Part shown: positions 1 to 64,000 of the stretch, in pieces | Position numbering within the stretch: the first letter of the stretch is position 1 | Layout of the letters: each line of letters begins with the position of its first letter | Source: Methanobrevibacter sp. | Lineage (GTDB): Archaea; Methanobacteriota; Methanobacteria; Methanobacteriales; Methanobacteriaceae | Assembly (NCBI GenBank): GCA_017434555.1 | Contig: JAFRFB010000013.1 | Coordinates: 124,001 to 188,000 of the forward strand | DNA: 64,000 nt | Direction of reading: 5' to 3' | The notes under the pieces: model-generated | The model's input: the letters and a program-made list of their open reading frames with translations, nothing else | Told to the model about the DNA's origin: nothing | The model's database searches: none | Translations under genes and position numbers: made by a program

Positions 1-2
1 AT

Positions 3-461
3 GAAATCAAATCCCTGAATCCCCAGGCCATTGTTTTATCTCCGGGTCCGGGAAAACCTGAAAATGCGGGAATTTGCATTGACGTTGTCCGTGAATTTGT
101 AGGAAAAATTCCAATTTTAGGAGTATGTTTGGGCCATCAATCAATTTGCGTTGCCTTTGGAGGCGTTGTATCTCATGCAAATAGATTAATGCACGGCAAA
201 TCATCTATAATTGAGGTTTCAGACAATCAGCTCTTTAAAGGCCTGGATTCTAAAATTACTGTAGGCCGTTATCATTCTTTAAGTCTCGTCGAGTCAACAT
301 TGCCTGATGAACTGGAGGTTATTTCAAAGGCATGTGATGATAATGAGATAATGGCCGTTAAACATAAAAAATATGATGTTTATGGATTACAATTCCATCC
401 GGAATCAATTTTAACACCAGATGGTTTAACAATTATCAAGAATTTTTGTGAGGGTATTTAA
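3..461 (+). CDS. trpG: Anthranilate synthase glutamine amidotransferase subunit (5' partial)
   Basis: Class I glutamine amidotransferase that supplies ammonia from glutamine to TrpE in the first committed step of tryptophan synthesis. The gene enters the window already open: the frame from base 3 reads through the oxyanion motif SPGPGKPENAG. The nucleophile Cys lies in LGVCLGHQS, and the His-Glu pair is in LQFHPESILT near the C-terminus, so the triad is complete. Only about the last 150 of some 190 residues are present; the start and presumably trpE lie upstream. The stop TAA directly abuts the trpD ATG, which indicates translational coupling in one operon. Confidence 0.95.
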   Translation, partial: EIKSLNPQAIVLSPGPGKPENAGICIDVVREFVGKIPILGVCLGHQSICVAFGGVVSHANRLMHGKSSIIEVSDNQLFKGLDSKITVGRYHSLSLVESTLPDELEVISKACDDNEIMAVKHKKYDVYGLQFHPESILTPDGLTIIKNFCEGI

Positions 462-1469
462 ATGATTAGGGAAGCTATTTTGAAAGTTTCAAGAAAGGAA
501 GACTTAACATATGATGAGGCATATCAGACAATGGATGAAATAATGAGCGGTGAAGCAAGTGAAGTTCAGATGAGTTCCTATTTGACTGCAATGTCTATGA
601 AAGGTGAAACAATTGATGAAATCACCGCTTCTGCTGAAGCCATGAGAAATCACTGTGTAAGATTATTAAATGATGTGGAAGCTCTGGAAATCGTTGGAAC
701 CGGCGGTGACGGATCAAATACATTCAATATTTCAACCACTTCTTCAATTGTCATTTCAGCTGCAGGCGTACCTGTTGCAAAACATGGAAACAGGTCTGCA
801 TCAAGCAAATGTGGGGCTGCAGATGTATTGGAGGAACTTGGCGTCAATATACAGATTGAACCTGAAAAAAGCCTTAGGTGCTTAAAGGAAAATAATATCT
901 GCTTTTTGTTTGCTCAAAATTATCATATTGCAATGAAATATGTTGCCAGCGTCAGAAAAGAGCTTGCAATAAGAACCATATTTAATATTTTAGGCCCTTT
1001 AACCAATCCTGCCGGTGCAACAATGCAGGTTCTGGGGGTTTATGATAAAGAATTAGTAGAACCTTTGGCAAAAGTATTAAATAATCTCGGTGTTAAATCA
1101 GCATTGTCCGTTTATGGTGAGGATGGAATGGACGAAATATCTGCAAGTGATAAAACATTCGTCTGTGAAATTAGGGATGGAAAAACCAAATCCTATGAAA
1201 TTGATCCAAGCGATTTCGGTTTTGAAAAATGCTTGAAAGAAGATTTGGTTGGAGGCGATCCAAAAGAAAATGCTCAAATTACGCTTGATATTCTTAAAGG
1301 TCAGAAAGGACCAAAAAGAAACGCTGTTGTTTTAAATTCTGCTGCAGGATTATTTGTTGCAGGTGCCGTTGAATCATTTAATGATGGTGTTAAACTGGCT
1401 GAGGAAATAATAGATTCAGGTAAGGCTCTAAAACAGCTTGAAAAATTTATTGAATTTACAAACAGTTGA
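462..1469 (+). CDS. trpD: Anthranilate phosphoribosyltransferase
   Basis: Transfers phosphoribose from PRPP to anthranilate (second step of the tryptophan branch). The 335-aa length is normal for the family. The PRPP/pyrophosphate loop GTGGDGSNTFNIST lies near residue 80, followed by KHGNRSASSKCGAADVLE and, further on, NILGPLTNPAG. The ATG directly follows the trpG stop with no gap. The order here, trpG-D-C-F-B-A, has trpD second. The stop overlaps an alternative TTG of trpC, so the operon is tightly packed. Confidence 0.97.
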   Translation: MIREAILKVSRKEDLTYDEAYQTMDEIMSGEASEVQMSSYLTAMSMKGETIDEITASAEAMRNHCVRLLNDVEALEIVGTGGDGSNTFNISTTSSIVISAAGVPVAKHGNRSASSKCGAADVLEELGVNIQIEPEKSLRCLKENNICFLFAQNYHIAMKYVASVRKELAIRTIFNILGPLTNPAGATMQVLGVYDKELVEPLAKVLNNLGVKSALSVYGEDGMDEISASDKTFVCEIRDGKTKSYEIDPSDFGFEKCLKEDLVGGDPKENAQITLDILKGQKGPKRNAVVLNSAAGLFVAGAVESFNDGVKLAEEIIDSGKALKQLEKFIEFTNS

Positions 1470-1474
1470 TTTTT

Positions 1475-2251
1475 ATGTTAGATGAAATAGTTGAAAGAAC
1501 GAAAGAAAGAATTGATTTGGAAAAATCAATCATTCCTCTTGATGATTTGAAAAGAGAAATATCCTATTTGGAATTTGATGATGAATTTGCCTTTAAAAAA
1601 GCCCTTCAGGATGAGGATATTTCTATTATTGCAGAGGTAAAAAAAGCTTCTCCTTCAAAAGGCTTAATCAGTGAGGATTTTGATTACCTCCAGATTGCAA
1701 AAGACTATGAGGAAGCTGGTGCATCAGCAATATCTGTTTTAACCGAACCTTACTTTTTTAAGGGTGATGACGATTATCTAAAAGAAATAGCTAAAAACGT
1801 TTCCGTACCTATTTTAAGAAAGGATTTTGTAGTTGATGAATACATGATTTATCAGGCCAAATATCTGGGCGCATCAGCAGTTCTCTTAATTGTTGCAATA
1901 TTGGATATTGTGGATTTAAAGAAATATCTGGATCTGGCTCATTCTTTAGGTTTGTCTGCAATCGTTGAAGTTCATGATTCGACAGAAATAATGAAGGCAT
2001 TGAGCGTCGGCGCTGAAATCATCGGCGTTAACAATCGTGACCTGACTGATTTTAGTGTGGATATAGAAAATAGTATTAACCTACGTAGATGTGTCGGTGA
2101 AGATATTGTTTTTATTTCAGAAAGTGGCATTAAAACAAAAGAAGATGTTACCAGATTAAAAGAAAATAATGTTGATGCAGTTTTAATAGGCGAAACTTTA
2201 ATGAAAAGTGATGATAAAAAAGCTATGATTTCGGAGTTGAAAAATGGCTAA
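1475..2251 (+). CDS. trpC: Indole-3-glycerol phosphate synthase
   Basis: TIM-barrel enzyme that closes the indole ring of CdRP. It has 258 aa from the ATG at 1475. A TTG at 1466 would add three residues but overlaps the trpD stop, and the N-terminus MLDEIVERTKERI is the typical family start, so the ATG is preferred. Visible motifs are EVKKASPSKG (catalytic Lys and substrate contacts), ILRKDFVVD (general acid Lys), IVEVHD, GVNNRDL and ISESGI. It overlaps the start of trpF by 8 nt. Confidence 0.96.
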   Translation: MLDEIVERTKERIDLEKSIIPLDDLKREISYLEFDDEFAFKKALQDEDISIIAEVKKASPSKGLISEDFDYLQIAKDYEEAGASAISVLTEPYFFKGDDDYLKEIAKNVSVPILRKDFVVDEYMIYQAKYLGASAVLLIVAILDIVDLKKYLDLAHSLGLSAIVEVHDSTEIMKALSVGAEIIGVNNRDLTDFSVDIENSINLRRCVGEDIVFISESGIKTKEDVTRLKENNVDAVLIGETLMKSDDKKAMISELKNG

Positions 2252-2846
2252 AATCAAAATCTGCGGATTGAAAAGATTGGAAGATATAGAAATAGTAAAT
2301 AAATATAAACCTGATTATATTGGATTTGTATTTGCAGAATCTAAAAGAAAGGTCAATTATGATTTGGCAAAACAAATGAAAGATAATTTAGATTCTTCTA
2401 TTAAATCCGTAGGTGTTTTTGTCAATGCTGATATTGATGAAATTCTTGAATCATATGACTTGGGAATAATTGACATTGCACAACTCCATGGAAATGAGAG
2501 TGAAGAATATATTGAGAAATTGAAGCAGAAATCCAACTATAATCTAAAAATCATTAATGCAATTGAAATGGACAGCGAAAAGGACTTGTTAGAATATGAC
2601 AATTCAGTTGCAGATTATCTGTTGCTTGACAGTGGAAAAGGCAGTGGAAAAACCTTTGACTGGCGACTGATAAGAAAAGATTTAAAAAAAGAATTCTTTT
2701 TGGCTGGAGGATTAAATTCTCAAAATATTTCCCAGGCCATTCACGAATTCGACCCTTATGCTGTTGATTTAAGCAGCAGTGTTGAAACTAACGGTTATAA
2801 AGATGAATTAAAAATTAAAAAAGTCATGGAGGCAATAAATGACTAA
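2244..2846 (+). CDS. trpF: Phosphoribosylanthranilate isomerase
   Basis: Amadori isomerase converting PRA to CdRP. The 200-aa TIM barrel has the N-terminal [12 protein letters not shown] (catalytic Cys), the strand [34 protein letters not shown] (catalytic Asp and phosphate contact), and the C-terminal phosphate site LAGGLN with VDLSSSVE. The start overlaps the trpC end and the stop overlaps the trpB start, consistent with coupled translation. Confidence 0.96.
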
Positions 2847-4023
2847 TGGAAGATACGGTGAATATGGTGGCCAATACATATCAGAAACTCTAATGAACGA
2901 ATTGATTTACTTGGAAGAGCAGTACAATCATTTCATGAACGATCCGGATTTCGTTGATGAATTGAATACATTATTGAAAGAATATGCAGGAAGGCCCTCA
3001 TTATTATATTATGCAAAAAGAATGACTGAAGATTTGGGTGGAGCAAAGATATATTTAAAACGTGAAGATTTAAACCATACCGGTGCACATAAAATCAATA
3101 ATGTTTTAGGTCAGGTTTTGCTTGCTAAAAAAATGGGTAAAAGCAGAGTGATTGCAGAAACTGGTGCAGGACAGCATGGTGTAGCGACTGCAACTGCAGC
3201 AGCTCTTCTGGATATGGAATGTGAAGTCTTCATGGGAGAAGTAGACACAAAAAGACAGGCTTTAAATGTTTATAGGATGGAATTGCTTGGAGCAAAAGTT
3301 CACTCCGTCAAATCCGGAACAAAAACCCTGAAGGATGCAGTTAATGACGCATTCAGGGATTGGATAGCTAATGTTCATACTACAAATTATGTTATAGGTT
3401 CAACAATGGGTCCTCATCCATTCCCACAAATTGTAAGGGATTTTCAATCAGTAATAAGTGCTGAAGCACGCCAGCAAATCCTTGAAAAAGAAGGAAAACT
3501 GCCGACGGCTGTAGTTGCCTGTGTCGGCGGGGGAAGTAATGCGATGGGAGCATTTTTTAACTTTATCGATGATGAAGAAGTTGAATTGATTGGATGTGAA
3601 GCTGGAGGAAAAGGAGTTGATACTCCATATAATGCTGCAGCATTAACCAATGGACAAATTGGAATATTTCATGGTATGAAATCAATATTCAATCAGGGAG
3701 AATATGGCCAGATTGCTCCTGTTTATTCAATATCTGCTGGTCTTGATTATCCTGGCGTTGGACCGGAACATGCATATTTAAGAGATTCCGGCAGAGCCAA
3801 ATATGTTCCAATCAACGATGAGGAAGCAGTGGAAGCATTTGAATACCTCTCAAAAATGGAGGGAATCATTCCGGCTATTGAAAGTGCTCATGCGGTGGCA
3901 CATGCAATGAAAATCGCACCTGAAATGGATAAAAACGATATTATAATTATCTGTTTATCTGGAAGAGGAGATAAAGATGTTAAATCTATAGCTGATTATA
4001 GGGGAGTTGATTTAGGTGAGTAG
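2839..4023 (+). CDS. trpB: Tryptophan synthase beta subunit
   Basis: PLP enzyme joining indole to serine. The 394-aa length is that of the classical TrpB1 form. The PLP Schiff-base Lys is in HTGAHKINN, the substrate carboxylate loop is ETGAGQHG, and the PLP phosphate loop is GGGSNAMG. The C-terminal LSGRGDKD is also typical of TrpB1. It overlaps trpF upstream (8 nt) and trpA downstream (8 nt). TrpB1 next to trpA is expected to act as the alpha2beta2 complex. Confidence 0.98.
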
Positions 4024-4789
4024 AATACCAAACGCATTTAAAAACGGAACAGCATTTATCGGATTTTTAACGGCAGGTGATCCGACTACTGAAAAAACTG
4101 TAGAATATATTTTAGCTATGGAAGAAGCAGGCTGTGATTTGATAGAGATTGGAATACCATTTTCCGATCCTATGGCTGAAGGCGTTGTTATTCAGGATGC
4201 CAATGTACGTGCATTAAAGCACAGTACAACAACCGATGATGTTTTTGAAATCGTTAAAGAGGTTCGCCAAAAAACTGACATTCCACTAGTATTTTTGACT
4301 TATATCAATCCCGTATTTTTCTATGGATATGAAGAATTCTTTAAAAAATGCAGTGAATATGGTATTGACGGAATCATTTCACCGGACTTACCTTACGAAG
4401 AAAAAGGAGAAATTGCAGATATTGCAGCTCGAAATGATGTTGATGTAATTTCACTTATTGCACCTACATCAAAAGAAAGAATTCAAAAGATTGCAGGTGA
4501 TGCAACTGGATTTATTTATGTTGTTTCATCATTGGGTGTAACAGGAATGCGTTCAGAAATAAAAACTGATTTAAATGCAATAATATCCGATATTCGTGAT
4601 GTCACTGATTTGCCGGTTGCTGTTGGATTTGGTATTAACACGCCTGAACAGGCATCAGACATCTCTAAAATATCTGATGGTGTAATTGTTGGAAGTGCAA
4701 TAGTTAAAATCATTGAAAAATATGGTGAAGATGCTACAGATGAATTAAAGAAATATGTGGCCGATATGAAAAATGCTTGCTTGAGATAA
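4016..4789 (+). CDS. trpA: Tryptophan synthase alpha subunit
   Basis: Cleaves indole-3-glycerol phosphate and channels indole to TrpB. The 257-aa TIM barrel shows the catalytic Glu in [15 protein letters not shown], the catalytic Asp in [11 protein letters not shown], and the phosphate loops GFGI and GSAIV. It is the last gene of the trp operon. The next gene (pcn) has its own TATA-like element after the stop, so the operon probably ends here. Confidence 0.97.
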
Positions 4790-4796
4790 GAAAATA

Positions 4797-4857
4797 TTTA
4801 TAATACATAATTGACATAATATTTAATATTATTCGAAATTTTTAACGATTAAAAATT
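4797..4857 (+). promoter_or_regulatory. pcn promoter and leader inverted repeat
   Basis: A TATA-like tttataata at 4797-4805 lies about 70 nt before the pcn ATG. A perfect inverted repeat sits between it and the ribosome-binding site: AATTTTTAA at 4837-4845, spacer cga, TTAAAAATT at 4849-4857. A start site about 25 nt after the TATA would put the repeat early in the transcript. It could be an operator or a weak RNA hairpin. The motif was read directly; the function is inferred. Confidence 0.4.
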
Positions 4858-4869
4858 AGAGGATTATTT

Positions 4870-5604
4870 ATGTTTAAAGCTGAATTAAGTGATTCTAGTA
4901 TTTTAAAAACCAGTTTTGATGCAATTTCATCAATTGTTGATGAAGTTCAAATACAAACTGACAGTGAAGGCATGAGATTAGATGCCTTAGACCGTAGTCA
5001 CATAACATTTGTTCATTTAGAGCTCAAATCTAGTTTATTTGATGAATATATTTGTGATGTCCCTGAAAAAATCAACATAGATACTGATGAATTTATGAGG
5101 GTTCTTAAAAGGGCTAAATCTCAAGATAGAGTTTTAATGTCTGTAGATGAAGGTAATTTCATCATTACTTTCGAAGGAGATGCTACAAGAACATTCAAAA
5201 TAAGATTAATTGATATTGAGTATGATAATCCTACTCCTCCTCAAATTAATCATCCAACTTCATTCAAAGTTCGTTTCTCTATCTTAAAAGATTCAATCAA
5301 CGATATAGAAATATTCTCAGATAAAATTGCTTTGGAAGTTGATGAAGATTACTTCATTGCATCTGCTGATGGTGAATTTGGTGATGCAAGTATCAAATAT
5401 CTCCATGGCGAAAATATTACTGAGCATGAAAAAGCATTGTTCTCTTTAGATAAAATCAGAGAAATGCTCAAAGCAGATAAATTTTCAGAGGAAGCTGAAA
5501 TTAGCTTAGGTACTGACATGCCATTAAGTTTAACTTTAACGATGGTTACCGGTGATGGTAAGCTTAGTTTCTTGCTTGCTCCAAGATTAGAAACAGATGA
5601 TTAA
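4870..5604 (+). CDS. pcn: DNA polymerase sliding clamp PCNA
   Basis: Homotrimeric ring that tethers replicative polymerase, ligase and nucleases to DNA. The 244-aa length is right for archaeal PCNA. Recognizable parts are the N-terminal [18 protein letters not shown], the conserved [15 protein letters not shown] segment, and the C-terminal LAPRLE just before the end, matching the LAPK/R-E pocket that binds PIP-box partners. A GAGGA ribosome-binding site precedes the ATG. It is followed 53 nt later by a GINS subunit gene, so two replisome genes are linked. Confidence 0.97.
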
Positions 5605-5640
5605 CTCATTTGTTTTTTCTTATTTTTCTTTTTAAAAACC
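5605..5640 (+). terminator. T-rich terminator after pcn
   Basis: Directly after the pcn stop come three closely spaced T-runs (gttttttc, ttatttttc, tttttaaaa). Archaeal RNA polymerase terminates on such U-rich tracts. Some read-through into the GINS gene is likely, since that gene begins only about 20 nt later. Confidence 0.4.
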
Positions 5641-5657
5641 ATCAGAGATGATAATAA

Positions 5658-6614
5658 GTGGATTTATATCAATATTTACGTAAAATTCAGAAAAAAGAAC
5701 GTGACAATGGTACATTAGCTCATGTTGAAGAAACTTTTTATGATGATATTCACAATTATATTAATGAATTGAAAAAATCCGCTATTGATGATCCATTTTC
5801 TGATGTTTACAATACTTTAAACGAGGCTAGAAGAATAGCTACTGAAATTTGCGAAAGGCGTGAGCATAAAATTACAAATGCTGCCGTATTGAATATGAAC
5901 AGATCATATCATCTTTTTTCAGGAAAGCAGGAATTTGATTTGGTCGATTCAATGCCTCTTAACCTGACTCCGGAAGAGGAAACTTTCTATTTTTCAATAA
6001 TCGAAACGCTGAAAAACCACAGGTTAAACCTTTCAGGCCAGGAAATAACTAAAACTCCTTCTGACGATGTTGAAGACGTTGATGAAGAGGAAACTCCAGA
6101 AGTTACTTCCAATTCCTTAAGTGACATTGCTGATGCTGCAATGGATGAAATTAAATCTGTTGATGATATATTGGATAAGGCCGATGAATCTTTAGGTTCT
6201 AATGAAGAAAAACCAAGTGAAGATGCTCCTGTAAAATCCGGAGATGAAGTTTTGGACAGGATTGATGAAATATCTAATGCCAAAGTAATCACTGATGAGA
6301 AAAGGGAACCTATTGAAAAGCAGATTTCCAAGCCGAAAGCTCCTGAAGTTAAAAAAGAGGTTTCTGCTAAATCCGGTGATTTCGATGATATTGAAATCTT
6401 GGACAATGATGATCAGTTCATTGATTTGGATGCTCCTAAAAGGACTAGAGAATCTGAAATCGTTACTATTTTGGTTTTGGATGAGGTTGATTCCATTATG
6501 GGCATCGATGAAAAGGTATACGGTCCGTTCAGATCACAGGACATTGTAACCCTGCCAAAAATTAATGCAAATATTTTTGTAAAAAATAGAAAAGCCCGTT
6601 TTGTTAAAATATAA
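5658..6614 (+). CDS. Archaeal GINS subunit (Gins15/51 type)
   Basis: Probable subunit of the GINS complex, which couples MCM helicase to the replisome. The 318-aa protein starts at GTG 5658. Residues 1-120 are helical (MDLYQYLRKIQKKERDNGTL onward) and match the A-domain style of archaeal Gins15. Residues about 125-255 are a long acidic, low-complexity linker rich in Asp, Glu and Ser. The last 50 residues (VTILVLDEVDSIMGIDEKVY onward) form the small beta-rich B domain. The acidic linker makes it longer than a minimal Gins15. Position right after pcn supports a replication role. The assignment rests on pattern recognition, not on a search. Confidence 0.75.
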   Translation: MDLYQYLRKIQKKERDNGTLAHVEETFYDDIHNYINELKKSAIDDPFSDVYNTLNEARRIATEICERREHKITNAAVLNMNRSYHLFSGKQEFDLVDSMPLNLTPEEETFYFSIIETLKNHRLNLSGQEITKTPSDDVEDVDEEETPEVTSNSLSDIADAAMDEIKSVDDILDKADESLGSNEEKPSEDAPVKSGDEVLDRIDEISNAKVITDEKREPIEKQISKPKAPEVKKEVSAKSGDFDDIEILDNDDQFIDLDAPKRTRESEIVTILVLDEVDSIMGIDEKVYGPFRSQDIVTLPKINANIFVKNRKARFVKI

Positions 6615-6701
6615 CTCTTTTTAAAAACTTCTTGATTTTTAAAATTTCGATTTTCATTCTAAATAGAAATTTTTCGATAAAAAAAGTATTAAAATTAGTA
6701 T

Positions 6702-6908
6702 ATGAAAGTTAGGGTTAATTTAATGAATGATAGAAGAACCTATATACCACCTAATTCGCCCCTCGTCGAGACAATGATATATGGGCTGAACTTCAAAAAA
6801 GTTTTTACATCTAAATATTCACCACAATATCAATTCTCCAAATTTGATTGGAGTGTTTTTAATAGAATACTCTTTCCACTTCATAAAAACACCAGCAGAT
6901 ATAAATAA
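6702..6908 (+). CDS. Small hypothetical ORF
   Basis: A 68-aa frame with ATG at 6702 and an internal ATG at 6723 preceded by an AGGGTTA stretch. The predicted peptide (YIPPNSPLVETMIYGLNF is the most distinctive stretch) resembles nothing I recognize. It is hydrophilic, with several aromatic residues and a basic C-terminus, and has no signal peptide or membrane segment. The next 240 bases contain no gene, so it may be a remnant or a real small gene. Confidence 0.3.
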   Translation: MKVRVNLMNDRRTYIPPNSPLVETMIYGLNFKKVFTSKYSPQYQFSKFDWSVFNRILFPLHKNTSRYK

Positions 6909-7147
6909 TTATATTAGTGTTTTAGAATAAGATATTTTCATTCAAAACTATTTATAATTTCGTGTTTTTAAAAATAAATATTGTTTTTAGAATATAAAAT
7001 TGCTTTTAGAATAGAATATTGCTTTAATTTGGTAATAAGTAATGGATGAAACTTTCATATACTTTGATGTTCATAATATCATATAACATCTTAGGATGTT
7101 TGGTGGCAAAATGCTAACCTATAGTTTTTATGTTGAATAGGGATGTG

Positions 7148-7408
7148 TCAAAATTTGTTTAACAAATTTTCCTTATTCAATTTTAAAAAATCTTGTTTTT
7201 TATAGTATTTAATATTTAATAAATCATAATTAGTTAGATTATTTGATTCTTGGTCAAACTTAAAATAATTGGGATAATTCCATCCATTAATATGCAAAAT
7301 ATATGTATCTTCAAATATTAATTCAATATTCCATTTTACATCATCGAAAAAATGTAAACAATGGCAATCAACAGTACTGAATAAAAATTCATGGCAATAC
7401 CATTTATA
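7148..7408 (-). pseudogene. Decayed gene remnant of unknown function
   Basis: The minus strand reads openly for 86 codons from just inside a TGA (7409-7411) to a TGA at 7148-7150, but it has no ATG or GTG near its beginning. The translation has a protein-like composition rich in Trp, Tyr, Asp and Asn (for example DDVKWNIELIFEDTYILHIN and GWNYPNYFKF), unlike a chance frame in such AT-rich DNA. It is therefore probably the C-terminal end of a gene that lost its front. The family is not recognized. Confidence 0.4.
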
Positions 7409-7488
7409 TCAAGTTATTGAAGAATAAACATAATATTAATAATCAATAAGTCAAATAACACAAAAATAATATAGATTTTTTGTTGCCC

Positions 7489-7517
7489 GTATACTATACA
7501 AAATATTTACTACTTTT
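7489..7517 (+). repeat. 29-bp direct repeat, upstream copy
   Basis: It begins with the perfect palindrome GTATA-C-TATAC and continues aaaatatttactactttt. The second copy at 9551-9579 differs at one base. Weaker similarity extends about 45 bp further upstream in both copies. The pair brackets the AAA+ ATPase gene and its 23-bp array. Confidence 0.75.
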
Positions 7518-7748
7518 AACTCTCAAATTATAATATAAAACTAAGAAGCATATATATTTTTATTACTTTTTTTTACACATCATATTCAATTTTATGAATA
7601 TTTATAATAAAATAAATTAAATAATACATTAATTAATATAACATCAACATTATCATATTGAAAACATAACATTGCTCTCTAAACAACTATCCTAAGTGAA
7701 ATTAGAAACCACAAAGTCAATATGATTAAATTTGAAATGACAAAAAAG

Positions 7749-7900
7749 CACAAAAATATAGTGTAGAAAACCACAAAAATATAGTATGAAAAAGCACAAA
7801 AATATAGTGTAGAAAACCACAAAAATATAGTATGAAAAAGCACAAAAATATAGTGTAGAAAACCACAAAAATATAGTATGAAAAAGCACAAAAATATAGT
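7749..7900 (+). repeat. Seven-copy 23-bp tandem array upstream of the ATPase
   Basis: The core CACAAAAATATAGT occurs exactly seven times, starting at 7749, 7772, 7795, 7818, 7841, 7864 and 7887, a constant 23-bp step. The 9-base linkers alternate between gtagaaaac and atgaaaaag types. The array ends 17 bases before the ATPase ATG, leaving room only for a GAGGT ribosome-binding site. Each core contains an AT-rich TATA-like string. The period is slightly over two helical turns, so bound proteins would be placed on a slowly rotating face. The geometry was read directly; a regulatory or iteron-like role is inferred. Confidence 0.85.
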
Positions 7901-7917
7901 TTAATGAGGTTGACAAC

Positions 7918-9207
7918 ATGTCAGAATTATATTATAAAAGAATACTGGATGAAATAATTGAAAAAAGGCTTAAAATGGTTGGCGCAGTTGTTATTGAAGG
8001 TCCAAAATGGTGCGGAAAAACAACAACAGCAAAACAACATGCAAAAAGCATTTTACAACTGCAGAATCCTGATAATAGGCAAAATTATTTAGAATTGGCT
8101 GAAATAATGCCTTCAAAATTATTAGAAGGTGAAAAACCTAGATTAATTGACGAATGGCAGGTTGCACCCGTATTATGGGATGCCGTAAGAACAAAAATAG
8201 ACAATACTCCAGGATACGGACAATTTATCCTAACAGGCTCAACAAGCGTTAACAATGATGAAATTATGCACACAGGAACCGGACGAGTAAACAGAATGAC
8301 AATGCTACCTATGAGTTTATATGAAAGCAAAGAGTCTAACGGCAGAATATCAATTTTGGAATTATTCAAGAATCCTGACATGAATATTGATGGAATTGAA
8401 TCAAATTTAACAATTGAAGATTTAGCATTTGCAACATGCCGAGGAGGATGGCCAGAAAGCATCATACAAACGGATAGAGAAGCACAGTTATTTGTTGCCG
8501 AAAATTATGTTGACAACATTTGCAAATCAGACATATCTACAGTTGATAGAGTTAAAAGAGACCCAAACCGAGCAAAAAAAATATTAAGATCATATGCAAG
8601 AAACAATTCCACAGAAGCAACAAAACAAACAATCCTAAAAGACGTTAAGGGAAATTATCCAGACATGGCTTATTCCACATTGGACGATTATCTAAAAGCA
8701 CTATCCAAATTATTTGTCACAGTTGACATTCCAGCCTGGAATCCAAATATACGATCAAAATCAGCAATGAAATCATCAGATAAACGAGAATTTATCGACC
8801 CTTCAATAGCAGCAGTTCTTTTAAATTTAGACCCTGATGGATTACTGTTCGACTTGGATACCTTCGGACATATATTTGAAAACTTATGCATGAGAGATTT
8901 ATCAGCATACACTTCTTCTATGGGAGGACAAGTATTTTACTATAGAGACCGTTACGGCTTGGAATGTAATTGTGTATTAACTTTAAAAAATGAAGATTAT
9001 GCATTAATAGAATTTAAATTGGGAAGTACAAAAATCGAAAAAGGAGCAAAAAACTTATTAAAACTGGACAGCCTCATTAAAAAGACAATTTCAGAAACTG
9101 ACTTATATATCAAAGAGCCGAAATTTTTAGCAGTAATAACCGGAGGAAAATTTGCCAAAACAAGAAAAGATGGTGTAAAAGTCATTCCAATAGGATGTTT
9201 AAGATAA
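7918..9207 (+). CDS. AAA+ ATPase with DUF4143 domain
   Basis: A 429-aa ATPase of the archaeal/bacterial AAA_14 plus DUF4143 type, whose cellular role is not established. The Walker A motif GPKWCGKTT is at residues 28-36, Walker B is RLIDEW near 77-82, and a sensor-like FILTGST follows near residue 100. The C-terminal half contains the DUF4143-like region (residues about 200-390), ending in a nuclease-fold-like stretch with YYRDRYGLECNCVL and ALIEFKLG. The ATG at 7918 follows GAGGT. The gene stands alone between long AT-rich flanks and is bracketed by 29-bp repeats, which suggests an accessory cassette. Such genes are often multicopy and patchily distributed. Confidence 0.88.
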   Translation: MSELYYKRILDEIIEKRLKMVGAVVIEGPKWCGKTTTAKQHAKSILQLQNPDNRQNYLELAEIMPSKLLEGEKPRLIDEWQVAPVLWDAVRTKIDNTPGYGQFILTGSTSVNNDEIMHTGTGRVNRMTMLPMSLYESKESNGRISILELFKNPDMNIDGIESNLTIEDLAFATCRGGWPESIIQTDREAQLFVAENYVDNICKSDISTVDRVKRDPNRAKKILRSYARNNSTEATKQTILKDVKGNYPDMAYSTLDDYLKALSKLFVTVDIPAWNPNIRSKSAMKSSDKREFIDPSIAAVLLNLDPDGLLFDLDTFGHIFENLCMRDLSAYTSSMGGQVFYYRDRYGLECNCVLTLKNEDYALIEFKLGSTKIEKGAKNLLKLDSLIKKTISETDLYIKEPKFLAVITGGKFAKTRKDGVKVIPIGCLR

Positions 9208-9885
9208 CATCCTATTAAAAAACATTTTTGAAAATTCAAAAAGTAAATCATAATCCAAAAGCAATTGGAAACATAGAATATGAAAAATTTAATGAATGAT
9301 TTCCCAATAATTTTTCAAAGAATTTACACCAAATATAGAGTCAATATGGTGAAAAAACTATACAAAATATAAACACCTGCTAAAAAAATCCAAATCAATT
9401 CCTTAAAATAATACTTCTTTTTTAGAAATATCACTATAATACATTTAATAAAATAATAAAATAAGTCATATTAAGTTAATTAAGAAAAAAATTAATATTA
9501 ATTATCCATAAGTTAAATTACGCTCAAATTATACATAATGGATTTTGCCAGTATACTATACAAAATATTTAGTACTTTTCGCTTCAGCATAAAATTTAAT
9601 ATCAGTTCATATTAATATTTGTGGAGTCAAAATTTGCATAACTTTAAATACTCTTAATAATATAACTATATCCCATATCTATTTGTAATATTAAAAAATT
9701 ATTTATTATAATTTGGATTTTTGCTGTTTGTAGACATAAACGGTTACTATGCAGTTTTTATCTCTAACGTCTTTTGATAATAATCGAGCTTAGATAAATT
9801 TGCAATTAGATTTATAATGACTATTTAATTAAGCACTTTTCAGTGCGTATTAAAATAAAAAAATAAAGGAAATAATGGTGGAAAA
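9208..9885. other. Intergenic region after the ATPase
   Basis: About 680 bases without a credible gene. It contains an imperfect inverted repeat (caccaaatat at 9328-9337 against atatggtg at 9345-9352) and the second 29-bp repeat at 9551-9579. The promoter region of the L44e operon follows, with a TATA-like tttataatg near 9811 and a small hairpin gcact-tttc-agtgc at 9833-9846. I see no further coding signal. Confidence 0.5.
9551..9579 (+). repeat. 29-bp direct repeat, downstream copy
   Basis: Near-perfect copy of 7489-7517 (28 of 29 bases), again starting with the palindrome GTATACTATAC. It lies about 340 bases after the ATPase stop codon. Same orientation as the first copy, so the pair forms direct repeats around a roughly 2-kb segment. 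Confidence 0.75.
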
Positions 9886-10164
9886 ATGAAAATACCAAAA
9901 GAAAAAAGAACATATTGTCCACATTGTAAAAAACATACAATTCATGAACTCCACACAGCTAAAAAAAGAAAAGCTAGTGAGTTAACTTGGGGACAAAGAC
10001 AATTCAGACGTGTTACTGCTGGTTACAGAGGTTATCCAAGGCCTTTACCTGCTGGAAACAAACCGGTTAAAAAATTAGACTTAAGAGCTAAATGTAAAGA
10101 ATGTGGTAAATCTCACATTAAACAATCTTTCAGAACAGGAAAACCTGAATTTGTAGCAAAATAG
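9886..10164 (+). CDS. rpl44e: Ribosomal protein L44e (eL42)
   Basis: A zinc-ribbon protein of the large ribosomal subunit near the E site. It has 92 aa and shows two Cys pairs, CPHCKKH near the N-terminus and CKECGKS near the C-terminus, with a basic glycine-rich middle ([17 protein letters not shown]). A GGTGG ribosome-binding site lies just before the ATG. It heads the conserved archaeal cluster L44e - S27e - aIF2-alpha - Nop10. Confidence 0.97.
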
Positions 10165-10173
10165 GTGGTTAAC

Positions 10174-10353
10174 ATGGTTAGTAAAGGTAGAGGAAACTTT
10201 TTAAAAGTTAAATGTTTAGATTGTGACAATGAACAAATAATCTTTGATCGTGCAGCTTCTGACGTTAAATGTATTATTTGTGGTAAAACTCTTGTTAAAT
10301 CTCGTGGTGCTAAAGCTAAAATTACAGCACACATCGAAAAAGTTTTAAACTAA
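10174..10353 (+). CDS. rps27e: Ribosomal protein S27e (eS27)
   Basis: Small-subunit zinc-finger protein of 59 aa from the ATG at 10174. A GTG at 10165 could add three residues, but a GGTGG ribosome-binding site lies 4-5 nt before the ATG and the family begins with a sequence like MVSKGRGNFLKV. The zinc ligands are CLDC and CIIC. It is 9 nt downstream of L44e and certainly co-transcribed. Confidence 0.96.
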   Translation: MVSKGRGNFLKVKCLDCDNEQIIFDRAASDVKCIICGKTLVKSRGAKAKITAHIEKVLN

Positions 10354-10418
10354 ATTTTTTAGTTTTTAACTTATTTTTAACTATTTTTTAAATTTTACTT
10401 GTTTTTGGGGTGATTTTC

Positions 10419-11216
10419 ATGGTAAGAAAAAGTCAAGAATGGCCAGATGAAGGGGAACTTATTGTAGGTACTGTTTACAAAGTTCTTAATTATGGTGCAT
10501 TCGCTAAATTAGAAGAATATCCAGGCAAAGAAGCTTTCATTCATATTTCTGAAGTTTCTGCTGGTTGGGTAAAAAATATTAGGGATCACGTTAGAGAAAA
10601 TCAAAAGATTGTATGTCGTGTTCTCAGAGTAAACCCTAAAAAAGGACATGTTGATGCTTCTTTAAAAAGAATCCGTGAAGATCAAAGAACTAAAAAAATC
10701 CAACATTGGAAAATTGAACAGAAAGCAGAAAAATTCTTGGAATTGTCTGCTAAATCCTTAGATAAAGATTTGGATGAAGCTTACGATGAAGTCGGTTACG
10801 AGCTTATGGATATCTTCGGTGATATCTACGGTGCTTTTGAAACCGCTGCTGATGAAGGGGCTGAATCTTTAACTGAAGAAGGAATACCTCAAGATTGGGC
10901 AGATGCTATTACAGAAATAGCTCAGAAAAATATCACCCCTCCTGAAGTTCATATTAACGGTTATGTTGATATAGAAACTTTCGTTCCTAATGGAGTTGAA
11001 ATCATTATCGACGCCCTCAAGGCTGCTGAAGATAATGGTGATGAAGAAGAAGAAATCAAGGTCCAATGTGTAGGTGCTCCAAGATACAGAATCACTGTCA
11101 AATCAACAGATTATTTGCTTGCTGAAAAAGCACTTAAAGCTGCAGCTGACAGATGTATTGCTGTTGTTGAAGAATCTGAAGGAAACGGTTCATTTTTAAG
11201 AGAGTTAGATGATTAG
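10419..11216 (+). CDS. eif2a: Translation initiation factor aIF2 alpha subunit
   Basis: Subunit of the heterotrimeric aIF2 that brings initiator Met-tRNA to the ribosome. The ATG at 10419 is chosen because GGGGTGA lies 5 nt upstream; a GTG at 10410 is part of that signal. It has 265 aa. Residues about 12-85 form an S1/OB fold ([31 protein letters not shown]), followed by a helical domain and a C-terminal alpha-beta domain ending near [14 protein letters not shown]. The acidic stretch EDNGDEEEE is unremarkable for the family. The gene for Nop10 follows after 6 nt. Confidence 0.96.
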
Positions 11217-11222
11217 ATTCTT

Positions 11223-11402
11223 ATGAGTATGAAAATGCATAAATGTCCAGATTGTGGAATTTATACTTTAGAGGATAAATGCCCTAAATGTGAAGGGGAA
11301 CTTAAAGTTATTTATCCTCCAAAATTTTCTATTGAGGATAAATACGGCAAGTATCGTCGTATATTAAAAAAAGAATTAAGGGGTAAAAATGAAAGCCGCT
11401 GA
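11223..11402 (+). CDS. nop10: H/ACA RNP protein Nop10
   Basis: Small zinc-ribbon component of H/ACA ribonucleoproteins that guide pseudouridylation and rRNA processing. The 59-aa frame (MSMKMHKCPDCGIYTLEDKC and onward) has the CPDC and CPKC zinc pairs and the diagnostic PPKFSIEDKYGKYRR segment. Three in-frame ATGs lie within the first 15 nt (11223, 11229, 11235), and the true start among them is uncertain. The end overlaps the next gene by 14 nt. The neighbourhood aIF2-alpha - Nop10 - PAC2 protein is a known archaeal arrangement. Confidence 0.93.
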   Translation: MSMKMHKCPDCGIYTLEDKCPKCEGELKVIYPPKFSIEDKYGKYRRILKKELRGKNESR

Positions 11403-12159
11403 AATTACTATTTTAGAAGAAGTAGAATTAGATAATCCTATTTTTATTGAAGCATTACCTGGTGTTGGTCATGTGGGCAAATTAGTTGCAGATCATATGA
11501 TTGATGAACTTGACGCAACAAAATTTGCTGAAATCTATTCTCCAACCTTCCCGCCACAGGTTTTGGTCGGTGAGGACGGTATGATTGAAAACATGATTAA
11601 TGAGTTATATTATATCCGTGATTTGGGTGAAGAAAATCAGGATGTCATTATAATCGGAGGAAATACCCAATCCTTATCTCCGGACGGCCAGTATATTGTT
11701 TGCAGTGAAATCCTGGAATTTTTAGAACCTTATAACATCTCTAGAATTTTCACCTTAGGTGGAGTGCCTACCGGCCAGCCTATTGAAAATCCAAGAGTTT
11801 TAGGTGCAGCCAGTGATGAAGCTCACATAGAACTTTTAAAAGAAGTCGGCGTTGAGATGAGATCCAACGATGGTGGAATCGTCGGTGCTTCCGGTTTGTT
11901 TTTAGGTCTAGGAATGCGTAAAGGAATATATGGGGCTTGTCTAATGGGTGAAACCCCAGGTTACTTTATTGATGCAGAATCTGCAGAAGGCGTTTTATTG
12001 AAATTAGCTGAATTACTTAATTTCGAAATCAATACAGAAAAACTCGATGAAAGAGCTGAAGAAACTAGACAAATGTTAGCTAAAGCTCAACAAATGGAAC
12101 AGGATTTAATCAATCGTGCTAATGCAGGAAACGCTGATGATTTAAGATATATTGGATAA
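11389..12159 (+). CDS. PAC2 family protein (proteasome assembly chaperone-like)
   Basis: A 256-aa protein of the PAC2/DUF75 family, conserved in archaea and related to eukaryotic proteasome assembly chaperones; the archaeal function is unproven. Recognizable features are LPGVGHVGKLVADHMIDEL at the N-terminus, the glycine-rich strand VIIIGGNTQSLSPDG, the TLGGVPTG motif, and GLFLGLGMRKG with CLMGETPGYFIDAESA. The last 50 residues are a charged helix. Ribosome-binding site AAGGGGT lies before the ATG. The gene overlaps Nop10, so it is part of the same operon. Confidence 0.9.
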   Translation: MKAAEITILEEVELDNPIFIEALPGVGHVGKLVADHMIDELDATKFAEIYSPTFPPQVLVGEDGMIENMINELYYIRDLGEENQDVIIIGGNTQSLSPDGQYIVCSEILEFLEPYNISRIFTLGGVPTGQPIENPRVLGAASDEAHIELLKEVGVEMRSNDGGIVGASGLFLGLGMRKGIYGACLMGETPGYFIDAESAEGVLLKLAELLNFEINTEKLDERAEETRQMLAKAQQMEQDLINRANAGNADDLRYIG

Positions 12160-12181
12160 TTATCCAATTTTTATTTTTTTT

Positions 12182-12712
12182 ATGAACGTTATTGTTATTC
12201 CCGATGGTGCAATGATAATCGTGCCATTAATTGAAAAGAACGGACATACTTATTTGTCTCCAACTAATTTTTCCAAATATAATAATGAAGTCAATTTAAA
12301 CCCTGATTTTAAGGTTAATCTCTCCAGTGAAACTCCGTCAGGCGTTCGGGGAAGAATTTCTCTTTTGATGCCATTGCTTGATAAGGCTGATGCTGCAATT
12401 ATTTTAGGCAGAAGACCGGCCAATTATACTAGAATGTATGATGTTTTAAACGAACTGATTTTATTTTGCGGTAACGGCTGCAATAATGCTCATTCACTTG
12501 CGGTAAGTATTGTAAGTCAAATGGATATCCCCATTTTGAAACTTCGCTATCCAACCAATCGTGAAGAGTTAATTGGTTTGATTTCAAAGGTTAATTTATT
12601 TTTAAAGGATTTTGACCCTTCAATCGTTGATGATTTAAACGCCGATTTAAAAAAGGATAGTGAAAAACTTCCATTAACTGACTTTGAAAAAATTTTTAAT
12701 CAATCAATTTAA
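12182..12712 (+). CDS. Conserved methanogen protein, possibly methanogenesis marker 5
   Basis: A 176-aa soluble protein starting at ATG 12182; a TTG at 12152 would extend it but overlaps the preceding gene. The central PSGVRGRISLLMPLLDKADA and the C-terminal LKLRYPTNREELIGLI resemble the small family called methanogenesis marker protein 5, of unknown function. The identification is from memory of the motif SGVRGR plus the following hydrophobic strand and is tentative. Cys residues in FCGNGCNNAH could bind metal. EndoQ follows 11 nt later. Confidence 0.55.
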   Translation: MNVIVIPDGAMIIVPLIEKNGHTYLSPTNFSKYNNEVNLNPDFKVNLSSETPSGVRGRISLLMPLLDKADAAIILGRRPANYTRMYDVLNELILFCGNGCNNAHSLAVSIVSQMDIPILKLRYPTNREELIGLISKVNLFLKDFDPSIVDDLNADLKKDSEKLPLTDFEKIFNQSI

Positions 12713-12723
12713 TATTAATTATT

Positions 12724-13911
12724 ATGTTGGTCAATGCAGATTTTCATATTCACAGCTGTTTTTCAATGGCATCATCAAAAGATATGCTTATTAATAATAT
12801 TGCTCCTAAGGCCAAACTTAAGGGTTTAAGCCTTTTAGGGACTGGTGATGGGCTTCATCCAAAATGGCTTGATATTATTGAAGAAAATACCGTTAATTCC
12901 GGTGATGGAATCTATTCAACAGATGATGCTGATTTTGTCATAACAACTGAAATTGAAGGCAAAAACAAGATTCACCATTTGATAATCATTCCCGATATCG
13001 ATATTGCACGGGAAATATCAGATAAACTGCCCTCAAAAAATAAGAATGTGGACGGAAGGCCAAAGACTAATTTAAATGGTGCTGAAATTTTAGAGTTGGT
13101 TCGCCAATATGATTGCTTGATCGGTCCGGCTCATGCATTTACTCCATGGACGGGTATGTACAAATCATTTGACAGTATTTATGACTGCTATGAAAAGAAG
13201 GTTGATTTTGTTGAGCTGGGTTTATCTGCCGATACCAATATGGCCGATACGGTTAGTGAACTGAAGGACTTTACATTTTTGTCTAATTCAGATGCACATT
13301 CCCCATGGCCCCACAGATTGGGTCGTGAATTTAATCAAATTGAGCTTCAAGATATTTCATTTTCATCCATCAAACACTCGATTAAACATTCAAAAATTAA
13401 AGCAAACTATGGTCTTGTTCCAAACCTTGGAAAATATCACATGACCGCATGTACCAAATGCTTCAAGTTGGTCGATCCCGAAATTGCCAAGACTAACAAA
13501 ATGAAATGCGGCTGCGGAGGAAGAATTAAAAAGGGTGTTGACTTTAGAATCTCTGAAATTTCTGATTTCGATAAAGCTCATCATCCGGACTTCAGACCTC
13601 CATACGTTCATCTGATGCCTTTGGCTGAACTGATTTCAACTGTTTATGATAAGGGTGTTACAACAAAGACTGTTCAAAACATCTGGCAAAAGTTAATAGA
13701 TGCTTTTGGAAATGAGATTAATGTATTGATCAATTCAGATATTGATGAAATTGAAAAATTTGACTTGAAGGTGTCAAAGGCAATCGAAGCTTTTAGAGAT
13801 AACACCATTGATATCATACCTGGTGGGGGCGGCAAATATGGTGAAATCAAATTTGATTTGCCAAAAATAGAAGAAAAAAAGCCCAAAGTCGTAACTTTGG
13901 ATAATTTTTAA
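12724..13911 (+). CDS. Endonuclease Q (EndoQ)
   Basis: Archaeal DNA repair nuclease that nicks 5' of deaminated bases such as uracil and hypoxanthine. The 395-aa protein has an N-terminal PHP-type metal site (ADFHIHSCFSMASSKDM), further metal ligands in TTEIEGKNKIHHL, GPAHAFTPWTGMYKSF and SNSDAHSPWP, and a zinc-binding insert with Cys pairs CTKC and CGCG around residues 245-265. A C-terminal helical part follows (LAELISTVYDKGV). Length and motif order match the TIGR00375/EndoQ family. It closes the operon just before the tRNA genes. Confidence 0.88.
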   Translation: MLVNADFHIHSCFSMASSKDMLINNIAPKAKLKGLSLLGTGDGLHPKWLDIIEENTVNSGDGIYSTDDADFVITTEIEGKNKIHHLIIIPDIDIAREISDKLPSKNKNVDGRPKTNLNGAEILELVRQYDCLIGPAHAFTPWTGMYKSFDSIYDCYEKKVDFVELGLSADTNMADTVSELKDFTFLSNSDAHSPWPHRLGREFNQIELQDISFSSIKHSIKHSKIKANYGLVPNLGKYHMTACTKCFKLVDPEIAKTNKMKCGCGGRIKKGVDFRISEISDFDKAHHPDFRPPYVHLMPLAELISTVYDKGVTTKTVQNIWQKLIDAFGNEINVLINSDIDEIEKFDLKVSKAIEAFRDNTIDIIPGGGGKYGEIKFDLPKIEEKKPKVVTLDNF

Positions 13912-13912
13912 A

Positions 13913-13986
13913 CGGACTTGGAGGGATTTGAACCCTCGATCTTAAGATTAGGAGTCTTACGCCCTTCCAGACTAGGCTACAAGCCC
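13913..13986 (-). tRNA. tRNA-Arg (CCT)
   Basis: The reverse complement folds into a 74-nt cloverleaf. The acceptor stem GGGCTTG pairs with CAAGTCC (one G-T pair), discriminator G. The anticodon stem TAAGA/TCTTA encloses loop CTCCTAA, giving anticodon CCT, which reads AGG. The T arm is GAGGG-ttcaaat-CCCTC. No CCA is encoded. Confidence 0.95.
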
Positions 13987-14040
13987 ATAAAGTATTTATT
14001 ATTCTGAAAATTTCATTAAAAAAAGTAGTTTTTATGAAAG

Positions 14041-14114
14041 CGGACCCGCCGGGATTTGAACCCGGGGTCTTCGGATTAGAAGTCCGACGCCCTATCCAGC
14101 TAGGCTACGGGCCC
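14041..14114 (-). tRNA. tRNA-Arg (TCT)
   Basis: A 74-nt cloverleaf on the minus strand. The acceptor stem is GGGCCCG/CGGGTCC with discriminator G. The anticodon stem TCGGA/TCCGA encloses CTTCTAA, giving anticodon TCT, which reads AGA. It lies 54 nt from the other tRNA-Arg in the same orientation, so the two AGR-reading arginine tRNAs are paired. No CCA is encoded. Confidence 0.95.
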
Positions 14115-14294
14115 TCATAAATATCATTTAACTATTTTGTTTTTCTTATTATATATAGTTAATTATTTTTGTGCGAAAATTTGGTATCTTTATCTTTTTA
14201 GTTGTCTTTGTTTTTAATTTCTGTTTTGTATGTTAATCTTTCAATTTTTTTTAAAATGTAATATTTTATTAATACATAGAATAAAACTACTAAT

Positions 14295-17200
14295 ATGAAT
14301 GAATTTGAACCAACTTTTTTACCATTTAATAAAAATAAAGATAATGTGGATATTGTTTATGAAAGTGTAACGTTAAATAAACAGTTAATTGATGAATTGT
14401 GTGCTGATAACGATTTTGATTTGATAATTGTGGCAGCAGCATGTATAACATTAACGAAGTATGTCAACTCCACTGAAATTTTCATTGGAGTCAATGATGC
14501 TCTTTTAATGTTCAATGATGAGGATAGGGATAAAACAGTGTCTGATTATATGGATACTGTCCGAAAATATTTAAATCGGCCAAATATCGCTGATGGGGAA
14601 ACTTTTTTCAACATCTATTTCGATGATGCTGATGCTGATGATGAAAGCGTCAATTTATTCGTTGGTGAAAATTCATTAAAAATAAGGTTCGATTCAAACA
14701 AATACACCACTTCCTATATGAGATCATTTTTAAGAAGCATCAATAAGGTCATCACTCAATTCAGCCATCATGGAATTGAAAAGCTTAAAATCAGAGATAT
14801 TGCTCTCAGGAAAGAAGAGCCTGTCCCTAAGTTCAAACTGAAAAGAAATCCCCTAATCAATGAATTGCTTGAAAAACAGGCCAATAAGACTCCTGATAAG
14901 ATTGCTTTAATAAATTGCGGTAAAAAATATACATTTAAAGAGATTAACGATGAGGCAAATAGAATTGCCAATGCATTAATTAAGAGAGGATTCAAGGAAG
15001 GAAGTTCAATTGCATTTCTGCTTGAACGTAATAAAACTCTCATCACAACATTTTTAGGAATTATTAAGGCGGGTTGTGTTGCAATTCCTTTGGATGCTAA
15101 TTTTACTGACGAAAAAATGAGTTACATTAAGGAAAACAGTGATTCGAAATATATCGTCACATATGAGGATATTGAGGATGCAATAAATCCCGATGATTTA
15201 ATAAGTGAAGGGGATGCCAGTTTTCCGGAGGTTGACTTAAAGCCGGATGCCCCTATATTCCTTTTATACACATCAGGATCTACAGGTAAGCCTAAGGGTG
15301 TTATTTCAACTCACTGCGGAATATCTAACTTGACAACCGTCCACATCAAGACAAATTATAAAAAACTACTGTCAATCTCTTCAATTGCCTTTGACATTTC
15401 AGAAGAGGATATTCTGGTTGCTTTGACCAATGACATGGAATTAATATTTGCAAATGATGATGAAATCCAGGATATTGTATTGCTGGCCCGTTTAATTGAA
15501 GATACTGAACCTGAATTCGTTAACCTGACTCCTTCAAGGCTTCTGTCATACCTACAGGTTCCTGAATTCTGCCAGGCACTGAACAGGTTCGTCGGTGTTG
15601 GCTGTGGAGGAGAGCCATTTACAAGGAATGTCTATGATTCAATTAAAAAGAATGCGGATATAGTTGTCTATAACGGTTACGGGCCTTTGGAAACAAGCCT
15701 GACTTCAAATTCAAAAAAGATTATCAATCCTGACTACATTACCAACGGAAAGCCGCTGCTGAATTTTATCACTGATGTTCGTGACATTGACGCTAAATTA
15801 CTGCCTTATGGAGTTATTGGGGAACTCTATATCGGAGGACTTGGTGTCAGTAAAGGTTACTATAAGATGGATGAGAAAACAAAAGAGGTATTTGTCACAA
15901 TCAATGGCGTACCTTATTATAAGTCTGGAGACAATGCTATTCAGCTTCCGTCAAATGAAATAGTCATTAAGGGAAGAATTGACAATCAAATTAAGTTAAG
16001 GGGCCAAAGGGTAGAACCTGAGGAAATCGAACAGGTTATCCTGAAATATGATGATATCAAGAATGTTGTTGTCATGATTCAGGAATTGAACAGCGAAAAG
16101 CATTTGTGCGCATATTTCACTGCCAAGTCAGAAATAGATATCGAAGACTTGAGAAATTACCTGGCCAACATACTTTCGTCATATATGGTTCCGACGTTTT
16201 TTATCCAGCTGGATGAATTTCCCGAAACCACCAGCGGTAAAATTGATAGAAAACGTTTCCCTAAACCAAAATTCGAAACAGAAAATGTAAATCCTGCAAA
16301 TGATTTCGAAAAAACTCTGTATGATTTCTGCTGTGATATTCTGGACTTCAGGGATTTTGGTGTTACGGATAATCTGTTTAAATTGGGGTTTACATCTTTA
16401 ACGTTGATGAAACTGAATTCGGACATCTACCATAAGTTCGATGTATTGCTGAAGCACACTGATTTGATGGATCATCCTACAATAAGGGAAATTTCATCAT
16501 TACTGGAAAATAACTCTCCAGTCAGTGAAATAGAAAAAATTAAACCTGTAAGCTCCAATAAGTATCCAATGTCCTCCCAACAGAAGAGATTATATGTTCT
16601 TTATCGTAAAGATCCGACTTTAACCAACTACAATCTGCCGAATCTTCGCAAATTCAAAAAGCCTGTGGATGTTGACCGGCTGGAAAATGCAATCAACAAA
16701 GTGATTGCCATTGAGGAGATACTCAGAACCTCATTGCATGTGGAAAATGGAGAATACATCCAAAAAATCCATGAAAGAAGAGACATTAAGGTAGATTTTG
16801 TTAAACTGGATGATGATGCAGATATTGATGAAGTGCTCTACAGTTATGTTTGCCCGTTTAATCTTGAAGATGAACCTCTCCTTAGAATAAAGGTTCTGGA
16901 ATACAAAGGGGAATGTTATGTATTCAGGGATATGCACCATATTCTGGGAGACCAAATCAGTAATGACATATTGTACAATAAAATCAGGGACGCTTATTAT
17001 GGCAGGCCAATCTATCCGGAAAGAATCCAATATAAGGACTATACATTCTGGGTTAAAAAACAACAGGCTATTGAAGCTGATTACTGGAAAAACAAAGTGG
17101 TTTCAGATACGGGAAGCATGATTTATGCTGATTTCAACAGGCCGTTGGTTCAGACTTTCAATGGTGAGAAAATATCTTACAGTCTTGATAAAAAAGCCAT

Positions 17201-20200
17201 AGAAAAGCTTGCCATGGACAACAACACGACCATTTACAAGTTGCTCCTTTCCCAGTTTGTAATATTGCTCCATAAATACACCAATGAGGATAATGTGCAG
17301 ATTGGGACTGTAACAAGCGGAAGAACCCATCCTGATGTTCAAAGTACTATGGGAATGTTTGTAAATACTTTGCCGTTCATTCAGTCAGTATCCAGCGAAG
17401 ATACCTTAAAGGAAACTCTAATTAAAACTGAAGATGAATTATCAAGCTTATTTGCCAATCAGAATTATACGATAGACCAGATTATTGCAGACCATAATGT
17501 ATCAACAAGCAGTTCCCACAATCCATTGTTCAATATTGTATTCCTGCAGAATACTGCTGATGGATTTGAAAACGAAGTGGAATGGGACGAATCCAAATTC
17601 GATTTGACATGTAAATTAAAGAACAGTGAATCTGACCTGACAATTGAATTTGATTACAATAAGGACATTTATGCTTTCGATAAGATAAACGAAGTATTAG
17701 AACATTTTATCTATTTAATCGACAACATTGATGGAAATATAGATAAAAAAGTAAAGGATATAAAAATATTGTCTCCTGCACATGAAGAAATGATAATGAA
17801 AATGGCAGGTTTCAACAGGGATGTCATACATGAACCTATAGTCGTTTCATTTAAAAAGCAAGTGGAAAAATATCCTGAAAAAGTCATTTTGTCCAATGAC
17901 GAGGCCTCCTTTACCTACACAGACCTGAACTTAAGGACTAACAGTCTTGCGAATTACCTGAAAGATAAGTGTGGTGTTAAAAAACAGGACAATATCGTAC
18001 TGATTGCCAACCGTAGCATAGAATCAGTTGTGGGGCTCTTGAGTATTATTAAATTAAATGCCGTTTATGTTCCGGTCAGCCCATTTTCTCCTAAAGAAAG
18101 GATAAATCATATTATCGAACAGGTCAATGCAAAGGTAATTCTCACCAACATTGAACTGGATGTGGAGGATGTCGATATTGTTAATATGGAGCAGGAATCC
18201 ATATATGATTACGATAATGGCGATATTGAATCAACTCATGATGATTATTTATGCATACTACACACTTCCGGTACCACAGGGGTTCCTAAAGGGGTTCAGA
18301 TTACCCATTGGAACATGGAAAACTTCCTGGTCACTGCCGAAGACAGGTTCGGAGGCAAGGGCTGTGAAGTCTTTTATCATACAACCAATATTGGCTTTGA
18401 CACATCATTGTTTGAAGTGCTCTTCCCTTTATTGTATGGAATGCATCTCTATGTTATTAATGAAAACTATGACTTTACAAAAATCCCTGAAAACATTATA
18501 AGGCAAAAATCAATGCTGAACATTGTTCCAGCCAAATTAAAGATGTTTTTAGGTCTTGTTAACTTTGACAGGGTAATGAAAAGTATGGGCCAGTTAATAC
18601 TCATCGGTGAGATTTTGACTGAGAACTTCGTAAAGGAACTTCGCCAGAATTATCATCCAATTATGTATAACGCTTACGGGCCTTGTGAAGCAACAGTATT
18701 TGTCAGTCTTAAGGAAATACCTCCTTCAGATGAAGTAACTATTGGAAAAGCCAACGTCAATACTCAGATTTATATCTTAAATAATGAAAGGCAGTTGTCT
18801 CCAATAGGCATTCCTGGAGAACTTTGCATTGGTGGAAAACAGGTATCTGATGGATATCTTAAAAAACCTGACCGGACAGACAAAGTGTTCATCGACAATC
18901 CCTTTGGTGAAGGCAAACTGTACTGTACGGGAGATTTGGCATTTCTCGGAAAGGATGGGGACGTACATTTCCTTGGAAGAATAGACTCACAGATTAAACT
19001 TAACGGTCAGAGAGTGGAAGTTGATGAGGTCAACAAGCAGATTGAAAAAAATAAAGACATCAATCATGCAGTAACCATACCTAATCCAAACAAGACGCAA
19101 TTGTACTCTTACATAGTCTCCGATAAGATTATTGATATAGACAAATTGCTGAATGATTTGGAACTTTCCCTGATTTCATACATGATTCCGGCATCAATAA
19201 TGCAGGTTGACTATATTCCAATTAACAGTAACGGAAAAATCGATACTAAAAAATTGCCGATGCCTAAAGTGAGCAAAAATAAATATAGGCCTCCTAGCAA
19301 TGACATTGAAAGGTCAATAGTTAAAATCTGGGAGGATGTCTTGGATGTCAGGCGTATTGGAATTAACGATAATTTCTATCATCTGGGCGGAGATTCGATT
19401 AAAGCTATCCGTATTGTTTCATTGCTTCAAAATGAGGGTATCATTTGCAATCCAAAAGATATGTTAAACTATAAAACTCCTTATTTAATAGCTAAAAATG
19501 TTAAGGACGTGGATGAGATTTCCTATCCTGCTGTTGAAGGCAAAGTGGATTTCCTTCCTATTCAGAAATATTACTTTGATGAGATTAAGAGAAACAATTA
19601 CACTCAGGAGTTCATCCTTGAATCTAAAAGCGATCTGGATATCAATATTCTGCAGAAGGCTTTTGACGAATTGACGAATGTTCATGATATGATGAGAGCA
19701 TCATTTAAAATGGAAAATGGAGGGCCCGTACAGGAAATATTGCCGTTGGACTCAAGAATTTGTGAAATAAATGAAATTAAAATTTCCGGCGATTTTGATG
19801 AATGCATTGAAAAGATTATTCTCGATGGAAATGACTCTCTTGATGTTTTCGATAGGCTGATGGATGTTAGTCTCACCCGCCATGAAGGTAAATCATATCT
19901 TGTATTTGTTGTTCACCATTTAATCATTGACGGAATCAGCTGGTCAGTATTGTTGGATGATTTAACCTATATCTACAATCAATTGATTATGGGTAGGGAA
20001 ATTGGCATTATCAGACCTTATCCTTATAAGTCATGGGTGAGGGATGTCAGGAATTTTGTAGAAGATATTTCAGATGATGAAAAGCAGCATTGGATTGAAT
20101 TGAATGGATTATTGGACGATTCAGAAATAGGGGGTAAATTTAAACGCTTTAACTTTAATATAAATGATGTCAGCTATGATTCGGATAATTCTTTAATGTT

Positions 20201-23200
20201 GTCTGAAGAGGAATTCTTGGCATTGGCAATTGTTCGAGCATATAAAAAGACGTATGGCGAAGACATTATCCTCAACCGTGAATCTCACGGGCGTGATGAA
20301 ACATTGGCTAATGTTAATAGAACTGTCGGATGGTTCACTACTCAATATCCTGTATCTGTTAAAGTTAGCGGCAATTATGATGATGTATCATTAATGATCG
20401 ATATATTGAACCTTAAAAATGCATTCAAGCAAGTCAATAATTTGGGATTGAATTACTTCTCTCTAATATATATTACCGAAGAATTAAAATTTAAGCACTG
20501 TCCAGTCACTTTCAACTTTTTAAGCACAGAATTCAAATTTAAAAATGAACTTTTCGAATCACGTGACCTGTCGACCGGTGATGATAAAATCGGTGAAGCA
20601 TTGTCTGAAAATATCCATTACGGTATTGATTTGAATATTTTCAATTCAGATGATGGTTATATGGTTTACGGTAAATCTTCTGATGGCACATACCTTGATG
20701 ACCACTTATCCGAATTCATTGATAATATTAAATCCGAATTGGAGTTCATATCTCACTCGGATAAGGCTATTATCACAGGTTTATCCGAATCCCAGTTGGG
20801 TATCTACTTGGATGAAAAGGTCAACAATAAGGGCACAGCCTATTCAACTTACAAAATTCTTGAATGTGATTTGAACATGCCGGTCAGTGAAATCCGGGAA
20901 GCTATTTTGGCCGTAATCGACAAACATCCGATTTTAAAAGGAAGAATAGTTGACAATGACATTCATCCCCTTTTAATCTGTGATGCCAATCCGGACATTG
21001 ATGTGGTTGACAGTGATGATTTATCCGCTCTTGTAAGGGAATTTGACTTTGAAAAATCACTTTCATATTTCTATATCATTGACAGAAAGGACAGGAAGGC
21101 AATATTTTATGATGTGCATCATGTAATCAATGATATTTTCTCCCGCAGATTAATTGAAAGGGATTTAATTGCTGCATTGAAAGGTAAATTGGAGGCTCCT
21201 ATTGATTTGGGCTTTATAAATGCTTTTAAGGATTCATATGAATCCCAATTTGAAAACAGTTATGAATCTGCACATGAATATTATGCCAATGAACTGGCCG
21301 ATCTTGAAGAAGTCAATGCATTTCCAAGAGATGTCAATGGAACTAGTGGTGTTGTTTCATTCCGTATTCCTAACCTCAGAAGTCGTGTGGATGAATTTGC
21401 ACATTCTAATGGAATTACTGTAGGAAATGTTTTAACTGCAGTTTTCGCTTATACATATTCCCGATTTGCAGGCAGTGAAAAGGTTTACTTCAATTTCACT
21501 GAACATGGACGTCATGAGGATTATGCACAAAATGCCGCAGGAATGTTTACCCGTACAATTCCGATTTTAGTGGATTGTCAGGATGATCTTATTGAAAATT
21601 ATTTGAGGTATTTCTCTGATTTGGCATTGGATTGTATGGTAAACAGCATTTATCCTTTCAGATTGCTTGCATCGGAATTCAATTTAAATAACAATGTACT
21701 TTTCGAATATAATTTTGACATGAATGATGTATCTCATGTTGACAATCTTGTTGTAGATGACTGGTATGTCGATTTGATTTCTCAATTCCTCTGTGTTCTC
21801 AATGATTCCGGAGATGACTTTGTAATCAGCGTATATCATAGCGATAAATATTCCAGGGAAAATATAATCCGTTTTGTTAAAGCATACTCCAGAATTTTAA
21901 CCCAAATATTGGATAAAGATACATTGGCGGATATTGACTATATTTCAGATGATGACTTGAAGTTATTGGATAGCTATAATCAAACAGAGCATGTTTTGAA
22001 GTATGATGATGTTTTGGATGCTTTTAATGACAATCTTTCCAAAAACCAGGATAACACTTTGGTTTCTTATAATGATGTAAGTTATAGCTATGGCGAAGGC
22101 GCATTCATTGCCAAATCTATAGCTGATGATTTGAAAGAGTTGGGAGTTGAAAAAGGAGATAATGTTGCATTTTTGGTTGAAAGGTCTGAATTATATCTTT
22201 TCAGCATTTTAGGAATACTTTCTGCAGGTGCTGTTTATGTTCCTTTGGATAATACTCATCCATACAATTATATTGATTTCATTTTGGGTGATACCGAATC
22301 CAGGGTGGTAATTGTCAGTGATGAAACCTATGAATATGTAAAAAGCTTTAATCATGCTTTTAAAGTCCTGAACATATCAGATATTTTCAAAAAAGATATT
22401 AAAACATTGTCCGCTTTGCCTGCAGTTTACAATGATTTGGCATGTATTCTATATACCAGCGGAACTACTGGTGTTCCTAAGGGTGTTGAAAGCACTAGAA
22501 AAGCTCTTCTTAATGTATCCAGCTATTATATTGATTCATATGTCTTGGCTGAAGATGACGTTTTTGGATTGTTTTCTTCAATCGGTTTTGATGTAAGCAA
22601 TTTTGTCGTTGGAGCAGTATTGTGTTCCGGTGCCTCTCTGGCAATAGTTCCTGAAGACATTAGACTGGATATGCTTGAACTGAACAATTATTTCAATAAG
22701 CACAATGTTACCCATTCATTTATAACTACTCAGGTCGGTAAGCTTTTCATGGCAAGTGTTGAAAATACTTCTCTTGAGGTTTTAACCGTTGCCGGTGAGA
22801 AATTGGGTAAATTTGAAAGTCCTGAGGATTATCTTTTAGTTGACGCATATGGTCCGACGGAAGCTTTTGCATTTAATACTTCAATTGATGTTAAATCTAA
22901 AATTGACGATTCTTCTATTGGAAAATTGAATTATAATAACAAGGCCTATGTTTTGGACAATGAATATAGGCGAGTACCTATTGGTGCTGTAGGTGAACTC
23001 TATTTTGCGGGTTATCAGGTAGCTAAAGGATATTTGAACCGTAAAAAGGAAACTGATGACGTATTCATTGACAATCCATTTGATGATGGAGATTATGGGG
23101 TTCTATATCGAACCGGGGATATTGTAAGAGTATTGTCTGACGGTACTTTGGCAATATTGGCACGCCGTGACGGTCAAGTAAAAGTCCGAGGAAATCGTGT

Positions 23201-26132
23201 AGAGCTATCTGAAGTGGAATCATGTATAAGAGAACTTGATTATGTTGAGGATGTTACTGTTCAGGTAACTGATAATAATGAGTTGGTTGCTTATGTGGTT
23301 GCAGATGATGAAAATGGGGATGTTACACAGGAAAATATTCGCAGTCATGTCCTGAAAAACAAGCTTGATTATATGGTGCCTTCATTCGTAATATTTTTAG
23401 ATGAAATACCGTTAACTGTAAATTCAAAGGTAGACAGGAACGCTTTACCTGCTGTTGATGCAGATGACATGCATGCTGATTATGTAGGTGCCGTAAACGA
23501 AATTGAACAGGTGATTGTGGATGCTTTTGAAGCCGTATTTAATCAAAAGGGCATTGGATTATATGATGACTTTGTCCGTTTGGGTGGAAATTCCATAACG
23601 GCTATTCGTTTAATTTTGCTGCTTCAGAAAAATGATATCTCATGCAGCGCCAGGGATATATTAAATTATAAAACTCCATACATGATTGCACAGAATATAG
23701 AAAATGTTTGCAAAATATCCCATGATTCTGTTGAAGGAGATGTAGATCTTCTTCCTATACAAAGCTATTTCTTTAATCATATTAATAAAAATGAATACTC
23801 ACAGCATTTCCTTTTGAAATCCTCGCAAAATTTAGATGCCAATATCCTGCAGGAATCTTTAAATGAACTTATTAACCTTCATGACATGCTGCGTGCAAGC
23901 TATAAACTTGATGAAAACATTCCGGTTCAATCTATTTCTCCTATAAATGGCTGTGTTTATGAAATTAATGAGTATGATATTTGTGATGATTTTGAAAGTG
24001 AAGTTAATGCAATTTACAAGAGATCTGTTTCTTCATTAAACATTGAAAATAAGCTGATTGATGTAAGTCTTATTCATGATAATGTGGATTATATTCTTCT
24101 TGTTTTCCATCACCTCATTGTAGATGGGGTAAGCTGGAATATACTTCTTTCTGACTTAACTAACATTTATCTTAGCTTGAAAGAAGGAAAAGAAATCAAT
24201 ATGGTCAAATCATACTCATATAAAAGTTGGGTAAATGATGTAAAAGAACTGGTAAATGACATTTCGCCTAAAGAAAAGAATCATTGGATTGAAGTAAATG
24301 GCCTATTGGATGATTCTGAAATCAAAGGAAATGAAAAAGGCTTTAATTTCACGATAAATGCAGAATATGATGTTGATAATCTGGTGATGCTAAGCGAAGA
24401 AGAATACTGGGCTTTGGCAATAGCCCGTGCCTATAAAAAGACTTATGGCAGGGACATAATATTTAATCGTGAATCCCATGGCCGTGATGAAAGCATTGCA
24501 GATTTGAATCAAAGTGTAGGCTGGTTTACTAGTCAATATCCTGTTCCTGTTGATATCAGTAACGATTATGATGACATTTCACTTATGAAAGATGTCTATG
24601 AACTTAAAACCGCTTTTAGAGACGTAAATCATTTGGGTTTGAACTATTCTTCACTCATATACACAAGCAAGGAATTGGAGTATAAGCACTGTCCGGTCAC
24701 TTTCAATTTCTTAAGTACGGAATTCACATTCAAAAACCAATTGTTCGAATCAATTGACCTTAATTTCAGCAGAAACGATGAGGATAATGCTGAAGTTTAT
24801 GGAATTGATTTTAATATTGACCGTATTGATGATTCATATTATGTCGGCGGAGACTATGGGGAAAATACATTCATAGGGGATAAAATCAATATATTCATTG
24901 AAAACATTAAGTCTGAGTTGGAATTTTTAGCTAATTTCAGCTTTAAAGATGACAAAATTATTTGTAATTTGTCCGAATCTCAATTGGAAGTTTATCTGAA
25001 TGAAAAGGAAAATGATATGGGAACAGCTTATTCCACTTGGGAATGCGTTAAATGCCCTCCGGATAAATCAATTGATGAAATAAAATCTGCAATTCATGCT
25101 TTAATCCGAAAGCATCCTGTTTTGAAAGGACGTATTTTGGATGATGGGGATATGCCTCTTTTCATTTGCGATTCATATCCTCTGATTGAAGTTAGAGATA
25201 ATGACGATTATTCAATGCTTATTAAAAGATTCGATTTGGAAAAAATCCTCGCACGTTTCTTTATCATAGATAAAGACAGCAGATACATATTCTATGATAT
25301 CCATCATGTCATTAATGACGCTGTAGGATTCAACATAATTAAAAATGATTTGAAAGATGCATTTGAAGACAATTTATCTCCAGATATTGATTTGGGCTTT
25401 GTTTATGCTGGTCGTGATTCATTTGAATCCAAATTCCGGGCGGATTATGAGTCTGCACATGAATTCTATATTGACAAATTGAGTGCAATTAATGAAGCTG
25501 GGGCATTGGCGAAAGATTCGCAGGGCTCCAGTGTCATGATCTCACTTCCGATTCATGGTGTTCGCAGAAAAGTAGATGAATTCATTGAAAAAAATAATAT
25601 CACTGTCGGTACTTTTCTTAATTCTGTTTTTGCATATGCATATTCCCGTTTCATCAAAAGCGATAAGGTGTACTATAATTTTGTTGAGCATGGACGTCAT
25701 GAATCATACGCTCAAAACGCTTTGGGAATGTTTGCCCGTACAATTCCAGTATTAATAGATTGTAAAAAGGACAATATTAATGATTATTTAAGTTATTTCT
25801 CAGATTTAACCATAAATTCAATGCTGAATAGTATTTATCCATATAGATTGCTTGCTCAGGAATTTGCTTTAAATAATGACGTTCTTTTTGAATATAATTT
25901 CGATTTGAATGATGTATCCAATATTGGGGACGACATTGTTGTTAAAGAGGATATCATCGATGCCTTTTCAGAATTTTTCTGTATAATCAATGATTTGGAT
26001 GACGGTTATGTAATCCATGTAAAACAAACGGATAAGTTCTTTAAAGATACTGGAATTAATTTTGCTAAATTATACGCTAAAATACTCCTGCAGATGTTGG
26101 ATATGAAAAAATTAGATGAAATTATTGGATGA
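14295..26132 (+). CDS. Trimodular non-ribosomal peptide synthetase
   Basis: A 3945-aa multidomain synthetase, the largest gene of the window. Domains in order (approximate residues): half condensation domain lacking HHxxxDG (1-170); A1 (180-680, LYTSGSTGKPKG near 322); carrier T1 with atypical LGFTSL (Ser 701); C1 (770-1170, HHILGDQ at 881); A2 (1190-1660, HTSGTTGVPKG near 1324); T2, LGGDS, Ser 1701; epimerization E1 (HHLIIDG at 1874, ESHGRDE near 1996); C2 (HHVIND at 2275); A3 (YTSGTTGVPKG near 2719); T3, LGGNS, Ser 3100; E2 (HHLIVDG at 3272); terminal C3 (HHVIND at 3670) up to the end. All three A domains keep the catalytic Lys of the GK(I/V)D(R/T)-type motif. No thioesterase or reductase and no phosphopantetheinyl transferase gene are present here. 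The product is probably a tripeptide-derived compound with D-configured residues 2 and 3. No clear ribosome-binding site precedes the ATG, so translation may be leaderless. A convergent transporter follows. Confidence 0.95.
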   Translation: MNEFEPTFLPFNKNKDNVDIVYESVTLNKQLIDELCADNDFDLIIVAAACITLTKYVNSTEIFIGVNDALLMFNDEDRDKTVSDYMDTVRKYLNRPNIADGETFFNIYFDDADADDESVNLFVGENSLKIRFDSNKYTTSYMRSFLRSINKVITQFSHHGIEKLKIRDIALRKEEPVPKFKLKRNPLINELLEKQANKTPDKIALINCGKKYTFKEINDEANRIANALIKRGFKEGSSIAFLLERNKTLITTFLGIIKAGCVAIPLDANFTDEKMSYIKENSDSKYIVTYEDIEDAINPDDLISEGDASFPEVDLKPDAPIFLLYTSGSTGKPKGVISTHCGISNLTTVHIKTNYKKLLSISSIAFDISEEDILVALTNDMELIFANDDEIQDIVLLARLIEDTEPEFVNLTPSRLLSYLQVPEFCQALNRFVGVGCGGEPFTRNVYDSIKKNADIVVYNGYGPLETSLTSNSKKIINPDYITNGKPLLNFITDVRDIDAKLLPYGVIGELYIGGLGVSKGYYKMDEKTKEVFVTINGVPYYKSGDNAIQLPSNEIVIKGRIDNQIKLRGQRVEPEEIEQVILKYDDIKNVVVMIQELNSEKHLCAYFTAKSEIDIEDLRNYLANILSSYMVPTFFIQLDEFPETTSGKIDRKRFPKPKFETENVNPANDFEKTLYDFCCDILDFRDFGVTDNLFKLGFTSLTLMKLNSDIYHKFDVLLKHTDLMDHPTIREISSLLENNSPVSEIEKIKPVSSNKYPMSSQQKRLYVLYRKDPTLTNYNLPNLRKFKKPVDVDRLENAINKVIAIEEILRTSLHVENGEYIQKIHERRDIKVDFVKLDDDADIDEVLYSYVCPFNLEDEPLLRIKVLEYKGECYVFRDMHHILGDQISNDILYNKIRDAYYGRPIYPERIQYKDYTFWVKKQQAIEADYWKNKVVSDTGSMIYADFNRPLVQTFNGEKISYSLDKKAIEKLAMDNNTTIYKLLLSQFVILLHKYTNEDNVQIGTVTSGRTHPDVQSTMGMFVNTLPFIQSVSSEDTLKETLIKTEDELSSLFANQNYTIDQIIADHNVSTSSSHNPLFNIVFLQNTADGFENEVEWDESKFDLTCKLKNSESDLTIEFDYNKDIYAFDKINEVLEHFIYLIDNIDGNIDKKVKDIKILSPAHEEMIMKMAGFNRDVIHEPIVVSFKKQVEKYPEKVILSNDEASFTYTDLNLRTNSLANYLKDKCGVKKQDNIVLIANRSIESVVGLLSIIKLNAVYVPVSPFSPKERINHIIEQVNAKVILTNIELDVEDVDIVNMEQESIYDYDNGDIESTHDDYLCILHTSGTTGVPKGVQITHWNMENFLVTAEDRFGGKGCEVFYHTTNIGFDTSLFEVLFPLLYGMHLYVINENYDFTKIPENIIRQKSMLNIVPAKLKMFLGLVNFDRVMKSMGQLILIGEILTENFVKELRQNYHPIMYNAYGPCEATVFVSLKEIPPSDEVTIGKANVNTQIYILNNERQLSPIGIPGELCIGGKQVSDGYLKKPDRTDKVFIDNPFGEGKLYCTGDLAFLGKDGDVHFLGRIDSQIKLNGQRVEVDEVNKQIEKNKDINHAVTIPNPNKTQLYSYIVSDKIIDIDKLLNDLELSLISYMIPASIMQVDYIPINSNGKIDTKKLPMPKVSKNKYRPPSNDIERSIVKIWEDVLDVRRIGINDNFYHLGGDSIKAIRIVSLLQNEGIICNPKDMLNYKTPYLIAKNVKDVDEISYPAVEGKVDFLPIQKYYFDEIKRNNYTQEFILESKSDLDINILQKAFDELTNVHDMMRASFKMENGGPVQEILPLDSRICEINEIKISGDFDECIEKIILDGNDSLDVFDRLMDVSLTRHEGKSYLVFVVHHLIIDGISWSVLLDDLTYIYNQLIMGREIGIIRPYPYKSWVRDVRNFVEDISDDEKQHWIELNGLLDDSEIGGKFKRFNFNINDVSYDSDNSLMLSEEEFLALAIVRAYKKTYGEDIILNRESHGRDETLANVNRTVGWFTTQYPVSVKVSGNYDDVSLMIDILNLKNAFKQVNNLGLNYFSLIYITEELKFKHCPVTFNFLSTEFKFKNELFESRDLSTGDDKIGEALSENIHYGIDLNIFNSDDGYMVYGKSSDGTYLDDHLSEFIDNIKSELEFISHSDKAIITGLSESQLGIYLDEKVNNKGTAYSTYKILECDLNMPVSEIREAILAVIDKHPILKGRIVDNDIHPLLICDANPDIDVVDSDDLSALVREFDFEKSLSYFYIIDRKDRKAIFYDVHHVINDIFSRRLIERDLIAALKGKLEAPIDLGFINAFKDSYESQFENSYESAHEYYANELADLEEVNAFPRDVNGTSGVVSFRIPNLRSRVDEFAHSNGITVGNVLTAVFAYTYSRFAGSEKVYFNFTEHGRHEDYAQNAAGMFTRTIPILVDCQDDLIENYLRYFSDLALDCMVNSIYPFRLLASEFNLNNNVLFEYNFDMNDVSHVDNLVVDDWYVDLISQFLCVLNDSGDDFVISVYHSDKYSRENIIRFVKAYSRILTQILDKDTLADIDYISDDDLKLLDSYNQTEHVLKYDDVLDAFNDNLSKNQDNTLVSYNDVSYSYGEGAFIAKSIADDLKELGVEKGDNVAFLVERSELYLFSILGILSAGAVYVPLDNTHPYNYIDFILGDTESRVVIVSDETYEYVKSFNHAFKVLNISDIFKKDIKTLSALPAVYNDLACILYTSGTTGVPKGVESTRKALLNVSSYYIDSYVLAEDDVFGLFSSIGFDVSNFVVGAVLCSGASLAIVPEDIRLDMLELNNYFNKHNVTHSFITTQVGKLFMASVENTSLEVLTVAGEKLGKFESPEDYLLVDAYGPTEAFAFNTSIDVKSKIDDSSIGKLNYNNKAYVLDNEYRRVPIGAVGELYFAGYQVAKGYLNRKKETDDVFIDNPFDDGDYGVLYRTGDIVRVLSDGTLAILARRDGQVKVRGNRVELSEVESCIRELDYVEDVTVQVTDNNELVAYVVADDENGDVTQENIRSHVLKNKLDYMVPSFVIFLDEIPLTVNSKVDRNALPAVDADDMHADYVGAVNEIEQVIVDAFEAVFNQKGIGLYDDFVRLGGNSITAIRLILLLQKNDISCSARDILNYKTPYMIAQNIENVCKISHDSVEGDVDLLPIQSYFFNHINKNEYSQHFLLKSSQNLDANILQESLNELINLHDMLRASYKLDENIPVQSISPINGCVYEINEYDICDDFESEVNAIYKRSVSSLNIENKLIDVSLIHDNVDYILLVFHHLIVDGVSWNILLSDLTNIYLSLKEGKEINMVKSYSYKSWVNDVKELVNDISPKEKNHWIEVNGLLDDSEIKGNEKGFNFTINAEYDVDNLVMLSEEEYWALAIARAYKKTYGRDIIFNRESHGRDESIADLNQSVGWFTSQYPVPVDISNDYDDISLMKDVYELKTAFRDVNHLGLNYSSLIYTSKELEYKHCPVTFNFLSTEFTFKNQLFESIDLNFSRNDEDNAEVYGIDFNIDRIDDSYYVGGDYGENTFIGDKINIFIENIKSELEFLANFSFKDDKIICNLSESQLEVYLNEKENDMGTAYSTWECVKCPPDKSIDEIKSAIHALIRKHPVLKGRILDDGDMPLFICDSYPLIEVRDNDDYSMLIKRFDLEKILARFFIIDKDSRYIFYDIHHVINDAVGFNIIKNDLKDAFEDNLSPDIDLGFVYAGRDSFESKFRADYESAHEFYIDKLSAINEAGALAKDSQGSSVMISLPIHGVRRKVDEFIEKNNITVGTFLNSVFAYAYSRFIKSDKVYYNFVEHGRHESYAQNALGMFARTIPVLIDCKKDNINDYLSYFSDLTINSMLNSIYPYRLLAQEFALNNDVLFEYNFDLNDVSNIGDDIVVKEDIIDAFSEFFCIINDLDDGYVIHVKQTDKFFKDTGINFAKLYAKILLQMLDMKKLDEIIG

Positions 26133-27606
26133 GCTTGTCAAGATGCATTTTTCTTCTAAGCATTTTTCTTAAAGAATAGAGTATTATGACTGCAATTAAA
26201 GTCATGGTCACGATAATGAGGAAATAGTTCATCAGTCCGTTAATAGGAATATTCATGTGGAATGTGGGATTTCCATCTGTCGGGAATAAAATTGATAATT
26301 TGCCGGATAGATACATTGAAATGGAACGTGTTGCTAAAAACAATCCGAAGAATAGGGAATAATATTTTTCAGGTGCCAAATCACCGACTAAAGAGTAGCC
26401 TGCTATTGAAAAGAGCAATTCAGATATAGCCACCATGAACTCAACAATCGGAATCCAGATTATGCTGATTTTATCAGTGCCGTCGATGTCTAAATAATAT
26501 CCTAATGCACTTAACATTGCAAAACATAAAACTATAATCAGCAATGCAACTATTGTCCTTTCAATAAATCCGAATTCAATTTTTCTTTCATTTATCATGT
26601 TATTAAATTTTATAAGTATCGGACTTAAAATCAAAATAAATAATGGGTTTAACATAAAAAACAATTGAACAGGCACTTCATAGTTATACAGATTCCTTTC
26701 AACAAAGATGTCAATGAAAAATACCATTGATACGCTGGTTTGAGAATATGCAATCCTGTAGAAAATAATGATTAATAAGAATATTAAAAATACGGTCAGT
26801 CTATCTTTTTCGATTTTACCCAGTGAGCTATTAAAGAGAACGAGCCTTTCTTTCAAATTCAGATTTTTAATTTCAAGAATGCTTTTTGAGGATACTTTCC
26901 TAACTAGTTTGTTACTTTCCTCCAATATGGAATTCTTTGAATGTTCTTCTTTCATTAATTTGCCTTTATTATCAACCAGATATTTATTTTTAAGCAGATG
27001 AAATACAATCAACCCAATTATCAGGATAATCGCAAATAGCAGAAAAGTCCATTTATACATGTAGTAATTTTCTTCGCCGATAATTACACTCATCAGAATC
27101 GCTCCAAGCATAACTCCCAAATTCAAAATAGGGTAATAAAGGGAAAATGCATGTACTGATGTTTCCTTGTCATTAATCGAATTGATTATGTGAGTAATTG
27201 AAAGATTGGTAAAACCCGCTCCAACTGCAAGGAAAAACAATCCCAAAGCGTATGATATATTTTGGATACTGAAGAAATAACTGTTGTATTCAATATTGCT
27301 TGGCTGATATAGTGATGTTGAAAAAGATAAGAAGAGCTGACTCAATATCATTACAACGAATCCTATTGTTAAAGCACGGGACTTACTTAGGTATTTATCA
27401 GAAAGATACCCTATTAAAATAGGTAAAAGGTATGCTAATCCATAGTAATATGCATAAGTCTGTGATGCCAAGGGTGTTGAAAAGTGCAATACATAGAGTA
27501 AAGATAAAATAAAAATTGAGGATATTCCATATTCAACAATAGCAGAGGTTAATGAAATTGAAGAAATAAAGTATGTTCCTTTGTATTTTTTTTTATTTTC
27601 ACTCAT
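26122..27606 (-). CDS. POT/PTR family peptide transporter
   Basis: Membrane protein of 494 aa with about 12-14 hydrophobic segments. It matches the proton-dependent oligopeptide transporter family: N-terminal helix with VEYGISSIFIL, the loop IGYLSDKYLSKSRALTIGF after TM2-3, and the PTR-like C-terminal segment AISELLFSIAGYSLVGDLAP followed by GLFLATRSISMYLSGKL. A long charged loop (residues about 210-260) divides the two halves. It is convergent with the NRPS and overlaps its 3' end by 11 nt, so it may move the NRPS product or its precursors. POT proteins are usually importers, so export is only a guess. Confidence 0.8.
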   Translation of the reverse strand: MSENKKKYKGTYFISSISLTSAIVEYGISSIFILSLLYVLHFSTPLASQTYAYYYGLAYLLPILIGYLSDKYLSKSRALTIGFVVMILSQLFLSFSTSLYQPSNIEYNSYFFSIQNISYALGLFFLAVGAGFTNLSITHIINSINDKETSVHAFSLYYPILNLGVMLGAILMSVIIGEENYYMYKWTFLLFAIILIIGLIVFHLLKNKYLVDNKGKLMKEEHSKNSILEESNKLVRKVSSKSILEIKNLNLKERLVLFNSSLGKIEKDRLTVFLIFLLIIIFYRIAYSQTSVSMVFFIDIFVERNLYNYEVPVQLFFMLNPLFILILSPILIKFNNMINERKIEFGFIERTIVALLIIVLCFAMLSALGYYLDIDGTDKISIIWIPIVEFMVAISELLFSIAGYSLVGDLAPEKYYSLFFGLFLATRSISMYLSGKLSILFPTDGNPTFHMNIPINGLMNYFLIIVTMTLIAVIILYSLRKMLRRKMHLDKLIQ

Positions 27607-27798
27607 AGTAATATTTTTTTAAAATCTATTATTTATTTATTTTTAATTAATTATTTGCTGATAATTCACTTCGAATATTTTTATCATCTAATTTAAGGTA
27701 AAATGAGTGATGATATCTTACGTTATCATAAGACAGTAAAATAATAAAGAATTAACTAAATAAACAAAAAAAATAAAAAAAGTAGTAGGTAAATGAAA

Positions 27799-28290
27799 TT
27801 ATGCTCTACCTACAGCACCAGTTCTATCATTAATTTCAAAACCATCTACAACGCTGTTATCAGTGCTGTTGTAAATAGTAACATACCAATAACCGTTGGA
27901 ATAGTACGGTGTTCCAGCATAACAACCGGAAACTGCAATGTGGTCTTGTGCTATGGCTCTAATTTGGGATGAACTGTGATAAGTACCACTTCCAGATCCA
28001 CCACCGGATCCCCCTCCGGATCCGCCGCTTCCTGAACCAGAACCGGAACCGGAACCAGAACCTGAGCCAGAACTTGATCCACTAGAACCTGATCCAGTTC
28101 CACTAGAAGCAGGATTTGAAGTACTGGATGTATTATTTCCGATACCATTTCCGTTACTTCCAGAACCTGAGTCCATACTGGCTAAGTCTGAGAATATTGC
28201 ATCTTGATTGTTTATGATTCCATAAGCTGCAACTGCTGTTGCAATACATAATACAACAATGATAGAAATAATTAAATTTGCTTTGTCCAT
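27799..28290 (-). CDS. Membrane-anchored Ser/Gly-linker protein with PepSY-like domain
   Basis: A 163-aa secreted or membrane-tethered protein. Residues 5-25 (LIISIIVVLCIATAVAAYGI) are a signal anchor. Residues about 40-102 are a low-complexity Ser/Gly linker with many GS dipeptides. The last 60 residues (SSSQIRAIAQDHIAV, YWYVTIYNSTDNSVVDGFEI, DRTGAVG) resemble a PepSY-type fold. A strong GGAGGTG ribosome-binding site lies 4 nt before the ATG. The domain probably faces outside on a flexible stalk; ligand unknown. Confidence 0.75.
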   Translation of the reverse strand: MDKANLIISIIVVLCIATAVAAYGIINNQDAIFSDLASMDSGSGSNGNGIGNNTSSTSNPASSGTGSGSSGSSSGSGSGSGSGSGSGSGGSGGGSGGGSGSGTYHSSSQIRAIAQDHIAVSGCYAGTPYYSNGYWYVTIYNSTDNSVVDGFEINDRTGAVGRA

Positions 28291-28435
28291 GGTGCACCTC
28301 CATAGTTTTTTTAATTTCTACAATTGATTGAATATTTGTTTATTTAAATACTTAAATGTTAAGTTGATACAAAAATTTTAATATTAATGCTATAAATAAT
28401 TTACTATATTGAAATAATTTCGAGGAGGATTTTTT

Positions 28436-29002
28436 ATGCCTTATCATGCTAAAACTATTGTTGTTGGTTGCGGAAACATTCTTTTTAAAGATGATGGCTT
28501 CGGACCTATTGTTGTAAATTTACTTGAAAAATATTTTGAAAATGAGACTGAAGATGATTTTGATCCTATGGTGATTTCATATATTGAAAATGACTTTTCT
28601 AAAGATGTGCTTAAAGAAGTTGAAGACATTGTCCGTGACATTGATTTGACTGGTGAGGTAAAATTCATTGATGCAGGAAACGGTGCAACTCATTTTATCT
28701 TTTCACTTCCTGATGAATACTGGGAAAAAGTCATTGTTGTTGATGTCGTTGAGTTTGACGCTGAGCCTGGAACCGTTAAAACATTTTCTCCTTTTGAAAT
28801 GCCTAGGGACAAATATGAAAATGTCCACACCTGGTCTGTAGAGGAACCTCTTCATGAGCTGTCTGAGAAATGTGAAGTCGTTATCGTGGGTTGTAAACCT
28901 GGTGAGATTCCAACTCCTGACGTTGATATGGGTTTGACTGAGGAAGTTGAAAATGCGGTTCCTGAAACAATCCGTATGATTTTAAATGAAATTAAAAAAT
29001 AA
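28436..29002 (+). CDS. frhD: F420 hydrogenase maturation protease (FrhD), first copy
   Basis: HyaD/HybD-type endopeptidase that removes the C-terminal tail of the large hydrogenase subunit after nickel insertion. It has 188 aa. The nickel-sensing residues are visible: [16 protein letters not shown] (Asp of the DDGxG loop), [12 protein letters not shown], and [27 protein letters not shown] ribosome-binding site precedes the ATG, with a TATA-like ctataaata near 28390. It lies upstream of frhA with a 409-nt gap, while a second, closely similar copy sits inside the operon. Confidence 0.9.
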
Positions 29003-29353
29003 TTTCATTACTTTTTTTATTTGAAATAAATTATATTTTATTTATTTTTTCTTATTACTTGTGATTAGTATTTTTATTTAATTATTAATACTTTTTATTA
29101 CTTTTATTATTTTTTAACTATTTTTTCATCGATATTAATTAAAATTAATATCGTATTTTTTTCCCTTTATTTTTTCATATCAGTTTACATCTATATTATT
29201 TTAGTATAACCTAAAATTTTTACTACTATTTTTAAAATTATTAATATTCTACACGATTTATAATGATTTTACTCGTCGGAAATGGCTTTGATTTTTTATT
29301 ATTTATACTTTACTATTTAAGTCAGACAGTATCACTTATTAATACATTCGAAG
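29003..29353. other. Intergenic region between frhD copy 1 and the frhA promoter
   Basis: About 350 bases, extremely AT-rich. T-runs after the frhD stop probably terminate its transcript. A short near-inverted pair (tattaattaaaattaata around 29132-29150) is visible. No open frame of coding character was found on either strand. Confidence 0.5.
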
Positions 29354-29406
29354 AAATATATATATCGTTAATTCAATTAACAAAATTTTAATACGAAAGA
29401 AGGTGA
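29354..29406 (+). promoter_or_regulatory. frhA promoter, operator-like palindrome and RBS
   Basis: TATA-like aaatatatatat lies at 29354-29365. A perfect palindrome GTTAATT-C-AATTAAC follows at 29367-29381, just downstream of the TATA box and before the expected start site near 29385. A repressor bound there would block initiation. The ribosome-binding site AAGGTGA (29400-29406) decides the TTG start at 29412. Sequence elements were read directly; regulation is inferred. Confidence 0.6.
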
Positions 29407-29411
29407 CATAT

Positions 29412-30626
29412 TTGACAGATAGAGTAGTTATATCTCCTACAACTCGTCAAGAAGGCCATGCCGAATTGGTTATGGAAGTTGACGATGAAGGGATTGTTAC
29501 AAAAGGTATGTATTTTAGTATAACTCCTGTAAGGGGTTTAGAAAAGATGGTTCTTAGCAAAGCTCCTGAAACCGCACCTGTTTTATGTCAAAGAATTTGT
29601 GGAGTATGTCCAATTCCACACACTTTGGCTTCTGCTGAAGCAATGGACATGGCATTAGGTATTGAAATTCCTAAAGCAGGTAAATTGTTAAGAAAAGCTG
29701 TCGCAGCAGCACACGGTATTAACAGTGCAGCAATTCACCACTTCTTAGTTGCACCGGATGTTGTCCCTGAAGACAAATTCGTAGATGCAGTTAACAGTGT
29801 AAGTGAAGTCAGAAAAACTGTACAGTATGTTGTTGATATGATTGCTGGTGAAGGTATTCACCCATCTGATATAAGAGTTGGTGGTATGGCAAGAAACATT
29901 ACTCCATTCACCAAAGAAAGATTAGTCGAAAGAATGACTGCATTCAGACCAAAACTCGAAGCACACGTTGAATTTATCAAAAACTGTGTTCTCGAAGCAG
30001 GTTTACCTAATGATTTAGGTGTAGTCAACCAACCATTAATGGCAACTGATGCTACTTACGGTACCAACGAATTTGACATGAGCAAATTCTCCGAAGTATT
30101 ACCAGAAGCTTGGTATGACGATGCTGAAATCGGTACCAGAGCATGTTCAGTAATCCCATTATGGGAAGGTGTAAATGTTGAAACTGGTCCTAGAGCAAGA
30201 ATGGAAAAATTCGCAGGTTTCAAAGACAAAGGTGTAGTCGCACAACACGTTGCACGTGCAGATGAAATGATTAAAAACTACGATGCTTGTTTAGAAGCAT
30301 TAGACGCAATTGATCCTGCAGCACCTGCAAATGTAAGTTACGATAAAAGAGGAACCGGTGAACTTGGATTTGGTGTTATTGAAGGTCCTAGAGGAACTGA
30401 TGTACATATGGCAAAAGTTGTTGAAGGTAAAACAGCATTCTACTCAGCTATTGTACCAACTACTTGGAACATTCCAACAATGGGTCCTGCTACAGAAGGA
30501 TTCCACCACGAATTTGGTCCACATGTTATCAGAGCTTACGACCCATGTTTATCATGTGCTACTCACGTAATGGTAGTTGACGATGAAGATAAATCCATTC
30601 TTAAAGATGAAATGGTGAAAATCTAA
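29412..30626 (+). CDS. frhA: Coenzyme F420-reducing hydrogenase, alpha subunit
   Basis: NiFe catalytic subunit of the cytoplasmic FrhABG complex, which reduces F420 with H2 for methanogenesis. The start is TTG at 29412, giving [19 protein letters not shown] as expected for the family; an in-frame GTG at 29403 lies inside the ribosome-binding site. It has 404 aa. The nickel ligands are RICGVC near residue 60 and DPCLSC near the C-terminus, followed by ATH and a short tail that FrhD should remove after the His. The operon continues frhD-frhG-frhB. Confidence 0.97.
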
Positions 30627-30644
30627 GTTTGGAGGATAAATTTA

Positions 30645-31214
30645 ATGCCTTATAATTCGGATATTATTGTTGTTGGATGCGGGAATATCTTATTCAAAGA
30701 TGATGGATTCGGTCCGATTCTCATAAATCTTTTACAAAAATATTTCGATGACAAAAATGATTATTATGATCCTATTGTAACTTCTTATGTGGAAGAGGAG
30801 TTCAATAAAGATATATTAAATCAGATTCAAGAAAAATTTGAGGATATTTCACTGCCTGATAGTGTTCAATTTGTTGACGGTGGAACTGCAGCTCCATCTA
30901 ACTTCTTTCCTTTATACGAACAGTATGACTGGAAAAAGTTAATCGTTGTAGATGTTGTGGAGTTCAATGCAGAACCTGGAACTATCGAGGTATTTGATCC
31001 AAATGTAATGCAAATAGCAAAATATGATAATCCTCATGGAATGACTGTTGAAGAACCTCTTCAAAAGATTTCTGAAAAATGTGAGGTTGTTGTCATCGGA
31101 TGTAAACCTGGTGAAATTCCAACTCCGGATGTTGATATGGGTTTAACAGAACCTGTTGAAAAGGCAGTTCCTAAAGCTATAGATATTATTTTAAATGAAA
31201 TTGGGGTAAAATAA
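30645..31214 (+). CDS. frhD: F420 hydrogenase maturation protease (FrhD), operon copy
   Basis: A 189-aa peptidase of the same family as the copy at 28436, with [29 protein letters not shown] and [19 protein letters not shown]. It is placed between frhA and frhG as in other Methanobacteriales. GGAGG precedes the ATG, and the stop overlaps the frhG ATG by one base. The two copies agree best at the nickel-sensing loops and C-terminus and differ most in the middle (residues 40-80). Confidence 0.93.
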
Positions 31215-32059
31215 TGTTTGATAAATTGAAAAAAGCTTTCGGTGGATCAGATGAAGCACCAAAAGCAGAGAAAAAAGTTGAAGCTGCTCCTGTTAAAGAA
31301 GAAGTTAAAGCAGAAGCTCCTGCAGAAACTAAAGCTGCTTCAGCAAAACCACGTATCGGTTATATTCACTTAAGTGGTTGTACTGGTGATGCAATGTCAT
31401 TAACCGAAAACTATGACATTTTATCCACTGTTTTAACTGATATGGTTGATATTGTATACGGACAAACTTTAGTTGATAAATGGATTCACGGAACTTTCGC
31501 TGAAGAAATGCCAGAAATGGATGTATGTTTAATTGAAGGATCTGTTTGTTTACAAGATGAACACAGTGTCCACGAACTCTTAGAAGCAAGAGAAAAATCA
31601 GGTTTAATTGTTGCATTTGGTTCCTGTGCAGTTACCGGTTGTTTCACAACCTATGCACGTGGTGGTCAACAAGCACAACCTAAACATGAAGCTTTCTTAC
31701 CTATCAGCTCTTTAGTAAAAGTTGACGCTGCACTTCCTGGTTGTCCTGTAGCTCCTGAAATGATTGCAAAAACCGTCGTTGCTGTATGCGAAGGCGATTT
31801 AGATTACTTAAAACCTGCAATGGATTTAGCTGCATGTAATGCTGGATGTGGTTGTGATGTATTAACTAACGTAATCCGCCAAGGATTATGTTCTGGATGT
31901 GGAACTTGTGGTCTAGCTTGTCCAACAAGGGCAATGGGCTATTCCGAAGGTAGACCTAGCTGTGATAGAGACAGATGTATTAAGTGTGGAACTTGTTACG
32001 TAATGTGTCCAAGATCTTGGTTACCTGAAGGAAGAATTAAAAAGGAAACAGGACTTTAG
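31214..32059 (+). CDS. frhG: Coenzyme F420-reducing hydrogenase, gamma subunit
   Basis: Iron-sulfur subunit that passes electrons from the NiFe site to FrhB. It has 281 aa. Residues 1-46 are an Ala/Glu/Lys-rich extension of low complexity. The small-subunit core follows ([50 protein letters not shown]) with proximal cluster ligands. The C-terminal ferredoxin-like part has [12 protein letters not shown] and [12 protein letters not shown] for two [4Fe-4S] clusters. It is followed 11 nt later by frhB with a GGAGG site. Confidence 0.97.
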
Positions 32060-32070
32060 GAGGAATAGAT

Positions 32071-32922
32071 ATGCCATTAGGTACTTATAAAGAAGCATTC
32101 TCTGCAAGATCTACTGAACAAAAAATATTAGACGTATCACAAGATGGAGGAATTGTTTCAGCATTATTATGTTACGCAATCGATGAAGGAATCATTGAAG
32201 GTGCTGTTGTTGCTGGAACTCCTGATGAAGATTGGAGACCAATTCCTACAGTTGTAACTTCTTCCGATGAAGTTATTGCGGCTGCTGGAACCAAATACTC
32301 AATGTCCCCAACTTTATCTGCATTAAAAGATGCTGTACGTCAAAACGGTCTCGAAAAAGTCGGTGTAGTTGCAACTCCATGTCAAGTACAAGGTTTAAGA
32401 AAAGCTAAAGCTTATCCATTCACAAGATTCGTTACTGAAAAAGTAAACTTAATCATCGGTATCTACTGTATGGAAAACTTCCCTATGGCTTCTCTTGATA
32501 CTTTTGCAACTGCTAAATTAGGATTTGACAACTTAACTGAAGCTACTAAAATGGACATCGGTAAAGGTAAATTCTGGTTAACCAAAGACGGTGAAGACAA
32601 AGGATTAGCTATTAAAGAAACTCACGGATACGAACAATCCGGATGTAACGTATGTCAAGATTACGTTGCTGAATGGGCTGACGTATCTACCGGTTCTGTA
32701 GGTTCTCCTGACGGTTGGTCAACTGTTTTAACCAGAACTGATGATGGTGACAGTATATTTAAAGCAGCTGTTGACGCCGGTTTAATCGAAACCAAACCAA
32801 TGGATGATGTAAAACCTGGTCTTCCTTTACTTGAAAAATTAGCTAAAGGTAAAAAAGACAAAAACACTGCAGAACGTGAAAGAAGAGCTAAAATGGGAGT
32901 ACGTATCCCTACTATTTACTAA
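32071..32922 (+). CDS. frhB: Coenzyme F420-reducing hydrogenase, beta subunit
   Basis: FAD and [4Fe-4S] subunit that carries the F420 site. It has 283 aa and reads [20 protein letters not shown], then the FrhB signature [58 protein letters not shown] and the Cys-containing [15 protein letters not shown]. It is the last gene of the operon, followed by a strong pyrimidine-rich tract. Confidence 0.97.
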
Positions 32923-32957
32923 TCTTCTTTCTTTTTTCTTTTTTTATTTTTGTAATA
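32923..32957 (+). terminator. T-rich terminator after frhB
   Basis: Immediately after the frhB stop a tract of T-runs separated by single C or A bases (ttctttcttttttc, tttttttatttttg) extends for about 35 nt. It fits archaeal U-tract termination at the end of the highly expressed frh operon. No hairpin is needed or seen. Confidence 0.55.
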
Positions 32958-32972
32958 AATAATCGGCGTATG

Positions 32973-33094
32973 TAAGCGCCCACTTTCAAAAAACTTTATA
33001 TTCTATTTTTAACATAAAAATATTTGTGAAATTTTTAATTTCTATGAGAGTAATGTTAGATATAAGCTTAGATTGAATACTTGATTCAATCTAA
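32973..33094 (+). promoter_or_regulatory. Motif, TATA-like box and 11-bp inverted repeat between frhB and map
   Basis: Between two convergent genes lie, in order, the motif taagcgcccacttt (32973-32986), a TATA-like tttatattc (32996-33004), and an 11-bp perfect inverted repeat TTAGATTGAAT-acttg-ATTCAATCTAA (33068-33094). This is the layout of a short independent transcript, yet no ORF follows. A related motif, taagcgctcactta, lies upstream of pyk at 60682. A small RNA is possible; a bidirectional terminator structure is the alternative. Confidence 0.35.
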
Positions 33095-33121
33095 TGCAAT
33101 ATCTTTGGGGAGTGATTTTTT

Positions 33122-34039
33122 TTAAAGTGTTGTAACTGTACAGCCCTCTTTTTCTACAATTACTGTGTGTTCCTTTTGGGAAACGAAGTAACCTTTTTTC
33201 TCTTTTAGAGGGGCATAAGGATAAATTGCCATTGCGCCTGATAACTGTTTTAGTGCAATGTTTCCACGTCTTTCTCCGAATTTTTCTGTAATCCATCTTC
33301 CTGAGAAAGGAAGGTACTGATTGTTGTTTTGAATATGGTTAAGTACCTTTTGTGTGGATTTCATTCTGAATGGCTTATTTGCCATATATGAAAATATGTA
33401 ATGGCCCGGTGCATCATTAACATAACCTACGCCGTTTGTTGCAAAAGGTTCAATGGCTATTGCCTGGCCTTCATCTAAAACGTATGGATCATGATTGTCG
33501 TAATTTGGAATTGAAATTCCCGCATGCAAATTGTACTGTTCCAGGCTGTGTCCGGTCAGGTTAAATATTGGGTTTAAGTTAAAATCCTGAATTGCTTCAT
33601 GAACTGCAGCTCCGATTTTTCCAACTTCAACTCCTGCCCTTACAGTGGCTATTGCAGCTTCAAGGCCTGCTGCTGATGCTTCAATTATTTCCTCATGAAG
33701 GTTTATTTCATCCTGGGAGTAATTTTCATCAATGTTTCCTCCGGCAAGTATCGTCACTGCAGAGTCCGCAATACATCCGTCAATTTCCGCTCCTAAATCT
33801 AGTTTTACCATATCTCCTGCATGTATTGTTGTTTTATCGTTTATTGGGGAGGTATAATGAGCTGCAACTTCATTAATTGACACATTGCAGGGAAATGCGA
33901 TTCCTGCGTCTTGCTTTAAAATTTCTCCTTCAACATATTCTACCAAATCCAGGACTAAACACCCTTCCTTTATCATTTCTGATGCATCTGAGCGTATTTT
34001 GGATACTATTTTTCCGGCTCGTATATAAGAATCAATCAT
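33122..34039 (-). CDS. map: Methionine aminopeptidase, type II
   Basis: Removes N-terminal Met from nascent proteins. It has 305 aa from the ATG at 34039, which follows an AAAGTGAT ribosome-binding site; an upstream in-frame TTG would add five residues. Metal ligands appear as VKLDLGAEIDGCIADSAVTI (two Asp), the His of GHSLEQYNLHAGISIPNYD, the Glu of AIEPFATNG, and the final Glu in HTVIVEKEGCTV. It is divergent from the membrane protein gene at 34117; the 77-nt gap holds AT-rich promoter elements for both. Confidence 0.94.
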   Translation of the reverse strand: MIDSYIRAGKIVSKIRSDASEMIKEGCLVLDLVEYVEGEILKQDAGIAFPCNVSINEVAAHYTSPINDKTTIHAGDMVKLDLGAEIDGCIADSAVTILAGGNIDENYSQDEINLHEEIIEASAAGLEAAIATVRAGVEVGKIGAAVHEAIQDFNLNPIFNLTGHSLEQYNLHAGISIPNYDNHDPYVLDEGQAIAIEPFATNGVGYVNDAPGHYIFSYMANKPFRMKSTQKVLNHIQNNNQYLPFSGRWITEKFGERRGNIALKQLSGAMAIYPYAPLKEKKGYFVSQKEHTVIVEKEGCTVTTL

Positions 34040-34116
34040 AATTATCACTTTCAATAATAAATGTTATATTTAATAAGATTTATATATTATTATATTAGAT
34101 TAAGTGGAGGTAAATT
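34040..34116. promoter_or_regulatory. Divergent promoter region between map and the coiled-coil gene pair
   Basis: A short divergent gap contains ttatatttaataagatttatatattattatat (34064-34095), near-symmetric TATA-like DNA that can serve either direction. A GTGGAGG ribosome-binding site lies on the plus side before 34117. Confidence 0.45.
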
Positions 34117-34527
34117 ATGGATATGACAATTCCAACAATTCCGGATCAAATGTTTATATTGATTTTGGTAATTATTCTTGCATTAGTTATTATTATTATT
34201 GTTTTCCAATGGAGAAAAGTTGCTCAAGCTAAAACATCTGTTGCAATGCTTGATAAAGAAATCCAACTTAAAAAAATGTCCATGGTAGAAAAAGACATTG
34301 AATCCAAAAGATTAATGGATAATCCTATTCCTTTACCACAGGATCAGCAGGATTCTTTAAAAGCAATCAGACAATCAACTACTGATGTAAGAAATGAAAT
34401 CGGATACTTGCACAGTGAGATAAATGAAAGATTAGCAAGATTGGAAGCACAAACCGAACAGAAAAAATTAGAAAAGATGCTTAAAGAAATCGAAGCTAAG
34501 GAGAAAAAACTCAATAAGCAGAAATAG
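34117..34527 (+). CDS. Membrane-anchored coiled-coil protein
   Basis: A 136-aa protein, function not recognized. Residues 12-34 (MFILILVIILALVIIIIVFQ) form one membrane segment. The rest is charged and helical with heptad-like spacing, ending in a very Lys/Glu-rich tail (KLEKMLKEIEAKEKKLNKQK). The short negative N-terminus and the basic WRKV after the segment suggest the coiled coil is cytoplasmic. It lies 8 nt upstream of a gene of the same design, so the two may form a hetero-oligomer. Confidence 0.8.
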   Translation: MDMTIPTIPDQMFILILVIILALVIIIIVFQWRKVAQAKTSVAMLDKEIQLKKMSMVEKDIESKRLMDNPIPLPQDQQDSLKAIRQSTTDVRNEIGYLHSEINERLARLEAQTEQKKLEKMLKEIEAKEKKLNKQK

Positions 34528-34535
34528 GTGTTATT

Positions 34536-35039
34536 ATGGAAATTATAGAAATCGTTGCAATAATTATCTTGGTAATAGCTATTTTGGTTTTGGTTTATTA
34601 TTACTTGTTGAACACTCCGGCAACCATGAACAAACTTAAAAGTTATGTTCCTACAAATGCTGATGCCCATATGAGTGAAGTTATAAGTAAAAACACTGAT
34701 TACAACGATTTGGAAAAAGAAAAAGAATCCGAATCAATGACCAAAAGGATTAAAGTCAAATTAAGCGACATTGACATGTCTGGTATTAATACCGATGCTT
34801 TTTCCAGTAAACTTGACGCATTTTTAGATGAGAAAAGTGATGAATTGATTAAGGATTGGTCACTTGCAACAACTGATGATTTGGAAGACCTTGAAGCTAA
34901 ATTCCTTGAAACCACCAAATCCGTTGATGCTCTTGATAAAGATTATCAGGAATTTAAAAAATCTTCTAAAGAGTTCCAAGAAGCTACTGAAGAAAAACTT
35001 AATGATATCGATAAGAGAATTGAAGCTTTAGAAAAATAA
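34536..35039 (+). CDS. Membrane-anchored coiled-coil protein, partner
   Basis: A 167-aa protein of unknown function. Residues 3-25 (IIEIVAIIILVIAILVLVYY) span the membrane; the remainder is acidic and helical, with a C-terminal coiled coil (FKKSSKEFQEATEEKLNDID). The layout mirrors the preceding gene, but sequence similarity is weak outside the shared design. The pair is co-oriented and closely spaced, hence probably one operon ending in the T-run at about 35040-35065. Confidence 0.8.
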   Translation: MEIIEIVAIIILVIAILVLVYYYLLNTPATMNKLKSYVPTNADAHMSEVISKNTDYNDLEKEKESESMTKRIKVKLSDIDMSGINTDAFSSKLDAFLDEKSDELIKDWSLATTDDLEDLEAKFLETTKSVDALDKDYQEFKKSSKEFQEATEEKLNDIDKRIEALEK

Positions 35040-35180
35040 TTCTCTTATTTTTTTCACTATTTTTTAGCACCAATGATTGTGTGATTGCTGGTGACTTAAT
35101 TCTCAATATTCTATTTCATTAATTCAAATATTGTTAAATTTGATGAAATTAACTTTTATTTATTAATTTTCATCGAAAGT

Positions 35181-35190
35181 TTTATATATT
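35181..35190 (+). promoter_or_regulatory. TATA box of the tRNA-iMet / rnpB unit
   Basis: TTTATATATT lies 37 nt before the mature tRNA 5' end, a usual distance for a short pre-tRNA leader. It probably drives both the initiator tRNA and RNase P RNA, which lie only 17 nt apart. Confidence 0.55.
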
Positions 35191-35226
35191 ATCTTAAACA
35201 AAATATTTATGTTAATTTATTTTTAT

Positions 35227-35301
35227 AGCAGGGTGGGGTAGTCTGGTGATCCCGCAGGGCTCATAACCCTGAGATCCCTAGTTCAAATCTAGGCCCTGCT
35301 A
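35227..35301 (+). tRNA. Initiator tRNA-Met (CAT)
   Basis: A 75-nt cloverleaf beginning with A1 and pairing AGCAGGG with CCCTGCT. The anticodon stem carries the three G-C pairs typical of initiators (GGG-ctcataa-CCC), with anticodon CAT. The T arm is CCTAG-ttcaaat-CTAGG. The A1-T72 pair matches archaeal initiator tRNA. It is directly followed by the RNase P RNA gene, so a processing enzyme's RNA and one of its substrates are transcribed together. Confidence 0.95.
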
Positions 35302-35318
35302 CTTTTAATTATAATTTT

Positions 35319-35606
35319 CATGGCAAGTTAAAGACAGCTGCTGGTTATTTTAACTAAGGAAACTCCGCCCATCACACAGATTATGGCATTGAAAGATGTA
35401 TGCTGAGAAGCATGGCAATGGAGCAGAAACGACACGGCTTTTAATGGTTGACGATGATATTTAATTGAGGACATTAAAAGAATCGGTGAAACGGCTATCC
35501 CATAAGATGCAAGAGCAAAGTTGCTGATGATCACTGTTGTAGGCAAGGTAGTTCGCTAAGATGAATGCTGTTAAAACAGAAGGTGGGTTACTCTTAACAG
35601 GCCATG
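35319..35606 (+). ncRNA. rnpB: RNase P RNA
   Basis: Catalytic RNA of RNase P. The universally conserved blocks are readable in order: GGAAACTCCGCCC (35358-35370), AGCAGAAACGACACGG (35422-35437), GGTGAAACGGCTATCCC (from 35485), AGATGAATGCTG (35559-35570) and ACAGAAGGTGGGTTAC (from 35576). The ends are set by pairing of CATGGC (35319-35324) with GCCATG (35601-35606), helix P1. The length, about 288 nt, fits an archaeal type A RNA. The last bases and flank recur at 36413. Confidence 0.93.
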
Positions 35607-35624
35607 AATATTAATTATTTTCTT
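35598..35624 (+). repeat. rnpB 3' end, first copy of 27-bp direct repeat
   Basis: The final 9 bases of rnpB plus 18 bases downstream (caggccatgaatatta continuing to ttttctt) recur exactly at 36413-36439. Just upstream the copies read gggttactcttaa and gagttactctc, so imperfect similarity extends further left. The two copies bracket the MntA/HepT pair. This resembles the att repeats left when an element integrates at the 3' end of an RNA gene. Confidence 0.8.
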
Positions 35625-35708
35625 TTTTTAGCGTGTTTTTCACACATATGCAATTTCAAAAAATATAATATATATATTTACAGTAGTTATATATGAAGGT
35701 GATTCATT

Positions 35709-36002
35709 ATGATTTATACTATTGAAGAGATTAAACATATAGCTATTCCAATTGTTAGTGAGTATGGTATTGCTAAATTGGGCATATTCGGTTCATATGC
35801 TCGTGGAGAAGCTAATGAAAATAGTGATTTAGATTTTATAATGGATACTGATGGATTAATTGGAATGATTCAATATTGTGCTATTATTCGCAGATTGGAA
35901 GAAGAATTTGGATGTCATATTGATTTAATTACAACAGGATGTTCGGATAGGGAATTTTTAAGTAGGATTCAAAATGAAGAGGTTTTAATTTATGAACGAT
36001 GA
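35709..36002 (+). CDS. mntA: MntA-type nucleotidyltransferase antitoxin
   Basis: Minimal nucleotidyltransferase of 97 aa. The active-site signature GSX10DXD is intact as GSYARGEANENSDLDF near residue 29. In characterized pairs such proteins add AMP to the HepT toxin and neutralize it. GAAGGTGA lies before the ATG. The stop overlaps the start of the downstream HEPN reading frame by 11 nt, the typical MNT-HEPN operon layout. The partner is broken (next entry), leaving an antitoxin without an evident functional toxin here. Confidence 0.9.
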   Translation: MIYTIEEIKHIAIPIVSEYGIAKLGIFGSYARGEANENSDLDFIMDTDGLIGMIQYCAIIRRLEEEFGCHIDLITTGCSDREFLSRIQNEEVLIYER

Positions 36003-36327
36003 AGATGAAAAAACCATTTTAAGATGTATCTATTACTGTGATAAAATTGATAGCCATATTGATTATTTTGGGGATGATTGAGAATTATTCCTTGAAAATG
36101 AACATTATCAAGATGCATGTGCATTAGTTATTATTCAAATTGGCGAATTCGTGAGTAGATTGTCTGATGAATTCATTAATGAGCATTCTGAAATTCCTTG
36201 GGAGGATATTAAAAAAATGAGGAATGTGCATGCTCATAATTATGATTATGTTATGTTTGATACATTATGGGTTACAATGAAAAGAGATGTTCCAGAATTA
36301 AGAGAATATCTTCAAAATTTAATTTGA
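35992..36327 (+). pseudogene. hepT: HepT-type HEPN ribonuclease toxin with in-frame TGA
   Basis: The frame from ATG 35992 encodes a HEPN/DUF86 protein of 111 codons. It contains the RX4HXY ribonuclease motif as RNVHAHNY and a typical second helix QIGEFVSRLSDEF, but codon 30 (36079-36081) is TGA. The frame continues perfectly on both sides of the stop, so a single substitution, for example from TGG, or a sequencing error would explain it. No GTG or ATG soon after would restore the first helix. Selenocysteine decoding is not expected in this lineage and no such signal was seen. Confidence 0.85.
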
Positions 36328-36412
36328 TTATTGTTTCTCAATGTGTCAATAATCGAAGTAAGATTTACCTTTTTTGATAGATAACCCATACAATTCTAGG
36401 CGAGTTACTCTC

Positions 36413-36439
36413 CAGGCCATGAATATTAATTATTTTCTT
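36413..36439 (+). repeat. rnpB 3' end, second copy of 27-bp direct repeat
   Basis: Exact copy of 35598-35624, preceded by a partial match to rnpB (ggcgagttactct against ggtgggttactct). It sits 85 nt after the end of the HEPN frame and is not attached to any RNA gene, so it is a relic copy marking the far end of the inserted segment. Confidence 0.8.
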
Positions 36440-36564
36440 ATTTGCACTTTATTTAAAAGTTTTTTTGCTAATTTTGATTAATTTTTTATAATCCTAAAAC
36501 TAAAATATATAATGACAGTAAGATAAGGAACTAAATTAACACTCTTAATCATTGAGGTAATGCA

Positions 36565-37092
36565 ATGACTATAATAATATATGGTTCAAAGTATGGAACG
36601 ACAGAGCAATATGCTCAGGAATTATCTAAAAAAACAGGTATCAAAGCAGAAAAATATAGTGATATTCAAGACATTAATCAATATGGAACAATAATATATT
36701 TTGGAGCTTTATATGCTGGCAGTGTCCTGGGCATGAAAAAAACATTAAATAAAATCGAAGACTATCATAATAAGAAAATCATCATTGCAACAGTAGGATT
36801 GGCAGATCCAAATGATAAAGGCAATACTGATAGGATAAGGGAAGGAATTAAAAGACAACTATCCGAGGATATTTATAATCAAGCTACTATCTATTTTTTA
36901 AGGGGTGGAATAGATTATTCTATTCTTAATTTGAAACACAAAACCATGATGGCTTTTGCTTATAGGAAATCAAAAAAATTAAAAGAAGAGGAAAGAACTG
37001 CTGAAATAAAAGCCGTAATAGAAACTTATGGTAAAAAAGTTGATTTCATAGATTTCGATAAGTTAAATCCGATAATCAATGAAATTGAATAA
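36565..37092 (+). CDS. Flavodoxin-domain protein (HemG-like)
   Basis: A 175-aa protein with an N-terminal flavodoxin fold. The FMN phosphate loop is YGSKYGTTEQYA; a second cofactor loop lies around IYFGALYAGSVLGM and a third around TVGLADPNDKGN. The C-terminal helices (FAYRKSKKLKEEERTAEIKA) are basic. Length and motif order fit the small menaquinone- or HemG-type flavodoxin domain proteins found in many anaerobes. The substrate is unknown; a redox role is likely. GAGGT lies before the ATG. Confidence 0.8.
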   Translation: MTIIIYGSKYGTTEQYAQELSKKTGIKAEKYSDIQDINQYGTIIYFGALYAGSVLGMKKTLNKIEDYHNKKIIIATVGLADPNDKGNTDRIREGIKRQLSEDIYNQATIYFLRGGIDYSILNLKHKTMMAFAYRKSKKLKEEERTAEIKAVIETYGKKVDFIDFDKLNPIINEIE

Positions 37093-37276
37093 TCATTTTT
37101 TCATAATTTTTAAAATGTCAAAAAAAGAGGGGTCTTAGGCTGTTGGTATATCAATACTTTTTGGCGGGTTGCACTGTAATATTGATTTGTTGTATAATTA
37201 TATTTTTAAATTAGTTTATTATTTTCATTTTTTTCTTATAATTTTTTCTAAGTGTAGGTTTTTTTGTTATTTTTTT

Positions 37277-39123
37277 AGAGTGTTGGCAGAAATTATTTAA
37301 GTTTGAACATTTTTCAATCTCCTTTTTCATGAAGCTTTTCTTTAAGTTAATGCTATGAACCTTATTGAGCTAATAGCAGAAAATAAATCTATTTTATTCT
37401 CTTTAATAATATTAAATAGTCTTATTAAATTATACGATGCTACGATGGTGAACATTAAGTTCTGAACTCTTTGTAATCCTGTTATTGGAATGTCATCATA
37501 ATGATATACTCTTTTGAAAGTCCTATTATGTGCTTCTACTGTTTTAGAACGTAGTTTATATTCTTTTTTTCCTTCTTCACTGGCCATTAATCGCTCTGTT
37601 TTGTATGTAACTTCATGAACGTATCGTGTTATTGTTCTATGGTTCTTGGTGAAACAAATTCCATTAAATTTACAATCTCTGCATGCAGAATAGTTTGAAT
37701 AGACTAATTTGAGTTTATTGCCTCCACCTTTTTCGGGTGGAGCATCATATTTTCCATCAAGTGTTAATTCGTGTTTTTCTGGACAGATGACAACATTTTT
37801 ATATTCATCAAAATCAAAATAATCTATAGCAAATGAGTTTTCTGGTAGATTACCGGAATTTTCTCTATTTTGCTGTGATGTGGGAATTAAAGCAGACATG
37901 CCGAGATTATCTAAATAATACAAATTTCCTAATGTTAAATAAATTGTATCTGCGCTAATTTTGCTTGGTTTGGAATTTAAATTAGTAAGGATTTGATTCA
38001 TTAATGCAGGAATTTGATAATGATCTGTGGGATTTTGAACGGCATTCACACCACAAATCAATTTGGATTTTGTATCTGTTCCCAATTGAATGTTTAATGA
38101 AAATTTAGGATATTTTTGGCCATTATCCTTTGTTTTCATTAATCTAGCATCATGATCATTCAAAGCCAACGATATTTGACCCGACCAATCAAGCAAACGC
38201 CACCAATGAAAAAGAATATCAACTTTTTCTTCATCCGATTTGGATTTATCATTCAAAAATTTTCTTGCTGTTTTTCTAAGGTTTTTAATTTCATCTTTAG
38301 TTAATTCTTGTACCATATAATGCCGTATTAATAAACTAATGTCTTTTTCTTTAATTATATTGAAAGGGGAGTTGTAAGCTTTTTTAATTGTTCCATCAAT
38401 TGCAATATGTTCATAATCTGTAAAACCCATCTTATTGGCCACAATTAAAATAAAACTCATTATTAATTGGTAAATTTGTTGAAAGTATTTACAATAATCT
38501 CGTATTGTCCTATCGCTGGGTTCTATGGAATGTGAAATTAAATTATACAAATAATTATACTTTGCATTATAAGCCAATTCCACAGTGCTTGTTATTTTAT
38601 TAATATATCCATAAAAAATAAGTTTTATCATATCTTTTAAATTAAATGGTGGTTTTCCAACATTTGATGTTTTTCGTTCAATTTTAAAGAATTTAAAAGT
38701 CCCATCAACAATTTCAGAAGCAAAATACATAATTTGAAATTCTTCTTCCATTTCATCAATTTCCTACTAAAATCCCTTAGAATATTACAATTTAATAACA
38801 TATCAATTAAATTCCATTATTTCGATTTAAATAATTATAAAATAACTTATAATTAATTATATATTTGTAATAACTAATATAAATAGATTTTAATAACTTA
38901 TAGTAAGAATAAAAAGTAAATAACCAGTATATTTAAAAATTAATAAATATTATTAAAATACAACTAAATTCAATAAAAATAATATCAATAAATTCAAAAA
39001 ATAACGAAAAAAAAATGATGTTAAAAAAATTGAATAATAAAAATGAACAAAATTTAATAAATAAGTATAAAATTAGAAAAAAATGAACAACAAATAAAAA
39101 CTAATAATTTCTGCCAACACTCT
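37277..39123 (-). mobile_element. IS1182-type insertion sequence
   Basis: An 1847-bp element with perfect 21-bp terminal inverted repeats: left AGAGTGTTGGCAGAAATTAT+T at 37277-37297 and its reverse complement at 39103-39123. It encodes one transposase on the minus strand. About 350 bases of extremely AT-rich DNA separate the transposase start from the right end, with no ORF. The flanks are T-rich and no unambiguous target duplication can be read. It lies between two genes and interrupts neither. Confidence 0.92.
37342..38751 (-). CDS. IS1182-family transposase
   Basis: A 469-aa DDE transposase, intact. The N-terminal DUF772-like region is visible (PPFNLKDMIKLIFYGYINKI, with EPSDRTIRDYCKYF). 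The catalytic core shows IAIDGTIKKAYNSPF (first Asp), SADTIYLTLGNLYYL (second Asp), and a C-terminal Glu within SKTVEAHNRTFKRVYHYDD. A Cys-rich insert (SACRDCKFNGICF) precedes it, usual for this family. The gene starts near the right end of the element and is read towards its left end. Confidence 0.93.
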   Translation of the reverse strand: MEEEFQIMYFASEIVDGTFKFFKIERKTSNVGKPPFNLKDMIKLIFYGYINKITSTVELAYNAKYNYLYNLISHSIEPSDRTIRDYCKYFQQIYQLIMSFILIVANKMGFTDYEHIAIDGTIKKAYNSPFNIIKEKDISLLIRHYMVQELTKDEIKNLRKTARKFLNDKSKSDEEKVDILFHWWRLLDWSGQISLALNDHDARLMKTKDNGQKYPKFSLNIQLGTDTKSKLICGVNAVQNPTDHYQIPALMNQILTNLNSKPSKISADTIYLTLGNLYYLDNLGMSALIPTSQQNRENSGNLPENSFAIDYFDFDEYKNVVICPEKHELTLDGKYDAPPEKGGGNKLKLVYSNYSACRDCKFNGICFTKNHRTITRYVHEVTYKTERLMASEEGKKEYKLRSKTVEAHNRTFKRVYHYDDIPITGLQRVQNLMFTIVASYNLIRLFNIIKENKIDLFSAISSIRFIALT

Positions 39124-39222
39124 TTTCAAACAGATTTTAAATAACTATTTTTTTGAAGTATATATTGTCTAAATTACATATTGGGTAATAGATTCAATTA
39201 AAAAATGCTTAGGTAGAATTTC
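38752..39222. other. AT-rich region around the right end of the IS
   Basis: Non-coding, with many taaat and aataa strings. The right inverted repeat of the IS ends at 39123. Beyond it, about 100 bases with TATA-like motifs lead to the gene at 39223. I see no gene on either strand. Confidence 0.5.
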
Positions 39223-39687
39223 ATGAATTTTGGATTTTCTTTTGTCGCTTTGATATTTTTGATAATGCTTTTTGTTCCAAACATTATTTGGGCGAAAAAT
39301 AAGCCTATGGATTATGAAAAATACTCAAATAATGAAAATAGAACATTATCTTTAATTGAAAAGATCGGTCAGGTATCTGTTGTCTTATTTTCTCTAATTT
39401 TTGCCGATAACATTAAACCTACTCCATGGTTATTTATATTAATCCTGGCTTTTGTATTGATGATACTATATGAATTATATTGGATTAAATACTTCAGAGG
39501 CCCTAAAAGAATGGCTGATATGTATTCAAGTTTTTTAGGCATTCCTGTTGCCGGTGCGACTCTTCCGGTCTTGGCGTTTCTATTATTGGGGATTTACAAA
39601 ATGAATTTATTTTTAATTATATCAGCACTGATACTGGCAGTAGGCCATATTGGAATTCATCTGGACTATGAAAGGCAGTTGAATTAG
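39223..39687 (+). CDS. Four-helix membrane protein
   Basis: A 154-aa hydrophobic protein with about four membrane segments (residues 4-22, 49-62, 70-86 and 108-145). The distinctive sequence is FVPNIIWAKNKPMDYEKYSN after the first segment and YWIKYFRGPKRMADMYSSFL between segments 3 and 4. A similar NxxWxKxKP motif is common in small uncharacterized membrane proteins of anaerobes. The function is not known to me. Confidence 0.75.
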   Translation: MNFGFSFVALIFLIMLFVPNIIWAKNKPMDYEKYSNNENRTLSLIEKIGQVSVVLFSLIFADNIKPTPWLFILILAFVLMILYELYWIKYFRGPKRMADMYSSFLGIPVAGATLPVLAFLLLGIYKMNLFLIISALILAVGHIGIHLDYERQLN

Positions 39688-39725
39688 GAATATGTTTATA
39701 TCTTTTGAAATTCAAAGTATTATTC

Positions 39726-40142
39726 ATGTCTAGAATTGATGAAGCCGTTCAATTGTTTGAAGGAAATTATTTGTGTTCACAGGCAGTATTTACTGTATTC
39801 AGTGAGGAATTTGGTCTTTCCAAAGAGGATGCTTTTAAAATCGGAGCTTGTTTTGGAAGCGGTATGCGTCAGGCTGAAGTCTGCGGCGCATGCACGGGTG
39901 CTTTAATGGCTCTGGGTTTAAAATACGGAGATAACAAAGAGAAATGTAATGAAGTTTCTGATAGGTTTTTTGAAGAGTTTAAAAAAGAAAACGCTTCTTT
40001 TATATGTCGTGATTTGCTTGGATGTGATATCAGCACTCCGGAAGGTGTAAAGTCTGCACTTGAGAAAAATCTCTTCAAAGAATTCTGTCCGAAGATGGTT
40101 GCATCCGCAGTGGAAATAACAGAAAAAATCATGGATGAATAA
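39726..40142 (+). CDS. C_GCAxxG_C_C family protein
   Basis: A 138-aa redox-related family protein of unknown function. The family signature is complete: CSQAVF near residue 20, GACFGSGMRQAEVCGACTGA in the middle, CRDLLGCD and a final FCPKMV. The Cys pattern probably binds a metal or cluster. The start is ATG 39726; an upstream in-frame TTG exists but lacks a ribosome-binding site. Confidence 0.88.
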   Translation: MSRIDEAVQLFEGNYLCSQAVFTVFSEEFGLSKEDAFKIGACFGSGMRQAEVCGACTGALMALGLKYGDNKEKCNEVSDRFFEEFKKENASFICRDLLGCDISTPEGVKSALEKNLFKEFCPKMVASAVEITEKIMDE

Positions 40143-40314
40143 CCTGCCGTTTAATTAATTTTTCACTCAATTAAATTAATGGTGTTAAATATAATATATT
40201 GTATAAATAATTGGATTTATAATATAATGGCACCATTATTTCAGATTAATTTTTTTCCTTAATCGCATCTACATTAATTAAATTATATATAGTATTTTTG
40301 ATAATGTATTATTA

Positions 40315-40830
40315 ATGGATTTGGCATGGAACATACTGGTTGGAAACGGAATCTCTTTTTTTGCAGGAATCTTTTTAATAATAAGTTACTGCGTAAATGA
40401 CCCTAAAAAAGCATATAAGCACCAGTTTTTAAATGCATTTATTCTTGCAATTTCTTCAGTTTTCTTTTTTTCATGGACAGGAGTCGTTACAATGCTTATT
40501 GCAGCTTCAAGAAATGCTATGGTATATTACGACCGGCTAACAAGAAACTGGACCATATTTTTCCTTATTGTGACTGTTGTTTTAGGTGTCTATGTAAATA
40601 ATTTGGGATGGGTTGGTTTACTTCCTGTTTTTGCCATAATCGAGATTACCTTATGCAATTACTTTTTAAAGGAAATCAAATCAATCAAAACAGGTTTCAT
40701 TGTAAATAGTGTGATTTACATTGTTTATTTTCTAGCAATTCTTGATTTTGCTTCCGTTGCAATGGAATCACTTACAGCCTTAATAGGCATTGTATCTCTT
40801 ATTCGCTTGATTAGAAGTAATAAATCTTAA
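40315..40830 (+). CDS. YgjV family inner-membrane protein
   Basis: A 171-aa protein with five or six membrane segments. NGISFFAGIFLIISYCVNDP at the N-terminus and the RNAMVYYDRL loop are typical of the YgjV/Imp-YgjV family. The role is unknown. It is convergent with the Dus gene and overlaps its end by 4 nt. Confidence 0.8.
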   Translation: MDLAWNILVGNGISFFAGIFLIISYCVNDPKKAYKHQFLNAFILAISSVFFFSWTGVVTMLIAASRNAMVYYDRLTRNWTIFFLIVTVVLGVYVNNLGWVGLLPVFAIIEITLCNYFLKEIKSIKTGFIVNSVIYIVYFLAILDFASVAMESLTALIGIVSLIRLIRSNKS

Positions 40831-41801
40831 TATTTCAATGTTTTTACATAATTTTCAAGTAAATCAAAGAGCTCTTCTTTGGTAGTGGTCTGGAATATCC
40901 TTTTCTTGATTTCCTGGCTTCCGTGGAGGTTTTTCATATAATATGCAGCATTTGTTCTCAGCTTATGCATCACCACTTTATCCTCGTAATTTCCAATAAT
41001 CATGTCAGCATGCCTTTTGAACATGTCCAGCTTTTCTCTTGAGGCAATCCTTTCAGGTTTTATTCCATAATCAAGATAATCTATGCACTGCTTTATAATC
41101 CATGGATTTCCCAAAACGCCCCGACCAATCATTATGGCATCACAGCCGGTTATCTCAAGCATTGCTTTTGCATCATAGCAGCTTCTTATATCCCCATTTC
41201 CTATTACAGGTATTGAAACGTTATCCTTAACGTCTTTTATGATTGACCAGTCTGAAGGAATATCGTATCTTTGCTGTCTTGTACGTGGATGAACGGCAAT
41301 GGCCGATGCGCCGGATTTTTCAGCGATTTTGGCTATTTCCACTGCATTGTTTTTATTCCATCCGCTTCTGATTTTTACTGTAACGGGAATTGATACGCTA
41401 TCTTTGACAGTTTGGATAATTTCTTCTACTTTTTCGGGACTTTTAAGAAGTGCACTTCCGGCTCCTGATTTTACTGCCACTTTAGTTACTGGACAACCCA
41501 TATTGATGTCAATTATGTCTGGGTTCATGTTTTCGGCAATGTATGATGAAGCGGTTCTAAATGATTCGGAATCTGATCCGAAAATCTGCTGTGCAATAGG
41601 CCTTTCAAAATCAGTCATTTCAAGCATTTCCCGTGTTTTCCTATTCAAATGCATGACTGCTCTTGTTGAAACCATTTCTGTTTCTATCAGTCCGCAGCCC
41701 ATTGACTTGATTATTCTTCTGTATGCGGAATCGCAGATTCCTGCCATCGGAGCCAAAACTACCTGGTTATCAATTTTGACGTTGTCTATTTTCCACTTCA
41801 T
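40827..41801 (-). CDS. tRNA-dihydrouridine synthase (Dus)
   Basis: FMN-dependent reductase of uridine in the tRNA D-loop. It has 324 aa. The TIM barrel begins with VVLAPMAGICDSAYRR. The catalytic Cys lies in NMGCPVTKVAVKSGAGSALL, and KIRSGW, AVHPRTRQQRY, IGNGDI and MIGRGVLGNPW are all recognizable. It follows the symporter gene by 9 nt in the same orientation. Confidence 0.93.
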   Translation of the reverse strand: MKWKIDNVKIDNQVVLAPMAGICDSAYRRIIKSMGCGLIETEMVSTRAVMHLNRKTREMLEMTDFERPIAQQIFGSDSESFRTASSYIAENMNPDIIDINMGCPVTKVAVKSGAGSALLKSPEKVEEIIQTVKDSVSIPVTVKIRSGWNKNNAVEIAKIAEKSGASAIAVHPRTRQQRYDIPSDWSIIKDVKDNVSIPVIGNGDIRSCYDAKAMLEITGCDAIMIGRGVLGNPWIIKQCIDYLDYGIKPERIASREKLDMFKRHADMIIGNYEDKVVMHKLRTNAAYYMKNLHGSQEIKKRIFQTTTKEELFDLLENYVKTLKY

Positions 41802-41810
41802 AAATTACAC

Positions 41811-43286
41811 TTATGTTTTGTAGTAATCTTCGTCTTTTGCAGGCAGCTTTGTAAATATAATCGGCAGTATAATCAGTAATGCAAGAAGTATTCCTCTTAT
41901 TGCAATGCTTGTCGGGTCTGCTTCGGATAATGTATAATAAATTCCCTGCAGCCATAAAAATGTAATACATATAGGCAATATGAATTTAATGATTATTTTC
42001 CAGAGTTTTCCAACTTTGATGGTTGAATATTCGTTTAATGTTGAAATCAATTCATCAAAGTCATATATCCAGCCGAATATTATGCACTCAAGAAGAACTG
42101 CAAATAATAATGCGAAATTATTCAGGAATGTGTCAAATATTGCCAATATTAGACTTCCGCAGCCTGTTGCAAATACTGATGAAATGCATGCTCCAACGAT
42201 ACACACTATTGTTGCCGTTTTTTTACGTGAGAAAGCGAATTTTTCTGATATTGAGTAACATACTCCTTCAAGAAGAGCTATGATTGAGGTAATTCCTGCA
42301 AATAATATGCATAAGAAGAATAACGGCCCTATTATTTGTGCAGATGGTCCCATTACATTCAGTACCTGTGGAAATACAACGAATGCAAGTCCTGTTCCTT
42401 CTGTTACCAGTTCATTGAATGGAAGGCCTGATGTCATTGCCATAAATCCTAAAATTGAAAATATTCCGATTGAATTAAAGATTTCAAATCCTGAATTTGA
42501 AAATGCAACAAAAAAGGCATTGTCTACCAGTTTGGAGCCTTCAGGCAGATAACTTGCATATGTAAGGGCAATTGCCATACCCAAACTTAGGGAAAATACA
42601 ATCTGGCCGAATGCAGCTAACCACACATCTGCTTTCATTAATGCCGACCAGTCAGGATGTAAAATTTGTAAATAACCGGTTGATGCTCCAGGCAGTGTCA
42701 CTGCGTATGCAACGATTATTACAACGATTATAAATAATAATGGAAGTAAAATTCTGCTGACTCTTCCGATTCCGTCATTTAAATTGGTTCTCAGAATCGC
42801 CCATGCAGTAATCCATATGATTACGATGGATGCTAAAACTGCAGGTACGATAGTGGTTATTCCACTAATTGAATCTATGTCATGCAAAACGCTTTGTGAG
42901 AAGAACATATCCGGATTTGATCCCCATGCTTTTGTAAAACTTAAAACAACATATATCAAATCCCATCCTACAACACAGATATAATATGTTGTTATCAAAA
43001 AGACAATTGTTAAAACTAGCCATGCTACGGACTCTAATCTGTTATGAACTTTGTATAAAATCTTCGATAGGGATGTTTTGAATTTATATCCTACTGCATA
43101 TTCCACTAAAACAAAAGAGATTCCTAAAAGGAATAATGATACGATATAAGGAATCATGAACGTTCCTCCACCGTTGGAGTACAATACGTTCGGGAATCTC
43201 CAGATATTTCCGAGCCCGACAGCAGACCCAATCATTGCCAAAATAAAGGTTATATTGTTGTTCCATTCACTTTTTTCGCCTGACAT
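41811..43286 (-). CDS. Sodium:neurotransmitter symporter family transporter
   Basis: A LeuT/SNF-type secondary transporter with 491 aa and about 11-12 membrane segments. The family signature is in TM1: GSAVGLGNIWRFPNVLYSNG then GGTFMIPY. Another typical segment is FSLSLGMAIALTYASYLPEG. It probably takes up an amino acid or related compound with sodium, but the substrate cannot be read. The dus gene follows in the same orientation. Confidence 0.9.
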   Translation of the reverse strand: MSGEKSEWNNNITFILAMIGSAVGLGNIWRFPNVLYSNGGGTFMIPYIVSLFLLGISFVLVEYAVGYKFKTSLSKILYKVHNRLESVAWLVLTIVFLITTYYICVVGWDLIYVVLSFTKAWGSNPDMFFSQSVLHDIDSISGITTIVPAVLASIVIIWITAWAILRTNLNDGIGRVSRILLPLLFIIVVIIVAYAVTLPGASTGYLQILHPDWSALMKADVWLAAFGQIVFSLSLGMAIALTYASYLPEGSKLVDNAFFVAFSNSGFEIFNSIGIFSILGFMAMTSGLPFNELVTEGTGLAFVVFPQVLNVMGPSAQIIGPLFFLCILFAGITSIIALLEGVCYSISEKFAFSRKKTATIVCIVGACISSVFATGCGSLILAIFDTFLNNFALLFAVLLECIIFGWIYDFDELISTLNEYSTIKVGKLWKIIIKFILPICITFLWLQGIYYTLSEADPTSIAIRGILLALLIILPIIFTKLPAKDEDYYKT

Positions 43287-43392
43287 AATTAATCACTTAA
43301 TTATATACATTTGAAAATACATTAATATATAATTGGCGATTGGATTGTGAGTGTATTTGGTTTACATATTAAAAAAAGAAGTGAAATTAGGA

Positions 43393-44241
43393 TTATATTC
43401 CTAATTTACCTAATACATCATTTAAAGAAAAGCCACCTGCATTGTTTCCAACAAATTCGGTAACTTTATTTGTATAATTTTGAACGTCTCCTTGCACTGC
43501 TTGAACTCCGCCAATACTTGTAGCAAGGTTTTCAATACTACTGTTAGTCATGTTAATATTGTTGTTGACTGTGTAGTTGTAAATAATGTTCACGATAGTT
43601 TTGTGATCAGTTATGTTATCTTTTTGAACTGTATCTTTAACATCATCTACTAATTTGGTCAGTTGGTCAGCAGTAACATTGTCCTTTTCAACGATTTCTG
43701 CTTCTGTGTAGATTTCTTCGTTTGCAGCCTGTTTTACTGTTTCAGGAATTTGTACATCAGTTGCAGCTTCGTATGAATTCATAATTCCAGTAAGTGCAGA
43801 TTCACCAGTTGCAGATACTGGACTGGTTACATATACGTGTCCATGGGTGATTCCAGCGGATTTTAATGCTGAAATGTACATTTCTGCGGTAATTGTGGTG
43901 ATTTTTGATTTGTCCACAGTTACTTTAATATTTCCTTGTTCGCTTAAGTCAACTAATGCAGAGGAGAATATTTGACCGGAAGTGTAGGTTTTACCTGTAA
44001 TCGTACTTGCGACTTTATTTACTTCGCCTGCACTAATAATTTTAGATTCTATATTTTTCACATCAACTTTTGCTTGTTGATTAAAGAAGTTATCCACAAT
44101 AGACTTATAATTTGCATTATTGTAAGTCGTCTCACCATAGGTAATTACTTTAGTGTCTGATTGGGCTGAAAACCCAATAGGTAAAGCAATACCGACAATA
44201 ACAATTGATAATAGTATTATACCAATTAAAGATTTGCGCAT
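43393..44241 (-). CDS. Secreted DUF1002-family protein
   Basis: A 282-aa protein with an N-terminal signal segment (SLIGIILLSIVIVGIALPIG). The remaining sequence (VITYGETTYNNANYKSIVDN, then TGKTYTSGQIFSSALVDL and SAGITHGHVYVTSPVSATGE) fits the DUF1002 family, which is also found in Firmicutes. It is extracytoplasmic, function unknown. AGAGGTGAAA precedes the ATG. Confidence 0.85.
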   Translation of the reverse strand: MRKSLIGIILLSIVIVGIALPIGFSAQSDTKVITYGETTYNNANYKSIVDNFFNQQAKVDVKNIESKIISAGEVNKVASTITGKTYTSGQIFSSALVDLSEQGNIKVTVDKSKITTITAEMYISALKSAGITHGHVYVTSPVSATGESALTGIMNSYEAATDVQIPETVKQAANEEIYTEAEIVEKDNVTADQLTKLVDDVKDTVQKDNITDHKTIVNIIYNYTVNNNINMTNSSIENLATSIGGVQAVQGDVQNYTNKVTEFVGNNAGGFSLNDVLGKLGI

Positions 44242-44352
44242 ATTTTCACCTCTAAATTATAATTATAATAAGTAGTATTTAAATGTATATGTATACAAAT
44301 TGTGTGTATATATAAATGCTTTAAAAATGAAAGTATAATTAAAGGTGTAAAA

Positions 44353-45000
44353 GTGATAAGTGACGAAGAAGCTATTGAAATGGCTCGCAATATTGAAAAG
44401 ATTAACATAGATGTTAAAAAAACAATTGAAAAGGCAGTAACTGCAGGTTATTTGGGTGTAGAGCATTTTTACTGTAGTGTAATTCAGCAAGGTAATTATA
44501 CTACTCCGATTGACAGATTGTTTGGTGAAAATCTTCCAGAAATAAAATTGGATAATTTTTATTTTGATATTATTTCAAAAGCCTTGGATGATGAGGGAAT
44601 TTATATCTCACTTGCATACTGTAATGGTGAAATGAGAGTTTCTCCCGACAGAGTTGATGAGATAATAGAATATAATGATTATGAACTCGATGATGATGAT
44701 TTATATTTTTTAAAACACTATGTTATGGTCACTTCCGAAGCCACAAAAATCTTTAGGATATATGAGGAAGAGGGAATTTCCGGCCATAAGCCAACAGATG
44801 ATTTGGGATTAATGATAAAATATGAAGACGGCCAGTATTATTCTTACTTTGCAGTCAGATCAACTGATTTGTGTATGTCCTCCCTTCAGGTATTTCCTCT
44901 CAGTTCCAAGTTGGCAAAAGAACATGAATTTTCACTCATTAATCCTATAAATAAGACTCTCATTGAAATGATGATGGATGTCATTTTGTTAAAGAAATAG
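44353..45000 (+). CDS. Hypothetical protein
   Basis: A 215-aa soluble acidic protein starting at GTG 44353, chosen because AAAGGTG lies 5 nt before it; the open frame extends upstream to 44302 without a ribosome-binding site. No domain is recognized. The N-terminal helix (DEEAIEMARNIEKINIDVKK) and the middle (YNDYELDDDDLYFLKHYVMV) look like a folded protein. It is divergent from the DUF1002 gene. Confidence 0.75.
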   Translation: MISDEEAIEMARNIEKINIDVKKTIEKAVTAGYLGVEHFYCSVIQQGNYTTPIDRLFGENLPEIKLDNFYFDIISKALDDEGIYISLAYCNGEMRVSPDRVDEIIEYNDYELDDDDLYFLKHYVMVTSEATKIFRIYEEEGISGHKPTDDLGLMIKYEDGQYYSYFAVRSTDLCMSSLQVFPLSSKLAKEHEFSLINPINKTLIEMMMDVILLKK

Positions 45001-45068
45001 ATAAAATTATTTATATGTTAAAAATCTAACTTTATTAATATAATAGAATTATTATGTGGAGATGAAAA

Positions 45069-45356
45069 ATGTTAGAAGAATTTTTACCATTCGTTGGTTT
45101 GATTATTTTTGGAAACATTGAAAACCTTATTTTAGCATCTCAGGGTGTTGTAGGTGGCGTAAATCCTAAGGTTTTAGGTTTGTTAAGTATTTTTGTTGTA
45201 ATCATCTGGTTAGTTATAGGATTTGTTGCAACAGATGTTGCAATGCAGTATTCCCAGTACATTACATTTATTGGCGGTCTGGCTATTGTAATATTGGGTA
45301 TTAAATCAGTAGTTGATGCCGTAAGGCACATCAAACAAGTCAAAAGGGGTGAATAA
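45069..45356 (+). CDS. Three-helix small membrane protein, first of a tandem pair
   Basis: A 95-aa protein with three predicted membrane segments (residues 6-23, 38-58 and 67-86). The N-terminal FGNIENLILASQG is shared exactly with the next gene. Three-helix units of this kind resemble half of a LysE-type 3+3 transporter, so the two may assemble as a heterodimer. The next gene follows with a GGGGTGA site at the end of this one. Confidence 0.8.
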   Translation: MLEEFLPFVGLIIFGNIENLILASQGVVGGVNPKVLGLLSIFVVIIWLVIGFVATDVAMQYSQYITFIGGLAIVILGIKSVVDAVRHIKQVKRGE

Positions 45357-45357
45357 T

Positions 45358-45627
45358 ATGGTAAATTTAAAAGATTATGCTCCTTTTGCAGGATTACTAA
45401 TTTTTGGAAACATTGAAAACCTTATTTTAGCATCTCAGGGTGCGGTTGCACACGTTGATCCATTTATATTAAGTGCATTAAGTATAATTGCTGTAATCAT
45501 ATGGCTATTAATCGGAACATATGGAACAAAAATGGCAATTAAGTATGCTGACTACATTGAAATATTCGGTGGAGTGGCCATCATTATTTTGGGTGTTCAA
45601 GCCATGCTTGAAGCAATGGGTTTATAG
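45358..45627 (+). CDS. Three-helix small membrane protein, second of a tandem pair
   Basis: An 89-aa paralog of the preceding protein, starting at ATG 45358 (an upstream GTG at 45349 overlaps the previous gene). Shared features are LLIFGNIENLILASQG, the second segment (LSIIAVIIWLLIGTYG) and the third (YIEIFGGVAIIILGV). The two genes are separated by one base and surely arose by duplication. Confidence 0.8.
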   Translation: MVNLKDYAPFAGLLIFGNIENLILASQGAVAHVDPFILSALSIIAVIIWLLIGTYGTKMAIKYADYIEIFGGVAIIILGVQAMLEAMGL

Positions 45628-45660
45628 TTTTAAAATAATATAAGAAGCTCTTTTGAGCTT

Positions 45661-46056
45661 CTATAATTTTGTTTTTATAGCTTTTATTTGTTTAATGTCA
45701 ATTTCTGTCATTTTTGATACTTCTTCAACATTGTATTTTTTTAGCATCCTTTTAATAATATTTTCCTCACCTTTTTCTATTCCTATTTTTAGCCCTATTT
45801 TTAGTCCTTTTTCTATGCCTATTTCTTTTCCTTCCATTATTCCTATTTCTTTTCCTTTTTCTATTCCTTCTTCTATTCCTATTTCTTTTCCTTTTTCTAT
45901 TCCTTCTTCTATTCCTATTTCTTTTCCACGTTCTTCTGCTCTTGTTAGTTCGCCATCGATTATTGCATCTCTTAGTTGTTCTTCAAAAGGTTTTAAATGT
46001 ATTTCTGACATTTTTAATTTCTCCATTACTATTTTGATTTTTTTAGGATTTTTCAT
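45661..46056 (-). pseudogene. C-terminal fragment of an Rpn/PD-(D/E)XK-type protein
   Basis: A 131-codon frame starting at ATG 46056. It contains a helical linker with repeated GIEEGIEKGKEI units (residues about 44-90) and a C-terminal helix-turn (RMLKKYNVEEVSKMTEIDIK), the usual tail of Rpn-like transposase/nuclease proteins. The nuclease part is missing; just upstream is an in-frame TAA, and beyond it a short coding-like stretch in another frame (LIIELSLITNFLLIIPPEDV). It is a decayed or truncated gene. Confidence 0.65.
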
Positions 46057-46251
46057 AGATTATTCTGCCATAGTATCAAACATCTTCGGGTGGGATAATG
46101 AGTAGGAAATTAGTAATTAGCGATAGTTCAATAATTAAATCTTCTTTGTTTATGTTGATTTGAGATGTAGATATCTAAATCAAATCAATTACATCAAAAC
46201 TGGTGATTTTTTGTTGTTTTCTATTTTATATTTCAAGTTATTTAATCTTAT

Positions 46252-46521
46252 CTAAGCATCTGTCTGTTTTGTAATGAAAAAATTTGGACTGTATGCGTCT
46301 TTGTAATTCAAATATAATGCTTTATTCACCGGTAAATCCCAGTATACACGATGAACTGTTCAACATCTTTTAGTGTAACACTTATAGTGTGGTTATGTAC
46401 TCATAGTTTCGGCCAATTTTTCTTTTGTTAATGATGAGAGGTGTTCAATATTAAATACTGGTCCAGATTTAAATTTTTCATGCTTCAGATAATATTTTTC
46501 TTTTGTGTGAATTTTACCTTC
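46252..46521 (-). pseudogene. Decayed gene with stop and frameshifts
   Basis: Three linked minus-strand pieces read as one broken protein: EGKIHTKEKYYLKHEKFKSG with FNIEHLSSLTKEKLAETMST then a stop; ISVTLKDVEQFIVYTG in a second frame; DLPVNKALYLNYKDAYSPNF with FITKQTDA in a third. The order, composition and lack of overlap suggest one ancestral coding sequence with at least one stop and two frameshifts. The family is not recognized. Confidence 0.45.
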
Positions 46522-46590
46522 TTAAGGAAATATTCATATCATACAATTTTATTGGACAAATTTGTCAAGTGAAATTTATCTTTACTAAAT

Positions 46591-46618
46591 TATATATATC
46601 ATGTAATTTATAAATTAC
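46591..46618 (+). promoter_or_regulatory. TATA box and 16-bp palindrome upstream of the CobN-like gene
   Basis: A TATA-like tatatata (46591-46598) is followed by the perfect palindrome GTAATTTA-TAAATTAC (46603-46618). The palindrome covers the expected start-site area about 25 nt after the TATA, an arrangement that suits repression. Architecture resembles the frhA promoter in this window. Confidence 0.5.
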
Positions 46619-46703
46619 ACTTATAGTAGCTATCTTGAATACTGCTATGATTTTATAATTAGCGCAAAAAGGGGGTGAAAATATCAAAAAGTTAGGTAAT
46701 AAG

Positions 46704-49700
46704 TTGTTGTTTGTTCTTATGATATCGCTAATGCTTATGTTTTCTTTAAGCGCAATTTCTGCAGAGGATAATTCAACTTTACTTGCATCCAGTACAGATG
46801 CTCCGGGGCTATTGCAGGCATCAAATATTATTAATGTTCATGTAAGTGATTCTTATGTGCCACAGAATAATACCTGGACTGAAGACGGGGTCAATCTTGC
46901 TAATGCAAATGTTTCAGTTTATGATTCATCTAACAATTTGGTATTTTCAGGATTAACAGATAGTGAGGGTAATGTTGTTATTTCCAATTTGAACTCAGCA
47001 ACGTACGATGTTGAGATTAAATATTCTACATACGAAGTTTATCGTCAGAATGTGGATTTATCAGCTAAAAACACCGAAGCTATTGATTACATGTTCATTC
47101 CTGATATACTGTTGTTAGTTGATTATAATTCCCATAACGAAAAAGTTGATATTTTAATGGAAATGTCAAAAAGAGTTGCTTATATAAGTACTACAGACTT
47201 TGATCTCACAAGGGAATGGTTAATAGATTATGCTAAATTTATACACCTTGACATGTTTAATGAAGGTTCATATCATACTCTTACTGGTGAATACTTGAAA
47301 GAGGTTTTAGAAACTTCACCGGCTAACATTAACTATAATGTGGCTTATACATTCGGTATTTATTCAGAAAGTATTCTTAATGCAACCGGAATACATATAA
47401 CAGGTGCAAGTGCAGCAAATAATACTTTCCATACAATAGAAAATACTTATATCGGTTCTTATTTCCAGGCTGAGGATATTGAAGATTCCACAGTTTTACT
47501 TACAAACATGGTAAATTATCTTAAATATGTATATTATTTAGTTGACCCTTCCAAATACACAAATCCTACATTGGATGAAAACAATGCTCCATTGATGAGT
47601 CCTGAATGTGGTTTTTACCATCCTGATTTAGGAACGTATACTATTGTTCCTGATGGAATCACTATCAATAACTGGATTAAAAACAATCCAGGTTATGACG
47701 CAGATGGACATGGAAGTCTCAACTGGATGACTGTAAACTATCCTAATTGGCTTGAAAATACATTGGACCCTACAACTCTATTCAGAACATTCGAAAAAGA
47801 TTATATTGGTAACTTTTCTCCTGAAAAACCATTCATAGCTATTGCTACTTACTATTGTGGTGGCGGCGTAGTTGATGCTTTAATCAGAGGTTACGAAGCT
47901 CAGGGTAGGGCAGCTTTCAACGTATTTAAAACTGGTACTACTCCACCGATTTCCTCAATCCTGAATAAGATTACCAACATCTCAACCGTTGGTATTTCAG
48001 CTATTACATCACTCTATAGTTGGTCTTTAAATTATGCAAATGGTTCTGCTAGAGGTGATTTGGAAGATATTGATCTTGCTGTATTGAAAGGTGTTTATGA
48101 TATTTCCGAAACAAGTTATCTCAACGAACTTGGTCCTCAAATTGAATGGACTTTCTCAGTAACATATCCAAGTTTTGAAGGTGTATATGGACCTATAGTT
48201 TTATCTTACGTTGACGGTATGGGTAAATCTCATGTTATCCAGTCAGGTGTAGATAAAATGGTTAAACTAGGTTGCCAATGGGCCGATTTAAAGGAAATGG
48301 ATAATGCTGATAAAATTGTTTCAATTGTATTGTATAACTACCCTCCGGGTAAGGCAGAAATTGGTGCATCCTACTTGGACGTGTTCCAAAGTACTTATGA
48401 CTTGATTTTCCAATTGGAAAGAGCAGGCTTTAATGTAGGTAATGTTTCCGATATTCCTTCATTATATGATTTAACTGAACTTATTGTTCAATTCGGTAAT
48501 AAGGGAACTTGGGCTAAAGGTTTATTAAACGAATATGTTGAAAAACACTTTGATGAATTGATGGCACACAATCAGTTAATTGATTTGGATGAATTCTATA
48601 ACTTGACTGCACATATCAATCCGTCCTTATATGAATGGATGATTGACCGCTGGGGTGATGGTCTTGGAGAAATCATGGTTTACAATGATACTTATATTGT
48701 AATTCCGGGATTATGGTTTGGTAATGTCTTTGTTACTTTCCAACCTTCCAGAGGATGGGAAGAGGTTCAAAATTACCACGATTTAAGCTTACCTCCTCAT
48801 CAGCAATATGTTGCATTTTATGAATGGTTAGATCAAGTAATCGGTGTTAATGCGATAATCAATATGGGTACTCACGGAACCCTTGAATGGTTGCCTGGTA
48901 GAAACATCGGTGTAATGGAAGGAGACTGGACTTTCGAATTGACCTTGACTCCTACAATATATCCTTATATTGTTTCCAACCCTGGTGAAGCAATGGTTGC
49001 TCGTGACAGAATTGCTCCATTAATGATTACTCACATGACTCCTGCAATGGTTTCATCTGCATTATACGGCAATTATACGTTATTATCTGAATATATTGCT
49101 CACTACAGAGATCAACTTAAACTCAACGTATCCACAAACGCTGAAGAATATAAGGCTTTAATCATCGATTTGGCTCCTTCATTAGGTTATGGTGTATATA
49201 ATGAATCAAATCAGACCTTTGATGAATATGTAGCTGAATTGCATTCCTACTTGGAAGGTATGGAGGATGATTTCTATACTTATGGATTGCATCATTTGGG
49301 TAAAGTTTTAACCGGTTATGAACTCATTGAGGAAGTAATTACTGTTACAACTTCTCAAACCAGAATATATAATCATATATTAGCTCATTTCTATCCATCT
49401 TTGGCAAATATGAGTTTTTATGATGATATACGCCACCATGAGGAATATTCTTTAGTTGAAGAAATGGTGACATCATTCTTAAAGGAATATGTGACTGCAC
49501 TGGTTTGCGGCACATCCGTTGAGAGTTTAAACAAGGAGTATAATATTCAGGCCGGTTCTGCACTTTACAACGATACTGCTTATGCTGCAAGTGTTATTGT
49601 TAACATTGAAAACAATAATGAATGGGCTGCTATAATCAAAGCCCTTGAAGGCGACTATGTCCTTGCAGGTTTGTTTGCAGATCCTTCCTATGGTGACTCC

Positions 49701-51425
49701 ATTCCTACAGGTTATGACGGTTACGCTTCAGATTCAACAAAGATGCCTTCCAGATCAGCTTACGCATCAGCTGTTAAAATAGTTAATTTGCTTCTGGCTG
49801 ATTACATGGAAGAACATGGCGAATGGCCTAAATTAACAGCATTAATCCTTTGGGGTACTGAAATATCAAGAACAGAGGGTATTGGTATTGCAGAATTCTT
49901 ATACTTCCTGGGATGCAGGCCTGTTTGGGCAGAAAACGGAAAAGTCATAGGCGTTGAATTACTTCCTTTAGAAGATTTAACAGTTCAATTACATAATGGT
50001 AGTGTTGTCAACAGACCAAGAATTGACGTATTTGCAAGTATCGTAACCAGTAACAAGGATTGGTTAACCTGGTTGCTTACCGGAGTCAATCTTGCTTTGA
50101 ATGCTGAAGGGGAAGATTTCTCACAAAACTATCTTAAACTTCACTACAACCAAACCGGTATACTCGACAGGTTATACGGTCTTCCGGGAGCTATTCTGGA
50201 AGGTACAGGTATGAGTAATTTCATTCCAAGTACAAATGACTGGAATATACAAACAGTCAATGATGAAGCATCAAGTATCTATCTTGATAAAGTTTCATTT
50301 GCTTGGAGTATGGATGAAAAAGGCAATATTGTCGTAACTCCTCAAAAAGAAGCTTATAAAACATTACTCTCACAAGTTGATTTGATTACTCAGAACTTCG
50401 ACAGTACCTGGAGATTCATCGATTCAGATGATTACTACGATTGGTTTGGCGGATTGTACAATGCAGCACGTACTCTTGGTGCAAATCCTGACACTTCATT
50501 TGTAGATATCAGGAATCAAAACAACTATATCTCAAGAACATATGAGGAAGAATTGGACTTTGAAATCCGTAGTATGATTTTAAATCCTAATTACTACAAT
50601 CCTTTAGTTAATTCCCAGGCTGGTTCCATGTCTTATGCTAAAAACATGGAAAACTTGTATGGTGGATTAATTTTAGGAGGAGGTAAGTTGAATGCTCAGC
50701 TAGGTAATCAAATAGCTAACACCTACAACGGCTTAACTGGCACTGTCCAGTCAACTGCTCAGGCTGCAGCATGGCAAAGTATGGCTGCTTGGATGTTCTA
50801 TCTAAATGATCAGGGTGTATGGGACGGAGATACTCAGGCTGTACAGGAATTGGCCAATAACATTATTAATATGGCTACAATGTACGGTGTTGCATGTTGT
50901 CACCACACCTGTAAGAATTTGGATTTCAACATGAAAATCATTCAGGCAAGTTCACTTTCTCCACAGAAAAAGGCAGAATATGCTGAAATCTTATCTCAAG
51001 CTACTTTAACTGATCCTTTATACGTGATGGAAGACGCTCCGACTGACGGTGACGGTCAAAGTGAAAATAATCCTTCATCTGAGGAAATGTTAGTTAACGG
51101 AACCACTGAAAACAATGGTGGCGATGCTTCCGGTTCTGTTGGAGGCGAAACACCTGTTGGAGACCAGGCATCCACTTCACAAAGTGCTGATGCAAGTTCA
51201 GCTTCTCAAGCTCAATCCAGTGATTCATCATCAAGTGATTCTGCTGGTGAAGATGCTTCTCAAGCTAGTGATTCCCAGGCTTATGAGATTTCAAAAAGTT
51301 CTCCTGCTAAATCTGCCAGTGCAGAATCAAGCATGCCTATTGTTGTAATTGTTGCTATTGTTGCTTTGATTGCAATATTCCTGGTTGGTTATACTCGCAG
51401 AAATGATGATTTTGATGATTATTAA
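46704..51425 (+). CDS. Cell-surface CobN-like chelatase-related protein
   Basis: A 1573-aa protein with a signal peptide (LFVLMISLMLMFSLSAISAE), an Ig-like carboxypeptidase-regulatory-type domain (residues about 50-120), a very large CobN / magnesium-chelatase-H-like region (about 170-1430), a Ser/Asp/Ala-rich linker and a C-terminal membrane segment (PIVVIVAIVALIAIFLVGY) with short basic-acidic tail. CobN motifs include NMGTHGTLEWLPGR and WGTEISRTEGIGIAEFLYFL. Cytoplasmic CobN inserts cobalt using ATP; this version is outside the cell, so it more probably binds a tetrapyrrole or metal. The start is uncertain: TTG 46704 follows a weak AGGTAA, while a stronger GGGGGTGA lies near 46671 without an in-frame ATG, GTG or TTG close behind. 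Confidence 0.85.
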   Translation: MLFVLMISLMLMFSLSAISAEDNSTLLASSTDAPGLLQASNIINVHVSDSYVPQNNTWTEDGVNLANANVSVYDSSNNLVFSGLTDSEGNVVISNLNSATYDVEIKYSTYEVYRQNVDLSAKNTEAIDYMFIPDILLLVDYNSHNEKVDILMEMSKRVAYISTTDFDLTREWLIDYAKFIHLDMFNEGSYHTLTGEYLKEVLETSPANINYNVAYTFGIYSESILNATGIHITGASAANNTFHTIENTYIGSYFQAEDIEDSTVLLTNMVNYLKYVYYLVDPSKYTNPTLDENNAPLMSPECGFYHPDLGTYTIVPDGITINNWIKNNPGYDADGHGSLNWMTVNYPNWLENTLDPTTLFRTFEKDYIGNFSPEKPFIAIATYYCGGGVVDALIRGYEAQGRAAFNVFKTGTTPPISSILNKITNISTVGISAITSLYSWSLNYANGSARGDLEDIDLAVLKGVYDISETSYLNELGPQIEWTFSVTYPSFEGVYGPIVLSYVDGMGKSHVIQSGVDKMVKLGCQWADLKEMDNADKIVSIVLYNYPPGKAEIGASYLDVFQSTYDLIFQLERAGFNVGNVSDIPSLYDLTELIVQFGNKGTWAKGLLNEYVEKHFDELMAHNQLIDLDEFYNLTAHINPSLYEWMIDRWGDGLGEIMVYNDTYIVIPGLWFGNVFVTFQPSRGWEEVQNYHDLSLPPHQQYVAFYEWLDQVIGVNAIINMGTHGTLEWLPGRNIGVMEGDWTFELTLTPTIYPYIVSNPGEAMVARDRIAPLMITHMTPAMVSSALYGNYTLLSEYIAHYRDQLKLNVSTNAEEYKALIIDLAPSLGYGVYNESNQTFDEYVAELHSYLEGMEDDFYTYGLHHLGKVLTGYELIEEVITVTTSQTRIYNHILAHFYPSLANMSFYDDIRHHEEYSLVEEMVTSFLKEYVTALVCGTSVESLNKEYNIQAGSALYNDTAYAASVIVNIENNNEWAAIIKALEGDYVLAGLFADPSYGDSIPTGYDGYASDSTKMPSRSAYASAVKIVNLLLADYMEEHGEWPKLTALILWGTEISRTEGIGIAEFLYFLGCRPVWAENGKVIGVELLPLEDLTVQLHNGSVVNRPRIDVFASIVTSNKDWLTWLLTGVNLALNAEGEDFSQNYLKLHYNQTGILDRLYGLPGAILEGTGMSNFIPSTNDWNIQTVNDEASSIYLDKVSFAWSMDEKGNIVVTPQKEAYKTLLSQVDLITQNFDSTWRFIDSDDYYDWFGGLYNAARTLGANPDTSFVDIRNQNNYISRTYEEELDFEIRSMILNPNYYNPLVNSQAGSMSYAKNMENLYGGLILGGGKLNAQLGNQIANTYNGLTGTVQSTAQAAAWQSMAAWMFYLNDQGVWDGDTQAVQELANNIINMATMYGVACCHHTCKNLDFNMKIIQASSLSPQKKAEYAEILSQATLTDPLYVMEDAPTDGDGQSENNPSSEEMLVNGTTENNGGDASGSVGGETPVGDQASTSQSADASSASQAQSSDSSSSDSAGEDASQASDSQAYEISKSSPAKSASAESSMPIVVIVAIVALIAIFLVGYTRRNDDFDDY

Positions 51426-51542
51426 AATCATCATAACTTTTTTCTTTTTTTTCGTAATTTTTATATATATTCAATTTACATAACTAAACTTATAATGCAT
51501 TTTTTAGTCAATGTGTGTTATAAATTTGTGATGTGATTAAAT

Positions 51543-54500
51543 ATGAATAAGAAAATTAATATGGTTTTAATCTTATTATTACTTTTAATCGTTTCAGTAG
51601 GTGCTGTCAGTGCAGCTGACAATTCTAGTGAAACATTAAGTGTTAATGATAATACTCAAGGTGATGAGATTTTAACCGCTTCAAATTATACTGTAACTGA
51701 AAAGACTTACGGCAATTATTTTTCCGGTAAGGGAGAAATGAGTTCTTCAGTTAACGCTGGTGATACTATAATATTGAGCGGTGATTTCTCTGGAAAGAAC
51801 TTTACGATTAATAAACAGATTACTCTTACCAGTTCTGGTGGTACTATTAAAAATGGTGTTATAACACTCACCAAAGACGCTTCCGGAACTGTTATAACTG
51901 GATTAACAATTAAAAATTCCAACAATTATCTTTATGGAATACATGTTAACGGTGCTACAAACTGTGAAATCCGCGATAATTTCATGAATAACACTGGTCA
52001 GTCTTCATATTGTGTTGTTTTAAATAAAGATTCTGATTTTAATAAAATTGAGCACAATACACTTTCATGTTATGGTGAAACTTATGGTCACGGTACAAGA
52101 TCCACTCCTGTTATTCTTTTAGGAAGTGCTGATAATAACTATATTGCAGATAATGTTATTTATTCTGCTGATGCAAATGCAATTTATTTATCAAGCTATG
52201 GCGGAGGTATTTTTAAAGGTGGTGAATCATTTAACAATGTAATTTACAATAATACTATTACATACACTACCAGAACAACTTCCTGGGCATATGCTATTCA
52301 ATTGATGGGTGGAAACAACACTGTCGATTCAAACAGGATTTATGGTGCATACAGAGGTGTTACATCTTCAAATGTCCCATCAAATAAGGTTATCAATAAT
52401 TATATCTTTGTTGACGGTACTGATTTCGCTTCAGGTGCACATACCGGAGGAGATTACGGTATTGCTGTTGCTTCAGATGCAACTGTTAGAAACAACACCA
52501 TAACAGGTATGTTTGTCGGTTCAGCAATTTCTGCAGGTGACAATTCCGTAATTGAAAATAATATTATCAATGCTTCAAAAGGATACGGTATAGAGGCAAG
52601 CGGTGACGATGTTAAAATTATTGAAAATACAATTTACACAAATACAAGTGCCGCTGTTCGCCAACAAGGTAAGATGTCAGGAATAGTTGTAGATAGAAAC
52701 ACAATTGTTTCCCAAAGCGGTATTGGCGTATATCTTTCAAAATCATCCAAAACCAAATATCCGTCAAATATTACTATTACAAACAACGATATTACAACCT
52801 CAAATCAGTATATGATTAATGCTGCTGATGCTGATAAAGATACCTGGGTTATTTCAGATAATGTGGGTACCGGTAAAATATTAACTCCTTCAGGTGAGGT
52901 TGACCCGTCCGCTCCGGATTTCAATTTCAATGGAACAATCCATAATGTAACTCCGGCAAATTATCACAATTTCATTGATGGTGACGGTAATTTGAAAAAT
53001 GATTTCGTTCATGACGGTGATATTCTAAACTTCATCGGTACTTTTGAAAATAAAAAGATTTATGTTACTTCTAGTGTTAAATTAACCGGTAAAAACCCTG
53101 TATTTATCAATTCAACCATCTGTGCATTATCCGATTCAGTATGGATTGAAAATTTAACTATCCGCAATAGTAATACTTCCCATAACGCATGGGGTATTTA
53201 TGTAACCGATACAAAAATTGTTAAAATATTAAACAATGACATTTATGTAGTTGACCCAAAAACAGCTTATACTATATATGTTCACAAATCTTCAAAAATT
53301 TATATTGAAAACAACACTTTAACCTCTCACGGTGATGCTTTAACATACACCTTGCTTGGAGACGGCGCTGAAGAGTGTGAAATTAAAGATAACATAATTA
53401 ACTGTATCGGTACTGGTGAAATCTATCCGTTTGAAAATTCAAGAGACATTAACGGTAATTCATCTGAAGTATGTATTGCTCAGTGCATCTGTTTAGGAGA
53501 CACTTCAAATGATTTCTGTCTTGACGGAACAAACATAGTTCCTGAATTATACAGAACCTACGGTATTTTAATGATTCGCTCATCCAACAATACATTAACC
53601 GGAAATGACGTACGCATAACTTCCCTTGTCAATGAGTCAAACATTTTCAATTCAACAAATTCACTTGTCGGTATTGACTTCTACTATGACTGTGACAATA
53701 ATGTAATTTCCAAAAACAAAGTCAATGTAACCGGTTTGGACAATTATTTATATGGTGTTGGAGCTATTGCTCATCCTACAGGAGGATCTGGAACCACAGC
53801 TATAAATAACATTTTCAAAGACAATGAAATTTATGTAAGCGGCGGTTACATGTCTGAAGGTATAGTCTTCGGTCCTGGTTGTAACGGCACTCAGGCTTTA
53901 AACAATAGCGTTTTATTAACTGCTGAAAATGTAACCTATGGTATAAACCTTGAAAGTTCCTTTAATTCAACATTAAAATACAACATTATCTTAATGGAGT
54001 GTGATGTTGTTTACGGTATTGAAGCATACGGATCTGACGGAAATGTAATTGAGTATAATACTCTAAATGGTGAAGGAAAACTTGTTTCTGGTTTTGTAGG
54101 AATTAATACTAATAATAACATAATTCAAAACAACGTCTTTAATTTAAACGGTACCGATTCCGGTAAAAACATTACTCACGATGTTATTAAAGCACCAAAT
54201 TCAGGTGTTTATCTTGAAGGTTCATCAAAAGGAAACTTGATTGATTCAAACAACATAACTACCGAACTTGGCTATCCTGTAGAATTATCTGCTGATTCAA
54301 CCGGAAATACCGTAACTAACAATTATCTTAAAGGTGAAAAAGGTTCCGGTGATGAAGGTGTAAACGGTTCCGCTTCAAACACTGTTCATGATAATTACGC
54401 ATCAACATTCGATAATTTGGTTATGGATAATGTAACTGTTGAATACAGAGGCAATGCAACCATAACTCTTGAAAATGATGATGAAGGTGAAGGAGCTAAC

Positions 54501-55997
54501 GTTGAATTCAAATTAGGCGATGTAGTAATCGGCAATGCTACACTTGAAAACGGTAAAGCAACTATAAATTATGTTTTAGATAAAACTACTAACGTTGGAA
54601 ATTACACTCTCACTGCAAGAGTAAGCAAACACGGATTCAGAACTGAAGAAATCACTTCCCAGTTAAGTGTTGAAAAATCAAACATTACAGTCACTGTCGA
54701 TGATGTCAGAGCAAAACCAGGTTCTCAAGCAGAATTTAAGGCTACATTAATTGATATCAACAACAATCCTGTCTCAGATGCTGAGGTTAAATTCTATAGA
54801 AATGCCATCTATTTCGGTTCAGGTAAAACTGATGAAAACGGTATTGTAACAATCAATAGTAACATTCCTTCCACTTTAAAAGGTAATTTCACCATCTTTG
54901 CAATTGTTGCTGAAAGTGATAATTACAGACAAAGTTCCGGCGAAGGTAAATTGAGTACTAAGGATACAACACAAATCATAGCTAATGATGTCTCTTTATA
55001 CTATAAAGACGGTACTAGATTTGTTGCAACACTAGTTGGTGGCGATGGCAAACCTTTATCTGGATTAAATGCCTCAATAACAATTAATGGTGTCGAAACA
55101 ATTAAAACCACTAATTCAGAAGGTAAATTCTCCATTGCAATTAATTTAGACCCTGGTGTCTATCCTGTAGAGGCTAAATTTGACGGTGATTCCCAATATG
55201 AAGCATCAAGTGCAAATGCAACGGTCACTGTAAAACACACGATAGTAAGTGATGATATCACATTGATGTATAAAAATGGAACAAGATTCTACGTTTCCCT
55301 TATGGAAGATGGAAAACCAATAGCTAATGAACGTATCCTTTTAAACATCAACGGTGTTATTTACACCCGTACAACCAATGCTCAAGGAAGTGCAGATATA
55401 GCTATTAATCTTGAACCTAATGAATACATTGTTACTACTGCAAGAGAAGCTACTGGTGAAATGAAAAGTAATAAAATCCTTGTAAAATCATTGCTTGTTG
55501 AAAACAAAGATGTTGACATGTTCTTTAAAAACGGTACACGTTACACTGTTAAAGTTATTAAACAGGATGGTACTGTTGCAGGTGCGGGTGAAACCGTCAC
55601 ATTCAACATTAACGGTGTCTTTTATGAACGTAAAACAAATGATCAGGGTATTGCAGGTCTTAACTTAAACTTAGAACCAAATAACTACATCATTACTGCA
55701 ATGTATGAAGGATGTGCGGTTGCAAACAATATTAAAGTTAAACACGTATTGCATGCAGAAGATTTGACTAAAAAATATGGTACTGCCGATCAATTTACTG
55801 TAAACGTTGTTGACGGTCAAGGAAACCCATTAGCTAATGCTACTGTTATATTCAACATTAATGGTGTTTTCTACGATCGTGTATCCAATGCTACAGGTAC
55901 CGCTAAGTTAAACATTAACTTAATGCCTGGTCAGTATATTATAACGTCCTCCTTCAATGGAGAAAACATCGCAAACAAAGTAACCGTAACTAGCTGA
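51543..55997 (+). CDS. Adhesin-like beta-helix protein with Ig-like repeats
   Basis: A 1484-aa secreted protein. The signal peptide (MVLILLLLLIVSVGAVSAAD) is followed by a right-handed beta-helix region (residues about 60-960) with many N-N-x-I and I-x-N-N rungs, for example NVIYNNTITY. Then come about five Ig-like modules; the last four are about 75-residue repeats containing YKDGTRF / FKNGTRY, (F/L)NINGV and NLEPN-Y-I(V/I)T. There is no C-terminal membrane segment, so retention at the cell wall is by other means. A closely related C-terminal module is found in the partial gene at 63821. Methanobrevibacter genomes carry many such proteins. Confidence 0.92.
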   Translation: MNKKINMVLILLLLLIVSVGAVSAADNSSETLSVNDNTQGDEILTASNYTVTEKTYGNYFSGKGEMSSSVNAGDTIILSGDFSGKNFTINKQITLTSSGGTIKNGVITLTKDASGTVITGLTIKNSNNYLYGIHVNGATNCEIRDNFMNNTGQSSYCVVLNKDSDFNKIEHNTLSCYGETYGHGTRSTPVILLGSADNNYIADNVIYSADANAIYLSSYGGGIFKGGESFNNVIYNNTITYTTRTTSWAYAIQLMGGNNTVDSNRIYGAYRGVTSSNVPSNKVINNYIFVDGTDFASGAHTGGDYGIAVASDATVRNNTITGMFVGSAISAGDNSVIENNIINASKGYGIEASGDDVKIIENTIYTNTSAAVRQQGKMSGIVVDRNTIVSQSGIGVYLSKSSKTKYPSNITITNNDITTSNQYMINAADADKDTWVISDNVGTGKILTPSGEVDPSAPDFNFNGTIHNVTPANYHNFIDGDGNLKNDFVHDGDILNFIGTFENKKIYVTSSVKLTGKNPVFINSTICALSDSVWIENLTIRNSNTSHNAWGIYVTDTKIVKILNNDIYVVDPKTAYTIYVHKSSKIYIENNTLTSHGDALTYTLLGDGAEECEIKDNIINCIGTGEIYPFENSRDINGNSSEVCIAQCICLGDTSNDFCLDGTNIVPELYRTYGILMIRSSNNTLTGNDVRITSLVNESNIFNSTNSLVGIDFYYDCDNNVISKNKVNVTGLDNYLYGVGAIAHPTGGSGTTAINNIFKDNEIYVSGGYMSEGIVFGPGCNGTQALNNSVLLTAENVTYGINLESSFNSTLKYNIILMECDVVYGIEAYGSDGNVIEYNTLNGEGKLVSGFVGINTNNNIIQNNVFNLNGTDSGKNITHDVIKAPNSGVYLEGSSKGNLIDSNNITTELGYPVELSADSTGNTVTNNYLKGEKGSGDEGVNGSASNTVHDNYASTFDNLVMDNVTVEYRGNATITLENDDEGEGANVEFKLGDVVIGNATLENGKATINYVLDKTTNVGNYTLTARVSKHGFRTEEITSQLSVEKSNITVTVDDVRAKPGSQAEFKATLIDINNNPVSDAEVKFYRNAIYFGSGKTDENGIVTINSNIPSTLKGNFTIFAIVAESDNYRQSSGEGKLSTKDTTQIIANDVSLYYKDGTRFVATLVGGDGKPLSGLNASITINGVETIKTTNSEGKFSIAINLDPGVYPVEAKFDGDSQYEASSANATVTVKHTIVSDDITLMYKNGTRFYVSLMEDGKPIANERILLNINGVIYTRTTNAQGSADIAINLEPNEYIVTTAREATGEMKSNKILVKSLLVENKDVDMFFKNGTRYTVKVIKQDGTVAGAGETVTFNINGVFYERKTNDQGIAGLNLNLEPNNYIITAMYEGCAVANNIKVKHVLHAEDLTKKYGTADQFTVNVVDGQGNPLANATVIFNINGVFYDRVSNATGTAKLNINLMPGQYIITSSFNGENIANKVTVTS

Positions 55998-56030
55998 GGT
56001 TAAACTTTTTTAACCTCTCTTTTTTTTATT
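55996..56030 (+). terminator. Terminator hairpin overlapping the adhesin stop codon
   Basis: GAGGTTAA (55996-56003) pairs with TTAACCTC (56010-56017) across a 6-nt loop, followed by a long T-run. The last two bases of the stop codon TGA (55995-55997) lie in the left arm. The shape is that of an intrinsic terminator. Confidence 0.65.
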
Positions 56031-56180
56031 TTTTGATGATTTTTTGGTGAAAAAAATAGTTTTACTTTTTTAACCTCTTTTTTTATTTTTTGATGATTTT
56101 TTGGTGAAAAAAATAGTTTTACTTTTTTAACCTCTTTTTTTATTTTTTGATGATTTTTTGGTGTAAAAAATAGTTTTTAA
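56004..56180 (+). repeat. Tandem 57-60 bp repeats carrying terminator-like hairpins
   Basis: Nearly three copies of a unit built of taacctc, a T-run, ttttttgatgattttttgg, tgaaaaaaatagttt and acttttt. The taacctc anchors begin at 56011, 56071 and 56128, giving steps of 60 and 57 bp. Across each junction GGTgAAAAAA can pair with TTTTTTaACC, giving another hairpin followed by T's. The terminator thus appears to have been amplified in tandem. Confidence 0.75.
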
Positions 56181-56183
56181 AAG

Positions 56184-56315
56184 TTTAGGTATATGTTTCA
56201 TAGTGAAACATAACCTAAAATGATTTTTTTATTTTGTAACACGGGAGATGTTACAATGAAATGTTTTGTTAAAAAGAATATTTAAGCATTTCTTAATTTT
56301 AGAATGCCTAAATTT
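56184..56315 (+). other. Cluster of three stem-loops, possible structured RNA
   Basis: Three inverted repeats in series: 56184-56219 (tttaggtatatgtttca against tgaaacataacctaaa, one-base bulge, 3-nt loop, then T-run); 56234-56256 (TTGTAACA-cgggaga-TGTTACAA); and 56281-56312 (tttaagcatttct against agaatgcctaaa, one mismatch and one bulge, then T's). The middle loop is purine- and G-rich, unusual for this AT-rich area. The next gene starts 400 nt later. Confidence 0.45.
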
Positions 56316-56715
56316 TTATAAAATTGGGTTTTCTTAAACTTTTCTTGATTTCACTTATTGTAATTTGATTAATTGAAAATTGATATTTGAAATTAACCAT
56401 TTTTTCTCTTGGATTTTCATGCATAATACTTGAAGAATGCTATTATTAAAATGTATGGTGCTCTATTATCGTTGATGATTTTATAATGATTTTTTAAAAT
56501 AATTGATTGTAGCTATTAATTAACACTTGATGATTTATGTGATGTAGATATCTTTAATAATTAAATTAATTTTTTCATATTTTTCAGCGCAAAAGCTCTT
56601 TGTGATGTTTAATTATTAATATTCAAACTTTTTTTATCTTTGTTGAAATTTCCAAAAGTTTATAAATACTATTTCATATAACCGTAATTGTAATAAACAT
56701 TAAAATAGTGTTATT
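56316..56715. other. Intergenic region before the coiled-coil gene
   Basis: About 400 bases, AT-rich, no gene seen. It contains agcgcaaaagctctttg (a small hairpin, near 56587) and the 13-mer gatgtagatatct (near 56540), which also occurs near 46170. A TATA-like tttataaata (56659-56668) lies about 50 nt before the ATG at 56716. Confidence 0.45.
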
Positions 56716-57206
56716 ATGAAAATAAATAAAGAAAAACTTGCAGTTAAAAGGGATGAAAACAAAGTAAAATTCGAAGAAAAAAAGCACAAGCAAAAATCAA
56801 ACGTGAAGAAAGAAAATTAGCTTTCAAAGAAAAACGTACAGATAAAAAAATAGAATCCCACATTGAAAAAGCTATCAAAAAAACTTATAAGGCTGAAGAT
56901 AAAGCAGAAAATGAAATTGTTAAATTATTAGAAAGCGTTGATTCAGAAATCGAAGCTGAAGAAAAACCTATTGAACTTATCCTATTCAATGCAGAAAACA
57001 AATTAGAAGAAATAGCTTTAAATGCTCAATTGTCAATGGTAAAAGCTAAAAACGAGTTATTCAAAAATCTTGAAAAAGACATGGATAACGTAGTTGAATT
57101 AATATCTCTTGAAGAAGATCTTGCTGTCGTTAAAGATGAAATGGCTGAAGTATCAACTCTTTTAGATGAAAGAATTGAAATTGAAAAAGAAACTTTAGAA
57201 TTATAA
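56716..57206 (+). pseudogene. Coiled-coil protein gene split by a -1 frameshift at A AAA AAG
   Basis: The ATG frame runs 34 codons to TAG at 56818-56820. The -1 frame is open through and beyond this point to TAA at 57204. Switching at 56778-56784 gives a seamless 163-aa Lys/Glu-rich coiled-coil protein (FEEKK-AQAKIKREERKLAF across the junction). The switch site reads A AAA AAG in the zero frame, the heptamer used for programmed -1 frameshifting in bacterial dnaX. Alternatives are a one-base deletion in the A-run or a sequencing error. No signal peptide; function unknown. Confidence 0.75.
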
Positions 57207-57263
57207 TTTTAAAAAATATTGTTGAAATTTAATTTCAACAACATTTCTACTTTTTTTAAATAA

Positions 57264-58031
57264 TTAAAGCATCATTGTGTATACTGCCGCTATACTCGGA
57301 ATCGCAATGATAATTGCATTTCGAACCATTTTGAAACGGCGTTTTTTCCATTCTTTTGGTGTCAATTCCTTCATTTTCGGAATTTTCAAAGCGCTTAGGA
57401 TAAGGCTTGCTGAAAGGAAAATGAAATATGCGTTTATAATAAAGAGATATCCTGCTCCAAGAAGCATGTCCCATCTGCCGTTTGCAATTGAATATCCGCA
57501 GGTACATAGGGGAGGCATCAATGCGGTTGCAATTGCAACACCTGGAATAACCGTGTTTGTCTTGTCCTCTCTGGTTTGTCCTATAATTCCTGCAAGTCCT
57601 CCGAAAAATGCTATGAGCACATCAAAAAATGCGGGAGATGTCCTTGCAAGCAATTCTACTGTAGGCTCTTTAAGGGGTGATAAAAGAAAATAAAGAGTGG
57701 CTGCAGCAACACTGATTAGAATCTGCATTCCAAAACCTATGACATGTTTTTTAAGCAAAGGGTAATCTGCAGATACGCTTGCAAATGCGGATGCAAGAAT
57801 ACTTCCCATTATCGGTGAAATCAGCATTGCACCAATAATTACTGCAGTTGAACTTACATTGAGACCTACAGATGCGATTACCATCGCACATACAAGAACA
57901 CACATGTTGGTTCCCGTGATTTTTCCTCCATCCAGAAGACGTGAACGGATTTCCTCATTCGATGCCGAATCCTCTTTCAGTGAAAATGCTTTTTTGATTT
58001 GTTCTTTGATAGTTTCTGTTTCGTTATTCAT
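57264..58031 (-). CDS. DUF389 family membrane protein
   Basis: A 255-aa protein with five or six hydrophobic segments after a charged N-terminus. It matches the DUF389 (TIGR00341-type) family: VCAMVIASVGLNVSSTAVII, GAMLISPIMGSILASAFA, ISVAAATLYFLLSPL and PGVAIATALMPPLCT GYS-type segments are visible. The function is unknown. It lies downstream of the TMEM175-like gene in the same orientation, 27 nt away, so co-transcription is likely. Confidence 0.85.
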   Translation of the reverse strand: MNNETETIKEQIKKAFSLKEDSASNEEIRSRLLDGGKITGTNMCVLVCAMVIASVGLNVSSTAVIIGAMLISPIMGSILASAFASVSADYPLLKKHVIGFGMQILISVAAATLYFLLSPLKEPTVELLARTSPAFFDVLIAFFGGLAGIIGQTREDKTNTVIPGVAIATALMPPLCTCGYSIANGRWDMLLGAGYLFIINAYFIFLSASLILSALKIPKMKELTPKEWKKRRFKMVRNAIIIAIPSIAAVYTMML

Positions 58032-58058
58032 TTTTTCCCCTATTAATTGTTTTTTATT

Positions 58059-59213
58059 TTATTTCAGGTAATAAACTATGTTTATTTTTTTAAGCATTAA
58101 TATCCATGTAAAAATAATTGAAAATATGCATGATATGATTATCGCCGGCGGATAGTAAATATAACCGATAATCATGGAAATAATAGTAAATAAAATGTTT
58201 AAACCGTATGTATTGTAGTTTTGAAATGCCGTCTGCAGGAATTCATTGTTTATATCAATTTTTTTCAGTTCATATGTTGCAACAAGACAGCATATATTAA
58301 TGATAATGAAATCTATTCCGTAGATGCATTGCGGTACGAAAGCATTAAAGTTATTAGCAACAAAAGTCGTCAGATAAGGAATCAGTGACAAAAAGAATAA
58401 TCCTAATGCTATGGTCCAGATTGATTTGTAATTGATTTTTTTGACAATGCTGAATAGATTATAGGAAAAGTTCCACACATTAAAACAAACAATAAAACTA
58501 ATTGCATATGCTATAAATTCGATTTTTAATTCCAAAAGGCTTTCTAAATTACCGTTTGCTGCCAATGGAATTTCAAGCACGATGATTGTTATGATAATAG
58601 CTATAATCGCATCAATCAATGCTTCAAATCTTTCAGTATCATCATATTCCTTTTTATCCCGTTTATTGTAGATAATACTTACAATCACGGAAAATAGGCT
58701 GGCCAGATAAATTCCCGGAGTAAATATGGTAAAGGATATTATAAAACCGGCTACTATGATGAGGAAAGGAATTAAAAGATGAATTTTTTTAATATTCAGT
58801 TCTTTCAATTTATCATTGCTTACATTTGTTCCGTAAACCACAACAACCGATAGGATATGTGATAGATTTCCAAAGATTATAATTAATCCAAAAATTATCT
58901 CAGCGGTTAGGGAATAGAGATTCATTGAAAGCCATGATGCAAAATATGGAAAGAGCGAAAATAGAAATATGGAAATTCCATATGTAATCAGAGCTCTGTT
59001 GTTAATGTCATCAATATGCTGGAATAACTTCTGATTACTGTACCAGATATTGATAATTGCTAAAAATACAATAAAATACGTTATGAAATTCGCATAATTT
59101 GAAAAGAAAGCTCCCCAATCTGCACTTAATGGCTGAGGAATTTTCAACACCAGAATTGTTATGACAATTGCCAAAACTGCATCATAAAATGTTTCAAATC
59201 TGTTTGTATCCAT
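58059..59213 (-). CDS. Double TMEM175-like (DUF1211) membrane protein
   Basis: A 384-aa protein with about 12 membrane segments in two similar halves. The first half begins RFETFYDAVLAIVITILVLK, the second RFEALIDAIIAIIITIIVLE (near residue 190). These match the TM1 signature of TMEM175 potassium channels (R-F-x-x-F-S-D), but the Ser is replaced in both (FYD and LID). Prokaryotic homologs usually have one unit of about 200 aa and form tetramers; this one would form a dimer of doubled units, as eukaryotic TMEM175 does. Channel activity is not proven. Confidence 0.82.
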   Translation of the reverse strand: MDTNRFETFYDAVLAIVITILVLKIPQPLSADWGAFFSNYANFITYFIVFLAIINIWYSNQKLFQHIDDINNRALITYGISIFLFSLFPYFASWLSMNLYSLTAEIIFGLIIIFGNLSHILSVVVVYGTNVSNDKLKELNIKKIHLLIPFLIIVAGFIISFTIFTPGIYLASLFSVIVSIIYNKRDKKEYDDTERFEALIDAIIAIIITIIVLEIPLAANGNLESLLELKIEFIAYAISFIVCFNVWNFSYNLFSIVKKINYKSIWTIALGLFFLSLIPYLTTFVANNFNAFVPQCIYGIDFIIINICCLVATYELKKIDINNEFLQTAFQNYNTYGLNILFTIISMIIGYIYYPPAIIISCIFSIIFTWILMLKKINIVYYLK

Positions 59214-59586
59214 ATTTTTTAATTTATTTTTGAGGGTAAATAAATTTTAGTTTTTTTTGAGTGTTTTTTATAATTTTTTAGTTAAAAGAATAATTATGTG
59301 AAATATTTCTTTTAATCCATGTTTAGATATTCTATTAAAGATAGCGTATTTTTTTGAATTTCTTTAGTTATTTGAAACGGGCTAAAAACATTATCGGTGT
59401 CATTATTTTTGATTAACTCTCTTTTTTTAATAATGTCTTAAGTCAATAATATTGCCCTAATATAATTTTATTGCCTTAAAAGAAAAGTATTGTTCTTAAA
59501 AAACCATTTAATATAAGTTATGCTGGTTTAATCCAAGTAAATGACCTTTTTAAGTTATCAAAACATAATTCTTAATAAAAAAATAG
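59214..59586. other. Intergenic region with a short coding remnant
   Basis: On the minus strand 59312-59437 is open between stops and reads DIIKKRELIKNNDTDNVFSP then FQITKEIQKNTLSLIEYLNM and D, protein-like but without a start codon, so probably the tail of a lost gene. The rest is AT-rich. A TATA-like ttaatata near 59508 precedes the next gene. Confidence 0.35.
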
Positions 59587-59649
59587 GAGGGATCATCTAA
59601 ATTTCAAGAGGATATAATCTTTAAAGATGTTGGTGAAGAAGATGTAGAA

Positions 59650-60426
59650 GTGCTTCTAGAGATTGCAAATAAGAAATCCAAGGTCAAAAAAATCTGGACA
59701 GAAGAACTGAGGCAGATAGATCCGTCAACCTACAAACCTGACTTAATAATCGAATTGGATGATGAGAATCTGGTTCTGGAATTTCAAAGTACGGTAGCAG
59801 ATGATACATTTTCACAAAGAGGACATTCATACGTTGCAATAATCGATCAAAAGAAATCAAACAACAAGGAAGTAAACCTATGTGTCATAAGCACGGCAGA
59901 AAAATCAAAAATTGTCTCATACTATGTCAATAAACTTAACACATTTCGGTATGAGGTTTTTGGTAATGACCTTTTTGATGGAGAAAAAATTATTAATGAA
60001 ATCGAAGAAAAATATAAATTGAAAAAAATAATCACACCAAAAGAATCAATATATTTTTCACTAGCACCAATCATGACCAAAAATAGAGATATTGAAGAAA
60101 ATATTCAAAGAGTTCTTAAAATTCTGTTTACTTTAGACGAATTGCACCCATCAACTAAAAGTTTGTGTTATGCAGTTCTTTGGTTATTGATTGACAAATT
60201 TTTGGGGGAAACTCCGTTAAAAAATCTATTGTTGGATAAATTAGGTGGTAAAATGAGTGCAGTATATGATTATGGTCAAAGAAAAGAACAAAATGGTATA
60301 AAAAAAGGTATAAAAAAAGGTATAAAAGACGTTGTTTTAAAGTTGTATGAAAATGGAATGGGTATTGATGAAATTTCTAAGTATGCTGAAATTGATGTTG
60401 AGGAAATAGAAAAAATGTTGGATTAA
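59650..60426 (+). CDS. Rpn-like PD-(D/E)XK nuclease-family protein, start uncertain
   Basis: A 258-aa protein of the PD-(D/E)XK family related to recombination-promoting Rpn/transposase proteins. The nuclease core is YKPDLIIELDDENLVLEFQS (PD...E-x-Q). Helices follow, then a repeated KKGI linker and a C-terminal helix-turn (MGIDEISKYAEIDVEEI). The coding frame clearly continues upstream to 59587 (KFQEDIIFKDVGEEDVEV), right behind a strong TAGGAGGGA ribosome-binding site, but no ATG, GTG or TTG is in frame there. Either the original start was lost and GTG 59650 is used, or a non-standard start acts. Confidence 0.75.
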   Translation: MLLEIANKKSKVKKIWTEELRQIDPSTYKPDLIIELDDENLVLEFQSTVADDTFSQRGHSYVAIIDQKKSNNKEVNLCVISTAEKSKIVSYYVNKLNTFRYEVFGNDLFDGEKIINEIEEKYKLKKIITPKESIYFSLAPIMTKNRDIEENIQRVLKILFTLDELHPSTKSLCYAVLWLLIDKFLGETPLKNLLLDKLGGKMSAVYDYGQRKEQNGIKKGIKKGIKDVVLKLYENGMGIDEISKYAEIDVEEIEKMLD

Positions 60427-60828
60427 TCAATATCTTTTTTCACATAAAATCAGAATTGGGCAGGAAAAATCACTCCCTTGAAAATTGACTAGTAATACGC
60501 TCGTCCAGGTGGGCTCTATTAAGCAGGATATTTTGGAAAAAATAATAGTTTGCGTTAAGGTTATTGTTCATATTCCAGATAGAAAAGATGCATTGTATGT
60601 TCAGTTAATTGTATTGACAACTATCTTTTCTATTGTATTTCTCTAATGTTAGGTTGTGGACCATATAACTGTTTTTGAATATAAGCGCTCACTTACATCT
60701 TTAAATCATAATTAATTGTTTAAATGACTTTTTTTAATTAAAAAATATCAGTTTGAAAAATTATATAACTTTCCCATTTCAAATCTATAATCAATTGTTT
60801 TGGTTTTAAAAAATTATTTGGTGAGGCA
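60427..60828. other. Intergenic region upstream of pyk
   Basis: About 400 bases. A 52-codon open stretch (60489-60644, plus strand, TTG start) is too hydrophobic and lacks a ribosome-binding site, so it is not called. The motif taagcgctcactta (60682-60695) is followed by ctttaaatca, a layout also seen at 32973. TATA-like attatataac near 60757 is the likely pyk promoter. Confidence 0.45.
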
Positions 60829-62232
60829 ATGAAAAAGACAAAAATTATCTGTAGTGTAGGTCCTGCATGTGATTCAGTGGAAGTCATGAGCAAAATGGTC
60901 AATAAGGGTATGGACTGTGCCCGTATCAATCTCAGTCATGCTTCAAAAGAAGATATATTGAAGACGATTGATGTGGTTCGTGAGGTTAGAAAGGCCTGTA
61001 ATGTTCCTGTAGCTATTTTGTATGATACCAAAGGACCGGAATTTCGAACTTCAAAATTTAAGGACGGAGGAATAACTCTTAAAACGGGCGATACGATTAA
61101 AATGTCCAAGAATTGCATCGTAGGTAATGATGAGGAATTTGGAGTTAACCACAGTGATGCAATTGATTTAATTAATGTTGGAGACATGGTTCTGGTTGAT
61201 AATGCCATCTATAAACTGGAAGTCATTGACAAAAAAGATGATTTTGTTGTGTTGAAAGCTCTGGGTGACGCTAAAATACAGGATAACAAGACAATTAATG
61301 TTCCTGGAGTCGATTTGAAACTTGACTTTATAAGTGATGTGGATAAGGAGGACATTGCCTTTGCATCAAAGCATTCATGTGATTATCTTGCCCTATCATT
61401 TGTAAATACTCGTGAAGACGTTATTGCGGCCCGTGAAATAATTAATGAGGCTGGGGGAGATTGCCGTATCATTTCAAAAATTGAAAGTGGCATAGGAATA
61501 GAAAATATTGATGATATAATCGATGAATCTGACGGAATAATGGTGGCCCGTGGAGATTTGGGTGTTGAAGTTGCTATGGAAAAGCTTCCTATGCTTCAAA
61601 AGGAGATTATTACGAAATGCCGTGAAAAGGGCAAGTTTGCCATTGTCGCTACTGAAATGCTTGCTTCAATGTATGAAAGTCCAAGGCCTTCAAGGGCTGA
61701 GGTTTCCGATGTGGCCAATGCTGTATTGGACGGAACCGACTGCGTGATGCTTTCCGGTGAAACCACTGTTGGTAAGTATCCTGTACATTCAGTTGAAATT
61801 ATGGCCAAGATATGTGAATATGTGGAATCAACCGTTGACTATAGAAGTAAGGTCGCATACAAAGGGACAATAGGCATAAGCGATACGATTGCAAAACTCG
61901 TTGTTGATGCCGTTGAATACTCAAAGATTAATCTTATTGTTACAATGACCATGACAGGATTCACTGCTGGTAAAATCAGTAATTTAAGGCCAAACTCACC
62001 GATTCTGGCATGCTGTCCGTCCAATGATGTTGCACAGAAGGTTGCTTTGAATTTTGGCGTCAAACCGGTAATATCAGATATTTACGGCGCTACAGATAAG
62101 ATGATTGAAAATGCAAGAAAAACTGCCATAGAAGAATTTGACCTGAATAAAGGGGATTTGATAGTTATAACCGGTGGATTTCCAATAGGCAAATCAAAAA
62201 TGACTAATTATCTAAGAATCATGGAAATATAA
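60829..62232 (+). CDS. pyk: Pyruvate kinase
   Basis: Converts PEP and ADP to pyruvate and ATP. The 467-aa enzyme shows KTKIICSVGPACDSVEVM at the N-terminus, the substrate loop MDCARINLSHA, LYDTKGPEFR, the catalytic Lys in RIISKIESGIGIENID, and MVARGDLGVEV plus TEMLASM. The C-terminal domain is present without an added PEP-utilizing domain. GGTGAGG lies before the ATG. The SNF2 helicase follows after 7 nt. Confidence 0.97.
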   Translation: MKKTKIICSVGPACDSVEVMSKMVNKGMDCARINLSHASKEDILKTIDVVREVRKACNVPVAILYDTKGPEFRTSKFKDGGITLKTGDTIKMSKNCIVGNDEEFGVNHSDAIDLINVGDMVLVDNAIYKLEVIDKKDDFVVLKALGDAKIQDNKTINVPGVDLKLDFISDVDKEDIAFASKHSCDYLALSFVNTREDVIAAREIINEAGGDCRIISKIESGIGIENIDDIIDESDGIMVARGDLGVEVAMEKLPMLQKEIITKCREKGKFAIVATEMLASMYESPRPSRAEVSDVANAVLDGTDCVMLSGETTVGKYPVHSVEIMAKICEYVESTVDYRSKVAYKGTIGISDTIAKLVVDAVEYSKINLIVTMTMTGFTAGKISNLRPNSPILACCPSNDVAQKVALNFGVKPVISDIYGATDKMIENARKTAIEEFDLNKGDLIVITGGFPIGKSKMTNYLRIMEI

Positions 62233-62239
62233 GATTATT

Positions 62240-63751
62240 ATGAATACTGACCAGGCTAAAAAACAGTTCAAGACTCCTAAAGAGTATAAAAGATTCAAAA
62301 AACTTGTTAATGAGACAAAAATCTATGATGAGCCTTCCTCATTGAATGGCCAGTTAAGGCCTTATCAAAAGATTGGCTATTCCTGGCTTGTCCAGAACAT
62401 TAAATATAAGTTCGGAAGCATTTTGGCTGATGATATGGGTCTTGGAAAGACAATACAGATTTTAACAGCTATTTTATACTTTAAAGAGCAGAATCCCTTT
62501 GACAACAGGCCGTCACTCATTATTGTTCCTCCTACATTAATTTCAAACTGGGAAAATGAGATAAACAAGTTCACTCCCGAATTAAGCTATTACATATATC
62601 ACGGATCCGGCAGAACTTATCCGATTGAAGAGTATGACATTATTTTAACTTCCTATGGGGTTGTCCGTCTTGATTTGGACTTGTTTATGGATGATACCTG
62701 GCTTTTATGCGTTATTGATGAGGCACAAAACATTAAAAATCCGAACACCGAACAGACAAAAGCGATTAAAAGCATCAAGGCAAGAACCAAGGTTGCCCTG
62801 ACAGGTACTCCAATTGAAAACCGGCTGATGGACTACTGGTCAATATTTGACTTTGTAAACAGGGGTTATCTTTCAACAAAGGACGATTTTAAAAGAAATT
62901 ATGTTGTTCCAATAGAAAAGCTTGAGGATGAAGAGACTTTAAAAAACCTTAGGGAGATTGCAAAGCCCTTTGTCATGAGGCGGCTTAAAAGTGACGATGA
63001 CATTAAAAAGGAACTGCCCGACAAGTTTGTCAATGACATTTACTGCACCCTTTCCAAAAAGCAGATTAAGCTATATAATGCAATTCTCGATGAGATATTT
63101 TTTGATATAGAAAATTCCAAGGGAATTCAAAGAAAAGGAATTATTTTAAAGATTTTAACCGCCCTGAAGCAGACCTGCAACCATCCAGCACAGTTTCTTG
63201 ACATTAAAAAGCCGAAGATTTCCGAGTCCGGAAAGATGGAATTGCTGGTCGATATTCTGCAGAACATTCTTGATTCCGGTGAAAAGGTAATTATCTTTAC
63301 TCAATATGTTGAAATGGGAAAAATCATTCAGGATTTGATTTCAAAGAAATTTAAAGAGGAAGTTTTGTTCTTGCACGGTTCTCAGACTCTTAAGGAAAAG
63401 ACTAGAATCATCGACACCTTTCAGGAAGATGAAAACTACAAGATATTCGTTGCCACCCTTAAAACAGGAGGCACTGGTTTGAATCTGACGGCCGCTCAAA
63501 ACGTCATTCACTATGACCTGTGGTGGAATCCTGCAGTTGAAAATCAGGCAACCGACAGGGTTCACAGAATCGGCCAGGAAAATGACGTTATGGTATACAG
63601 GTTCATTACAAAAGGAACTCTTGAGGAGACAATCGATGCAATAAGCAAGCATAAGATTGATCTGGCAGCCAAATCCATCAGCAATGACGAGACATTCATC
63701 ACCGAAATGACTAATGAAGAGCTTAAAGAAGTGCTGGCCTTGAGGATTTGA
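62240..63751 (+). CDS. SNF2-family DEAD/DEAH helicase
   Basis: ATP-dependent DNA translocase of 503 aa, consisting of little more than the two RecA lobes. Motif I is DDMGLGKTIQ (residue about 63), motif II DEAQ (about 158), then LTGTPIENRLMDYWS, the linker RRLKSDDDI, and in lobe 2 VIIFTQYVEMG, LKTGGTGLNLTAA and the SNF2 signature DRVHRIGQ (about 440). The N-terminal regions of large bacterial HepA/Swi2 relatives are missing. Its position 7 nt after pyk suggests co-transcription without a functional link. Confidence 0.93.
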   Translation: MNTDQAKKQFKTPKEYKRFKKLVNETKIYDEPSSLNGQLRPYQKIGYSWLVQNIKYKFGSILADDMGLGKTIQILTAILYFKEQNPFDNRPSLIIVPPTLISNWENEINKFTPELSYYIYHGSGRTYPIEEYDIILTSYGVVRLDLDLFMDDTWLLCVIDEAQNIKNPNTEQTKAIKSIKARTKVALTGTPIENRLMDYWSIFDFVNRGYLSTKDDFKRNYVVPIEKLEDEETLKNLREIAKPFVMRRLKSDDDIKKELPDKFVNDIYCTLSKKQIKLYNAILDEIFFDIENSKGIQRKGIILKILTALKQTCNHPAQFLDIKKPKISESGKMELLVDILQNILDSGEKVIIFTQYVEMGKIIQDLISKKFKEEVLFLHGSQTLKEKTRIIDTFQEDENYKIFVATLKTGGTGLNLTAAQNVIHYDLWWNPAVENQATDRVHRIGQENDVMVYRFITKGTLEETIDAISKHKIDLAAKSISNDETFITEMTNEELKEVLALRI

Positions 63752-63793
63752 ATTAGATTTCATCTATTTAAACTAATTTGAGGTTGGTGCTCT

Positions 63794-63828
63794 AAAAAAA
63801 AGAAAAAAGGATTAAATTGATTAATCCT
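63794..63828 (-). terminator. Terminator hairpin overlapping the stop codon of the partial adhesin
   Basis: AGGATTAA (63808-63815) and TTAATCCT (63821-63828) form an 8-bp stem with a 5-nt loop. On the minus strand the stem includes the adhesin stop TAA and is followed by T-runs (63794-63807). The design matches the one after the adhesin at 55996. Confidence 0.65.
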
Positions 63829-64000
63829 TGATTGTAATTGTGTTTGCGATTCTCATTTCGTTATATTCTGAGGTGATAATGTATTCTCCGGCCATTAATC
63901 TGATGTTTAATTTTACTATTCCGTTTTCATCAGTTGTTCTATTATAGAATACTCCGTTGATGTTGAATGTTACTGATGCATTGGCTAGAGGATTTCCTTC
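63821..64000 (-). CDS. Adhesin-like protein, C-terminal part (partial)
   Basis: The minus strand is open from the window end to TAA at 63821-63823 and encodes the last 59 residues of an Ig-like repeat: EGNPLANASVTFNINGVFYN, RTTDENGIVKLNI, GEYIITSEY and ANTITIKD. These align with the last module of the adhesin at 51543 (GNPLANATVIFNINGVFYDR). The rest lies beyond the window. The gene ends without a membrane anchor, as does its paralog. Confidence 0.88.
   Translation of the reverse strand, partial: EGNPLANASVTFNINGVFYNRTTDENGIVKLNIRLMAGEYIITSEYNEMRIANTITIKD

Follow-up and report, generated by a model that had tools for sequence, protein, structure and literature searches.

The window analysed here is a stretch of 64,000 nucleotides from Methanobrevibacter sp. 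that carries a short tandem array directly in front of a gene for an AAA+ ATPase. Seven exact copies of the 14-bp core CACAAAAATATAGT start at positions 7749, 7772, 7795, 7818, 7841, 7864 and 7887, a start-to-start step of 23 bp throughout the array (7749-7900), and 17 bases separate the end of the last core at 7900 from the ATG of the gene at 7918 (start codons in this analysis are predicted). TRF describes the array both as period 23 with 7.1 copies and as period 46 with 3.4 copies, each at 100% match. Exact matching and TRF thus reproduce the geometry given in an earlier note on this DNA, namely seven cores at 23-bp steps with alternating linkers and a 17-base gap to the ATG. Although the linkers do alternate at this locus with a 46-bp period, this is incidental to the family, in which the conserved period is 23 bp. 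In the register shared by the family, seven 23-bp units occupy 7746-7906 of the forward strand, all seven with the word ATATAG at the variable positions 11-16, and the tail of the last unit extends toward a GAGGT (7906-7910, forward strand) whose sequence marks it as the likely ribosome-binding site of the ATPase gene.

The unit is private to this array. A search of the 3.15-Mb genome returned seven exact matches to CACAAAAATATAGT, all on the forward strand and all within the array, and none to the reversed-pattern control. When a 22-base version of the core was sought with up to three mismatches, six of the seven array units matched at 0-1 mismatch, and the rest of the genome gave only 3-mismatch matches, near the control level. 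The linkers are copies of one another rather than unique spacers, bearing out the earlier note's statement that this is not a CRISPR, an Rfam search found nothing at the array, and a sigma-70 scan was uninformative at this locus. Elsewhere in the window there are two unrelated sets of tandem repeats, one of 57 bp x 3.0 (56004-56177) and one of 36 bp x 2.5 or 12 bp x 13 (45770-45927).

The gene itself (7918-9207, forward strand) encodes a protein of 429 amino acids (P0001) with Pfam matches to AAA_14 (57.6 bits) and DUF4143 (93 bits), both above the gathering score, and it matches the PADLOC model PDLC04790 of the candidate defence family PDC-S01 (E 7.4e-60), as do the bacterial members of the family. 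The Walker A and B motifs are intact, with K34, D78 and E79 present in 218 of 218 family members. An AlphaFold2 model built on 29 family sequences (mean pLDDT 91) has helices at 216-228, 236-244 and 252-264 and strands at 268-271 and 289-292, which I read as a winged helix-turn-helix (wHTH), with a PD-(D/E)XK-like domain C-terminal to it. The recognition helix of the predicted wHTH corresponds to codons 252-264 (8671-8709, forward strand), the first two of which, Tyr-Ser at codons 252-253 (8671-8676, forward strand), covary throughout the family with positions 13 and 15/16 of the unit. Family comparison places the PD-(D/E)XK-like motif at codons 349-367 (E349, 351, E365 and K367; 8962-9018, forward strand), and its residues are nearly invariant among relatives (D351 in 215/218, E365 and K367 each in 217/218). 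The window ATPase has Asn at 351 (codon 8968-8970) instead of the Asp of its close orthologues L010, L011 and L013, and the nuclease activity of this copy, if any, is therefore doubtful, though its array is intact. Among PDB structures the closest fold is that of an archaeal Orc1/Cdc6-DNA complex (2qby_A), at a low TM-score. The likeness to Orc1/Cdc6 consists in an AAA+ module plus a winged helix, whereas the C-terminal PD-(D/E)XK-like domain, the AAA_14 family membership, the single-gene cassettes and the fixed-pitch tandem array set the present protein apart.

A conserved 23-bp pitch in archaea and bacteria

Homologues of the ATPase occur in 42 of the 67 genomes of the genus, and the 500 bp upstream of them hold period-23 arrays of many different sequences. 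Arrays of the same period are found in other genera of the family Methanobacteriaceae and, by way of a profile scan, in bacteria including Bacteroidales, Lachnospiraceae and other Clostridia, Treponema and Verrucomicrobia, with more distant plasmid-borne carriers in Collinsella and Prosthecochloris. Among distinct upstream regions of the family, drawn from archaea and several bacterial phyla, 200/224 passed the period-23 score, compared with 2/424 controls (Fisher p about 7e-137, a value that ignores kinship within the family). The controls were real upstream regions cleaned of divergent neighbours that share the same array. In TRF output, the 67 kb upstream of family genes account for 149 rows of period 23, whereas about 858 kb of other DNA yields 10, several of which prove to be second, truncated or orphan arrays of the present type. 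Period-23 arrays are not a background feature. The earlier note had proposed looking for equal-period arrays of different sequence in front of homologous genes, and these occur far beyond Methanobrevibacter; homologous loci that lack an array, which it held would speak against its reading, are not the rule. Several members that fall short of the score retain two to five degenerate units in register; in a few full-length members, such as L041/L117, L189 and L316, no array is clearly recognisable. At L041/L117 there are only two similar units upstream, apparently 24 bp apart, a possible exception to the pitch.

A phase alignment of 138 arrays gives a common unit of roughly TACCnCAAAA-nnnnn-AA(A/G)T(A/G)AAA, in which a hypervariable word (11-15) is set between A-rich blocks at positions 7-10 and 16-23. 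Array size has a median of about 4 units and ranges from about 2 to 15. The 23-bp array is confined to the branch that matches PDLC04790. Other DUF4143 branches in the same archaea have one in 1 of 22 cases, and that one is an orphan adjoining a gene for a protein of about 483 amino acids.

Several genes of this sister subfamily of about 483 amino acids carry arrays of their own, with a pitch of 33-34 bp and different sequences, in clades that are 45-55% identical to each other. Such arrays lie at L094, L095, L096, L097, L098, L099, L104, L106 and L107, often around TTCAAATATTTGAA; another clade of the subfamily (L095_1, L101, L103 and L105) has no array. The longer pitch exceeds 23 bp by about one helical turn, and, with 10.5 bp to the turn, both 23 and 33.5 bp overshoot whole turns by about 0.19 of a turn. 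Neighbouring protomers would then be set about 70 degrees apart at both pitches, as judged from few clades.

Covariation of the variable word with the recognition helix

Average-corrected mutual information was calculated between protein columns and the 23 unit positions over 137 protein/unit pairs (effective number 66), and the highest-scoring pairs of all were residue 252 with position 13 (z 11.1), residue 253 with position 15 (9.4) and residue 253 with position 16 (8.5). Both residues stand at the start of the predicted recognition helix. The pairs 252-13 and 253-16 recur when archaea and bacteria are analysed separately, and 253-15 recurs strongly in bacteria. After thinning to 75% identity, Glu252 goes with C at position 13 in 12/14 sequences, Lys252 with G in 5/5 and Arg252 with G in 5/9; Pro253 goes with A15 in 19/22 and A16 in 22/22, Asp253 with C15 in 6/7 and G16 in 6/7, and Arg or Lys at 253 with G15 in 4/4. 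This residue-to-base code is chemically sensible, in that Lys, and mostly also Arg, at 252 pairs with G and Glu with C at position 13, and Asp253 pairs with C and Arg/Lys253 with G at position 15.

The same two columns stand out when each archaeal sequence is paired with each bacterial one. Where both partners have the same residue 252, agreement at position 13 climbs from 0.21 to 0.56, a gain of 0.35 that ranks first of 248 columns (the next best gains 0.13). Sharing residue 253 raises agreement from 0.26 to 0.71 at position 15 and from 0.36 to 0.86 at position 16, again ranking first for both positions. Rules fixed beforehand were then applied to 46 new loci less than 75% identical to the training set, and were right in 17/33 cases for 253 and position 15 (8.6 expected, p 0.0006), 21/33 for 253 and position 16 (10.2 expected, p<0.001) and 13/31 for 252 and position 13 (8.1 expected, p 0.024), nominal p-values that overstate independence because the sequences are related. 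The held-out signal is weaker than in training: residue 253 generalises well and residue 252 partly. The rule that Glu252 calls for C held in 6/17 and fails in a distant bacterial branch, perhaps owing to changed docking or to a one-base shift in register.

Three further signals were considered. Covariation of residue 345 with position 6 was strong in training, but the rule fixed for it was uninformative in the held-out loci (20 right, 20 expected), and the many columns that covary with unit position 7 are read as clade signal rather than as contacts. Residue 283 and position 5 also covary strongly in the training set.

These results bear on whether the array needs a dedicated protein at all. 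Its units are A+T-rich, copies within an array are often identical, and replication slippage makes tandem repeats, as would be expected of a neutral expansion or of a row of TATA-like boxes. Such an origin would leave unexplained why the 23-bp pitch stays constant across several phyla in which the sequence changes, why the units share a backbone and why they covary with recognition-helix residues, and I give it practically no credence. Recognition of its own array by the ATPase is, by contrast, strongly supported by the covariation. One protomer may occupy each 23-bp unit, reading it through the DUF4143 winged helix, with residues 252 and 253 contacting positions 13 and 15/16 of the variable word and other contacts holding the A-rich backbone. 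The constant pitch would load an ordered AAA+ multimer cooperatively along the DNA.

Promoter register

In Bacteroidota and some Firmicutes the arrays keep a fixed relation to the promoter. In Bacteroidota the -7 element TAnnTTTG lies between array and ATG in 32/34 loci, against 1.6 expected, and usually starts 22-23 bp after the boundary that closes the final unit, which places the end of that unit at the -33 box (nominal p for this register about 2e-6). Eight clostridial (Firmicutes) loci have a recognisable TTGAC, as in a canonical -35 box, and in five of them it lies exactly at what would be the first base of the next unit. Archaeal arrays typically end about 12 bp before the ATG. There the array presumably lies at or over the core promoter, for which no room would be left outside it unless the array itself is transcribed. 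A TTTATAT or TATA-like box occurs inside the archaeal arrays of some clades only. Thus the suggestion in the earlier note that the cores are TATA-like sites holds as regards their position at or over the core promoter but not as regards what is conserved, which is the pitch and the protein-matched word rather than a TATA box.

At this point, the interpretation that I regard as likely is that the array comprises the cognate binding sites of the adjoining ATPase and forms a promoter-proximal autoregulatory element of its gene. Autoregulation through binding sites for the ATPase was among the options of the earlier note, and the covariation, the homologous arrays and the promoter register all favour it. 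It would be the simplest function because the promoter register is accompanied by an absence of other sites in the genome, and autoregulation is suggested rather than a regulon because the unit is confined to this one array. In Bacteroidota and some Firmicutes the last unit abuts the -33/-35 element, and in archaea the array presumably lies over the core promoter, so occupancy of the array would set transcription of the ATPase, in the simplest case by repression when the protein is in excess. Repression appears the better guess in archaea, where the sites lie over the presumed promoter; in bacteria activation may also occur, since sites ending at -35 would fit an activator too. Each gene having its own word, paralogues within one genome would share no sites.

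The array may instead, or in addition, be a docking, holding or self-address site, on which an ATPase-nuclease rests inactive or poised and from which it is released onto foreign DNA, or whose loss frees a toxic nuclease in the manner of an addiction system. A defence role of this kind would suit a candidate defence family in which the ATPase is fused to a PD-(D/E)XK-type domain with nearly invariant nuclease-type residues, and it would suit the joint travel of array and gene and the existence of an orphan array at a locus without the gene (L102). The fixed register between array and promoter, however, is what an operator needs and not what a mere docking site needs, the antiviral activity of PDC-S01 is unproven (PMC12988326), and the window gene has a perfect array yet carries Asn351. 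I consider this reading rather unlikely.

Co-mobility of array and gene, and relation to known systems

Compared with close orthologues at other genomic places, similarity extends over the array, the gene and short flanks (approximately 7656-9247, forward strand). Against orthologues 94-97% identical in protein it is limited to about 7650 to 9207-9275, and many other pairs that are 85-96% identical in protein have no common flank on either side; relatives at 93-95% protein identity can likewise lack any common flank. The cassette sits in DNA (6623-9626, forward strand) that is extra relative to 13 relatives, because gins51 and rpl44e are together or nearly so in all of these. As judged from such comparisons, the array is inherited and transferred together with its gene, because similarity stops at short flanks and the orthologues sit at unrelated places.

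Two further explanations were weighed. The array could be a transposon or homing end, a recombination site that mobilises the cassette, in keeping with the unrelated positions of orthologues up to 97% identical and with the extra DNA at 6623-9626. Against this, copies of the array unit downstream of the gene are near the shuffled level at family loci except L181, and neither a recombinase nor terminal inverted repeats were identified for the cassette. The 112-bp direct repeats that flank it (7406-7517 and 9468-9579), which I considered as borders, proved to belong to a dispersed repeat of a separate kind, matched 11 times in the genome. Secondly, an Orc1/Cdc6-like AAA+ wHTH initiator might bind the units as iterons beside its own gene and start replication of an element. 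Plasmid Rep proteins are iteron-binding initiators whose direct repeats lie beside their own gene. The SCCmec protein Cch2 (PMC7581432) offers a known parallel, an oligomeric DNA-binding protein that reads direct repeats next to its own gene, and the fold match to 2qby_A points the same way. Unlike iteron initiators, the present ATPase stands alone in a chromosomal single-gene insert, with neither further replication genes nor any replicon context; family copies on plasmids are single genes of larger plasmids, and the array is set against a promoter, a register that an origin would not explain. I hold the iteron-type origin to be very improbable and the transposon or homing end marginally more so. 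Of the earlier note's proposal of an iteron-like array in a mobile cassette, what stands is that array and gene move as a compact unit; the downstream copies in L181 alone, and a cassette in which neither terminal repeats nor a recombinase were identified, tell against the rest.

Side observations concern both of these repeats. In the bacterial locus L181 an array of the upstream unit recurs downstream of the gene (3705-3850). The two copies of the 112-bp repeat are 79% identical, and in another genome the ATPase of L054 is preceded by a sequence resembling them.

For autoregulation by the ATPase, a close parallel is RptR (PMC12255303), a regulator in a defence locus whose own promoter likewise contains several direct repeats that it binds. 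This small dimeric repressor recognises a 6-bp palindrome in 9-bp repeats of conserved sequence, whereas here an effector-like ATPase would regulate itself through non-palindromic sites at a 23-bp pitch with a diversifying word. Promoter repeats bound by their own regulator are therefore known in kind (RptR, PMC12255303; iteron initiators, PMC7581432). What I did not find in the open-licence literature is an array of constant pitch whose word diversifies in co-evolution with an AAA+-PD-(D/E)XK protein in both archaea and bacteria, and searches for DUF4143, COG1373, PDC-S01 and a 23-bp repeat in the open-licence PMC literature gave no published description of the array. The window gene matches the COG1373-type AAA_14-DUF4143 ATPases of PDC-S01, and its ATPase plus PD-(D/E)XK-type domain agrees with PMC12988326, the consulted part of which mentions no cis array, whereas here the PDLC04790 branch has one. 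That paper places PDC-S01 fourth among the most common defence entries in prokaryotes, with experimental validation pending, and describes antiviral activity as unvalidated for most PDCs (PMC12988326). The array and its partly readable residue-to-base code offer a direct and cheap handle on PDC-S01, with the ligand DNA and predicted contacts given in advance for hundreds of natural variants, and they supply matched protein-DNA pairs from nature in which to follow the evolution of a winged-helix code.

A broader generalization is conceivable, though I would put it forward only tentatively, as more doubtful than probable. The family and its sisters of about 483 amino acids may form a widespread, cross-domain class of self-addressed ATPase-nuclease modules, each with a private array and a wHTH reader that co-diversify and move together, and each leaving an equal remainder of about 0.2 turn per site. 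If so, an AAA+ spiral of fixed twist would be as if wound along the DNA at about 70 degrees per site, and the array, more than just an operator for repression, would serve an abundant candidate defence system as a switch or holding site.

Finally, some arrays lie apart from a complete gene. At L102 (2599-2797) an orphan 23-bp array of about 8.7 near-perfect units has no matching ATPase beside it, and the genome concerned (G004) has no more of such a gene than a 3' fragment at another place. Draft contigs often end in or beside arrays, as at L047 (1-152; G000:C135), L009, L013, L033, L048, L066 and L091, and the second ATPase paralogue of the window genome is among these contig ends; arrays probably interrupt assembly in this way and conceal further copies.
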